From assembly GCA_025463055.1 (NCBI GenBank), contig JAOAPV010000016.1, forward strand, positions 1-45,289: a stretch of DNA of 45,289 nucleotides. The letters are read 5' to 3'. Position 1 is the stretch's first letter. The number at the start of each line of letters is the position of its first letter. Below the pieces are notes generated by a model, which saw only the letters and a list, made by a program, of their open reading frames with translations, searched no databases and had not been told where the DNA came from. Source of the stretch: Candidatus Acidiferrum typicum. GTDB taxonomy: Bacteria > Acidobacteriota > Terriglobia > Acidiferrales > UBA7541. A program made the translations under genes and the position numbers. Below, piece by piece: positions 1 to 45,289 of the stretch.

Positions 1-274
1 GGGGATCATGCTGCGCGCAAGTACTCGTGGACAAGCTGGATCGCAGTGGCGCCCTCTCCCACTGCCGACGCGACGCGCTTGACGGAGCGGCAGCGCGCGT
101 CGCCGACAGCGAACACTCCCGGCATGCCTCCTGCCACTGAACTTCCAGTTTCATCTCGGGTGGGGGCTCACCGCAGACCTTAATTAAGCGCTTGATCGCG
201 AGCTGGCATTCCGCATCGATCCATTCACGGCTTGCGCCTGCTGTACCTGCCTCCCCAATGATTTCCACTGGCAT
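1..274 (-). pseudogene. element gene broken and fused out of frame to the reductase remnant
   Basis: A reverse-strand gene starts at ATG 272-274, behind a strong Shine-Dalgarno (AGGAGG about 8 bases upstream) and 24 bases after the HNH gene. Its first 49 or so codons look genuine: it begins MPVEIIGEAG and continues through KRLIKVCGEPPPEMKLEVQWQ. From about codon 50 (near base 125-130) the frame enters the reductase remnant in a different frame and becomes an Arg/Ser-rich string with no stop before the window edge. I do not recognise the family. It is the last gene of the leftward element operon, and its 3' part has been replaced. Confidence 0.6.
6..125 (-). pseudogene. thioredoxin-reductase-like C-terminal remnant
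   Basis: The reverse strand encodes the last 39 residues of a thioredoxin-reductase-like FAD/NAD(P) oxidoreductase and its stop codon. The family signature PGVFAVGDAR (end of the second FAD-contacting strand) is followed by SVKRVASAVGEGA and a closing QLVHEYL helix. The same frame meets a TGA at 168-170, and the residues between that stop and the signature do not look like the family. The flavin- and NADPH-binding N-terminus is therefore absent. The remnant is joined directly to a gene of the neighbouring mobile element, so this is probably a recombination or insertion scar. The remainder of the gene may lie outside the window. Confidence 0.75.
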
Positions 275-297
275 CTTCACACCTCCTGACTAGGATT

Positions 298-522
298 CTA
301 ACGGCCGTGACGTTTTCCGTGACAACTGGCACAGAGCGTAATCAAATTCTGCGCTACGTCACCGCCCAGTTGGCTCCTGCTCTTAATGTGGTGAACCTGC
401 AAGTCCTTCATCGCGCCGCAGTCTTGACACCGCCAACCATCTCGTTTCAGAACGTGGTTTCGTAATGCGCCATAGTCTTCCGGCTTCAGCCTGACTCTTG
501 GTTGCTTTTGATGTAGGCCCAT
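298..522 (-). CDS. HNH endonuclease, small
   Basis: A 74-residue protein that is almost entirely one HNH nuclease domain. CQDCG (first zinc pair) is followed by VHHI with the catalytic histidine pair, then an Asn in NLITLC and the second zinc pair CASCH, closing with GKRHGR. Such proteins make metal-dependent nicks or breaks in DNA and are common in phages and mobile elements. ATG at 522 is preferred over the TTG at 525 because GAGGAA sits just upstream. It is the fifth gene of the leftward operon. The substrate is unknown; it could be a packaging, homing or recombination nuclease. Confidence 0.85.
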   Translation of the reverse strand: MGLHQKQPRVRLKPEDYGALRNHVLKRDGWRCQDCGAMKDLQVHHIKSRSQLGGDVAQNLITLCASCHGKRHGR

Positions 523-538
523 CAAATTCCTCGGCGAG

Positions 539-1198
539 CTACGATGAACCCGACGGACAAGGGTCTTCTAATTTGGCGCCTGCGAGAAAATCCGCGCAGA
601 TCATCTCCAGGCAGTAACCCCTAGACTTGTCGGTTCCGAGCATCAGACCGGCAGTTTCAAGGGCCTTCTCGACCACGGGCAGTTGGCTCTTATAGAGCTT
701 GAAATAGATGATCTCCCAAGGCTCTGTTTCTTTGCCCGTGAGATGGCGTTCGACCTCTCCCTTAAACCCCTCCTTCGGTAATTCCTTGGCTTTGTGCAAC
801 CAGGTTGCACAATCGAATCGTTCCCCATCTTTCCTCGCCACCTTGACCAGCTCGGTCGCTTTGCTCCAACCCACCTCGCGAAGTTGCGGCTTTGGAATTT
901 TCGTGAGGTTCTCGTGAATCGCCATCAGGTAGTAGGCCTTCCGGCGCGAGTCAGGGAAACGCTTTGCGAGGAATTCATCAAACGACTTCAGGCTCTCTAA
1001 CCTCCAGTACTGCTTCGACCTTACCTCACACAGGTATTCCCCAAGCTCAACAAAGCGCGCGTCCTTCTCCTGTTCCTTGGTCTTCTCCCAGCTCAAGATC
1101 TCGTCGATCTTGCCTAGTATGAACACCGCGCGTCGGCGATTTAATTCGGGTGCCACGGCCGCCCGCCCGTCAGTCCACAAGCTCGTCAAGCCAATCAA
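539..1198 (-). CDS. uncharacterised mobile-element protein (219 aa)
   Basis: I do not recognise a family. The protein is charged and helical, with no signal peptide or membrane segment. A segment around residues 80-120 (FPDSRRKAYYLMAIHENL, then LREVGWSKATELVKVAR) resembles a DNA-binding helical region like those of some phage replication or plasmid proteins; this is inference. The TTG at 1198 has GGGAG about 9 bases upstream and overlaps the end of the nuclease gene by 29 bases, which suggests translational coupling. A GTG at 1156 is an alternative start lying after the nuclease stop. It belongs to the leftward operon with the HNH gene 16 bases beyond its stop. Confidence 0.6.
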   Translation of the reverse strand: MIGLTSLWTDGRAAVAPELNRRRAVFILGKIDEILSWEKTKEQEKDARFVELGEYLCEVRSKQYWRLESLKSFDEFLAKRFPDSRRKAYYLMAIHENLTKIPKPQLREVGWSKATELVKVARKDGERFDCATWLHKAKELPKEGFKGEVERHLTGKETEPWEIIYFKLYKSQLPVVEKALETAGLMLGTDKSRGYCLEMICADFLAGAKLEDPCPSGSS

Positions 1199-1973
1199 GG
1201 TCGCTCGCTCCCGGCTTACGGATGAGTTTCGCCTCCACTAACTGCTCGTTGTTGAGGCACAGCCCCAGATGGGAACAACTTACGCATCCATTTTGTGGAA
1301 ACCGAATGCCGCTATGGGAATGGAAATGGCCGGCCTCGATCTGGTTAGTGGTGGTTTCTACCAGTCGGCCGAATTCTTGCCGCTGCTCCTCGGAAATCGT
1401 TGCTCTTAAATATTGAATTTCCGGAGCATGCTTCCGCACAAAAACGACCAGGGCCACCTCGGGAATGCCAGTGATCCACGAATAGCAAATGAGTTGAGGA
1501 TCGAGTGAAAGTAAACCTTCCGGGCCGTCCGGGTAACGACTTGTCGTGGTCTTCCAGTCAATCAGGCAACGCACGCCGTCGATCTCGCCAATCGCATCGA
1601 GATAGGCAACAAATTCGTTGCCGCCCGTCAACCTTTGGAGAAATTTGACCTGGAGATCCTTCCGTGGATTGTGAATGCGAACCCGACCATCCTGCGCGAA
1701 CCTCTGCAGCAGATGGACCCCCTGATGCACGAACCGATCCCAAGTCTCCCCCTTTTTGAACTCAAAGGGAGTATCGCGGTAGGCCTCCCATTCGTTGAAC
1801 AGCGCCGCGCTACAATCCTCTTCGCGGAAGTAAGCTCCCAGAGCATTCTCAAAACAGCGGCCAAAGGCCATAGCTGCGCGAGTTTCTTTTTCCCGCCAGC
1901 CATCGAGGTAGCGGTAACGGTAGCTGCGCGGGCAGCGGAGATATTGACTGATTTGAGTGTGGCTATAAACCAT
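1170..1973 (-). CDS. PD-(D/E)XK nuclease, Cas4/RecB-like with Fe-S cysteines
   Basis: A 267-residue nuclease. The N-terminus SHTQISQYLRCPRSYRYRY is the usual Cas4/RecB-family opening with the first cluster cysteine. The catalytic core reads AYLDAIGEIDG, then LIDWKTT (the D-X-K motif) with DPQLICYSW after it. The C-terminus has C-x2-C-x5-C (CVSCSHLGLC), giving the four cysteines expected for a 4Fe-4S cluster as in Cas4 and AddB. ATG 1973 follows GGAGG closely and overlaps the upstream stop by 11 bases. An upstream in-frame extension to about 2357 is an out-of-frame reading of the neighbouring gene. Likely role: exonuclease of a phage-type recombination pair. No cas genes or CRISPR repeats are nearby. 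Confidence 0.85.
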   Translation of the reverse strand: MVYSHTQISQYLRCPRSYRYRYLDGWREKETRAAMAFGRCFENALGAYFREEDCSAALFNEWEAYRDTPFEFKKGETWDRFVHQGVHLLQRFAQDGRVRIHNPRKDLQVKFLQRLTGGNEFVAYLDAIGEIDGVRCLIDWKTTTSRYPDGPEGLLSLDPQLICYSWITGIPEVALVVFVRKHAPEIQYLRATISEEQRQEFGRLVETTTNQIEAGHFHSHSGIRFPQNGCVSCSHLGLCLNNEQLVEAKLIRKPGASDLDWLDELVD

Positions 1974-2415
1974 CGGAACCTCCGCGCCCATCCGGCGCCT
2001 CGCCGTTATTAGGGGAAATGTGTGAGAGTGCCTCCCAGTCGCTGGCCGGGGCGAACGAATCCAGATTCTGGTAAGAGTGCCCATGCACGATTTTGTGCGA
2101 GGTACCAACAACGCCGTGAAGGTTTGCGAGAGCTTTTTCATCCACTTGATCGCGGTTGAGCAGGTCGCCATCGTAGCCAAAGTTTCGGAGAAACCAATGG
2201 AGCTTCCAAAGGGCTCTCTCGGTGCAATACAGCCGGCCGAAAAATGATCGGCCTTGATACGACGCGGGCTCCAAGATGACGAATCGGAGCTCCACGAATG
2301 GTTTTTGTGGATGCCGCCGGAACCATCCTTTGTCCACACGAACCAGAAACAATCCATGCAAGCCGGCTTCGGAATCTTGGTGCCTTGAATCCAGGCCGGG
2401 AATCTGATGTCTCAT
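1963..2415 (-). CDS. DUF669-like phage protein (tentative)
   Basis: A 150-residue protein. The pattern PFVELRFVILEPASYQGR, followed by FFGRLYCTERALWKLHWFLR, resembles DUF669 phage proteins, which have a beta strand, a G-R-x-x-(F/W) turn and a helix, and often sit beside recombination genes, where they may bind single-stranded DNA. The match is by eye and tentative. ATG 2415 overlaps the TGA of the upstream gene (ATGA), and the stop at 1963 overlaps the nuclease start, so the gene sits inside a translationally coupled operon. Confidence 0.55.
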   Translation of the reverse strand: MRHQIPGLDSRHQDSEAGLHGLFLVRVDKGWFRRHPQKPFVELRFVILEPASYQGRSFFGRLYCTERALWKLHWFLRNFGYDGDLLNRDQVDEKALANLHGVVGTSHKIVHGHSYQNLDSFAPASDWEALSHISPNNGEAPDGRGGSDGL

Positions 2416-3146
2416 TGCGTAACCCCCGCTACGGGCTGCGCATAGGAATTAAGTCGGCAGACCAACATGTCCCTGCTTTCTTTTGCGCATGCGGTGAGGT
2501 GCGAAATAAAGGACTGCACCAGATCGCGATTCGCTTCTTTCAGGGATGGCGTGCCGCAGAAATCGGCGGCGTATGCTTTAACGAGAGTGGGATCGAGATT
2601 GTGCTGGCGGATCAGCAGACAGAGTTGATCCCGCAAACGAGGTTGGCCATTGCTCGAACCGCTGGTGGAGTGATTCGTCGACTGAGCATGGTCCGAGGCC
2701 TGACCGCGATTGGTGGAGAGCGAGCCCAGTTCCTCGACGGAGCAGACACCAATCCCGTACGCCTTGCGCAGGGCTCGGTTGACGGCTCGCGTTTCGGCGA
2801 TGCGCATCTCTGCCCCATGGACAAGAGTGGAAACATTGGACGGATCGGCGTCCCCATAGCCGACGAACCCTTTTGAGCGAGGACACTTGTATACAGTCGC
2901 CTTAAAAACCCAGCGGTTAGCAACCGGATCGGAGAGGCGCTCTTCTACTGTTGTCTTGATTCCGCCGCAACGGCGTCGGAAAGCTAAGTAGAGAAGCCCG
3001 GAGTGAGTTATGTACCATCGCCCATCGAGAAGTTGAAGGTGGCCTGCTGTGACTGAGACTCGATACGTGTCAGTTAGCTGGGCTAAATTGTGCAAAGAAT
3101 CCTTCGAAAGCCCTCCCCAATTCCGTCGTGCACATGTCACGTTCAT
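2412..3146 (-). CDS. putative phage single-strand annealing protein (Rad52/Erf-like)
   Basis: A protein of about 244 residues, first gene of the leftward operon. Its middle contains VGYGDADPSNVS, then AEMRIAETRAVNRALRKAYG. This combination is seen in phage Rad52/Erf-like annealing or DNA-repair proteins, which load onto single strands made by a partner exonuclease. The partner would be the Cas4-like nuclease two genes downstream. After about residue 150 there is a Ser/Asn/Gln-rich linker and a second helical domain. Two starts are possible: ATG 3146 (used here, beginning MNVTCARRNW) and ATG 3200, whose GGAGG is rather far (12 bases) upstream. The family assignment is by motif only. Confidence 0.55.
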   Translation of the reverse strand: MNVTCARRNWGGLSKDSLHNLAQLTDTYRVSVTAGHLQLLDGRWYITHSGLLYLAFRRRCGGIKTTVEERLSDPVANRWVFKATVYKCPRSKGFVGYGDADPSNVSTLVHGAEMRIAETRAVNRALRKAYGIGVCSVEELGSLSTNRGQASDHAQSTNHSTSGSSNGQPRLRDQLCLLIRQHNLDPTLVKAYAADFCGTPSLKEANRDLVQSFISHLTACAKESRDMLVCRLNSYAQPVAGVTQ

Positions 3147-3245
3147 GCGCCACAATTCGGATTTGTTTCCTATTATTTTAGTTCTAAGAGAAGAACGCAT
3201 CGCTTGTCAACACCTCCATTTGGTAAGCTACTGCCCGGCTGGCCC

Positions 3246-3298
3246 TTAACAGAATGGACTCAGCCACGAGCATACTCGTAAAAAGAATACTCGTAAAA
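3246..3298 (+). promoter_or_regulatory. divergent control region with palindromic operator
   Basis: A perfect inverted repeat ACGAGcataCTCGT lies at 3266-3279, followed by the direct repeat ATACTCGTAAAA at 3272-3283 and 3287-3298 (15-base period). The second copy touches the ATG of the XRE gene. A promoter-like TTAACA (3246-3251), N19, CATACT (3271-3276) places the -10 inside the palindrome. This is the geometry of an autoregulated phage-type repressor between divergent genes. Binding by the adjacent XRE protein is inferred. Confidence 0.55.
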
Positions 3299-3555
3299 TG
3301 AATAAAGTCAAGCAGAAAGCGGCAGGGCGTCCGCGTCGATCTGACGGCGATATGGACTTGCGAGCCCTCGGTAGCCGGCTAAGGCAGCTACGGGCTCAAA
3401 CAACTCAGGAAGAATTTGCCACGTTTCTTGGCATAAGCCAGGCCCAGCTATCTAAGTACGAACTGGGCCAATCAGCTCCTCCGCTCGGTGTCTTGGTCAA
3501 GCTAGCTGAAAAGTATGGCAAAAGTACCGACTGGATACTGACTGGAAGGAACTAG
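3298..3555 (+). CDS. XRE-family (Cro/CI-type HTH) transcriptional regulator
   Basis: An 85-residue protein with a basic N-terminal tail (KAAGRPRRSD) and one helix-turn-helix of the Cro/C1 type (residues about 22-78): LGSRLRQLRAQTTQEEFATF, then LGISQAQLSKYELGQSAPP, and a closing helix LVKLAEKYGKSTDWIL. There is no peptidase or oligomerisation domain. It is divergent from the recombination operon and sits directly on the palindrome described above, so it is likely the element's repressor and autoregulator. No clear Shine-Dalgarno precedes ATG 3298, so the mRNA leader may be very short. Confidence 0.85.
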   Translation: MNKVKQKAAGRPRRSDGDMDLRALGSRLRQLRAQTTQEEFATFLGISQAQLSKYELGQSAPPLGVLVKLAEKYGKSTDWILTGRN

Positions 3556-3780
3556 GGTCTCATGGCTGTGGAAAGACAGACCGATCTCCCGTCGGCAGTT
3601 GAGAGCAAACGTCAACCGCGTCATTCTGCGGAAATCATTGTTGGATTGTTCCCCACCCATCCGAGCCGGGCGAACTAGTACTCCAGACGTCGCAAATCCC
3701 ACGTACTTCGAAATGACGAACTGGCGTGATATATTTGCATGTATCCCAATCTACATTTCTGGCCGACTAAGGAGTGTGCC

Positions 3781-5183
3781 GTGGCCGTAGTGCGTCAAGA
3801 GCAAGTACGACATCACAGGCAGGTCTCGCTCACGCAAAAACCCAGGGTGATTTCGGCTCCGATCTTGGAGACTGGGTTCGCGGAGCTGGAGGATGGTTCG
3901 CTCGTTGAAATGATCGAGGATCCCGAGAATTCGGCCAGAACTCTGTTCGCCATCTTCAAAAATGGCGAAATGCGCACGGCTCGCCACATTAAGACTGAGG
4001 GACGAGTCTTAAGGCCAATTTCACGCGAAGAGGAAATCGTAAGGGATATTCGTCTACCTCGGGGGGTTAAGCACTACGAATCAGTTGCAGCGCTATTGTG
4101 GCGGATTAACGACGAAATCTTGTCACGTTGTTTAGATCTCGAGGACAACGACAGGCTCCTTCTTGCATGTTTCGTTCTAAGCACGTGGTTCATCGACTGT
4201 GACCGCTTGCCTGTGGCGCCCTATGTCTCACTTGTTGGGCTACCCGCTTCGGGAAAGTCAACGGTGCTTAAAATATTGAGACTGCTATGTCGTCGCAGTT
4301 TGCTTACAGCTGATATCTCCCCTGCCGCTTTCTATCGAGCCTGCGACAGACTCATCCCTACCCTGCTGATTGACGAGACGGCAACTGCGGGTACTAGCAG
4401 GAACCTGTTCCACCAGCTACGTATAGGAAACTCCCGGGAGGTCGTCGCCCTTCGCAAGGGACAATCCTTCAGAGCCTATGGTGCGAAAGCCGTAGCTTGG
4501 AACGAACTCCCAATGATTCCGCCTTGAACAGTCGATGCATCGTGATTCCAATGAGCGCCACCAGTCGTACCGACCTGGCAAGGCCGACGGATCCGGCCAT
4601 TGTTACGGCAGCGGACGATATTCAAAAGCAGCTCTTGCAGTATAGGCTAGAAAAATTCAAGTCCATCGCCCTTTCAAATGATCTGGCAGGTGGACACCTG
4701 CATGGGCGCTTCCGGGATTTATATCAGGCTCTTGCGCTCCCCATTAGTGAAGTTACGTACTACTGCCAGTGGTTGATGCATTGCTTTAAACTCCAGCAAC
4801 AGTCCAACCGCGAACCACTATCGGCAGATCACGCGGCGATTGTGGGCGTGCTCTATAAGGCGATTCATCTGGGTAAGCGAGAGACTTACAAAATCCGTGA
4901 CCTAACTGCCGAGGTAAATGGCAGTCTTCGGGAAGCAGGCGAGCCACGCCGTCTCACTCCGCGAGGCGTTGGCGCGGCTCTGACGTCTCTAGGAATTACC
5001 ACGCGAACGCGAACAAACCAAGGCTGGTTGGTCTGGATGAATCGAGACTTGCAGAAGCGCATTCATGATTTGGTTGTCCGTCATGGGTTGGACAATGAAT
5101 ACTTCCTGCCGCACCGGCTACTCTGTCAGGGTTGTGACTTGTGTGACGCTGACAAGGACCTAAGAAACTACCGGTTTTGTTGA
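3781..5183 (+). pseudogene. P-loop ATPase/helicase-like protein, frameshifted
   Basis: Two reading frames join into one protein of about 466 residues. The first (GTG 3781, preceded by AAGGAG six bases upstream, to about 4512) carries Walker A VGLPASGKST and Walker B PTLLIDE. The second, running to TGA 5183, continues with NSRCIVIPM, a helical region and a C-terminal CQGCDLC. The join is at CTCCCAATG near 4508-4516; one missing base would restore WNELPNDSALNSRC. The fold resembles the primase-associated helicase-like ATPases of mobile elements. There is no classic slippery heptamer, so mutation or a sequencing error is more likely than programmed frameshifting. An ATG-initiated piece at 4497 is an artefact of the second frame. 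Confidence 0.65.
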
Positions 5184-5694
5184 TTAATTTCGGACTCGGT
5201 CCCGAGGATGTGGCAAAGGGTCCGCTTTGCCGGGCGAGTTGTGCACCGTGCACGTCGTGAACGTTGTGCACATTGTAAAGAATGGTGAAAAATCGGAATT
5301 CCGTCTTGCGAAGGATGTGCTGCAGATTGAGCGACTCCTCAAGCCCGAAGTCCGCCTGTTGCTCCCCGCCAGGCTTCCTGTCCGTCCGCGTCGACGATCG
5401 GAAGGAAACCGCCGCCGTACTAAGCTCGCCGTCCTGACCTTCGCGTCCGAAGCAATAAGCTCTAGCCAGCAACAGTCCTCCTCCGGTACACAATGTCTCG
5501 CGCCCTCCAAATCCAAAATTGGTCGCGCCGAGGTGATTGAGCAGAGCGGCGGTTTTTTCGCGTCTAAACCGCGGTGCCTCGGCGTTGACGGCGGAGACAG
5601 TAATTTCGTCGGCTTTAGCCACGGTCGCAGTTCCCATTTGAAAACATTTAAAGATTTCAGTAACACTCGTAGCCGAACCCGCGTCTTCTCTCAT
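4996..5694 (-). CDS. doubtful hypothetical protein antisense to ATPase end
   Basis: A reverse frame starting at ATG 5694 (AGGA just upstream) stays open through 5184-5694 with codon choices that look protein-like, for example the region TVAKADEITVSAVNAEAPR. No family is recognised. The last third is only the complement of the ATPase gene, and both other reverse and forward frames are also open here. It may be a decayed gene or chance; the evidence is weak. Confidence 0.22.
   Translation of the reverse strand: MREDAGSATSVTEIFKCFQMGTATVAKADEITVSAVNAEAPRFRREKTAALLNHLGATNFGFGGRETLCTGGGLLLARAYCFGREGQDGELSTAAVSFRSSTRTDRKPGGEQQADFGLEESLNLQHILRKTEFRFFTILYNVHNVHDVHGAQLARQSGPFATSSGPSPKLINKTGSFLGPCQRHTSHNPDRVAGAAGSIHCPTHDGQPNHECASASLDSSRPTSLGLFAFAW
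5238..5276 (+). repeat. iteron-like short tandem repeat
   Basis: The units GTTGTGCAC, CGTGCAC, GTCGTGAAC and GTTGTGCAC follow each other, with a trailing ATTGTA. Unit length is 9 bases with one 7-base unit. It lies 55 bases after the ATPase stop, near the right end of the mobile element. It may be a protein-binding array or simple-sequence drift. Confidence 0.45.
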
Positions 5695-5745
5695 TGCCAT
5701 CCTGGCCTGCTCGATTCTGCAATGTGCTGTACAGCAGCGAGCGTC

Positions 5746-5808
5746 TTTTACAACTTTTTACAATCATTTGCGGTGCCTTGACAACTCGTCTGGAGGTGTC
5801 TTTATAGT
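5746..5808 (+). promoter_or_regulatory. sigma70-like promoter with tandem TTTTACAA boxes, orphan copy
   Basis: TTGACA at 5778-5783, a 17-base spacer and TTTATA at 5801-5806 (or TATAGT at 5803-5808). Upstream lie two TTTTACAA boxes with a 10-base period (5746-5753 and 5756-5763), the same-face spacing used by OmpR/PhoB-type activators. A hairpin CCGCAG-cctg-CTGCGG follows at 5857-5872. No forward coding gene follows within several hundred bases. Confidence 0.6.
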
Positions 5809-5831
5809 GCCAATGTAAGGGCGAGTGACGA
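5746..5831 (+). repeat. direct repeat copy 1 (promoter-bearing)
   Basis: Nearly the same sequence recurs at 8693-8781. About 58 of the first 63 bases match, followed by a short variable stretch and an identical tail ATGTAAGGGCGAGTGACGA. This copy marks the right limit of the mobile-element region and does not sit in front of an evident forward gene. Confidence 0.9.
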
Positions 5832-5856
5832 AGCACCGTGAGATAAAAGTCAAAAC

Positions 5857-5872
5857 CCGCAGCCTGCTGCGG
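5857..5872 (+). other. perfect small hairpin downstream of orphan promoter
   Basis: A six-base-pair GC-rich stem CCGCAG/CTGCGG with the loop CCTG lies about 50 bases after the promoter -10. No T-run follows, so it is not a standard terminator. It could be part of a short RNA or leader. Confidence 0.35.
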
Positions 5873-5947
5873 CACCCGGGAATCCAAGGCCCCAAATTTC
5901 AGAGCGTGTGCCTCCCGCCCACAAATTATTCGGAGGGAGTAACGCGT

Positions 5948-6457
5948 TCAGTTCTCATCGTCCTGATGAGGAAATCTCGAAGGCCATCCATCGCCAGTCG
6001 ATGAATGGCCCCCTTTATCCCACGCCGCTGCTCGGGAAGTTTTTGTGCGATTACTTTTTCTGCTGTGCTGCCGGGGCCTGTTCAACCCGCCCTTCAGAGT
6101 GACGAATGGACGAAATCTACCCTTCGCGGGCTGCAGCGTAGGCCCGAACAGGCCATGAGTGACGCCAATCGACGTGCGTTCAATCGCGTTTATATCGCCG
6201 TTCGCAATGTTGCGGTAAGCCTCGTGGAAGTTGATCCTATAGTCGTAAGCAAGTTCCCCTTCTATCATCACTTTGCGATGAATGCGGTAGCCGAACCTTC
6301 CGCCCACTCCGAAGTTGTTGGTGTTGGTCTGGGAAATGCTGAGGTAATCGAGAAATATGCCAGCCTCGACGCGCTCTTGTGCGAACAACCGGGGAGAACT
6401 CCCGTATAGCAGAAGACCTATAACGATCGGAAAGAACTTACGCCACACCGCGTGCAC
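5948..6457 (-). pseudogene. outer-membrane beta-barrel protein, C-terminus replaced
   Basis: The first 114 or so residues are a secreted beta-barrel type protein. A signal peptide (KFFPIVIGLLLYGSSPRLFA, cut before QERVEAG) is followed by alternating strands such as VGGRFGYRIHRKVMIEGELA and RFRPFVTLKGG. From about base 6115 onward the sequence turns basic and Ser/Arg-rich and no longer alternates. The closing strands and terminal aromatic residue expected of a barrel are missing, so the 3' part has been lost or swapped. Start is GTG 6457 (or the GTG three codons later, better spaced from AGGA). It lies inside the zone bounded by the direct repeats. Confidence 0.6.
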
Positions 6458-6878
6458 TTCCTAACCATTACTATATAGCCTGACATGGAGCACGGGCCAG
6501 AATCGCCCTAGGTCTTGGCAAATCGGGTTACCGGACATCTCTAACAATGTCGGCTCTGTCAAACCCTTTTTGACAAGTTCTGTGACTCTCATCATGAAAG
6601 CCATATCCTCGGGCAAGCCGAATGGATGGGCCGCTATGGCCGATAATTACCTGTGACAACGATCTGAGTTCACCTTCCAGCCGGTACTGACAGGGTGCGA
6701 AAAATACCGTTAACCACCGATAGACTTCACGATTCAAGGAGCCGCAAATTCGACTTCACCGCCCTAAGGCCATCGACTGTTTGTGCGCTCGAGAGTCAGT
6801 AATCGACGGCCATGCACATCACAAGCCGCCGGCGCTTTCCCGAGCGAATTTCCTGAACAACAAGGAAGGAGAACCGTG
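6458..6878. other. 420 bases without a convincing gene
   Basis: This stretch separates the beta-barrel remnant from the cupredoxin gene. Only short overlapping frames are present, none with protein-like composition. It should contain the cupredoxin promoter, but I could not place a convincing -35/-10 pair. Confidence 0.5.
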
Positions 6879-7433
6879 ATGAAAATCACTGTAGAGAAGT
6901 TCGTTTTACTCGCTGGCTGTTTGATGTTGGCTGATGTGACGCACGCGCTTGCGCAAGAAAAAGAAAATGAAAATCCACCAAGTGTGGCCCAGATCGTGGC
7001 CTTGGACGAATGCGATCCGGCCACCTTCAATGCTGTGCTTGGGCCTGACTTCTGCAAGAACGTCGCGCTTGGAGCAGCCACGAAGTTTGCGGACTTATTT
7101 AAAAAGGCGGCTGCGGGAGCTCCGGACCCGGGCTGGGACTTCGAACCTGACACAGTTCACCTAAAGAAAGGAACCACTCTTATCGTAGTCGACCAGGGCG
7201 GCGAGCCCCACACCTTCACGGAGGTGGCGCATTACGGTGGCGGCTTCATACCGGACCTCAATGGAGGAGAGGCTACGGTTCCCGAATGTGCCGGCGGCTT
7301 TTCGAACGTCGCGGTGGCCAAGACCCGAATCCTGCAAGGCAGCCAGCTCCTGGTCCCAGGTCTGTCAAAAGGTGAACATCTTATTGAGTGCTGCATCCAT
7401 CCTTGGATGCGTGTGAAAGTCGAGGTGAAATGA
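6879..7433 (+). CDS. secreted cupredoxin-like type-1 copper protein
   Basis: A 184-residue protein. A signal peptide (KFVLLAGCLMLADVTHALA, then QEKEN) directs export. The C-terminal half is a cupredoxin fold with type-1 copper ligands: His in GGEPHTFTEV near residue 110, and C-x2-H-x2-M in IECCIHPWM near the C-terminus. Proteins of this kind carry electrons or bind copper outside the cytoplasm. ATG 6879 is chosen because AAGGAAGGAGA lies about 7 bases upstream; GTG 6876 is possible. An N-terminal Cys pair (DECDP, DFCKN) could form a disulfide. No redox partner is adjacent. Confidence 0.8.
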   Translation: MKITVEKFVLLAGCLMLADVTHALAQEKENENPPSVAQIVALDECDPATFNAVLGPDFCKNVALGAATKFADLFKKAAAGAPDPGWDFEPDTVHLKKGTTLIVVDQGGEPHTFTEVAHYGGGFIPDLNGGEATVPECAGGFSNVAVAKTRILQGSQLLVPGLSKGEHLIECCIHPWMRVKVEVK

Positions 7434-7520
7434 CGCTAAGAGAACTAGATGACTCTTACGTAGGCGAAGCAATTAGGCTTGAAGCCGGTATCCGGTACCT
7501 GGCCCTGTCGTACTTAGCAA

Positions 7521-8150
7521 TTGAAGGCAGTGTGGGGCTTCTTGTCGTGGGAACGCTGCAAGGGGGAAGGCTTCGTCATGGTCGAGCTGCTCTTTCTCCC
7601 GAGCGTGTATGCACCGTGTCCCACGTGTCACGGAGCGCGCTTCAACGCGAAAACGCTCGAAGTGAAATACCGCGACAAAACCATCGCCGACGTACTGGGC
7701 ATGACCGTCGATGTAGCTTGGGCATTCTTTGCAGACGAACCGCACGCCCGGCGCTCTCTGACGATCCTCCGCGAAGTCGGGTTAGGCTACGTCCGGCTTG
7801 GACAACCGGCGATCTGACTTTCCGGCGGTGAAGCACAGCGCATCAAACTGGCGACGGAGTTGCAGCGCATCCAGAAAGGCGACACGCTTTACGTTCCCGA
7901 CGAACCCACCACCGGTTTGCATCCAGCAGATGTGGAGAAGCTCATGTCGCAGCTCCACGGCTTGGTTGACGCCGGCAATACCGTTATCGTGATCGAGCAC
8001 GATATGCGCGTCGTCGCCGCCAGCGACTGGGTTATCGATATTGGCCCCGGCGCGGGAGAGGACGGCGGCCGTATTGTGGCTTCCGGCACTCCCGCGGATG
8101 TGGTTCTGGCAACTGGGAGCCGCACCGCACCTTATTTAGAACATTTATGA
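7521..8150 (+). pseudogene. UvrA C-terminal half, fragment with in-frame stop
   Basis: The fragment covers the second ATPase module of excinuclease subunit A. It has zinc-finger residues (ERCKGEG, then APCPTCHGARF), the ABC signature [15 protein letters not shown], a Walker B reading [12 protein letters not shown] (normally LYVLDEP), the H-loop VIVIEHDM and the usual ending [15 protein letters not shown] at 7815-7817 interrupts the frame just before the signature, where the family has a short Ala/Thr stretch. The N-terminal ATPase and UvrB-binding domains are absent. It is a decayed copy; a working uvrA would have to be elsewhere. Confidence 0.85.
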
Positions 8151-8692
8151 ATTAACAAGCCGCCCGCAGCTCCGCTGGGAAAGTGGCGAAGGAATCCCGA
8201 GGTGGACCGCTGCCATCAAGTCGTGCCTTTTGTCTGCCCAATGTGTTTGTAGTCCCCAACCCAGGCGATTGGGACACATTTTCTAGTGCGGCGAAAATGC
8301 TTACCCGTTATCTGCGAAAGAACTCTAGCGCGACAATTTTGTCCATGTCCCTGATCTGGGTGGAGTGTGCGTATGCAGAGCCGTCTCATCCACATGGATC
8401 ATTTCCGTTCGGTCAATTGCGCCCGTTCTCAGTTGTGACGAGCGCTATTCTGCGATTCATGTCAAAAGAACTACAACAATGGCAATGTGAGAATGGCGAA
8501 GGAGGCGGTGCGCCTTTCACGGTGGAGCGAATGTTATAGGGGCGATAGATTTTATGGAACCCGTGCCCCGGAGGAAATTGCAAAACGAACTCAGCGAAAG
8601 TCCGTGTTATCAACAACTTGACTTTTTCGCTGAATGCGGAGGAGTCAAGATCGGCTGTTTGACCCCGCAAGGTGCTGTCTGCAATGCGCGTG
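8151..8692. other. 540 bases without a convincing gene
   Basis: Several short frames are open on both strands (for example forward 8183-8539 and reverse 8413-8670), but none has a good start signal, a known motif or consistent codon use. It lies between the uvrA remnant and the second direct-repeat copy and looks like decayed sequence. Confidence 0.5.
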
Positions 8693-8755
8693 TTTTACAA
8701 CTTTTTACAATCATTTGCGGTGGCTTGACAACTCGGTCGGACGTGTCTTTATAGT
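8693..8755 (+). promoter_or_regulatory. promoter of histidine kinase/regulator operon
   Basis: TTGACA at 8725-8730, a 17-base spacer and TTTATA at 8748-8753, giving a leader of roughly 30 bases before ATG 8790. Two TTTTACAA boxes with a 10-base period lie 14 bases upstream of the -35. Direct repeats with helical spacing fit an OmpR-family regulator, and the operon encodes one, so autoregulation is likely. Confidence 0.6.
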
Positions 8756-8781
8756 CTTGCTCATGTAAGGGCGAGTGACGA
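8693..8781 (+). repeat. direct repeat copy 2 (promoter of the two-component system)
   Basis: Second copy of the repeat at 5746-5831. The tandem TTTTACAA boxes, -35 and -10 are all conserved. The copies differ at about five positions in the first 63 bases and in three extra bases between the -10 and the shared tail. Confidence 0.9.
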
Positions 8782-8789
8782 GGTTGAGA

Positions 8790-10466
8790 ATGTCCAAGAA
8801 GTGGCGATTGACCGAACGCACGAAGACACTCCTTACGCTGGAGCTGGCTATCGTGCTCCCTGCGGCGGCGTTGATGGGCTTCAGTATTTGGAACCTGAAA
8901 CATATCCAGCGCGACAAGTCCGTGGAAGCAGCCATCCAGCGCGACTTTCAGCACGTGCTGAAAATCGCGGAAAGGACAAGCTGGCATCAGGCGAAGGACT
9001 TGATCGCGCCTGTCCGAAAGGAATTCCCAAACCCTGACGATGGCCCTCAAATCAAGGCCAAGCTCGAGCGCGTCTTGCTGGCGCATCCCGAGTACGCGTA
9101 TGCAGCTTTGTACGACAAGAAGAACAACTTGCTGGTCACTCGCATGCAGCCGGGCCGCGATCACGACCAGGCCTTCTGCGGATTCACGCAAGAGGATATC
9201 AACATGCTCGCCAGTTGGCTGCCTTCGGAAGCATCCAGCACCGTGAAGCATCTCCGAAAGATGAAGGAAGAAGAGTCGTGGGGCTTATATGGCGGGTGGA
9301 CGCTTCACGGAAATCAGCACGCGTATTGGAATGTCGCTTATTTTATTCCCGAAGGTGTTTCACCGGATCGTGTTGCCCTGGGGATGGTCGCTTTTGATGA
9401 AGACTATCTACGCAAAACCTTTTTCCCTACCGTAGTGAAGGACGTCTTGAGCAGCAAGAGCACCGTGCTGAGGGCGGATGCCAATCTGCCGGTCATGATG
9501 ATCCATGCGCCGAGGGATTCCACGCCGTGGGTAGCTTCGACAGATTGGGATGGAGGTGAGCCAGAGGAGGAGCGCCGCTTTGCAGATGTTTTTCCGGACC
9601 TGATCCTGGCCATCAAATACCAAGGCACGACGATCGCGGATATCGGGAATCGATTTCTCCGATATAACTACATCGTGTTGGGGGCACTGTCTGTCCTCAT
9701 GGTAGGCGGAATTTGGCTTACCTATCGCAACGTTTCCAGGGAAATGAATCTAGCCAGACTGAAAGCTGATTTCGTCGCCAACGTTTCGCACGAATTACGG
9801 ACGCCTCTGGCTTTGATCCGGCTCTACGCTGAGACGCTGGAGCTTGGGCGGCTAACGGCAAAGGAAAAATACCAGGAGTATTTCCGCATCATTCGCGAGG
9901 AGAGCGAACGCCTGACGGCGCTCATTAACAATATCCTGGACTTCTCCCGAATCGAAGCAGGACGCAAGGAATACGAGTTCAAGGAAACGAACATGGCCGA
10001 TCTGGTTCGGTCAACACTGGATTCCTATCGGTTCCAGATCGAGCAAAATGGTTTCGCTTTCGAGGAGAATATTTGCAGCGATATTCCACCCGTGAGCGTG
10101 GACCGCGAAGCGATCGCTCGCTCATTGCTCAACCTGGTGAATAACGCACTGAAGTACTCCAAGGACCAGAAATATATCGGTGTGAGCTTGTACCAGGCGA
10201 ACAGCCGCGTAAATCTGGAAGTCCGGGACCGAGGAATCGGCATCCCACCGAACGAGCAGGAGAAAATCTTCGAGAAGTTCTACCGCTGTGGAGATCCCCT
10301 TGTACACAACATCAAGGGGTCGGGATTGGGCCTCTCCCTCGTGCGGCACATTGCGCGGGCGCACGGCGGGGAGGTGCTGGTCGAAAGCACCCCAGAGAAG
10401 GGAAGCAAATTCACGATCGCATTGCCGTTGGATCCTTCTTTACGAACTGCGCAGGCAGCCGCGTGA
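8790..10466 (+). CDS. membrane sensor histidine kinase
   Basis: A 558-residue kinase. A first membrane segment (LELAIVLPAAALMGFSIW) and a second near residues 291-311 (YIVLGALSVLMVGGIWLTY) enclose a periplasmic sensor region of about 260 residues. The HisKA domain has the phospho-acceptor His334 in NVSHELRTPLALI. The ATPase domain shows the N box (NLVNNALKYS), G1 box (VRDRGIGIP), F box (EKIFEKFYR) and G2 (GSGLGLSLV). ATG 8790 has GAGG upstream; GTG 8775 is an in-frame alternative. It is followed by its likely partner regulator after 56 bases. The input signal is unknown. Confidence 0.92.
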   Translation: MSKKWRLTERTKTLLTLELAIVLPAAALMGFSIWNLKHIQRDKSVEAAIQRDFQHVLKIAERTSWHQAKDLIAPVRKEFPNPDDGPQIKAKLERVLLAHPEYAYAALYDKKNNLLVTRMQPGRDHDQAFCGFTQEDINMLASWLPSEASSTVKHLRKMKEEESWGLYGGWTLHGNQHAYWNVAYFIPEGVSPDRVALGMVAFDEDYLRKTFFPTVVKDVLSSKSTVLRADANLPVMMIHAPRDSTPWVASTDWDGGEPEEERRFADVFPDLILAIKYQGTTIADIGNRFLRYNYIVLGALSVLMVGGIWLTYRNVSREMNLARLKADFVANVSHELRTPLALIRLYAETLELGRLTAKEKYQEYFRIIREESERLTALINNILDFSRIEAGRKEYEFKETNMADLVRSTLDSYRFQIEQNGFAFEENICSDIPPVSVDREAIARSLLNLVNNALKYSKDQKYIGVSLYQANSRVNLEVRDRGIGIPPNEQEKIFEKFYRCGDPLVHNIKGSGLGLSLVRHIARAHGGEVLVESTPEKGSKFTIALPLDPSLRTAQAAA

Positions 10467-10522
10467 AAGGCCACACAGAGCGGAGTGGTGCCATGCTCCG
10501 GAGAGAGCTCAAGGGAGAGGTC

Positions 10523-11209
10523 ATGGGAACAACGAAAATTTTGATCGTCGAGGATGAGCCGAATATGGTCGCCGGGCTGCGCGATAATTTCGAGTACGAA
10601 GGATTTCAGGTCATCACGGCACTCGACGGCGTGGAAGGGCTCGATCGCGCTCTGAAGGATTCCCCAGACCTGATCGTGCTCGACGTGATGATGCCACGCA
10701 TGAGCGGTCTGGATGTGTGCAAGCAGCTAAAGGCGAAGCGCCCCTCGATTCCCATCATCATGCTTACGGCGCGCGGCCAGGAAGTGGATAAGGTTGTGGG
10801 TCTCGAACTCGGCGCCGACGACTATGTCACCAAGCCGTTCTCGATCCGAGAACTGCTCGCTCGCGTGAAGGCCGTTCTGCGGCGGGCAAAGACGCTCCCG
10901 AAAGAGCAGGACAGCTATACCTTCGGCGATGTCGACGTGAACTTGCGCAGCTACCAAGTCCTGCGGGGCGGTAAGCCTGTGGAGTTTTCTAGCAAGGAGT
11001 TTGAGTTACTGAAACATTTTCTGTGTCATTCCGGGGAGACGATGAGCCGCGACCGCCTTCTCGACGAAGTTTGGGGCTATGAGAATTTTCCGACCACGCG
11101 CACGGTGGACGCGCATATTGTGCGGATTCGCCAGAAGCTTGAACCAGTTCCGGAGCAGCCCCGCTTTTTTCTGACCGTGCATGGAGTCGGCTACAAATTC
11201 GTGGGGTGA
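10523..11209 (+). CDS. OmpR/PhoB-family response regulator
   Basis: A 228-residue regulator. The receiver domain has the acidic pair in VEDE, phospho-acceptor Asp54 in LIVLDVMMPRMSG, the Thr in MLTARG and the Lys in DDYVTKPF. The C-terminal winged helix (residues about 132-228) contains EFELLKHF and the recognition region TRTVDAHIVRIRQKL. ATG 10523 has AAGGGAGAGG immediately upstream; a longer reading from 10463 is unlikely. It is probably phosphorylated by the upstream kinase and binds the TTTTACAA boxes in front of it (inference). Confidence 0.93.
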   Translation: MGTTKILIVEDEPNMVAGLRDNFEYEGFQVITALDGVEGLDRALKDSPDLIVLDVMMPRMSGLDVCKQLKAKRPSIPIIMLTARGQEVDKVVGLELGADDYVTKPFSIRELLARVKAVLRRAKTLPKEQDSYTFGDVDVNLRSYQVLRGGKPVEFSSKEFELLKHFLCHSGETMSRDRLLDEVWGYENFPTTRTVDAHIVRIRQKLEPVPEQPRFFLTVHGVGYKFVG

Positions 11210-11216
11210 GGCGAAC

Positions 11217-12254
11217 ATGATGCCACTAACCGAGAGAGCATTGGACGTTAGGCGAAACGCCTCAGAGGACCATCGGCTCCAGAAGCTTAGAGACGCGACC
11301 GCGGAGAAAGAGAGTCAGAAGTTGCCCTCCACGCGAGGAGAGTCGGCGGAGACTATCCAGTCCGTGAAAGAGGAACTGATTGCGGTGCGCCGTGAGTATG
11401 CAAAGCTGCAACAAGCCATCTATGAGGCAGCTCAAGTGCAACGCAAGCTTTGCGCTCCGCGCGAACTCGTCTGCGGTGACTTCGAGATCGCCGGAGAAAT
11501 TTTCCCCGTGCGCCATCTCTCGGGAGACTTTTTCAAAGTCATGCAACTCGACTCCGTCCTTGGATTGGCCGTAGGCGACATCGCCGGCAAAGGATTATCC
11601 GCCGGAATTTGGCAGGCCCACTTGATGGGCTTGATCCAACGCGCTGCACGAAGACATTCAGACGCGGCGGATGCCATTGCCGAGGTCAACCGCGAGCTAT
11701 GCCAGGATCAGGATGAGCGCCCGCTAACCGCCCTATTTTTCGCGCGGCTCGATCCACATTCGAATGACTTGGTCTACTGCAACGCCGGTCTGCCAGCCCC
11801 GCTACTTCTGAGGCAGAACAAGACCGTGGAACGGCTGGAAGAAGGTGGCCCGATGCTGGGCGCAATGCCAGCAGCTGTCTTCCGGTCCGGAAGGGTCCGG
11901 CTGAACCCGGGTGACATGTTGATCGCTTACTCCGACGGCGTGACTGAGTGCCGGAATTCCCAGGAAGAGGAGTTTGAGATCGCGCGCTTGTCCGCTGCAG
12001 CGGGAGCGGTCACTGGCGCGGGCGCAAACCAAGCTTTGTTCTCCACACTTGCCGCGGTACTCGATTTCGCGGACGCGTGCCCGCCGGGCGATGACTTGAC
12101 GCTTCTGGTTGTCCGACGTCGCGGGGCGGCTATGAAGGAACCGACCAATTCACGCAGCAAATATTTTTCAGCCTCTCGCGGTAGGCCGACCTCGCTTTGC
12201 GATCGAGGAGAGCCGACCGGAAGGAAACGATTCCCTATAACTGAACTGAAGTAA
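11217..12254 (+). CDS. SpoIIE/RsbU-type PP2C phosphatase
   Basis: A 345-residue protein starting 8 bases after the regulator stop. The N-terminal 90 residues are highly charged and helical (coiled-coil-like, for example SVKEELIAVRREYAKLQQAI). The PP2C-like domain has HLSGDFF, AVGDIAGKGLSAG, ALFFARLD, YCNAGLPAPLLL, LIAYSDGVTE and CPPGDDLTLLVV, the metal-binding aspartates expected of SpoIIE/RsbU phosphatases. These dephosphorylate anti-sigma-factor antagonists in partner-switching pathways. No antagonist or anti-sigma kinase is nearby. A basic Ser/Arg-rich tail of about 40 residues extends past the domain. A second ATG at 11220 is equally possible. Confidence 0.9.
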   Translation: MMPLTERALDVRRNASEDHRLQKLRDATAEKESQKLPSTRGESAETIQSVKEELIAVRREYAKLQQAIYEAAQVQRKLCAPRELVCGDFEIAGEIFPVRHLSGDFFKVMQLDSVLGLAVGDIAGKGLSAGIWQAHLMGLIQRAARRHSDAADAIAEVNRELCQDQDERPLTALFFARLDPHSNDLVYCNAGLPAPLLLRQNKTVERLEEGGPMLGAMPAAVFRSGRVRLNPGDMLIAYSDGVTECRNSQEEEFEIARLSAAAGAVTGAGANQALFSTLAAVLDFADACPPGDDLTLLVVRRRGAAMKEPTNSRSKYFSASRGRPTSLCDRGEPTGRKRFPITELK

Positions 12255-12328
12255 GCCGAGTTCCAAGAATTGCATTGCGCGCATCCGTCGCTAGTGGTGT
12301 GCCCAAATTCAATGGAGTAGAACAACCG

Positions 12329-13009
12329 ATGGCAACGATACCCACTTCAGTCTCGATGGAAGAAACAAGCCTCTGCACGACCTTGAGCCAAGGTCCAGAA
12401 ACCTGCCCCGAGGTCTTAGACACAATCTATGTGGCCCACTATCGCCACGTTTTGCGGGTCTGCCGGCGCTTCTTTCGGCAGCGGGAAGATGCCGAGGACG
12501 CAGCAGCAGAAGTCTTTTTGAAGCTGCATAATATCCTGGCGAAAAGAGATAAAGCAGTGCCCTTTAGGCCTTGGGTGTCGCGCGTGGCGGGACGACATTG
12601 TATTGATAAGCTGCGGCACTGCAAGCTCGAAAGAAATTCATGCGTGGTTGGCACCGAACTTAGCGGAATCCGGGACGATTCGACTCCTTCGCCACTTTTC
12701 CGAGTTTTGCGGAGCGAAGAACAGCGGCAGGTAAGAGAACAGTTGAGTCGCTTGCCAGAGCGCTACAAGGTTCCGCTAGTGTTGCGCTATTACAAACGAA
12801 TGAGCTATTCAGAGATCGCTCGTACACTCAACAGGGGCCTTCCGGCCGTCAAGATGATGATCTTCCGAGCGAAACATCAGTTGCGCCGCAACTTAGGAAG
12901 CTTCGAGGGAGGCCGCACCCCTCAACACGAATTCGACAACGATACCCGGGGGAAAAAGTTCGCTCCACGACGATTTCAAGCATACGCATTCGACCAAGGT
13001 CATTGTTAA
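12329..13009 (+). CDS. ECF-type RNA polymerase sigma factor
   Basis: A 226-residue sigma-70 family protein with only regions 2 and 4. Region 2 reads YRHVLRVCRRFFRQREDAED, then AAAEVFLKLHNIL, and region 4 has LSRLPERYKVPLVLRYYKRM followed by the HTH SYSEIARTLNRGLPAVK and IFRAKHQLRR. ATG 12329 is preferred over an upstream reading from 12275. It is the fourth gene on the same strand after the two-component system and phosphatase. No anti-sigma factor is adjacent, so its control is unclear; regulation through the upstream cluster is possible. Confidence 0.88.
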   Translation: MATIPTSVSMEETSLCTTLSQGPETCPEVLDTIYVAHYRHVLRVCRRFFRQREDAEDAAAEVFLKLHNILAKRDKAVPFRPWVSRVAGRHCIDKLRHCKLERNSCVVGTELSGIRDDSTPSPLFRVLRSEEQRQVREQLSRLPERYKVPLVLRYYKRMSYSEIARTLNRGLPAVKMMIFRAKHQLRRNLGSFEGGRTPQHEFDNDTRGKKFAPRRFQAYAFDQGHC

Positions 13010-13135
13010 TCGAGCTTTCGCGGCGGTGCTCGGCATCCTGACGATACTCACGCGGCCAAGCCTCTAAGCTCTGTCTCGCTGCTCATTTCAGTTGTATTAT
13101 GTCGCTCGCAAGGTTTCTGTACCGAGGGAGCAGAC

Positions 13136-14092
13136 ATGAATTATCGTTCCGATCGTCGTAAGTTTCTCCGCAATCTGAGCACCGCCGCGTTCAGCGCCGC
13201 AATCGCTGACTTGTCTTTCTCGGGAGGACTGCCCGCTGCGCCAAAAAAATCTCTCCTCGTCTTTACCAAGTCCTCCGGTTTCGAGCATGCCGTAGTAAAA
13301 CGCCGGGGCGAAAACCTCAGCATCGCTGAAACCGCGATCACCGAAATCGGCAAAAAGCACGGCTTCGAAGTCACCTGCTCCAAAGACGGCCGCATCTTCG
13401 ACTCCAAAGATTTTCACGCTCACCAAGCCGTCTTCTTCTTCACCACTGGCGATCTCACCACAACCGGCACAGACAAAAATCCCCCGATGTCCGCGGCCGG
13501 CAAGCAAGCTCTTCTCACTTCCATCGAGCAAGGTCTCGGATTCGTCGGATGCCACGCCGCCAGCGACACGTTCCACACGCCGCCCGATCCCGAGGATCTT
13601 TCCAATCGCTACATCGCTCACGGCGCCCAGTCCGATCCCTACCTCAAAATGCTAGGCGGTGAATTCATCGTCCACGGCCGCGATCCGCGCTTGCAAACCG
13701 CCAACATCATCATCAACGATCCTTCCTTCCCCGGCCTCGAAGGCGTCCAGTCGCCTGTCTCGTTCAACGAAGAATGGTATTCGCTAAAAGATTTCGCCAC
13801 TGATATGCACGTGATCGGCACTGTAGATACCAGCATGCTCAAGAATGAGTGCTACCAACGTCGACCGTATCCCGTCATCTGGGCCCGCATGAATGGCAAA
13901 GGTCGCGTCTTCTTCACTGCGCTAGGTGATCGCCCTGAAAATTGGGAGAATCCCTTCCACCTCAACCTCCTCGCAGGAGGGATCCGCTGGTCGCTCGGTG
14001 AAATCAAAGCCGATTTGTCGCAAAATCTGACCGCAGCCGCGCCCGGCTATGCGGACATTCCTCCTAAATTTCCGCCAGCACCAGCAAAGTAA
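13136..14092 (+). CDS. ThuA-like domain protein with Tat-type signal
   Basis: A 318-residue protein. The N-terminus carries a twin-arginine style motif (DRRKFLRNLSTAAF), so export in folded form is likely. The body is the ThuA/glutamine-amidotransferase-like fold: LLVFTKSSGFEHA, a central GFVGCHAASDTF, GGEFIVHGRDPRLQ, SFNEEWYSLKD, and PVIWARMNGKGRVFFTALG followed by the final helix LLAGGIRWSLG. Family members are linked to sugar utilisation, but the activity is poorly defined. ATG 13136 follows GAGGGAG. It stands alone between the sigma factor and the TonB receptor. Confidence 0.85.
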   Translation: MNYRSDRRKFLRNLSTAAFSAAIADLSFSGGLPAAPKKSLLVFTKSSGFEHAVVKRRGENLSIAETAITEIGKKHGFEVTCSKDGRIFDSKDFHAHQAVFFFTTGDLTTTGTDKNPPMSAAGKQALLTSIEQGLGFVGCHAASDTFHTPPDPEDLSNRYIAHGAQSDPYLKMLGGEFIVHGRDPRLQTANIIINDPSFPGLEGVQSPVSFNEEWYSLKDFATDMHVIGTVDTSMLKNECYQRRPYPVIWARMNGKGRVFFTALGDRPENWENPFHLNLLAGGIRWSLGEIKADLSQNLTAAAPGYADIPPKFPPAPAK

Positions 14093-14395
14093 TTCTTCCC
14101 GCTGAAGACGTTCCATCGCCCCCTTGCTGTGCGGACTCATACCGCCTCGCCGGGGCGATTTCCGTCGCTCGCGTATCGCCTACTAGCAGGGACACCGACC
14201 TCATTCTGATGAGGAAGTAAAACTGATCGGTGAATTATCGAAACAATATGTCATAGCTTGCGCGAGCTAATGTCTTTTTTGAATTCTCATCACTTAGATT
14301 TTGTGTTTGCCTTTTTGACGAAGGGTGCGCAAGCTCCGTCGCACTAATAGAAGGTCGTGCGAGGATCACCACCTGATCACTCGGGAGAGACTCGA
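14093..14395. other. 300-base intergenic leader of TonB receptor with nested hairpins
   Basis: No gene. It contains a perfect inner stem CCTCAT-tctg-ATGAGG (14199-14214) inside a longer-range pair CACCGA (14193-14198) and TCGGTG (14227-14232), about 165 bases before the receptor start. No terminator T-run follows either stem, so a structured leader or regulator site is more likely than a stop signal. Confidence 0.45.
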
Positions 14396-17300
14396 TTGAA
14401 TCCGCGAAAACTCACGAAGATTTTGGTTCCACTGGCACTAATAGTCCTTAACCTGTTCCTCTCCGTTTCGATTTATTCACAGGTCACGGGAGGAACTCTT
14501 TCCGGCACTACCTCGGATTCGTCTGGCGGCGTAATACCCGAAGCACAGATCTCCATCAAAAATACTGCTACCGGCATCACTAAAAATGTCCTAGCCGATT
14601 CCGCTGGTTACTATACGGCCCCCAACTTGGCACCGGGGACATATAGTGTGATGGTCACGGCTAAGGGCTTTAGCACAGTAGTCTCCACCGTCATCCTCGC
14701 CGTGGGCGCCCAACAGCAGCTCAATATTGCAATGAAGGTCGGGGAAATATCGCAGACCGTCCAAGTCACGCAAGCTGCGCCTCAAATTGATCTCACCTCG
14801 TCGACGCTCATCGGACAGGTCGGGTCTCACACCATACTTGACCTGCCCTTGAACGGGCGCGACTGGACTTCGCTTGCTACTTTGGATCCCGGCGTCAATT
14901 TGATTGAAACGCAGATGGACTATGCCGGATCGGCGCGCGGTAATCGTGGCTTCGGTGCGGAACTCACCATCTCCGGCCAGCGAACTACAAACAACAACTA
15001 CCGTCTGGACGGAATTAGCATCAATGACTACGCCAACAGCGGCCCTGGCAACGTTATCGGCGCCGCTCTCGGTGTAGACGCCATTCAGGAGTTCTCGGTT
15101 CTGACCGGCGGCTTCACGGCCGAGTATGGAAAAGCCTCCGGAGGCGTTGTAAACGCCATCACCAAGTCGGGCACGAACTCCTTCCATGGCGACGTGTACG
15201 AATTCATACGAAACAGTGCCTTGGACTCAAGAGATTACTTCTCCAGGAGCGGCAATACCCCCCTGGCGCAATTCAGGCGCAATCAGTTCGGCGGCGCGGC
15301 GGGTGGCCCAATTATCAAGGACAAGACTTTCATCTTCGGGGACTACGAAGGATTTCGACAAGCGAAGGGGATTACGACGACAATTACCGTCCCTTCTGAC
15401 GGCGCGCGAGCCGGGACCCTACATTACGACCCCACAGGCACTCCCCCAGGTGGCTGCACCGTGACTGTCCCGGGCACTTGTACGGTGACAGTGGACCCTG
15501 CGGCAGCCGCGGAATTGGCAATGTTCCCTCATGCTACGCCCGGAACCTCCGTTAAAGACAAAGGGAAATTCATCAACTCTGGCTTGCAAATTGTGCCGGA
15601 AAATTTCTATACCGCCCGCGTGGATCACAAGCTCTCCAGGAAGGACAGCCTGTTTGGAACCTATCTCTTTGACGACACGGACTTCCAGCAACCTGACAGT
15701 GCCAACAACGTTTTCCTCAAGTCGCATACCACACGGCAGACCGTTGTGCTTGAAGAGACCCACACGTTTGGTGCCGCCGTTGGCAATTCAGCACGCGTTG
15801 GTTTCAGCCGCAGTCACGCCCTCAACGTTGTACCTTTCGGGGCAATTAATCCTGCGGCGAAGGATTTGTCGCTCGGCAGTACTTCCGGACAAAATGCGCC
15901 TATGGTGGCTATAAGTGGATTTACGAGGAACCAGGGCGGTGTCGGGTCGGCCCCCAACTTTGAACACACTTTTAATAATTATCAATTCGGCGACGACGTG
16001 TTCTGGGTGCGGGGAGCCCATACCCTGAAGTTCGGTACGGACATCGAGCGCATGCAATACAATTTTATCGCCAGGGAAAATCCCGGCGGAAGGTGGAACT
16101 TCTCCAACCTGGCCGCGTTTCTCACCAACAATTCCAAGCATTTCGAGGCCGGTATACCCACGACAATTACGCCGCGAGAACTTCGACAAACACTGATCGC
16201 GGGATATGTTCAGGACGATTGGCGATTCCGTCCCAATCTGACGTTGAACCTCGGCGTGCGCTATGAAATGACCACCGTACTGAACGATGCTCAGGGCAAG
16301 ATTACCGACCTCTTGAATATTACCGACACGGTCCCACAATGCGGGGTTCTGTTTACGTCCCCGTTCGCTCCGGGGGGCAAAAATCCTCCGGGCTCGGCCT
16401 GCGGCACCGCTGGACCTTATTACCACAACCCTACGCTTCGTAACTTTGCGCCTCGCATTGGATTTGCCTGGGACCCGTTCCGCGACGGAAAGACCTCAGT
16501 CCGTGGGGCCTTTGGTATCTACGACGTGTTGCCACTGCCCAGCTACTTCCTTGTGCTGCAAAACCAATCCGCACCCTTCATTATATTTGACAGCGTGGAT
16601 AAACCTGGCTCCGGTCCCAATCCCTTGCGCGGACAGTTTTCCTCGGGAGGCCAGAATCTGCTCACAAACCCACCCCCGGGGGCCAAAATGGGGCAGCTAG
16701 CCACCTCCACGATGGAAACAAATCCTCACCGAAATTACGTTCTCCAATGGAACCTCAACGCGCAGCGTCAGATTGCTTCGGACCTGTCCCTATCGCTGGG
16801 CTATATAGGCTCACACGGCGTACATATGCTGATTCGCGGGGATGACGGCAACATGACCATTCCTACTCTCACCTCTGCGGGCTACCTTTTTCCCTGTGGT
16901 CCTCCAGTCCCAGATTACGGCGGTCCTTGCACGCCCGGCAACACCGTGACCGGGGCCTCGGCGAAATTGAACCAAACTTTAGGGATTATTCGGTATCTCT
17001 ATTGGGGAAGCGACTCCTCCTACAACGCTATGAACCTAACCGTGGACAAGAGAATGAGCCACGGCCTCCAATTCCAAGTCGCCTACACCTGGTCGAAGTC
17101 AATTGACGACAACTCGTCAACCATCGCGGGAGATACTTTCCTCAATAGCCTGAATTCTCTGTTCTGGTTCGCTCCTAAATCGCTTCGTGGGCTTTCTGAC
17201 TTCAACGTTGCCCATAGCGCATCTATCAATGCGCTCTGGGCTGTCCCCACGCCGTCGTCATTCAATGGTTTAGCAAAGGCCACGATGGGCGGGTGGCAAG

Positions 17301-17872
17301 TGGGCGGAATCTTCAAAATCAATAGCGGAGTCCCGACCACTGTCATCTTTAATGGAGACCCAATGGGTTTGGGCAACGGCGGGGCAGACCAATTCGGTAT
17401 TCCTAACCGCATTCCCGCCTGCGATTCCGTTAATCGCAATTATATAGGTGGTACAAGCCCTTCATACATTAATATAAGCTGCTACACTCTCCCGACCGTA
17501 GCGGCTTCCTCACCGCTTGCCGCTCAATGCGGCACCTTCTCAGGAGCCGCAACCCCGCCGCCTGCTGGACAGGTGTATTGCGCGAATCTCCTGGGGAATG
17601 CGGGCCGCAATACCGTCATCGGGCCCAAACTTGTAAACGTGGATTTCTCCGCGACCAAGAACATCCCGATCCATCGCATTTCAGAGACTTTCAACGTTCA
17701 GTTCCGCACGGAGATCTTCAACATCTTCAATCACTCCAACTTTGTGCCTCCCGAACCAACCAATGGTGCTGGCATATTTGACGACACAGGAGCCGTGGTA
17801 GCCAACGGATTCATGGACACCTTGGCGACACAACCCCGAGACGTTCAGTTCGCATTGAAGATCATTTGGTAA
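14396..17872 (+). CDS. Oar-like TonB-dependent receptor with carboxypeptidase-regulatory domain
   Basis: An outer-membrane protein of about 1158 residues. It has a signal peptide (KILVPLALIVLNLFLSVSIYSQ), then an Ig-like carboxypeptidase-regulatory domain (GGTLSGTTSDSSGGVIPEA to YSVMVTAKGF), then a TonB plug region (LPLNGRDWTSL; RLDGISINDY; IQEFSVLTGGFTAEYGKASG) and a 22-strand-type barrel ending in FALKIIW with a terminal aromatic residue. The family imports large substrates, often oligosaccharides or peptides, across the outer membrane and is greatly expanded in Acidobacteriota. TTG 14396 is taken as the start because GGGAG precedes it by about 8 bases; a GTG at 14357 is possible but the signal peptide then starts late. 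No substrate gene cluster adjoins it. Confidence 0.92.
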   Translation: MNPRKLTKILVPLALIVLNLFLSVSIYSQVTGGTLSGTTSDSSGGVIPEAQISIKNTATGITKNVLADSAGYYTAPNLAPGTYSVMVTAKGFSTVVSTVILAVGAQQQLNIAMKVGEISQTVQVTQAAPQIDLTSSTLIGQVGSHTILDLPLNGRDWTSLATLDPGVNLIETQMDYAGSARGNRGFGAELTISGQRTTNNNYRLDGISINDYANSGPGNVIGAALGVDAIQEFSVLTGGFTAEYGKASGGVVNAITKSGTNSFHGDVYEFIRNSALDSRDYFSRSGNTPLAQFRRNQFGGAAGGPIIKDKTFIFGDYEGFRQAKGITTTITVPSDGARAGTLHYDPTGTPPGGCTVTVPGTCTVTVDPAAAAELAMFPHATPGTSVKDKGKFINSGLQIVPENFYTARVDHKLSRKDSLFGTYLFDDTDFQQPDSANNVFLKSHTTRQTVVLEETHTFGAAVGNSARVGFSRSHALNVVPFGAINPAAKDLSLGSTSGQNAPMVAISGFTRNQGGVGSAPNFEHTFNNYQFGDDVFWVRGAHTLKFGTDIERMQYNFIARENPGGRWNFSNLAAFLTNNSKHFEAGIPTTITPRELRQTLIAGYVQDDWRFRPNLTLNLGVRYEMTTVLNDAQGKITDLLNITDTVPQCGVLFTSPFAPGGKNPPGSACGTAGPYYHNPTLRNFAPRIGFAWDPFRDGKTSVRGAFGIYDVLPLPSYFLVLQNQSAPFIIFDSVDKPGSGPNPLRGQFSSGGQNLLTNPPPGAKMGQLATSTMETNPHRNYVLQWNLNAQRQIASDLSLSLGYIGSHGVHMLIRGDDGNMTIPTLTSAGYLFPCGPPVPDYGGPCTPGNTVTGASAKLNQTLGIIRYLYWGSDSSYNAMNLTVDKRMSHGLQFQVAYTWSKSIDDNSSTIAGDTFLNSLNSLFWFAPKSLRGLSDFNVAHSASINALWAVPTPSSFNGLAKATMGGWQVGGIFKINSGVPTTVIFNGDPMGLGNGGADQFGIPNRIPACDSVNRNYIGGTSPSYINISCYTLPTVAASSPLAAQCGTFSGAATPPPAGQVYCANLLGNAGRNTVIGPKLVNVDFSATKNIPIHRISETFNVQFRTEIFNIFNHSNFVPPEPTNGAGIFDDTGAVVANGFMDTLATQPRDVQFALKIIW

Positions 17873-17953
17873 TTGCGAACAACAAATGGGGTAATGCACG
17901 GAGGTGCGGAGTCATTCGCGTCAGCGATGTCTGCTGGCCGTTATAGGCAAGTC

Positions 17954-18457
17954 TTAACGATTTGCTTCCACGCTGCACCTTCCCAAATTCTTGACGATCT
18001 TTGTCGGCTCGAACATCTCCGCGCCCGCCGCTCCACTCGACTTCTTCCCCTTGAGCTGCACGTGGTCACCCGCCTTCACGTCCACGCTCCCCGGCTCAAG
18101 CACATACGACTTGTTCTTCTTCTCGTCCACCAGGCGCAGCCCATCATCCGTCTGCTGCACACAGCCCGAGACCGCCCCATGGTGATGCAGCGCTAGGAAA
18201 AGCACGCCGACACCTGCCGCTGCTCCAACGCCGATCCCTATTGCCTTGCCCGAACCATATCCGTTCTTCGGTGGAACATATCCAGGCGTGCCAGGTGTGC
18301 CCGTCCCCATTCCCGTTCCTCCACCGCCGTATTGCGCAAATGCGGAACCCGAGAGAAATGTTGCAAGGAAAAACCCAAGCGCCATCTTCGGAAAATGGCG
18401 CAATACTCCAGCCCGCATAGCGAGCCCGCTGCTGACAGCATTTTGACCTGCGTTCAT
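17954..18457 (-). CDS. secreted Gly-rich small protein (unknown)
   Basis: A 167-residue protein. The signal peptide (KMALGFFLATFLSGSAFAQ) is followed by a Gly/Thr/Pro-rich stretch (YGGGGTGMGTGTPGTPGY), a hydrophobic Gly/Ala-rich segment (GIGVGAAAGVGVLFLALHHHG) that may cross or touch a membrane, and a small C-terminal domain with two cysteines (SGCVQQTDDG; GRCSVEANR). That domain reads like a short beta fold (SYVLEPGSVDVKAGDHVQLKG). No family is recognised. ATG 18457 follows AGAGGAG; a longer reading to 18640 has no such signal. It converges with the TonB receptor gene. Confidence 0.7.
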   Translation of the reverse strand: MNAGQNAVSSGLAMRAGVLRHFPKMALGFFLATFLSGSAFAQYGGGGTGMGTGTPGTPGYVPPKNGYGSGKAIGIGVGAAAGVGVLFLALHHHGAVSGCVQQTDDGLRLVDEKKNKSYVLEPGSVDVKAGDHVQLKGKKSSGAAGAEMFEPTKIVKNLGRCSVEANR

Positions 18458-18891
18458 GGATGCTCCTCTTGAATGGACGAAGCGCCTTGCTGCGCGCCTC
18501 GCGTCCCGCTGCAAGCTAGATTCGCTCCCTAAGGAGATTTTTTTGTCCGCCAAATGTGAACTCCCCGTCATTTTCCTGTTGTCATTTCCTGTCCGTTGCC
18601 GTTCGAATTGAATCAGGACGTTAGTTATTCTTATTGACAACGTGCCAGGACCTGTGGTAAGCTCATTCGTGCACTCACCTTCCAGACGCGTTTGTGACTC
18701 ACATCAGCCTGCCACGCGCGTATCCCCTTTGTTTCTTATCACATCCTTGTATCCCCTTTGGTTTGTTGCACTTCCGCACTCTTTTGCGCAACGGAGGACA
18801 CGCAAGTCCCTTACTTTCAATCGGTTGCACACTCTTTCTATTGCGACAGGGGTGGGTGGGGGTATGCCTCTGTTAAGATTAGCCAACCACT
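18458..18891 (+). other. intergenic region upstream of ETF-QO, with possible promoter and repeats
   Basis: No gene. A promoter-like TTGACA (18634-18639), N18, TAAGCT lies about 230 bases before the ETF-QO start. TATCCCCTTTG is repeated at 18721-18731 and 18750-18760 (29-base spacing) in a pyrimidine-rich stretch. The function of the repeat is unknown. Confidence 0.4.
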
Positions 18892-20550
18892 ATGACCGCA
18901 CAGCGTGAACAACTTGAGGCCGATGTCCTCATCGTCGGCGCTGGCCCCGCCGGCCTAGCCTGCGCCCTCCATCTAGCCAATCTCATCAAGAAACACGACG
19001 AATCCGCCACTGGGGGCGGCCACCCGCTCTCCGCCGAAAATATCTACGTCCTCGAAAAGGGCCGCGAAGTCGGCGCTCACCAGCTCTCCGGCGCCATCAT
19101 GAATCCGAAAGCCCTCGCCGAATTGGTCCCCGATTTCGAGAAGACCGCGCCGCTGGATACTCCGGTAACCGATGACGCCGCTCTGTTCTTCACCAAGGGT
19201 TCCTCGTTTCGGTTTCCGGTAACGCCACCTCCGTTCAAGAACAAAGGCAACTACGTCATCTCGCTGAATCGGCTGGTGAAATGGTTGGGCGGCTTGGTCG
19301 AAAAATCCGGCGTGAATCTTTTTACACAATTTGGCGGCGCACAACTCATTTACGAGCGTGAAGGTATCGCCGGCGTAATCACGGAAGACAAAGGCCTCGA
19401 TAAAAACGGCAAGCCCAAGGACAACTACACGCCGGGATACGAATTGCGCGCCAAGGTCACCGTGCTCGCTGAAGGACCGCGTGGCTCCCTCACTAAGCAA
19501 CTTGTCCAGAAAAAGAAACTGGACAATATCAATCCGCAGATTTACAGCATCGGCGTCAAGGAATTGTGGGACGTGCAGCCCGGGCGCATCCAGCCTGGAT
19601 ACGTCGCGCACACGCTCGGCTGGCCCGTGCCGACGAACATGTACGGCGGCGGCTGGATTTATGGTCTGAACAACAATCGCGTTTCGATCGGACTGGTGAT
19701 TGGCCTGGAATACTCCGATCCGCAATTTGATCCGCATGAAGCATTTCAGATCTGGAAGACGCATCCATTCCTCAAAAATATTCTCGAAGGCGGCAAACTC
19801 GTCCGTTATGGCGCAAAAACCATCCCCGCGGGTGGATGGTATTCCATGCCGCGACCCTATGTGGACGGCGGTTTGATCATCGGCGACTCCGCCAGCTTTC
19901 TCGATTCCCAGCGGCTCAAAGGAATCCACATGGCCATCAAGAGTGGCATGCTAGCCGCCGAAACAATTTTTGAGGCGTTGAAAACGGGCGACACTTCGGC
20001 GGCCAAACTAAGCGTGTTCCAGAAAAAAGTCGAAGACAGTTACATCAGAAAAGAACTCTGGCAGGTTCGCAATTTTCACCAATCGTTTCAGTACGGTCTA
20101 CTCGGCGGCCTTTTTCATACCGGGTTGCAGTTTGTCACCGGAGGCCGCGGTTTAGTTGATCCGATGCGCGTCCGCCCCGGCCACGAGCACTACCACAAAG
20201 ATGGGCATCCGCCGCGCGAGCGCTTCAAAGGCGACGGCAAGCTCACCTTTGATCGCCTGACCGACGTCTATCACTCCGGCACGCGGCACGAAGAAGATCA
20301 GCCGTGCCATCTGATCGTTCACGACTTAAATATTTGCGCGAATCGCTGCACCGTCGAGTACGGCAATCCCTGTCAATATTTTTGCCCCGCTGCCGTCTAC
20401 GAACCGGTGCAAGAAAAAGACGGATTCAAGCTCAAGATCAACGCCGCCAACTGCGTGCACTGCAAAACCTGCGACATCGCCGACCCCTACCAAATCATCG
20501 ACTGGGTAGTCCCCGAAGGCGGCGGAGGCCCCAACTACGAAGGCATGTAG
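18892..20550 (+). CDS. electron-transfer flavoprotein-ubiquinone oxidoreductase
   Basis: A 552-residue membrane-associated flavoprotein that passes electrons from reduced ETF to quinone. The N-terminal FAD site reads VLIVGAGPAGLACALHLANL. The middle contains LDSQRLKGIHMAIKSGMLAAE, typical of the family. The C-terminal 4Fe-4S domain has CQYFCPAAVY and INAANCVHCKTCDIADP, the cysteine set of ETF-QO. The length fits the family (about 550). The ATG start is clear, with the coding sequence beginning MTAQREQLEADVLIVGAG. The etfA/etfB genes are not in this window. Confidence 0.95.
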   Translation: MTAQREQLEADVLIVGAGPAGLACALHLANLIKKHDESATGGGHPLSAENIYVLEKGREVGAHQLSGAIMNPKALAELVPDFEKTAPLDTPVTDDAALFFTKGSSFRFPVTPPPFKNKGNYVISLNRLVKWLGGLVEKSGVNLFTQFGGAQLIYEREGIAGVITEDKGLDKNGKPKDNYTPGYELRAKVTVLAEGPRGSLTKQLVQKKKLDNINPQIYSIGVKELWDVQPGRIQPGYVAHTLGWPVPTNMYGGGWIYGLNNNRVSIGLVIGLEYSDPQFDPHEAFQIWKTHPFLKNILEGGKLVRYGAKTIPAGGWYSMPRPYVDGGLIIGDSASFLDSQRLKGIHMAIKSGMLAAETIFEALKTGDTSAAKLSVFQKKVEDSYIRKELWQVRNFHQSFQYGLLGGLFHTGLQFVTGGRGLVDPMRVRPGHEHYHKDGHPPRERFKGDGKLTFDRLTDVYHSGTRHEEDQPCHLIVHDLNICANRCTVEYGNPCQYFCPAAVYEPVQEKDGFKLKINAANCVHCKTCDIADPYQIIDWVVPEGGGGPNYEGM

Positions 20551-20655
20551 CGCCGTGAAAAAAGAGGGCGAAAATCCTGCGAGGAGGTTATTAAAACGAA
20601 TCTCTAGTGCGGGCGAAAACAAATATTGTGACCTACGGCAAGATGCGAAAAAGAA

Positions 20656-23535
20656 TCAGTCGGGCAGCAGGCCGTACACATCAATCTCCGAGCTGCTGCC
20701 AATGTAAACCTTGCCATTCGCAATCGTCGGCACCGTGAACTTCACGGCGTTTCCCGCTTGATCGCGATTCGCGGCCGCTTGCGCGCTGTTCCAAAGCTCG
20801 CGGCCAAGGTTGGTCGCATCGTACGCGTGCAAAACCGCAGGACCCGTTCCGAGCTTGCTGGGGCCGCCATACTGGCTGGCATCAACGGCCCAAACAATGC
20901 CGTGCGAATTTCCGTTCGAGGAGACCGATGGAGTCGTTCCTCTTTCCGGAAAAAGTCCGCTCGAGTGCGAAACGGGTATGGGATTGAAGAGACCTGTCGC
21001 CGGATTCAGCGCGTAGGCGTTCACCGGGCCGTTTGCTCCGGCAATGAATAGCGTGTAGTTCCAAAATGCCGGCGTCGCGTACAGGCTACGCGTCACTGGG
21101 AATTTTTGGACTAAAGCCGGTCCACCACTGCCTTCCAAATGTCCCATCGCATCGCGATTGATCACGTAAAGTTCGCCCGCCTGACCGCTGCCAATTTTTC
21201 CTCCACCAATCAGAAGATGCTTTATTGGCGCGGAGGGCAAATCCGCAAGTACAGCGGCGCCGCCTGAGCCGAGATCACCGTTCCCAGAATCCATGATGGT
21301 ATGGTCCGAGGGAGTAAACCAATCCTGCAAAGCAAGGCTCGGATTCAGTTTCAAGAAGCTGTCACCAAACTCGGTGATGCCGTCGTAATTGCCGTTTGAG
21401 GTGATCACATAAATGTTGTTGTTGCTGTCAATCGAGGGTGCGCCGCCGGCCATCCAGATTCCAGCACCTTCACCGTTTGGAGTGGCGTTGAAGAGGACGC
21501 GCGCGGCGTGCAGATCCGATTTATTGAAACCGATAATCCAGCCGTGCCAGGGTTTTTGGTCGTTGTGCGATCCCCAAGAGACGTAGACGGTGTTGTTCAC
21601 GAGCGCGAGACCGGGGCGCTGATTTTCGTGAAAGGGATCAAACGGAAGGCGCGTGCCATTACTGCCGTCGCCGGCGCCCGGCACGGTAATCGCGGAGGTT
21701 AGTTCGAACGGGCCGTTCGCGGTCTCGCTGCCGTCGATGAGACTGAGCGCGTGGAGACGCTGGTGACAGGTGCCGGCTAGTCTCGCGTTTGTGCCCGCCG
21801 TTTTCGTTTTGGTGACGACGTACAGAATTTTCGAAACCGGATCGATTACCGGGGTTCCGACAATACCGACATCCGGCTGAATGTCTTCGCTGGCCATGTT
21901 CAAGGCTGTGGGCCAGGTTTCTCCGGAAGGAATGAGGGTCTTGGACCAGTAGGTCACGCAGGGATTCGCGTCGGCGTCGAATGCGTACACAGTATTGTGA
22001 GAAGTGGCGGTGAAAATTACGTTGTGCGTGCCGCCAGCGATGGGGAGATTGGCGACCCAAAGAGTTTGCGGGTAAACAGCGGCATCTACGGAACAGGAGA
22101 ATAGTTTTGCGAATGTGGAAGTATGGACGTTCGAAGAGGTTAGCGCGAATTCCTGGGAGTTGACGCCGGCGCGCGTGGGGTCGTTGTGATACTCGGTGAC
22201 TCCGGAAAGGGAAGTGACCCCAATGGTGGTAGCGGCGCTTTTAGTTACATCGAGCGCGCTGGTGGCAGTAACGATGTAAACGCCGGGACTGCTCGGAGGA
22301 TGATATACGGCTGAAGAGGGTGTGACGTTGGTGAACGAGCCGCTTGATGCAGTCCAGGTGACGCCCTGACTGGTGGGATCGTTCTGCACGACTGCTGAGA
22401 ACTTCAAGCTTTGAGAAGTCGTGATGCCGCCACGTTTGGGAGAGATGGTAACGCCAAGGTCGGCTGGGACAGCGAAGACAGTGATACTTGCGCTAGCGGA
22501 TGACTTGCGATCCGCGACCGACGCGGCGGTGAGCGTGACGGTTGGCGGATTGGGAGCATTTGCGGGCGCGGTGTATGTAATGGACGCACCGGACGCGCTC
22601 GACGTAGTCGAGAGCGTGCCGCAGAGGGCGTTCGCGCAGCCTGCGCCGGAGAGCGTCCATGTCACGCCTTTACTTTGGGGATCGTTTTGAACGGTTGCCG
22701 TGAAATCTCCGGCGTGGTTGACAGGGACGGTTTGGCTTGCGGGAGAGACCCTGACTGTCACTGCAGGAGCGGGAGCGGCAATGGTGATCGCAGCACTTGC
22801 GGAAACACTCGAATCGGCCGCGGACGTGGCAACCAACGAGAAGGTGGGAGGATTGGGCACGTGACCTGGCGCCGTGTAGGTCATGGCAGCGCCGGACGCG
22901 GTAGTGGTGGCGGAAAGGGTGCCGCAGGCGTTCTTGCTGCAATTCGCGCCAGAAAGGCTCCAGGTGACACCTTTGTTCTGGGAATCGTTCTGAATAACGG
23001 CTGAAAAATTTTGGATTTGATTAACTGTGAGCGTTTGCGTTTGAGGTGAAACGCTGACCGTGATCGGCGCTGCTGGAGCCACTATGGAGACGGCTGCCGA
23101 GGCGGACTTCTCAGGACCGGCGACGGAGGTCGCCGTGAGAACGATCGAAGCTTGACTCGGCATTTGCGAGGGCGCGGTGTATGTGATCGCGGTGCCAGAA
23201 GCGCTCGATGCAGCGGAAAGCGTGCCGCACGCACCTGGATTGCAATTGGAAAGAGACCAAGATACACCTTTGCCCTGCGGGTCATTCGCGACGGTAGCGG
23301 TGAAGGTATTTGTTTGCCCGGGTTGGAGTGTTACGGACGCCGGCGTAACGGTCACGGAAGTTGCCGCCTGGGGCGGGGGGGTAGTGGAGGGCGGGGGATC
23401 TCCCGAAGGAGAGTGCGCGCTAGAAATCGAAGGTACAGAAGCACAGCCGCCGACCAGGAAGGCGGCAAATAGGCAGAGCACAGCTACAGCAATGGGTGCA
23501 AGAGCAGCAGCACGCACCCCGGGGTCTGAATTCAA
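20656..23535 (-). CDS. Ig-like repeat lipoprotein with C-terminal beta-propeller (PQQ-like)
   Basis: A 959-residue cell-surface lipoprotein. The signal ends at VGGC (Cys31). A Pro/Thr/Ser linker leads into four bacterial Ig-like (BIG2-type) repeats, about residues 58-155, 157-255, 257-355 and 357-440. The first three share T-(F/Y)-x-A-x-(V)-x-N-D-(P/S)-Q-x-K-G-V-(S/T)-W and a Cys pair. Residues about 450-959 are repeat strands of a propeller that resembles the pyrrolo-quinoline-quinone or YVTN type (VIFTATSHNTVYAFDADA; KILYVVTKTKT; IYVITSNGNY). Function is unknown; surface adhesion or sugar sensing is possible. The start is a TTG with GGAG upstream, so it could differ. Confidence 0.85.
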   Translation of the reverse strand: MNSDPGVRAAALAPIAVAVLCLFAAFLVGGCASVPSISSAHSPSGDPPPSTTPPPQAATSVTVTPASVTLQPGQTNTFTATVANDPQGKGVSWSLSNCNPGACGTLSAASSASGTAITYTAPSQMPSQASIVLTATSVAGPEKSASAAVSIVAPAAPITVSVSPQTQTLTVNQIQNFSAVIQNDSQNKGVTWSLSGANCSKNACGTLSATTTASGAAMTYTAPGHVPNPPTFSLVATSAADSSVSASAAITIAAPAPAVTVRVSPASQTVPVNHAGDFTATVQNDPQSKGVTWTLSGAGCANALCGTLSTTSSASGASITYTAPANAPNPPTVTLTAASVADRKSSASASITVFAVPADLGVTISPKRGGITTSQSLKFSAVVQNDPTSQGVTWTASSGSFTNVTPSSAVYHPPSSPGVYIVTATSALDVTKSAATTIGVTSLSGVTEYHNDPTRAGVNSQEFALTSSNVHTSTFAKLFSCSVDAAVYPQTLWVANLPIAGGTHNVIFTATSHNTVYAFDADANPCVTYWSKTLIPSGETWPTALNMASEDIQPDVGIVGTPVIDPVSKILYVVTKTKTAGTNARLAGTCHQRLHALSLIDGSETANGPFELTSAITVPGAGDGSNGTRLPFDPFHENQRPGLALVNNTVYVSWGSHNDQKPWHGWIIGFNKSDLHAARVLFNATPNGEGAGIWMAGGAPSIDSNNNIYVITSNGNYDGITEFGDSFLKLNPSLALQDWFTPSDHTIMDSGNGDLGSGGAAVLADLPSAPIKHLLIGGGKIGSGQAGELYVINRDAMGHLEGSGGPALVQKFPVTRSLYATPAFWNYTLFIAGANGPVNAYALNPATGLFNPIPVSHSSGLFPERGTTPSVSSNGNSHGIVWAVDASQYGGPSKLGTGPAVLHAYDATNLGRELWNSAQAAANRDQAGNAVKFTVPTIANGKVYIGSSSEIDVYGLLPD
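22473..23364 (-). repeat. about 300-bp tandem repeat encoding Ig-like domains
   Basis: Three consecutive units of roughly 295-300 bases encode the first three Ig-like domains of the lipoprotein. The reverse-strand reading shows the same words in each unit (YTAP, GTLS, SVxDxxxSASAA). Copy number can change by recombination; a fourth unit downstream is more divergent. Confidence 0.65.
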
Positions 23536-23903
23536 GGTGCAGGTTCTCCAATTTTTTCCCTGAGCGAAACTCAGTTAGTAAGCCGTCCCCATTGTAGGGT
23601 TCCGTACGTCAGGGGCAATATGGCCGACCATTGAGAGGGAGCAAGGGCTTTCCTGTAGCAGTTTCAAAGTGAGACGTATCGAGACCAGGAAGTTAGGCAT
23701 CGACGGGAACGCAATACCACTTCACTTTCAGTGCATGGGTCCGCGGGCTCGCTCCTATTACTTGCGAGTCGTCGGTAAGAGTAACGGCTTGGAGTGTAGG
23801 GACAGCGTGCGCGCGCCTAACCTATACGCCGGACCCTCGTCGGGCTAAAACTTCCGCGGTATGATATTTCTTTCTTCGGAAAAGCCGGCTGAGGCGGAGT
23901 TCA
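23536..23903. other. divergent intergenic region, 370 bases
   Basis: No gene seen. It separates the leftward lipoprotein gene from the rightward solute-binding gene and should carry both promoters. A TATGAT at 23860-23865 could be the -10 of the binding-protein gene, but no good -35 is at the right distance. Confidence 0.4.
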
Positions 23904-25196
23904 ATGAAGATTGTCGGCCTATTGGGGATTTTGCTGGTCGCTTTAGGTCTGGGTTGTTCCAGGCAGTCTTCGCGTGAGCCCGTAACTGTAACGTTTCTGG
24001 ATATTGAGTACGACACCCCAGATCGCCTGCCTGGATTGGCTCAAGACTTGCTTGCCTTCACACAGGAAACAGGGATCCGAGTTAAGCGCCTTCCTCGCCC
24101 GGAAGGTTCTTTAAATCAACTTGCGATGTGGAGAGAGTTACTCCAAAAAGGCGGCGCCACGCCCGATGTCTACGGAATTGACGTGATCTGGTCCGGAATA
24201 TTTAACCAGTATCTTCTGGATCTAAAGCCATACTTCGCCACCGAGCTCTCCTCACAGCGTCCAGTAGTGGCCGCGAGCTACACCGTGGGTGACAAGCTGG
24301 TGGCAATACCCCGCCACGCCTATGTTGGTGTTTTGTTGTATCGCGCTGATCTTCTGCGACGCTACGGGTATCGTGAGCCACCTAAAACATGGGATGAACT
24401 CGAGAGGATGGCCACGCGGATTCAGGCCGGTGAACGCGCCAAAGGTCAGAAAGACTTTTGGGGCTATGTTTGGCAAGGCGGCGTCAGCGAAGATTTGACC
24501 TGCGCCGGCTTGGAATGGCAAATGAGCGAACGTGGCGGACGAATCATCGAAGATGACCGGACAATCAGCGTCAACAATCCTCAAACCATCCGGACATGGC
24601 AGCGCGCAGCGCGTTGGGTGGGATCTATTTCACCACCCGGCGTGGTGGCGTACGAAAAATGGGACGCAGAGAACGTCTGGAAATCGGGGAAGGCAGCCTT
24701 CCATCGGGCTTGGGTGTCGGATTATAGTCTGATCACCTTGCATACGCCTCCCGGCAACGCCACCCAGTATGGCGTAACCAGCCTGCCAGGCGGCATCGCA
24801 GGCCGGGCAAACACATTGGGAGGAAACGGTTTGGCGGTTTCCCGAACTTCGGCACACCCCCGGGAAGCGCTCGAGCTGATAGGATTTCTTGTGCGCAGAG
24901 ACCACCTCATGCGTGCAAGCGCAAATTCCGTCCCGCCGAAGGAGCAAGAGCTATATGATCTGCCTGAAATCCTGGAACCATATCCTCAGTTTGCCGCTTC
25001 AAGGCAACACCCAGGCCGCGTGGTGGCGCGTCCTTCCATAGTTTCGGGCGAGAAATACGAAGATGTGAGCCGAGCGTACATCCGGGCACTGCATTCCGTG
25101 CTGACCGGCGAACAGATTCCGGCCGTGGCAGCAGCAGCTTTGGAAAAGGAACTGATTCAAATCACCGGTTTCAGGCCGGGAGCGCCTTCTAACTGA
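23904..25196 (+). CDS. extracellular solute-binding lipoprotein (ABC sugar type)
   Basis: A 430-residue lipoprotein. The lipobox is LGLGC, with Cys18, after a short hydrophobic signal. The fold follows family-1 solute-binding proteins: PDVYGIDVIWSGIFNQYLLDL, VGDKLVAIPRHAYVGVLLYR, a GYREPPKTWDELERMA hinge region, AAFHRAWVSDY and GGNGLAVSRTSAHPREALEL. These proteins deliver sugars or related solutes to ABC permeases. ATG 23904 follows GGAG closely. No permease or ATPase genes adjoin it; instead a sensor kinase follows after 119 bases on the same strand. Confidence 0.88.
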   Translation: MKIVGLLGILLVALGLGCSRQSSREPVTVTFLDIEYDTPDRLPGLAQDLLAFTQETGIRVKRLPRPEGSLNQLAMWRELLQKGGATPDVYGIDVIWSGIFNQYLLDLKPYFATELSSQRPVVAASYTVGDKLVAIPRHAYVGVLLYRADLLRRYGYREPPKTWDELERMATRIQAGERAKGQKDFWGYVWQGGVSEDLTCAGLEWQMSERGGRIIEDDRTISVNNPQTIRTWQRAARWVGSISPPGVVAYEKWDAENVWKSGKAAFHRAWVSDYSLITLHTPPGNATQYGVTSLPGGIAGRANTLGGNGLAVSRTSAHPREALELIGFLVRRDHLMRASANSVPPKEQELYDLPEILEPYPQFAASRQHPGRVVARPSIVSGEKYEDVSRAYIRALHSVLTGEQIPAVAAAALEKELIQITGFRPGAPSN

Positions 25197-25315
25197 GCTG
25201 GCCTCCTAAAAGGGCCTCTGATCAGTTTTGCCAACGCATCTTTCGACGCGGTTCAGCTTCGAGTTCGTGCATTGACTATAGGGCGTAATTTGACGAACGC
25301 AATAGGGAGTCACAG

Positions 25316-27277
25316 GTGCTCGGGAAGCTTGCCGGATGGGCGACAAAAGTTAGCGAGAGCACTTTTCACCTGCATCGCTTCAATATCGGCCCCCGCCTGA
25401 CGCTTGGCTTTCTTTTCATTGTCTTGGCGCTATTGATGGGAAACGCGGTTTCGCTTTGGCAATTCCACTTGGCCCGGACCCAAGCAGATCGTCTCAACGG
25501 CGTCGACCAGGAGTTAATTACCGTATTGCAGGCGCACACCAGTCTCATGTCCTTTTATGAAAGGCTGGATGCGTTCACTCATTCCGAAAACACCGGCCAA
25601 TTAGTTAGGGAAGTGGAAGCTCTTCGTAATGCCATCCTTCAGGAGAGTCGGCGAAGTAGAGACGCCCTCAGTCGTTTGCCAGCCGGCGTCCAACTGGATC
25701 CGGCGCTGCTGCCAACTCTCTTGTCAATTGAAGACACTTTGCCCGCGGAGCTTGAGGCTATTACCGCCTTGGCTCAATCGAACGAGTGGGACGCTGTTCG
25801 TTTGCGGCTGGCGAACCAAGTCCGTCCACTAGAGTCCAGGAGTTCGGAGCTCGTCGAAAACATTGACCGCGAGGTGGGCGAACAGCGTGCGCAAGCAGTC
25901 TTAAATATTGAGCAGGCGCAACGGCGAATTCTTCTGATTTTATCGGTAACAGCCGCATTGACGCTCCTTTTCGCCGCCTTCCTCGGCTCGGCCATCACCC
26001 GCAGTATCACTCAGCCGCTCGGGCGATTGATGGAAGGCTCCACAGCTTGGGCGAGAGGCGATTTCAGTCATCGCGTGCCCGGCGCCGGAAAGGACGAAAT
26101 CGCCCGCCTCGGCAGCGTCTTCAACGACATGATTGTCAGGCTGCAAGAGCTTTATCGCGAGCTGCAGCGTAGAGAGGCCTACTTAACGGAAGCGCAGCGC
26201 CTTAGCCATACAGGAAGTTGGGCTTGGAACCTCCTGACCCAGCGGGTTTTCTGGTCCGCCGAAACTTTTCAGATTTTTGGCGTCGATCCAAATACGACAA
26301 CGCCAACCATGGAAAGCTTCCTGGAGAGCGTGCATCCGGACGATCGAACCACTATCGCACTTGTCGATACTGAGGTTCGCCACGGGAACGACGCCAAATA
26401 TGACTTCCGCATCGTTCTTCCAGACCATTCTATAAAATATATTACCAGTGTCGCTCACCCCATCCGCAACGACTCGGGCCAGGTGATTGAGTTCGTTGGT
26501 ACAGTGATGGACGTCACCGAGCGCAAGCGAGCCGAGGAAGAGCGCGAGAGGCTGCGTCAGGTACAAGCGGATCTTGCGCACTTGAGTCGCATCACCACGA
26601 TGGGCGAATTGACCGCTTCTCTGGCGCACGAGATCCGGCAGCCGATTACCGCGGCACTCACCAACGCAAAAACTTCTTTACGCTGGCTTGATCGCGATAC
26701 TCCCGAATTGGAAGAGGCGCGCGCAGCCACTTCAAGAATGATTCGCGACGTAACCCGCGCGGCCGACATCATTAGCAGAATCAGCCTGCTGTTCAAGAAG
26801 GGCGGTTCGCAGGGAGAGTTGGTCGACGTAAATGAGTTGATTCGAGAAATGATTGTGCTGCTCCGCAGCGAGGCAAACCGCTATTCGATCTCAATCCGCA
26901 CGGAGCTTGCTCAACATCTTCCCAACGCCAGGGCAGACCGTGTGCAACTGCAGCAGGTTTTCATGAACCTCATGCTCAACGGCATCGATGCCATGAAGGG
27001 AACCACTAACGGAGGTGAGCTTACCATCAAGTCGGAAGCCTGCGACGCACAACTGCTGATCTCGGTCAGCGATACCGGTGTGGGATTCCCCCCGGAGCAG
27101 GCCGACCAGATCTTCAGTGCGTTCTTTACGACCAAGGATAGCGGGACCGGCATGGGGCTCCCCATTAGTCGCTCCATCATCGAGTCCCATGGCGGCCGCT
27201 TGTGGGCCGTCGGCGCCTCCGGCCGCGGCGCGACTTTTCAGTTCACCCTGCCTGCGACGGTCGCGGCGCACGCATAA
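25316..27277 (+). CDS. HAMP/PAS sensor histidine kinase
   Basis: A 653-residue kinase. The first membrane segment (LTLGFLFIVLALLMGNAVSLW) and a second near residues 206-224 (ILLILSVTAALTLLFAAFL) enclose a helical periplasmic region of about 150 residues. Then come a HAMP linker (SITQPLGRLMEGSTAWARGD), a PAS domain (TGSWAWNLLTQRVFWSAET to DVTERKRAEEER), a HisKA domain with His438 in SLAHEIRQPITAAL, and an ATPase domain with NLMLNGIDAM, VSDTGVGFP and GTGMGLPIS. The GTG start at 25316 has AGGGAG upstream. No response regulator is adjacent. Its neighbour, the solute-binding lipoprotein, could be its ligand sensor. Confidence 0.92.
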   Translation: MLGKLAGWATKVSESTFHLHRFNIGPRLTLGFLFIVLALLMGNAVSLWQFHLARTQADRLNGVDQELITVLQAHTSLMSFYERLDAFTHSENTGQLVREVEALRNAILQESRRSRDALSRLPAGVQLDPALLPTLLSIEDTLPAELEAITALAQSNEWDAVRLRLANQVRPLESRSSELVENIDREVGEQRAQAVLNIEQAQRRILLILSVTAALTLLFAAFLGSAITRSITQPLGRLMEGSTAWARGDFSHRVPGAGKDEIARLGSVFNDMIVRLQELYRELQRREAYLTEAQRLSHTGSWAWNLLTQRVFWSAETFQIFGVDPNTTTPTMESFLESVHPDDRTTIALVDTEVRHGNDAKYDFRIVLPDHSIKYITSVAHPIRNDSGQVIEFVGTVMDVTERKRAEEERERLRQVQADLAHLSRITTMGELTASLAHEIRQPITAALTNAKTSLRWLDRDTPELEEARAATSRMIRDVTRAADIISRISLLFKKGGSQGELVDVNELIREMIVLLRSEANRYSISIRTELAQHLPNARADRVQLQQVFMNLMLNGIDAMKGTTNGGELTIKSEACDAQLLISVSDTGVGFPPEQADQIFSAFFTTKDSGTGMGLPISRSIIESHGGRLWAVGASGRGATFQFTLPATVAAHA

Positions 27278-27373
27278 CCTCCCCGACTCCTCTGCGTGTT
27301 AGCCAACCTTCGTTTCTCAAGTCCTCATGCGGACATCCTTGCTGGCGGCGTTTACTAGGCGATGCGAGTAGCG

Positions 27374-27880
27374 TTAGCGGCGCGGGCGCAGGGCTTGGGG
27401 ACCAGCGCTGAGGTCCGGAACTTCTTCGCCTAGGGCGGTGGCTAAATCGATTTGATGGTCCTGCTCCTGCATGAGGATCTGGCGAATCTGTTCCGCCATG
27501 GCGAATTCTCCGAGGGCTTCACATTGCCGGATGCGATCGCGGTAATTGCGAACGGTTTCGTTTTCATTATCGAGATCGAACCGGAGCATCTCTTTGGCAT
27601 CTTTCGATGTGCGTACGGGCTTGGGAGTGACCGCCGGCATTTTGCCGAGATAGTCTATCTGCCGCGAGATGGTGAGAGCGTGATCGAGCTCCTGCTTGGC
27701 GTGGATTTCGAGCTGGTCGGCGATGCCCATGTATTGCGCGCCGCTGAGGACCTGGGAATAGACGACGTACGCGATGATGGCTTGATATTCGCGGGCGAGG
27801 TCTTCGTTCAACAGTTCCCCGAGGCGGTCGCGGGAAATTTCGGTTTCAGTTTCGTTTGTAGCGGATTTGGGATCAGCCAT
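27374..27880 (-). CDS. ferritin-like (bacterioferritin-type) protein
   Basis: A 168-residue four-helix ferritin-like protein. Di-iron ligand pattern: the first Glu in NEDLAREYQAIIAYV, E-x-x-H in EIHAKQELDHA, Glu in NENETVRNYRDR, and E-x-x-H in MQEQDHQIDLA. It stores iron or detoxifies iron with oxidants in the cytoplasm. ATG 27880 follows AAGGAG by about 7 bases; an upstream reading to 27973 has no such signal. It converges with the kinase gene. Confidence 0.85.
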   Translation of the reverse strand: MADPKSATNETETEISRDRLGELLNEDLAREYQAIIAYVVYSQVLSGAQYMGIADQLEIHAKQELDHALTISRQIDYLGKMPAVTPKPVRTSKDAKEMLRFDLDNENETVRNYRDRIRQCEALGEFAMAEQIRQILMQEQDHQIDLATALGEEVPDLSAGPQALRPRR

Positions 27881-28035
27881 TTGATTTCTCCTTCGAATTG
27901 GAAGACGGACGTTATTAGGACGCTTCGGGCGTGCGAATAGTTTTGAGTCAGCATTTATTAGGCGAATGCTCATCCCCCAGACCGCGTTGAGGGGCGAATA
28001 GCTCTTGCCATGTAGCCGAATGTTGCAGGAAGTTC

Positions 28036-28941
28036 TCAGTTGTCGCGACGCTTGAGGGCTTCTAGTTCTTCGAGGGTTCGCGGCCAGTCTGATCCTAATA
28101 GACGGGACAAACTGCGATCTGCGAGAACTTTACCGCCAGTTTGACAGCGGGCACAGTAGTTCGTTTCGTTGTCGGCGTAGCGAATCCGCTGAATCTTTTC
28201 GCCACATCTTGGGCATGGCTGGCCGTAGCGGCCGTGAACGGCCATGTCTTTGCGAAATGCGGTCACGTTTTCGGGAAAGGCGACTTCTGCTTCTGCGCGC
28301 AGGCGGTCTACCCAGAGGCGGACGGTATCGCGCGTCGCAGCGAACAGCTTTTCCCATTCGGGTGGCTTCAGCTTGTGCGTAACCGTGATCGGCGAGAGTT
28401 GCGCTGCATGTAAGATCTCATCGGAATAGGCGTTGCCGATGCCGCTGAGGATGCGCGGATCGGTGAGAGCCCTTTTGAGCGTGCGGTTTTCGGCCGTGAG
28501 TGCGCTTCGGAACGAGGCGAGATCGCTTGTGAAGATTTCGATTCCTCCTGGATCGATGGAACGTAAACCCTGTTCGCCAGAGACGACATGCAACGACGCG
28601 CGGTGCTTTGTGCCGGCTTCGGTAAGCACGAGAGAGCCGCCGGGAAAATCGAAAGCTGCGAGGCTGTGGCGGCCGGCAAGCTTTGCGCCTGGGGCTTTCC
28701 AGTGCAGCCGACCGGCAATCATCAGGTGCAGTACGAGCCAGAGATCGCCTTCAACGCCAATCGCGATACGCTTGCCAACCCGCCTGAGTTCGCGTACTAC
28801 GCGGCCCTCAACATTTGAAAGTGGCGGTTGTGCGGTTCGGAGAAGAAAAGGGCTTCCCAGTCGGACGCGCTTTACGGGATGCGAGACGATTCGTGGCTCG
28901 AGTGCAGTGATGTAGGCGGCGATATCCGGCAGTTCCGGCAT
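28036..28941 (-). CDS. Fpg/Nei-family DNA glycosylase
   Basis: A 301-residue base-excision repair glycosylase that removes oxidised bases and cleaves the backbone. The N-terminus MPELPD supplies the catalytic Pro and Glu, GKRI carries the conserved Lys, HLMIAGRLHW follows the family, and the H2TH segment reads ILSGIGNAYSDEILHAA. The C-terminal zinc finger is CPRCGEKIQ then NYCARCQ. In this finger, where Fpg normally has R-A/S-T before the third Cys, the sequence reads NETNYC, so the conserved DNA-contacting arginine appears absent. It could be a divergent subfamily rather than mutM itself. ATG 28941 is chosen because the true N-terminus must begin M-P-E; a longer frame to 29154 is an artefact. 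Confidence 0.88.
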   Translation of the reverse strand: MPELPDIAAYITALEPRIVSHPVKRVRLGSPFLLRTAQPPLSNVEGRVVRELRRVGKRIAIGVEGDLWLVLHLMIAGRLHWKAPGAKLAGRHSLAAFDFPGGSLVLTEAGTKHRASLHVVSGEQGLRSIDPGGIEIFTSDLASFRSALTAENRTLKRALTDPRILSGIGNAYSDEILHAAQLSPITVTHKLKPPEWEKLFAATRDTVRLWVDRLRAEAEVAFPENVTAFRKDMAVHGRYGQPCPRCGEKIQRIRYADNETNYCARCQTGGKVLADRSLSRLLGSDWPRTLEELEALKRRDN

Positions 28942-29008
28942 GGTTATGAGCTTGCATGCCGCACCGGCGTTTTTGCAAGATTGCAATTTATGACGAGAGT
29001 GCTGCGGC

Positions 29009-30088
29009 TTAAGAGAAAAGGCTGCGGAAAAAGGCGCGGATGCGGCTGATGAAGGAGTCGCTGGCGGGAGGATTTTTCTGCTGTGGTTGTTGGGCTTGAG
29101 GAGGGGGCACTGCAGGCGGCGGTGGCGGAGTGGCAGACGGAGTGTTTTGCGCAACAGAAGGCGCGTCTTTCACGGTGCCCTGAAAAATGAGAGTGGGACG
29201 AACGCGTACACGACGAACCAGCACGATTAATTGCGGATCGAAATTGTCTGGCTGCACTTTTGCGGTTGCATCGTAGGAGAGGGGCGGCATGAAGACCTGA
29301 TAGACGGGTCCTTCTTTTGCCGCGGGTTTTGGCTGGGCAGGGGGACTTTTGGCGGCGGCTTCCTTGTTGGCTTTTTGCATTTCTTCGGGAGTTGGAAGGC
29401 GACTGACTTCGGTTTGCGTTGGAGGCGAGGTCATCCTTTTTGCAAGCTGGAGTTCGCAGGAACAGTGGGTGACGCCGCTGCGCAGGTTCTCGAGTTGGCC
29501 GTTGGTGATGAGAACCTCACCATTTTGAGGAATGACTATACTTTGCGCGGTCAGCTGTTGCTCCACGCGCACGGCGCCGCTGTCCGCGCGAATGCACATC
29601 GCTCCGGTCTGGTCGAAACCGACGAGCGTATCTTGCGGCGCTTCGCTTATCGCAAAGGGCTTGGCCTGAATTTGCGCAGTGTAAATGGTGAGAGCCGGCT
29701 GCTGGCCTTCTATGCGCGCGTGAATGATGCCAGTGTCGAGCGCAAGCGTGAGTAAGTTGACGGATTTCAGAACGGAGAAGTGCGCGGGACCGCAGACGGC
29801 GATTTGGCCGCCTTCAACGAGATCGATGCGTGCCTGACCAGCGTTCACGTGGATGTCGCTGCCGCTGCGTAGGATAGTTTTGGTGCGGCCTTGCACGACT
29901 TCGATATTCATGGGGCCCTGTACGGAGATGGCTTCACCCTCAATAGCGCCGACTGTGTCGTAGGAAGGTTGATCGGTGAGGGCGAGCGTGGGAATTAGCA
30001 GGCCGGCGGCCACGGACAAAAACACGGTAGCCGCGACCGCGGGGATCGCTTGCCGGAGGCTGCGATTTATCTTCAGAGCTGGACGCAC
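29009..30088 (-). CDS. FecR-like domain protein, Pro-rich, single membrane anchor
   Basis: A 359-residue protein. An N-terminal hydrophobic segment (AIPAVAATVFLSVAAGLLIPTLAL) anchors it. The following 170 residues show the FecR-type fold seen in iron-stress regulators (LRSGSDIHVNAGQARIDLVEGG; IAVCGPAHFSVLKS; DTGIIHARIEG). The C-terminal third is Pro/Ala/Gln-rich (PPPPPAVPPPQAQQPQQ) with a short amphipathic end. No ECF sigma factor is adjacent. GTG 30088 is the best start seen; no clear Shine-Dalgarno. It is divergent from the acyltransferase. Confidence 0.72.
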   Translation of the reverse strand: MRPALKINRSLRQAIPAVAATVFLSVAAGLLIPTLALTDQPSYDTVGAIEGEAISVQGPMNIEVVQGRTKTILRSGSDIHVNAGQARIDLVEGGQIAVCGPAHFSVLKSVNLLTLALDTGIIHARIEGQQPALTIYTAQIQAKPFAISEAPQDTLVGFDQTGAMCIRADSGAVRVEQQLTAQSIVIPQNGEVLITNGQLENLRSGVTHCSCELQLAKRMTSPPTQTEVSRLPTPEEMQKANKEAAAKSPPAQPKPAAKEGPVYQVFMPPLSYDATAKVQPDNFDPQLIVLVRRVRVRPTLIFQGTVKDAPSVAQNTPSATPPPPPAVPPPQAQQPQQKNPPASDSFISRIRAFFRSLFS

Positions 30089-30163
30089 CGTGATCGTTTA
30101 TCGAAAAACGGGTTTAGATTTCACACCAAGCGCGACTCAACGGGGCCCATATACTATACGCTG

Positions 30164-30961
30164 ATGGGTATGCCCGACGCAGCCACGGACACCGCAAAAA
30201 AAGAGGTGCAGGAATCTGTCAGTGTTCATTACGATACACGGCTGCCTGAATTGCCGTGGTCGCGGCGGATGCAGATTCCGCTGATTGCGGCGGCAGTGTA
30301 TAGCGTGATTCGCGTGTTGGGACCCACGCTGCAGTATGAAGTACTCGGGTGGCAGCATGCGGAGGGCGTATACGCCTCGGGGAGGCGGTGCATCTGGGCG
30401 TTCTGGCATCGCGTGATCATTCCGATTGTGTGGTGGCATCGCAATCACGGCACGGTGGTGATGAACACCACGGCGTTCGACGGGCAATGGACGCGCAAGG
30501 TGATCGAATGGCTGGGATTTGGCACGGCGCAGGGAAGTTCGTCGCGCGGCGGGCTGCGGGGATTGGCGGTGATGGCGCGGCGGCTGGATGAGGGCGTTGA
30601 CTGCGCGTTCACGATTGATGGACCGCGCGGGCCGCGGTATGTGGCGAAGCCTGGGCCTGTGATGCTGGCGCGGAAGACCGGATGTCCGGTGATGGTATTT
30701 CACATTGGAGTCGATCGAGGCAAGACGTTCGCGAATACTTGGGATCATTTTCTGCTACCGATGCCGTTTGCGCGCACGGTGATTTTGTTTGCGCCGCCGA
30801 TTTATGTGCCGCCCGATGCGGATCAACACCTGCTCGAAGCCAAGCACGCGGAGATGCAGAGAGAACTGGAGCGCGTCCGCGATATTGCCGAGGCATGGTT
30901 TTCTCTGCCGCAGGAAGCGCGCGAGAAATACCGGGCAGAATTTGGCATAGCGTCATCGTAG
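30164..30961 (+). CDS. lysophospholipid acyltransferase-like protein (DUF374)
   Basis: A 265-residue protein of the DUF374 acyltransferase family. Near the N-terminus is a hydrophobic helix (PLIAAAVYSVIRVLGP). The core has FWHRVIIPIVWWHRNHG, GFGTAQGSSSRGGLRGLAVM, CAFTIDGPRGPRYVAKPGPV and LARKTGCPVMVF, the family's FWH, SSSRGG and DGPRGPR signatures. It probably transfers acyl groups to a lipid such as a lipid A or phospholipid precursor at the inner membrane. ATG 30164 lies only about 8 bases after a TATACT (30150-30155), so the message may be leaderless; there is no Shine-Dalgarno. Confidence 0.85.
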   Translation: MGMPDAATDTAKKEVQESVSVHYDTRLPELPWSRRMQIPLIAAAVYSVIRVLGPTLQYEVLGWQHAEGVYASGRRCIWAFWHRVIIPIVWWHRNHGTVVMNTTAFDGQWTRKVIEWLGFGTAQGSSSRGGLRGLAVMARRLDEGVDCAFTIDGPRGPRYVAKPGPVMLARKTGCPVMVFHIGVDRGKTFANTWDHFLLPMPFARTVILFAPPIYVPPDADQHLLEAKHAEMQRELERVRDIAEAWFSLPQEAREKYRAEFGIASS

Positions 30962-30968
30962 ATTTCCA

Positions 30969-32141
30969 TCACGACCCGGGACGTTCGGCAAGTTTTACGG
31001 GCAGGTCGATTTTTTTTGCGCCGCGATAGACGGTCAGCGTGACCGTGTCTCCGGGGCGCTTGCGATTGAGGATGATGTTGAGGTCGAAGGGGCTGGCGAC
31101 CTTGTTGCCGTCGACGGCAACGATGAGGTCGCCGCCTATTGCGATGCGCTGCATGCCGGCGCGCACGACGCGGTCGCCTCCGTGAATGCCGGCTACGGCA
31201 GCTGGTCCACCCTTCGTTGCAGATTCGACTAATAGACCTTCTTGCGCGGGGAGATCGAGCGCTTCGGCTAGCTGGCCGGCGACGGAAATCGTCTGCACAC
31301 CTAAGAAAGCTTGATGAACGCGGCCGTCGGTCATCAGGTCGTGAGCGATGCGCTTGGCGCTGTTGATGGGAATGGCGAAGCCGATGCCCGCGGTGGTGCC
31401 CGTGGGCGTGTAGATTGCGGAGTTGATGCCGATGACTTCGCCGCGTGAATTGATGAGCGGGCCGCCGGAATTGCCGCGGTTGATGGCGGCGTCGGTCTGA
31501 ATGGCTTCGTCGATGAAGGTAGTCTGGCTAGTTTGCACGGTGCGGCCGATGGCGCTGACCACGCCGGTGGTTAGCGTACTTTGGAAGCCGAAGGGATTGC
31601 CAATGGCGAGAACCTTTTGGCCGACCTGCAATCCGGCAGAATCGCCTAAGGCGAGAGCAACGAGGTGCTTCCCCTTGGGCTCAATTTTGACTAGTGCGAC
31701 GTCATTGCGCTGATCGGCGCCGATGAATTTTGCGGGATAGCGCGACTGATCGCCGAGGACGACTTCGATGGATTGCGCTTCCTGCACGACGTGAAAATTT
31801 GTGAGGATGTAGCCTTTGTCGTCGATCACGAAGCCGGAGCCGGCGCCTTCGACTGGAACGGGATCCATGAAGAAATCGTATTCGGTGGCTTTGGTGAGAA
31901 TGTTGGCGACGGCGGGTGAAACCTGGCGATACACGCGGACGTTGATGGCTTCTTCGTCGGTGAGGGCGGCATCGCGCGCCGCGACGTTGGCGGCGGAAAC
32001 GTCTTTAGCGCTGCGCTGCACCGCTGCGACGCCGATGGGCTGACGCTGGCCCCAGCGTGCTCCGGCCCAGTAGGCGCCGGAAATGATTACGACGCAGGCG
32101 AGGAGCATGCGTGTGATGCTGGCGTTGCGCTGTACGGTCAT
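30969..32141 (-). CDS. HtrA/Deg-type trypsin-like serine protease with PDZ
   Basis: A 390-residue envelope protease. The N-terminal signal-anchor (MLLACVVIISGAYWAGARW) is followed by the catalytic triad His117 (TNFHVV), Asp147 (NDVALVKI) and Ser225 (GNSGGPL). A C-terminal PDZ domain (FLGVQTISVAGQLAEALDL to FDLNIILNRKRPGDTVTL) selects substrates. Such proteases degrade misfolded envelope proteins. The length is normal for a single-PDZ member. Its stop is 8 bases from the acyltransferase stop on the opposite strand (convergent genes). Confidence 0.93.
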   Translation of the reverse strand: MTVQRNASITRMLLACVVIISGAYWAGARWGQRQPIGVAAVQRSAKDVSAANVAARDAALTDEEAINVRVYRQVSPAVANILTKATEYDFFMDPVPVEGAGSGFVIDDKGYILTNFHVVQEAQSIEVVLGDQSRYPAKFIGADQRNDVALVKIEPKGKHLVALALGDSAGLQVGQKVLAIGNPFGFQSTLTTGVVSAIGRTVQTSQTTFIDEAIQTDAAINRGNSGGPLINSRGEVIGINSAIYTPTGTTAGIGFAIPINSAKRIAHDLMTDGRVHQAFLGVQTISVAGQLAEALDLPAQEGLLVESATKGGPAAVAGIHGGDRVVRAGMQRIAIGGDLIVAVDGNKVASPFDLNIILNRKRPGDTVTLTVYRGAKKIDLPVKLAERPGS

Positions 32142-32173
32142 GGTCGAATCCCTTCCCCGATCTGAGTGCCCAC

Positions 32174-32179
32174 ATTATA
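32174..32179 (-). promoter_or_regulatory. -10 element for htrA-like gene
   Basis: TATAAT on the reverse strand, about 35 bases before the protease ATG. The -35 region at normal spacing (reverse of 32197-32202) is weak (ATGTCA), as in many stress promoters with an activator. Confidence 0.4.
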
Positions 32180-32224
32180 AGACGAAGCAGCCCCGCTGAC
32201 ATCGTCCGGTGGCGCGGGTTGCGA

Positions 32225-32692
32225 TCATGAGTGAAGGGCCGGCTCAGGAGAGTGCGCTCCGGCGTTTCCGTCATGCTCGGATCGATCACGGTCGGGTCTG
32301 TTGCGGTCGGGACCGGGCATGTCACAGATGATGGATGTGTGGCCATCTTCCTTGGCCATGGCCGGGAGGGTGCGGAGGATGAGGCTATCGACGTAGGCGA
32401 TGACGGCGGCGCGACGCGGGGAGATGCGGCCTTCGGCGAGCAGATTGTGGAGATTGCCGAGCGTTTCGTTGAGGGCTTCGGCGGACTGAAAATCTTCGCT
32501 CTTGCGCACGAGCGGGGCGAGCAGGGTGAAGTCGTTCTTGGCTTGCTGCTCGGCGCGGGCGTGATCGAAGCAGAGAGTTGCGCCAGGGCCGGTGGCGAGC
32601 TGGCGGCAGCGGCCTTTAAGACTGCGATGCTGGCAGCGGGGAGATGACGTGGTTGCAGGTTCATTGATGATGCTTGGTTTCGTGGCGTTCAT
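32225..32692 (-). CDS. small Cys/His protein, function unknown
   Basis: A 155-residue soluble protein. Near the N-terminus it has RCQHRSLKGRCRQL and LCFDHARAEQQ, giving Cys-x-His, Cys and Cys-x2-His, which suggests a small zinc-binding knot. The middle is helical (SAEALNETLGNLHNLLAEGR) and the tail is Asp/Arg-rich (DRNRPDRDRSEHDG). I do not recognise a named domain. ATG 32692 has AAGGA upstream. It lies between the protease and the repeat-rich region, with no clear operon partner. Confidence 0.65.
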   Translation of the reverse strand: MNATKPSIINEPATTSSPRCQHRSLKGRCRQLATGPGATLCFDHARAEQQAKNDFTLLAPLVRKSEDFQSAEALNETLGNLHNLLAEGRISPRRAAVIAYVDSLILRTLPAMAKEDGHTSIICDMPGPDRNRPDRDRSEHDGNAGAHSPEPALHS

Positions 32693-32733
32693 TTTTCATT
32701 CCTTAAGGGGGCCTTGAGGGGTACACCCCGGTT

Positions 32734-32810
32734 GATTTGCGTAAATGCGGTAGATAAAGGAGATAGACGGAGATTTGGCGTAAAAGCGGTAGATAAAGGA
32801 GTTAGGGACG
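32734..32810 (+). repeat. 38-base imperfect tandem repeat
   Basis: Two units with core GCGGTAGATAAAGGAG, each beginning GATTTG and ending with a GGA-rich motif. The core is identical; flanks vary slightly. A weaker third copy of part of the motif occurs near 32900. Confidence 0.7.
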
Positions 32811-32820
32811 AAACACAAAA

Positions 32821-32866
32821 ATCGAAGAGCGAAAAGCGAAACTCGAAAAGCGAAAATCGAAATGCG
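32821..32866 (+). repeat. A-rich simple-sequence repeat (GCGAAAA-type)
   Basis: Repeats of GCGAAAA and TCGAAAA run through this stretch (for example AGCGAAAAGCGAAACTCG). It is low-complexity and reads as a Ser/Lys/Arg/Glu-rich string in one forward frame. Confidence 0.6.
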
Positions 32867-33124
32867 TCGACGAGATCGGAGAGCGGGTCGGTGCAGAAAG
32901 GAAAGGAGTTAGGGGGTGTTGCTGGGGCGGGAAGCGCGGCGAGAGGCGATTTCACGGGACATGATAGGGCTGGATAGCTATCTTGTACAGTACCAATCTG
33001 AGAATCAGTATTAACTATATGGGAACAAAGCTGGCAATGCCGATCGAGCGGGTTCGCCAACTCTTTTGATCGCAGCTGGTCAAAATGCCGCCCGCTTGAA
33101 GGCACAACGCGTGCGGCATAGGGC

Positions 33125-33176
33125 TAAACCCAAGACCCACTCAAGCGTGAACCAAACCCGCGAGGATGGCGCACCT
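33125..33176 (+). repeat. dispersed repeat, copy A
   Basis: A 52-base element starting TAAACCCAAGACCCAC and ending near GGATGGCGCACC. Copy B (34307-34358) matches it at about 43 of 52 positions, and copy C (35514-35544) is a shorter version without the central loop. Confidence 0.75.
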
Positions 33177-33357
33177 GGCTAATTGACCTCTCAAGCTCGC
33201 GGTTGAAGAACTACGACAAGTTCGAGGCGCTCTACAGAAACGTGGAGAGCGGCGAGGCGACACCGGAAACGGTCTAGTCGAGCGAGTCCGAACGCCCCAA
33301 AATTTACCTGTGTGGCTGCGTGCTCTTGTATTATTCGGTTGCCGAGAGGAAGTTGAG

Positions 33358-34209
33358 ATGACCTTTTCTGAGCGTCAAGGCTTCAAACCAATTAGGCAGG
33401 TGTTGCAGGCTGATTCGATGGATGAGGCGCTTAGGAGTCGGTTGTGGAATGTCCTGGTAAATTCGTTTCCAAGTTCCAAGGAAGGGTACAAATTCTCACA
33501 TCCTGACAGTCGTAATCTTCTGCGTTTTTGCGAGAGGGCGTGGCATGAACATTTCAAGCGTCCTATCGACACGATTCCTGAGTGGCCGAATGAAGCAATC
33601 AAGCTGATCCGTTCCCACTTCTTTCAGTGCAATTGGTATGAAGTTTATGACTTAATGGAGTTCGTCGAGGGAATACGTTCCTCCTTTTACTCAGGTTCAA
33701 GAGCGAAGGAGTTTAACGGTGTTCTCGCTGCTGAACTTTCCGCTTACAGGTTCGTTGACGGCAAGCTCGCGCCCATTTCATCCGAACAGGCCAATTGGGC
33801 CATTGAGCAGGCGATAGCGCAGACTTCAGACTCATACTCGGGTACATCCGAACACTTGAAACAAGCGGTAGCTCTGCTGGCCCAGAAGCCGAATCCTGAT
33901 TACAGGAACTCCATAAAGGAGTCTGTTAGCGCAGTCGAAGCGATTTGTGGTGTTATTACGGGGAACCCTAAAGCAACTCTGGGTCAGGCCCTTAAAGTCA
34001 TTGACAGTCAAGCACCACTACATAGTGCACTGCGCTCTGCCTTCGAGAAGTTATACGGCTACACTAGCGATGCCGAAGGAATACGGCACGCTTTATTCGA
34101 AGAAAACAAACTCGAGCAAGAAGATGCTGTATTCATGCTCGTGACTTGTTCTGCGTTCGTCAGCTACGTGATCGCAAAACGGGCTCGCAACATCCCGGGT
34201 TCAGCCTGA
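33358..34209 (+). CDS. AbiJ-like abortive-infection protein (AbiJ N-terminal type 4)
   Basis: A 283-residue protein that opens MTFSERQGFKPIRQVLQ, followed by SMDEALRSRLWNVL, the pattern of the AbiJ_N4 domain of abortive-infection proteins. A middle helical region (LRFCERAWHEHF; FFQCNWYEVYDLMEF) leads to a C-terminal helical domain with SAVEAICGVITG, GQALKVIDSQ, FEKLYGYTSDAEGIRHALFE and VTCSAFVSYVIAKR. That region is common in HEPN-like or AbiJ-type proteins, but I see no clear R-x4-6-H RNase motif. ATG 33358 has GAGG upstream. It stands alone, flanked by dispersed repeats, which suggests a mobile defence gene. The anti-phage role is inferred. Confidence 0.8.
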   Translation: MTFSERQGFKPIRQVLQADSMDEALRSRLWNVLVNSFPSSKEGYKFSHPDSRNLLRFCERAWHEHFKRPIDTIPEWPNEAIKLIRSHFFQCNWYEVYDLMEFVEGIRSSFYSGSRAKEFNGVLAAELSAYRFVDGKLAPISSEQANWAIEQAIAQTSDSYSGTSEHLKQAVALLAQKPNPDYRNSIKESVSAVEAICGVITGNPKATLGQALKVIDSQAPLHSALRSAFEKLYGYTSDAEGIRHALFEENKLEQEDAVFMLVTCSAFVSYVIAKRARNIPGSA

Positions 34210-34306
34210 CGGGCCTGGGCAAAATCCACGGACCTCACGCGACGAACAAAAGTAAAAATGCCTCGCCCCTATTCCGTGCAAGCGCTACCGACCTCTCCGT
34301 GCTGGA

Positions 34307-34358
34307 TAAACCCAAGACCCACCCTTGCATGAACCAAATGCGCAAGGATGGGGCACCC
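34307..34358 (+). repeat. dispersed repeat, copy B (palindromic)
   Basis: The arms CCTTGC and GCAAGG enclose a short loop between CAAGACCCAC and GGATGGGGCACCC. It lies 45 bases upstream of the 24-codon ORF. Confidence 0.8.
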
Positions 34359-34402
34359 GCCGATGATCAGGCGATGACGCATCGATCCTACTGGAGGTGC
34401 TA

Positions 34403-34477
34403 ATGAGCGCAGAAATCGCCGTGCTCGGAGCAAAGTACGCTGTGCTACTTGAAGGGCTGTATGCGATTCGAAGTTAA
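34403..34477 (+). CDS. 24-codon small ORF with strong ribosome site
   Basis: ATG 34403 is preceded by GGAGGTGCTA, a near-ideal Shine-Dalgarno. It encodes MSAEIAVLGAKYAVLLEGLY then AIRS and stops with TAA at 34475-34477. The last 17 bases overlap the start of the next gene (34461). It may be a regulatory leader peptide or a start signal for translational coupling; a structured function is unknown. It is too short to judge by codon use. Confidence 0.5.
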   Translation: MSAEIAVLGAKYAVLLEGLYAIRS

Positions 34478-34817
34478 ACTCGGGAATGAAATTATCGGCT
34501 TCTCTGAACTTGAGGGAGGCGACGCACCAATGGGCGTCGCGGGCGGGCGGTTCTTGCCGACTCCCGCCTACACTTCCATCCAGCCTTATTGCATTGAGCA
34601 TCGAGACTGCTGGGTATCACTTCCCGGACTCGCAGTCAGTTTAGTGGGCGGTGCGCCAATCGAGTGCAGTGGAGGCGTTCAAATCACGGACTTCAGCCGC
34701 GAACTCGGCGAAGCGGGACTCGAAGTCCATATCCAAGGGGTCCCCTACCCGCGCTACGGAGAACTCTTTCCACATCACGTGGAAGCCTACAAGAAACAAT
34801 TTGGACAGAAAGCATAG
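34461..34817 (+). CDS. small unknown soluble protein
   Basis: A 118-residue protein. It has no signal or membrane segment. Features are a mixed beta pattern (MRFEVKLGNEIIGFSELE; SIQPYCIEHRDCW) and a C-terminal motif VPYPRYGELFPHHVEAYK. I do not recognise a family. ATG 34461 follows GAAGGG, and the upstream 24-codon ORF overlaps its start, so translation is likely coupled. It lies in an accessory region with AbiJ and a recombinase remnant. Confidence 0.6.
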   Translation: MRFEVKLGNEIIGFSELEGGDAPMGVAGGRFLPTPAYTSIQPYCIEHRDCWVSLPGLAVSLVGGAPIECSGGVQITDFSRELGEAGLEVHIQGVPYPRYGELFPHHVEAYKKQFGQKA

Positions 34818-34861
34818 GTATTTTGGCCCGTGGCTGGCGAGTCGGCTTACCGGATAAATGA

Positions 34862-35275
34862 CTAGGCCGTCCTCGTCGGAACTGCCCCGGAGGACGCAAC
34901 CTGAGCCTCCGCCGCCAGTCGTCGGACATTCTTTAGCAGATACCACAGGATGAGCAGACTCAAAACGAGAGTGAATACTGAAACTGGCGCGAGACCCGCC
35001 AGAAGTCCGAGTAAGAACACGAACACAACCCAACCCGTACTTACATAAAGAAGCGTCACGATTCGGCCCACAGAACTTGTCAAGAGCCTAGGTAGAGAAA
35101 ACCCCACATAAAGAAACGCCAGGCTGAAACCGATACCAATAATGCCAACTACTGTCGCAAACAGGAATCGAGCCTCGAAATTGACCCAAAGAGCGCGGCC
35201 ATAGGAAAACAGCGTCAAAAGCGCGCTCAAGATGAAGTAAGCGCGCAGGCTCCGAACCGTTTCTCTCATCGCCAT
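34862..35275 (-). CDS. small integral membrane protein, four segments
   Basis: A 137-residue protein with about four hydrophobic segments: AYFILSALLTLFSYG, FLFATVVGIIGIGFSLAFLYVG, IVTLLYVSTGWVVFVFLLGLL and VFTLVLSLLILWYLL. The C-terminus is charged and cytosolic-looking. No family is recognised. ATG 35275 follows AAAGGAC by about 9 bases; a longer reading to 35311 lacks such a signal. Orientation is opposite to its neighbours. Confidence 0.65.
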   Translation of the reverse strand: MAMRETVRSLRAYFILSALLTLFSYGRALWVNFEARFLFATVVGIIGIGFSLAFLYVGFSLPRLLTSSVGRIVTLLYVSTGWVVFVFLLGLLAGLAPVSVFTLVLSLLILWYLLKNVRRLAAEAQVASSGAVPTRTA

Positions 35276-35726
35276 GGGTTTAGTCCTTTCGATTACGACT
35301 GCAAAGTACACCCCTTACTGAGAGAGGGCAAGAATTGCAGGTCAACTCCTGCCTCCCTGCGCCGCCCGGCGCCTATAAACCGGCGCAAGAGAAAGCCGGG
35401 TGGCTGCGGTCGGAATGACACGATTTGTGCGGTGCGTTCAAACCGGTGAAAGATTCGGACTTGCGTTCGAGGCTTATCGACCGCTCCAGAATGTGAAGCT
35501 TCGAAGTCCAAAGCAAGACCCACCCTTGCAAGGATGGGGCACCCGCGCTAGCCGGAGAAGTGGTGGCTAGTACCCACATGGACGGTTTGCGCGTCGATTG
35601 GTTTTGTTCGGCCCGATCAGAATAAGTAACCCGTTCGTCGCGTCCGTGGAACTTTTGTCCGGCGTCCTGCGTACCTTTTTTGCACGCAATGGAGCAGTAT
35701 TCGTCAGACCATAGGAGCGCAATCCA
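35276..35726. other. 450-base intergenic region with dispersed repeat copy C
   Basis: No gene supported. A long reverse frame over 35373-35876 contains the repeat and has no motif. Copy C of the dispersed repeat lies at 35514-35544. Confidence 0.5.
35514..35544 (+). repeat. dispersed repeat, copy C (short form)
   Basis: Reads CAAGACCCACCCTTGC followed by AAGGATGGGGCACCC. It matches copy B without the central loop. Confidence 0.75.
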
Positions 35727-36224
35727 ATGCCCGCAGTGCAACCAACAGAGTTCCGCTATACGCGGGCAATCATCACCTTCTTCGCGGCCTATGTAATTGT
35801 CACCCTCCTCGCCGTCGCTCTGTCCATGGCTGCCGAAGCCGCCATGCACAATCCTCCCACACGCGACATGGTCCACAGTCCTTCCTATGTCTTTGCGGAA
35901 AAGTTCTTCCCGATCATCAATCTATTGGTTTGGACTGCCTTCAGCTGGGTTTACTTCAAGCTTCGCCGCAGCGCTCCGGTTCGTTCCAGGGAAGCTCTCA
36001 CCTTGGGCGCCTTCTGGCTCCTTTTCGCAATTCTTGTGGACTACGTCGGCTTCGTCCTCATCAAAAATCCGATTTCTTTAAGCGCCCACGACTTCTACAT
36101 CGGCCAGTTCCCGTGGATTTACCTCATCTATCTCGCCATCCTCGTCAGTCCGATTCTCTACGCCACCTTGTGCTCAAAACGCGCGATCGCAGTCCCGATA
36201 TCGGCGGCTGCCGGTAACCGATAG
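35727..36224 (+). CDS. integral membrane protein, about four segments
   Basis: A 165-residue membrane protein. Likely membrane segments are IITFFAAYVIVTLLAVALSM, FFPIINLLVWTAFSWVYF, LTLGAFWLLFAILVDYVGF and WIYLIYLAILVSPILYATL. No family is recognised. ATG 35727 follows AGGAG by about 10 bases. It ends with TAG at 36222-36224, and the recombinase remnant that follows is in the same frame. Confidence 0.65.
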   Translation: MPAVQPTEFRYTRAIITFFAAYVIVTLLAVALSMAAEAAMHNPPTRDMVHSPSYVFAEKFFPIINLLVWTAFSWVYFKLRRSAPVRSREALTLGAFWLLFAILVDYVGFVLIKNPISLSAHDFYIGQFPWIYLIYLAILVSPILYATLCSKRAIAVPISAAAGNR

Positions 36225-36614
36225 ATCGCCGGAGCGCAGACTCTTTCCCAACTCCGACAGGGGTCGCTCGTAGACCTTGTTAACACGCTGCAGGAATTGA
36301 CGGCGCTCGACGTGGGCTTCGTTTCGCTGAGCGAAGCGCTCGATCTCACCACCCCGAGCGGCCGTGCTCTCGCAGGCATGCTGGCCGTGTTTGCGGAATT
36401 CGAACGTGATATTTTGCGGGACCGGGTGAAGGCGGGAATCGATCAAGTGCGAAAGGACGGGAAACCGCATGGGCGGCCAATGACCGCAGGTAAACTCGTG
36501 CCGGAAATGAAACAGCTTCGCAAGGACGGGATCAGTAAGCGGGCCATCGCCAAGCAACTCGGGGTTAGCCGCACCTCGGTTATCCCGTTGCTGCGTTCCC
36601 GGAAGCGCTCCTAA
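36225..36614 (+). pseudogene. serine recombinase (resolvase/invertase), C-terminal remnant
   Basis: Codons from about 36225 to 36614 encode the C-terminal half of a resolvase: a helical part (LVNTLQELTALDVGFVSLSE), the conserved TTPSGRALAGMLAVFAEFER with RDRVKAGIDQ, and a DNA-binding HTH (ISKRAIAKQLGVSRTSVIPL). The N-terminal catalytic Ser domain (about 100 residues) is missing, and the frame runs backward into the upstream TAG at 36222-36224. It cannot be an active recombinase. It marks this zone as a former insertion site. Confidence 0.75.
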
Positions 36615-36739
36615 AGCGCCCGCGTGCGGTTTGCTCTACACTGCGCGACCAGGGAGGACTGAAAGTACCTGCGTCGAACATCACGGCATCATCAGCGGGC
36701 GCAATCCGTCACCGAACATCCTAAAGATATCGGGCGCCT

Positions 36740-37751
36740 TCAAGACTGCCTCAGAAAGTCTGTGGTGAGCCGGATACATAGTTCCGGCTGGTCAAGCCAT
36801 GGCAGATGGCCTGCTTGGTTCACCACTTCACAGCGGGCGTGGGGGATCATCGACGCCATTTCGCGCCCAAGGGTCGCCGGTCCCAGCTTGTCCTGATCAC
36901 CCCAGATGAACAGTGTCTCCGGTTTCAGATTCTTCAGTTCGGGCCGGAGTGCATACGTCAGCGGGATCCCTTCGTGCGTGATTTGCTCCATCATAGTCGC
37001 GGTGGATTGCGCATAGCCAGGTAAGATCTCGGCAGCGTACACGGCCCTCGAGTACTTCGGGGGGGACACGCTCTAAATGGGCGACAAGGCGCGCCGCGTA
37101 GCGGGCGCGCAGCCCTTCCATAGAAGGGGGTGACGCCGGCGATGTGGAAGGCAATGCCGCGACTGGTGGCTGCGGGGGCGAACTACCTGCCACTTCGCCT
37201 AGGAAGACCAATTTCGAGACGCGTTCAGGTCTCGCCAAGGCGAACGCTAGTGCCCAAAAACCTCCCATCGAGTTTCCCACCAGCGCTACCCTACGGAGTT
37301 TCAGGGTATCTAGCAGACTGCCGATGCAGGTCACGGCCTGTTCCCGACTCGGTGTGCCCCGGTAGTCCAGTCGGTCGCTCAGCCCGCAGCCAGGGCGATC
37401 CATGGCGAAGGTGTGAAACTCCCTGCTGATTGGACCGGCCAGAGGGGCGGCGAATTGGACAACGGTCGATCCTCCACTGAGCAGAACAACGGGATGGCCG
37501 TGGCCGGCCTCAAGCACATGTAGAGTAAGCGGAGGCTGAGCGATCTTAATAAAGCGGGAGCGTGCCCGGTAGCCGAACTTCGCGGAGCAGCGGGCCTGAG
37601 CCGTCTTGAAAGCATCGACCTCAGGGCCTGCGACCAACGGTGTGACCGCGTCGGCAGAGGCACCCTGTAAATGAGACGAGATCACTGTCAGGGCAGAGAC
37701 GCCCCACAAGAACTTCCGCCGCGTTAAGCGTACCAAGTCACGTGAGGGCAT
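36740..37751 (-). pseudogene. alpha/beta hydrolase, frameshifted in a G7 tract
   Basis: Two reverse frames join into one hydrolase of about 336 residues. The first has a Tat-like signal (RRKFLWGVSALTV) then FIKIAQPPLTLHVLEAGHGHP, AMDRPGCGLSD, GNSMGGFWALAFAL (nucleophile Ser) and KLVFLGEV. The second frame supplies the Asp (WGDQDKLGP) and His (QAGHLPWLDQPE), and starts downstream of the G7 tract at 37059-37065. Removing one base restores a continuous LERVPPKYSRAVYAAEILPG. The gene could be switched by slippage in the tract or be an error or mutation. Confidence 0.75.
37059..37065 (+). other. homopolymer G7 tract in the hydrolase gene
   Basis: Seven consecutive G on the given strand (C7 in the coding strand) exactly at the frame break. 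Such a tract is prone to slippage and to sequencing error. Confidence 0.9.
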
Positions 37752-38544
37752 CCAACCTCCCGCGTCAGAACCTGAGTCCTGCGCATTTCCGGGCAGTCTT
37801 ATTATAGGGGAAGACCCAACCCTTGTTAGTCGCGTATGACGCCGCAGTGTAGAGTTTCCGCTGACAGCATTTTGAGGCTTTGAGGCCCTCCTTAGCGCTT
37901 AGCGTGCAATATTTGACCATTGGAGGAGTGACCCCATCTACGCCACACAGGGACGAACCGGAGGAGTTTGGTGTTCGCATGAGACGCACAGCTACGGGCT
38001 AACATGCGAAAAGAGACAGCCCAATTCATCGAGGAGCATAAAATCAGCTGTTTCCACTGAAGGCAGTGGAAAGAAATGTGCGTTTGGATAGTTCCTGTGT
38101 GCCAAAACCAAATCTTTCTGGTGGAAAAAATCCACTTAAAAGCGCGACCTGAGAAGATGGAACCCTAACATCAGGCCAGGGAAATTCATCAAAATTCACT
38201 ATAAGTCCCGATTAGTCGTGCCAGCTCAACCGGTCGATGCAACACCGTAGAATCAGTTGATCCCACAGCACTTCCCGATGGAGAAGCGCTTTGCCCGTCT
38301 GTAACCAATGAGACCCTAGCCAGGATGGGGTTCCGCCTCAATCAACGCTCGCGAGCGACTCTTAGCTATTGAGGCCCTTGTAAGGGGATTTCGGTTTGGT
38401 GTTGCGTCGACCCATTGAATCCACCCGGCTTACCGGACAGCAACGTTTCCGGGAGTAGGCTTCACGATTGCAATTTCGATCATCGCCCGCAGCGTGTTAC
38501 CACGATCGCCCGGAATCACGGTGCTGTGTTTTTGCCGGAACTCC
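37752..38544. other. 790-base gene-poor region with two hairpins
   Basis: No coding sequence supported; short frames lack start signals. Contains a perfect stem TTTCCACTG-aagg-CAGTGGAAA (38051-38072) and GTGGA-aaaaa-TCCAC (38121-38135). A possible weak copy of the dispersed repeat core (AGGATGGGG) is near 38318. No tRNA seen. Confidence 0.5.
38051..38072. other. perfect 9-bp stem-loop
   Basis: Stem TTTCCACTG pairs with CAGTGGAAA around an AAGG loop. No T-run follows at once. A second stem sharing the GTGGA arm lies 49 bases on. Confidence 0.5.
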
Positions 38545-39102
38545 CTAGCTCGCGCGGACTCTCCACGGCGCCATACGGCTGAACATCCCGTCTCGCACGA
38601 TTAGCGTGTGAAACAAAATCGCTCCAAAATGGGCGATGAACGTCAGGAACAAGAGGTAGGCGAGAACCGTGTGCGTTCTCCGCAGCACCGCGTACAACAT
38701 GACGCTGTGCGGAAGGATGGGGGGAAGATGCACCGACCCAAACAGTACGATCGGATAGCGAGCCGCCGACAACATTCCCCACCCGACGAGCGGCTGCACA
38801 AATAGCAACGCATACAACAAAATTTCGGACGCGGATGCAACGAACCGCTCCTGGGACGACATGCTGGCAGGAAAAGGAGGCAGCGAGGAGAAGCGGCGGT
38901 TCACGAAACGAATCACGACCAGAATCAGGATGAGGATACCCAACGGGCGATGGATTGAAACCAGGCGATGGTAGTCGGAGATCGATGCGACCATAGCAAC
39001 ACCAATACCCAGCATGGTCAGGACCATCGCGGCCATAAGCCAGTGCAGGAACCTCATACTCGCGTTGAACTGCCGCTGCTCGGTGGTCATCCTAATGCTC
39101 AC
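38545..39102 (-). CDS. cytochrome b561 family membrane protein
   Basis: A 185-residue integral membrane protein with four hydrophobic segments. Histidines expected to hold heme lie at 20 (FLHWLMAAM), 51 (SIHRPLGI), 144 (RRTHTVLAYLL) and 158 (FIAHFGAIL), with His165 as a further candidate. Such proteins carry electrons from quinones or act with periplasmic enzymes. The ATG overlaps the stop of the upstream catalase-like gene by 4 bases (ATGA), so the two are translated as a pair. Confidence 0.85.
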   Translation of the reverse strand: MSIRMTTEQRQFNASMRFLHWLMAAMVLTMLGIGVAMVASISDYHRLVSIHRPLGILILILVVIRFVNRRFSSLPPFPASMSSQERFVASASEILLYALLFVQPLVGWGMLSAARYPIVLFGSVHLPPILPHSVMLYAVLRRTHTVLAYLLFLTFIAHFGAILFHTLIVRDGMFSRMAPWRVRAS

Positions 39103-40235
39103 TTTCGCACGTCGGAAGGGGTGATCGCGCTCGGCTCTTTCTTCTCGCCCGCCCTTCTTGTAAACGACTGTGAATAAACCGCCGATCGAGCGCTCAGCAG
39201 AGGATCGTCGGACGGCGTAATGCCAGCTGGCAAAACCAATGGATCGAAATTTATGTCTCGGGCGGGACTGGTTTCCTCACTTTCAACAGAATCGAGGGTT
39301 AAGGTTCCGACATCCATCTGGTCCCTCCCTTCGGGCCACGGGACGCTCGCGTCGTCGGTCGGATCACCGGGTTGCCCGAGAGTGATGATCAAGTGCCATT
39401 GCAACGGATGCTGAAGAATGCTCACGATCAGCCCATAAAAAAGGTAATTCTTGTCTCCTTGGGCCGTCCCGGTCGTACTCGCAGCTTCAAACGGCTGGAC
39501 CGGCACCAGCGCCCAGCGCACGGGGATCGACTTGCCGCCCGCGTCGATGAAACGGAAGGCATTGAGACCGTTGTACCCGCTGTTATCGAAACCGGACGAG
39601 ACTGCATGACTCTTGATGATTTTTACCGCCTCCACAGTTTCTGGGTGACTCGCGAGAAACGCCGCCATTTTTTCTGGATCGGGTTTGTGTGTCTTGGCGT
39701 CGGGTTGGGTCGCAACCAATCTGTCGAAAAAGCCCTGCGGGGTGTTGACCGGAAATACCGGAAGATTGATCATCGCCGTCCGCCATTCTTCGCCATCGGG
39801 TAGCCAAAACAGAAGTCCCAAGCCACGGACCGTGTCGGGAGCGTCGGCAACATAGGGATCGCCGCCGGACAGCGAGAAGCGGCCGATGACACGCACACGG
39901 CCAGTTCTGAAGACAGCGGCCTTCGAGAGGCGCTCTCCCTGGCCGTTGCTCTCGAAAAAACCGCTGACGCACACGCCCTTGGCATGATTGCGGCGGAAAC
40001 CGGAATAGATTCCGTCGACCCTCTCAAATTCGTCAGCGAACCGCGCAGGCGTCAGTGCGTTTGGAGTGAACCAACCGCCCAAATAGAGAAATGCTCCCGC
40101 AACGCTCAGAAGAACAATGCCAATGCCGCCCAACCTTACCAATGCGCTGCCGCCGGTCAGGGGCGCTGGTTGCGTTTTCGTCGGCGAGGTCGAGTCAGTT
40201 GGCAAGTGCCTGCTCCAACTGCCGCTGGAAACCAA
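39099..40235 (-). CDS. catalase-like (SrpA-type) peroxidase, membrane anchored
   Basis: A 378-residue protein. An N-terminal hydrophobic segment (LGGIGIVLLSVAGAFLYLGGW) anchors it outside. The catalase-like body has the active His in RRNHAKGVCVSGFF, an Asn in YNGLNAFRF and a proximal heme Tyr in RSAVYSQSFTRR. It is smaller than true catalases and matches the catalase-family peroxidases that often pair with a cytochrome b561. The start codon appears to be a TTG (40235), so the true N-terminus could be shorter. It is operon-linked to the cytochrome by a 4-base overlap. Confidence 0.83.
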   Translation of the reverse strand: MVSSGSWSRHLPTDSTSPTKTQPAPLTGGSALVRLGGIGIVLLSVAGAFLYLGGWFTPNALTPARFADEFERVDGIYSGFRRNHAKGVCVSGFFESNGQGERLSKAAVFRTGRVRVIGRFSLSGGDPYVADAPDTVRGLGLLFWLPDGEEWRTAMINLPVFPVNTPQGFFDRLVATQPDAKTHKPDPEKMAAFLASHPETVEAVKIIKSHAVSSGFDNSGYNGLNAFRFIDAGGKSIPVRWALVPVQPFEAASTTGTAQGDKNYLFYGLIVSILQHPLQWHLIITLGQPGDPTDDASVPWPEGRDQMDVGTLTLDSVESEETSPARDINFDPLVLPAGITPSDDPLLSARSAVYSQSFTRRAGEKKEPSAITPSDVRK

Positions 40236-40518
40236 CTTATCTGGGGCTTCCCTTTGATTTCCCGGCTAACTGAAAATCTATACTCGGATGCGTCAATCCG
40301 CAATGGTTAATCGGTATTTGGAGGCATGTTGTATGCCAGCTATCTGTGCTAAGAAGGGCAAGTCGCAGGATTTTGGGGGCGCAGATGAAGACCTAGCGGC
40401 ACTGTAGTCCCTTGGCGATATGACGGGCAATCCGGAAATTATTTCGGACTCGAAGTCCACTTTTGTTTTCCTTGCGGCTTGTTTCGGATAGAATTCGCTG
40501 CGCTGTTAAGGAGACCTG

Positions 40519-41319
40519 ATGGAACGCCGCGCATTTATTTCTGCTTCGCTTGGTGTCGCCGGACTTTCGCTCGCCGGTTCGGCAACGGGGATCGGCCAGA
40601 CTGCTTCCGCAGCGGCAGAGTATTACGATTTGCGTAGATACCAGCTTGCGAGCGGGCCGGGGACGAAGCTTACCGATAGCTACTTTGCGGATGCTCTGAT
40701 TCCTGCGTTGAACCGGCTGGGAATCGGGCCTGTTGGGGCGTTCTCGATTTACTTTGGGCCGGAGACGCCCGCGTACTACTTACTGATGCCGAGCACGAAA
40801 TTGGAGACGCTGGTGACCGCCGAGCTGGCGCTGGCGCAGGATCCGCTGTTTGTGAAGGCGGGGGCGCCGTTCTGGGATGCGCCTGCCGGGTCACCGCCTT
40901 TTACCGGGATTGAAAGTTCGCTACTGCGGGCGTTTACGGGATATCCGAAGGTGACGCCTCCGGCTTCGGCTGCGACCAAGGGGAAGAGGATTTACCAACT
41001 GCGGCAGTACCAGTCGCCGACCAACGCGTACCACGTGCGCAAAGTGGAGATGTTCCATGCGGGCGAATTCGCAATTTTCGAGAAGGCGGGAGCGCATGGG
41101 GTGTTCTATGCGGATGCGCTGATTGGGCCGCGGCTGCCGAACCTGACGTATATGCTCAGCTTCCCGGATATGGCTGCGCTCGAGTCCAGTTGGGAGAAGT
41201 TTGGCGCCGATCCGGACTGGAAGAAGCTGTCAAACGATCCGAAGTACAAGTTCGATCCGCCGACGGTCTCGAACATCACGAGCCTGGTACTTCGGCCGCT
41301 GGCATACTCGCAGATCTAG
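40519..41319 (+). CDS. NIPSNAP-domain protein with secretion signal
   Basis: A 266-residue protein. An N-terminal signal (RRAFISASLGVAGLSLAGSA) has a twin-arginine feature. It contains two NIPSNAP-like repeats: YYDLRRYQLASGPGTKLTD to PAYYLLMPSTKLETL, and IYQLRQYQSPTNAYHVRKVE to YMLSFPDMAALESSWEKFG. The domain is a ferredoxin-like fold of poorly defined function, often with a redox or stress link. ATG 40519 has AAGGAGACCTG upstream. Confidence 0.85.
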   Translation: MERRAFISASLGVAGLSLAGSATGIGQTASAAAEYYDLRRYQLASGPGTKLTDSYFADALIPALNRLGIGPVGAFSIYFGPETPAYYLLMPSTKLETLVTAELALAQDPLFVKAGAPFWDAPAGSPPFTGIESSLLRAFTGYPKVTPPASAATKGKRIYQLRQYQSPTNAYHVRKVEMFHAGEFAIFEKAGAHGVFYADALIGPRLPNLTYMLSFPDMAALESSWEKFGADPDWKKLSNDPKYKFDPPTVSNITSLVLRPLAYSQI

Positions 41320-41412
41320 TCCCCATTCCGGCGCCTGACTTGGTCCTTATCGACATCGCGACATACGTCAACAGGAAATGGTCTCAACGAATGGGCTGTG
41401 CAATTTATGCGC

Positions 41413-42120
41413 TTACCAACCCATTTGGCGCATCCGCGCCAGGATGAGTCCGCTATAGCGATTCATGCGATCGGGCCGTCGCTTCAGGGGCAAGGGCAGA
41501 ATTGCGGCGAGTTGGGCCGCTTGTTGCCGGTCGATGCTCCGGGCTGAGGCTCGGTAGTAGTAACGGCTCGCCGACACCGCACCATAAACACCAGGGCCCC
41601 ATTCGACCACGTTGAGGTAGAGCTCCAGAATGCGGTGCTTGCCGAGGACCAATTCGGCCACCGGGACAAGTGTGAACTCCGCGCCCTTGCGGAGGATGGA
41701 GCGGCCGGTTCCGAAGAACAGGTTTTTTACCAGTTGCTGCGTAAGGGTGGACCCGCCGCGAATGCGGCCGCCTTCCATATCTTCATCCGCCGCGATTTCC
41801 ATCGCGTGCCAGTCGAATCCATGGTGCTGGTAGAAGCGCGCGTCTTCCGCGGCGATGACAGCATGCGGTAAATCGGGCGAGATTTGGCTCAGCGGAACGA
41901 ATTCATATCGGTCGTGATACGGCGTGTGGTGAATCCATGCCTGGAAGCGGCGCTCCATGTGCACCGCGGTGGTTGGTGGGTCGATCCACCGGGCAACCAC
42001 AAGGATCAACACAGCAAGCGACCAAAGAAGCGCCACTCCGATGAGAAACCATCGAACGTAGGATCGGAGAGTGCCGTTCCGATGCGGGGTCGGCGGGGGT
42101 GCGTCTGGATTTTCAATCAC
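41413..42120 (-). CDS. mtgA: monofunctional peptidoglycan transglycosylase
   Basis: A 235-residue GT51 enzyme that polymerises lipid II into glycan strands. A single membrane segment (WFLIGVALLWSLAVLILVVA) is followed by catalytic motifs AAEDARFYQHHGFD, RGGSTLTQQLVKNLF, RKGAEFTLVPVAELVLGKHRILELYLN and EWGPGVYGA. There is no transpeptidase domain, which fits MtgA. The start codon is GTG 42120; the Shine-Dalgarno is weak. Confidence 0.92.
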   Translation of the reverse strand: MIENPDAPPPTPHRNGTLRSYVRWFLIGVALLWSLAVLILVVARWIDPPTTAVHMERRFQAWIHHTPYHDRYEFVPLSQISPDLPHAVIAAEDARFYQHHGFDWHAMEIAADEDMEGGRIRGGSTLTQQLVKNLFFGTGRSILRKGAEFTLVPVAELVLGKHRILELYLNVVEWGPGVYGAVSASRYYYRASARSIDRQQAAQLAAILPLPLKRRPDRMNRYSGLILARMRQMGW

Positions 42121-42310
42121 ACTTCAGAATAATCGTTTGGGCTGGATTGAGATAGCGCCTGATTAGTCGTTACCGGACAAGTCGAATTGTGGATCGGCAC
42201 TTGTCCAGGGCTAAGGAGGAGGCGCTCCGGGGCGCGGGGGGATGCAGGGTCCGGCGGCGAATTTAAGAACAGAGATGGCGGTCGCCGGAGCACAGACACG
42301 AGCGGTTGTG

Positions 42311-42925
42311 CTACTGCTGGGGGGCGGCGGTTTTGTTGCGGAGCTTGGCGGCCAGGGCTTGGACTTGGCGACGGGTTTCTTCGAGGGAGCCGGAGCAGTC
42401 GATTTTCTCTCTGGCATAGCTGAGCTTTTCGGCGACGGGGAGCTGCGCTGCGATGCGGCAGTGGGCGTCTTCATCGCTGAAGCCGCGGGCGCGGAGGCGC
42501 TCGAGTTGTTGCTCAGGGCGGCACCAGGTGACCACGAGGCCGTCGAGATTTTTCTGGTAGCCGGCTTCGACGAGCAGGGCGGCTTCGACGAAGGCGGCGT
42601 CGCGACTGCCGTTGCCAGCCCACTCGGCAAATTGCTGGTGGATGACAGCCTCGACGCGGGGGTGAAGGATCGCGTTGAGGTTAGCGAGTTTGGCGGGATC
42701 GGCGAAAACTATGGCCGCCAGTTTTGCACGATTTACACGAGCGTCGTTGTCGAGAACCGAGGGGCCGAATTCGCGAACGACTTCATTGTAAGCGGGCTGG
42801 CAGGGCTCGATCAGTTTGTGGTAGAGGGAATCGGCGTCGAGTACGTCGAAGCGCAACTCGCGAAGCATGGTGGCGACGGCGGTTTTGCCTGTGGCGATGC
42901 CACCGGTTAGGCCGAGGCGGAGCAT
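42311..42925 (-). CDS. coaE: dephospho-CoA kinase
   Basis: A protein of about 204 residues that makes the last step of coenzyme A synthesis. The P-loop is GLTGGIATGKT, with DADSLYH and LHPRVEA after it, and the LID region REFGPSVL. ATG 42925 is used because family members start just before LTGG; GTG 42937 overlaps the folD stop and is also possible. It is the second gene of the folD-coaE pair. Confidence 0.9.
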   Translation of the reverse strand: MLRLGLTGGIATGKTAVATMLRELRFDVLDADSLYHKLIEPCQPAYNEVVREFGPSVLDNDARVNRAKLAAIVFADPAKLANLNAILHPRVEAVIHQQFAEWAGNGSRDAAFVEAALLVEAGYQKNLDGLVVTWCRPEQQLERLRARGFSDEDAHCRIAAQLPVAEKLSYAREKIDCSGSLEETRRQVQALAAKLRNKTAAPQQ

Positions 42926-42933
42926 TTTTCCGG

Positions 42934-43896
42934 TCACCGTGCGCCGGCGGTGGACTGCACGTTTTCGGCTTTGGATGAGACATTGTTGCGGCGGAGGCGC
43001 GCGGCCTTAACTGTGTTGTTCATGAGCATGGTGATGGTCATGGGGCCGACGCCACCTGGAACGGGAGTGAGCGCACCGGCAGTGTTGACGGCATCGGGAT
43101 GCACGTCGCCAATGAGCACGGAGCCCTTCTCACGAAACTTTTGCAGGCGCATCGGAAAATTGCGCAGCAGGGGCTCGGCTTCTTTTGCGTCAGTAATTTT
43201 GTTTGTGCCCACATCGATCACTGCGGCGCCGGGACGGATCCAGTCGGCTTGCACGTAGCCGGCTTTGCCCATGGCGGCGACGACGATGTCGGCGCGGCGG
43301 ACGACGCCGGGGAGATCGCGCGTTTTCGAGTGGCAGATGGTGACAGTCGCGTTGGCGTGCATGAGGAGCAGCGCCATGGGCTTCCCGACAATGTCGCTGC
43401 GGCCAAGGACGACGGCGTTCGCGCCTTCGATGGGAATATTGTTGCGACGCAAGATTTCCATACAGCCCGCCGGCGTGCAGGCGACGAGTCCGGGGCGGCC
43501 GCTGACTAAACGGCCAAGGCTGACGGGATGAAACCCGTCGACGTCTTTTGCGGGATCAACCGCTTCGAGCACGCGCTTGCTATCGACCTGGGAAGGGAGG
43601 GGAAGTTGGATAAGGATGCCGTCCACCGCGTCGTCTTTGTTCAAAGTGTCGACGAGCCGAAGCATCTGGTCGGTGGTTACGGATGCGTGAGGCGTATGCA
43701 TCCAGCTCGCGATCCCAAGCTGCTCAGACGCGGCAATTTTTGATTTGACGTAAAGCTGCGAAGCAGGATTTTCGCCAACGAGAACGGCAGCCAAGCCCGG
43801 GCGAATGCCCTCGCCGGCGAGGCGGGAAATGTCGCTTTTCAATTCCGCAAAAATTTCGTCGCGGATTTTCGTTCCGTCAAGAACGCGTGCGGTCAT
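42934..43896 (-). CDS. folD: methylenetetrahydrofolate dehydrogenase/cyclohydrolase
   Basis: A 320-residue bifunctional folate enzyme in one-carbon metabolism. The YVxxK motif (YVKSK, with catalytic Lys53), DGILIQLPLP, DVDGFHPVSLGRLV, the Rossmann part VVLGRSDIVGKPMALLL and CHSKT, and the ending PVPGGVGPMTITMLMNNTV are all family signatures. A C-terminal Ala/Arg/Asn tail extends slightly beyond. ATG 43896 follows a weak AAGTGAG. It overlaps coaE. Confidence 0.95.
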   Translation of the reverse strand: MTARVLDGTKIRDEIFAELKSDISRLAGEGIRPGLAAVLVGENPASQLYVKSKIAASEQLGIASWMHTPHASVTTDQMLRLVDTLNKDDAVDGILIQLPLPSQVDSKRVLEAVDPAKDVDGFHPVSLGRLVSGRPGLVACTPAGCMEILRRNNIPIEGANAVVLGRSDIVGKPMALLLMHANATVTICHSKTRDLPGVVRRADIVVAAMGKAGYVQADWIRPGAAVIDVGTNKITDAKEAEPLLRNFPMRLQKFREKGSVLIGDVHPDAVNTAGALTPVPGGVGPMTITMLMNNTVKAARLRRNNVSSKAENVQSTAGAR

Positions 43897-44219
43897 TGCT
43901 GCTCACTTTCGTTTTCAGGTAAACCAAAAATCAAGAATAGCACACGGAAGTATCAGATATTTTGACCTCATCATTTGTGCATATCAACGCGACGCATTCT
44001 TTGCGTTGGACCTGGATTAGCGGCTATGCGAGATTCCCGATGTAGAGTTCGCGCGCTTTCTACGCAGCAACGTGTCATGAGAACCCGGGACTCTTTGGCA
44101 CGCGGTATCCGGTCAAATAACGCGCTGTTTGCCGCCTGACCATTCGGTCTGAAACGGATTCAGCATAACGCGAGGCGCAGGAGTTGCGCGCCTACTCCAA
44201 TGATAGCGAGGAATCTGAA
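43897..44219. other. divergent intergenic region, 320 bases
   Basis: No gene supported. It separates leftward folD from the rightward secreted-protein gene. Contains the inverted repeat AGGCGC/GCGCCT near 44173-44193. No promoter pair is convincing. Confidence 0.4.
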
Positions 44220-44729
44220 ATGGCAAACCTGGGTGGTAAAGCGGTTTATCAAAAGGCCTTAACGCGGATTCTAGCCTGGGGAGCTCTTGTTGTTTGCGCG
44301 ACTTCCAGCCCTGCTTTGGCGCAAAACAGTATCGCCGGGCACTTCACACTCAAGGAAAACGCGCGGTTCGGGAGCTCCGTTCTGGCAGCCGGGCCGTACA
44401 AATTTTCCATTGAACCGATCGGCACCATACAGTCGGTACGGTCCATTCAAGGCGGCGCGAGCCATCTGGTGCTGGTGGTGATGACACCAGAGAAATCCGG
44501 GCCGGCGGCGAGCACTTTTGCAATGGCGTCGCCGAGCAACCATACAAGCGATGCAAGCGAACTGACTCTCGATCCCGAAAGAGCAGGAACATTGGTGCAC
44601 ACTATGTACCTCGAGAAGGAAGGCCTGCTCGTGGACTTTCTTTGGTCGAGTCCAAAGGCCACTGAAAAAGTGATTGCTCAGCAAGCGGTGCCAGTGCAGA
44701 CCGCTGACGCTATGCTCCGGAGAAACTAG
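44220..44729 (+). CDS. secreted protein of unknown function
   Basis: A 169-residue protein. A signal peptide (ILAWGALVVCATSSPALAQ) is followed by a compact beta-rich domain (IAGHFTLKENARFGSSVLAAG; GPYKFSIEPIGTIQSVRSIQG; HLVLVVMTPEK) of a type common in Acidobacteriota secreted proteins. No family name is assigned. ATG 44220 follows GAGG by about 8 bases; an upstream reading from 44184 lacks it. A strong terminator follows 22 bases later. Confidence 0.75.
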   Translation: MANLGGKAVYQKALTRILAWGALVVCATSSPALAQNSIAGHFTLKENARFGSSVLAAGPYKFSIEPIGTIQSVRSIQGGASHLVLVVMTPEKSGPAASTFAMASPSNHTSDASELTLDPERAGTLVHTMYLEKEGLLVDFLWSSPKATEKVIAQQAVPVQTADAMLRRN

Positions 44730-44751
44730 CAGCCTGAACGGTCAAAAAAAT

Positions 44752-44783
44752 AAAGGGCGGACCATCTTCTTGGTCCGCCCTTT
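44752..44783. terminator. bidirectional rho-independent terminator
   Basis: A 13-bp perfect stem AAAGGGCGGACCA/TGGTCCGCCCTTT with a six-base loop. T follows on the forward strand and an A-run precedes, giving U-tracts on both strands. It serves the secreted-protein gene on the forward strand and the RNase G/E gene on the reverse. Confidence 0.92.
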
Positions 44784-44806
44784 TTCATTGAAGATCGAGA
44801 AGTTGT

Positions 44807-45289
44807 CTAGCAGATATCGTACTGCTCCCAATGCAATGTCGCGTCGGACTGAATGATGACGTGTTTGTGCGTCGTCTGTTCGAGTTCATCGATCAGCATG
44901 GATTCGCGTGTTTTCAGCGCCTTAGCGATTTCCGGATGGACACGCAACGTCAGATTTGGTGTCTCATTGTCGGCAGTAGCAGCGGCCATCTTTCGCGCTT
45001 CCGCTTGAATTTCGTAGCAGAGCGTGGGGATGGACTTCACCATGCCGGAGCCGGTGCAATACGGGCAAGGCTGGCAGAGGACGCGCTCGAGCGCCTGCTT
45101 GGTGCGCTTGCGGGTGATGCAGACGAGGCCGAACTCGTTGAAGGAAAGCGCTTTTGTCGGAGCCTTGTCTTCCTCGAGAGCCTGCTGCAACGCGGACAAA
45201 CCTTTTTCGCGGTTGCGGCGCTCTTCCATGTCGATGAAGTCGACCACGATGATGCCGCCAAGATCGCGCAGGCGAATTTGCCGCACGAT
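44807..45289 (-). CDS. ribonuclease G/E family, C-terminal part (runs off edge)
   Basis: The frame is open to the right edge, so only the last 160 residues are seen. It reads VRQIRLRDLGGIIVVDFIDM, the conserved end of the catalytic domain, then LSFNEFGLVCITRKRTKQAL and the zinc-link CPYCTGSG, and a short C-terminal tail. The family cleaves RNA in rRNA maturation and mRNA decay. The protein ends soon after the catalytic domain, which fits RNase G more than E, but the N-terminus is not visible. Confidence 0.9.
   Translation of the reverse strand: MVRQIRLRDLGGIIVVDFIDMEERRNREKGLSALQQALEEDKAPTKALSFNEFGLVCITRKRTKQALERVLCQPCPYCTGSGMVKSIPTLCYEIQAEARKMAAATADNETPNLTLRVHPEIAKALKTRESMLIDELEQTTHKHVIIQSDATLHWEQYDIC

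Follow-up and report, generated by a model that had tools for sequence, protein, structure and literature searches.

Chromosomes of soil Acidobacteriota carry, as small insertions and often more than once per genome, a compact operon of five genes, which we call F, E, D, C and B. In the reading that we consider rather probable, it is a phage-derived, Red-like operon that persists in the chromosome as a small element under repressor control; genes for a phage body are usually not found close to it, and its copies recombine with one another. The operon thus looks like a known recombination machine found outside a phage. Direct support comes from the gene order, the profile matches of D and B, the predicted fold of F, the signs of selection, one insertion polymorphism and the mosaicism of head and tail. 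What is new is the contrast between E, D and C, which are homogenised within a genome, and the repressor and start of F, which are divergent.

The five genes and their products

The window, by which we mean the whole 45,289-nucleotide stretch analysed, is one entire contig (G000:C99) of a 146-contig genome, and it ends 297 bp past B, on the left side of the operon. As a first-pass annotation of this DNA had described, a compact leftward set of five ORFs occupies 298-3200 with overlapping or closely spaced ends; every junction is an overlap or, once, a 13-bp gap. All five lie on the minus strand. F (2412-3200, 262 aa) overlaps E (1963-2415, 150 aa) by 4 bp. D (1170..1991) probably starts at 1973 or 1991; the listed ATG at 2357 just lengthens the open frame and is not the likely start. 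C (539-1198, 219 aa) overlaps D, and B (298-525, 75 aa) closes the conserved operon. The identical order is found again in relatives, so the five-gene arrangement is more than chance.

Divergent from F, at a distance of 97 bp, is the gene for an XRE-type repressor of 85 aa (3298..3555, plus strand; Pfam HTH_3, 8e-15). Beyond it lies a P-loop ATPase-like gene (3739..5183, plus strand). In the window this gene is broken into two overlapping ORFs, and in relatives it is a single ORF, about 424-477 aa long; 11 of the 66 loci with enough flank have such a gene in divergent orientation to the operon. A search of the contigs of the window's genome gives one match each for D and F. The earlier remark that no CRISPR is present agrees with our scan: the window holds no array, and its sole direct repeats of at least 22 nt within 120 bp are two families of two copies each.

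What kind of nuclease is D? It matches the Pfam family PDDEXK_1 above the cut-off (8e-16) and the exonuclease family phrog_1218 (1.2e-13). In an alignment of 52 members, C14, D126, K141, Q160 and Y164 (numbered from MVYS) are invariant, and C230, C233, C239 and E139 are at least 90% conserved, the window having D at 139. We take these residues and the four cysteines to be the RecB/Cas4 motifs. The initial label of a Cas4/RecB-like nuclease thus holds for the PDDEXK_1 match and the four conserved cysteines, but 'Cas4-type' applies by resemblance only: D reaches 17.6 bits with TIGR00372, the model for cas4, whose cut-off is 65, so we describe it as a predicted, Cas4-like PD-(D/E)XK nuclease and do not file it as cas4. 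A sequence search of solved structures returned no row for D.

The structural model of F (pLDDT 85.8) is closest in fold comparison to lambda Red-beta (7ujl; Z 8.4, 120 aligned) and human RAD52 (Z 6.4-7.3), with 80alpha Sak at Z 5.7-5.9. We regard such values as moderate: one of the unrelated rows, a dsRNA-binding domain, has Z 6.7, and the fold tool itself cautions that a best Z of 7-8 is common even where there is no true relative. Foldseek places RAD52 in its top two rows (E 4e-3 and 6e-3), and none of its rows falls below E 0.001. By sequence, F matches nothing in Pfam or NCBIfam, the Rad52, Erf, Sak and RecT profiles included, and its PHROGs matches are all of unknown function. The rows returned by a sequence search of solved structures, TALE repeats and a ribosomal protein, look like chance. 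The phage context of F is helpful here. One of its two phage relatives is annotated as a DNA repair and recombination protein, and the other, in a Paenibacillus phage, is directly flanked by a host-nuclease-inhibitor gene and an SSB gene; among ten neighbours scanned in viral contigs with F relatives there are two Gam-like proteins, two head proteins (both on one contig) and one topoisomerase. Taken with this context, the predicted fold suggests that F is a single-strand annealing protein of the Rad52/Red-beta superfamily. The first-pass suggestion of a Rad52/Erf-like candidate is upheld by the modelled fold but not by any Rad52 or Erf sequence profile. The pairing of a nuclease with an annealing protein, likened at first pass to phage Red systems, is borne out by the D profiles and the predicted F fold within one operon.

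B, labelled an HNH nuclease from the outset, is indeed a small HNH endonuclease by Pfam (HNH, 6.4e-12, above cut-off). C is conserved and matches phrog_17202 (1.9e-14), a PHROG of unknown function, its Pfam match being sub-threshold. Its model is weak (pLDDT 62.5) and predicts a helical protein at low confidence; no row of its fold search fell below E 1, and the rows from the solved-structure sequence search look like chance. C and B are duplicated as a pair in loci L043 and L079. E is conserved, with 58 members aligned, and has no significant Pfam family among them. The DUF669-like label once given to it has to be dropped, as 0 of the 58 members match that family at E up to 1. A profile comparison of E with one phage SSB gave nothing, and its solved-structure sequence search returned no row; an SSB-like role for E is our guess from the position of the gene.

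Distribution and genomic setting

In a search of 101 relatives, D has a match in 30 genomes, strong in 14 (E below 1e-43, the window's own genome counted) and weak in 16. Fifteen loci from 13 D-positive genomes include six with a complete, unbroken F-E-D-C-B; the other nine are cut by a contig end, interrupted, fragmentary or, at L039, without F and E, and no other gene order occurs among the 15. The profile of F matches 30 of 399 genomes of the class and 18 of 136 genera. Scanned against one genome per species, it found 100 relatives, of which 80 are listed, all from Acidobacteriota by title; hosts of the element are mostly Terriglobia, again by titles. The 80 listed loci come from 49 assemblies, 18 of which have at least two. 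One copy, L085, belongs to the isolate Occallatibacter savannae. Together with four close loci from a viral collection they form our set of 84 F loci. All five ORFs are open in 36 of the 43 loci that extend at least 3.3 kb from the start of F, and at least one gene is short or missing in the other seven. The median spacing, from longest-ORF starts, is -4 bp both for F/E and for C/B. Gene order thus supports the proposal, made from the window alone, of a conserved module in Acidobacteriota. Degraded copies were seen at L045, L047 and L049, and an IS21-type insertion at L046.

Some of our scans overlook relatives. Searched as a single sequence, D missed relatives in viral contigs and phages, and F found only the window's genome among 297 genomes of the phylum. 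D is present in two viral-collection loci retrieved through F, although the D profile scan of viral contigs had found nothing. The negatives of these single-sequence scans and of that profile scan therefore mean little. Neither D nor E was found in the flanks retrieved around 19 distant phage loci, and C was found in one other viral contig only.

Is the operon part of a prophage? Twenty neighbours scanned in related loci are mostly host-type or without a family; they include MFS, PMI, O-antigen ligase, S41 peptidase, CHAT and VanZ genes. Of the 21 module genomes, seven have the capsid family PF05065 and four the portal family PF04860, the two families on which this prophage test rests. Neither is near the module in any of the 21; the single case on a module contig is a portal gene 390 kb from an F fragment. 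This setting was not part of the first-pass annotation, and neither were the divergent, exchangeable regulator and the diversified front end of F. In L133 the module has a terminase gene as a neighbour (3.5e-106). Terminase-like genes, called by weak matches and clustering, adjoin it in L064, L130, L131 and L132. Larger phages or satellites may therefore be the home of some copies. Among single neighbourhoods, L041 has Cse1/Cse2-type cas genes just past the module, and in L050 and L051 the genes that run into F encode an S41 peptidase and a CHAT-domain protein.

One copy reveals an insertion. In genome G649 the flanks of the module are 7.4 kb apart, and only about 0.47 kb separates the homologous flanks in G614 and 0.37 kb in G706; the copy is thus part of an insertion of roughly 7 kb whose site is empty in these two relatives. 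The insertion also holds two genes without a tie to the module, and its edges have no convincing end repeat or target duplication. At L120 the right edge agrees, homology resuming about 70 bp after B, and the left flank is without a match. For the copy at L072, the relative's contig stops at the corresponding site. Most module genomes are fragmented, and contigs frequently stop at the module. Among the matches listed (E to about 2.6e-23), the tyrosine integrases that come closest to a module on its own contig lie at a distance of about 12 kb in G349:C155 and 18 kb in G330:C61, on a background of many contigs that end at the module. The window contig has one resolvase fragment, 33 kb from the module.

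Head and tail of the element

A script places a small divergent regulator upstream of F in 74 of the 84 loci. The regulators fall into four classes, RHH1 (38), XRE (17), RHH5 (13) and GGK (6), where the RHH names denote sub-threshold Pfam matches and GGK a motif picked by eye. Two of the ten loci without a scripted regulator, L067 and L070, carry a GGK-like ORF by eye. We refer to the regulator and the first 50 or so residues of F as the head, and to the stretch from the F core to B as the tail. In the window the diversified part of F, a predicted N-terminal helical hairpin region, spans 3048..3200 on the minus strand; in relatives it tends to accompany the regulator.

E, D and C are homogenised within a genome and are under purifying selection, with dN/dS mostly 0.05-0.2 between same-genome copies. 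Across 38 within-genome pairs, identity at fourfold-degenerate sites is 0.27-0.31 at the start of F, 0.38-0.59 over much of its core, and rises to 0.56-0.76 towards its end and 0.61-0.76 across E, D and C. The residues of F before the core share only about 0.2-0.4 identity between same-genome copies, with silent sites mostly saturated; the exception is the pair L069 and L099, at 0.73, which have their regulator in common. Because fourfold-site identity is also low there, the divergence of the F start reflects more than weak constraint. Where copies from one genome match at the DNA level, the match mostly begins inside F and ends close to the 3' end of B. A tree of E-D-C (55 rows) groups by assembly, requiring 15 changes against a mean of 26.1 with shuffled labels, and 0 of 200 shuffles are as low; the shuffles ignore descent, one of the 12 groups is made of two viral contigs, and three of the 12 do not cluster.

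Heads sort differently, following the class of the regulator. Among 67 usable loci (17 of the 84 were left out for having no regulator or an F that is cut or too short), 45 pairs of heads have an identity of at least 0.5, and 43 of these are in the same regulator class; both class-breaking pairs involve L106. When only pairs with a core identity of at least 0.75 are considered, the head reaches 0.5 or more in 40 of 203 same-class pairs and in 2 of 287 different-class pairs, both again with L106. Shuffles of the class labels, which ignore descent, attain the observed difference in 0 of 5000 trials for the head and 394 of 5000 for the core. Within classes, Mantel tests of head against regulator are significant for RHH1 (0 of 2000), L106 having been left out for its duplicated F start and weak regulator call, and not significant for XRE, RHH5 or GGK. 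The F start of the window itself has no preference for any regulator class. Of 16 cross-genome pairs with similar heads, several have far less similar tails and others are alike throughout. In L119 and L112, for example, the regulators are 0.88 identical and the F starts 0.82, but E is at 0.56 and D at 0.70. Similar heads on dissimilar tails imply that the histories of head and tail are partly separate.

Alternatives, mechanism and significance

Could the loci be ordinary prophage remnants, in which the operon is the last part left after the other genes decayed? F does have relatives in phages, terminase or terminase-like genes adjoin five loci, and there are degraded and IS21-interrupted copies. 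Decay is harder to reconcile with five open genes in 36 of 43 covered loci, with the low dN/dS, with the mostly host-type or family-less neighbours and with the lack of PF05065 capsid or PF04860 portal genes near the module in 21 genomes; we judge this explanation unlikely. Purifying selection and host-type neighbours would also suit a domesticated, non-mobile operon that benefits the cell in repair or DNA uptake. Its presence is patchy, however, with several copies per genome at unrelated sites, one empty site and varied regulators, which makes domestication improbable. We give equally little credence to an anti-phage defence operon, in which the nuclease, annealing protein and HNH protein would travel with defence islands. 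The cas genes at L041 and the peptidase and CHAT genes at L050 and L051 invite that thought, but such neighbours are single cases among the loci, and the only PADLOC matches are weak, generic ones to HNH and Cas4; C, E and F have none.

How might a phage-derived, repressor-controlled element work? From the evidence above we infer which steps its enzymes carry out, what E and C contribute, that the repressor is in control and that the operon itself drives the exchange. The divergent repressor would hold the operon off. Upon derepression, D would trim double-strand ends, E would bind the single strand or pass it on, and F would anneal it to a homologous strand, while B and C may cut or nick DNA to initiate exchange. 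Exchange between copies would then homogenise the tail in each genome, and the head would remain diverse and common to different genomes. Immunity regions of temperate phages stay diverse, and the pattern of heads resembles immunity types. Self-driven spread of the element is possible. More speculatively, and with low probability, it could be an undescribed kind of small mobile element, one without an integrase or transposase of its own, that copies and exchanges itself through its own end-trimming and annealing enzymes, its swappable head setting the immunity or incompatibility type, perhaps because the repressor binds the annealing protein directly.

The operon shares with Red/RecET-type modules a predicted nuclease and an annealing protein of Rad52/Red-beta fold in one overlapping operon, activities that we assign from sequence and fold. 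Unlike the phage Red and RecET systems, its nuclease is of the Cas4-like PDDEXK_1 kind and has four cysteines, and the operon adds an HNH gene and two conserved genes of unassigned function. It is also chromosomal, and the genomes tested have no capsid or portal gene close to it. In Firmicutes phages, as far as the accessible text of PMC8093625 describes them, early modules likewise line up a Rad52-superfamily annealer (Erf or Sak3) with a small SSB partner and, in some cases, an HNH gene; a nuclease like D is not named in that text for the Erf and Sak3 modules. Cas4-like nucleases of pfam12705, the family into which D falls, occur outside CRISPR and are reported also from phages, and the words annealing, Rad52 and Acidobacteri are absent from the main text of that report (PMC5704561). 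Within openly accessible papers we found no account of such an operon in Acidobacteria.

A tie between a repressor and an annealing protein has a precedent in the satellite SaPI2, whose repressor Stl2 responds to the Sak annealing protein of phage 80alpha, according to the available portion of PMC11846896. There the repressor senses the protein of another phage; here the repressor and F are neighbours, and contact between them is our proposal. As the SaPI2 repressor binds an annealing protein, co-diversification of the F head and the repressor through contact is a fair proposal, and plain linkage would explain the pattern too.

The related annealing operons, which number in the dozens within a single group of bacteria, form a natural series in which a homogenised tail can be set against a diversified head. 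This makes two questions testable: whether an annealing operon can spread without an integrase, and whether a repressor senses the annealing protein encoded next to it. Genome editing in Acidobacteriota is a further candidate use of the operons.

Neighbouring genes in related loci

Cas genes begin immediately past the five-gene module in one related locus (L041, 2028-7234), where they comprise Cse1, Cse2, a member of a CRISPR_assoc family, CT1975-like and Cas5. A gene that by eye resembles the XRE type lies between the module and the cas genes of this locus. Two other loci carry CHAT/TPR and S41 peptidase genes (L050, 3382-7544; L051, 3284-7440) that run in the same direction as the putative annealing protein gene F and lead towards it. 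On the divergent side, upstream of F, the gene at 6328-7554 in locus L121 belongs to a family with relatives in other loci, marked by a motif that by eye reads like GPxTxxGKxRSxxNAxxHG. The family stands upstream in 15 of the 66 loci having enough flank; a search with it gave no convincing family.

Split ORFs and fragments in the window

Beside the module, an ATPase-like gene (3739-5183, + strand) is split into two overlapping ORFs, whereas relatives have a single ORF of ~424-477 aa. The split reflects either a break in the gene or an assembly error. At 7521-8150 (+ strand), two pieces in different frames resemble by eye the C-terminal part of UvrA; a Pfam search of them returned no match. Within this stretch, 7772-8094 has DNA-level matches across many genomes of the genus. 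A resolvase-type recombinase fragment lies at 36264-36464 (+ strand).

Repeats and rearranged copies

A short repeat of ~57 bp (L121, 12150-12210) occurs in dozens of dispersed copies both in G649, which carries the module within an insertion, and in G614, which has an empty site. In L046 (8976-11268), the Cas4-like nuclease gene D is interrupted by IS21-type genes. Partial copies of C (a conserved unknown) together with B (the HNH protein gene) are repeated in L079, L043 and L106 with other genes interspersed, as if material had been added at the B end.
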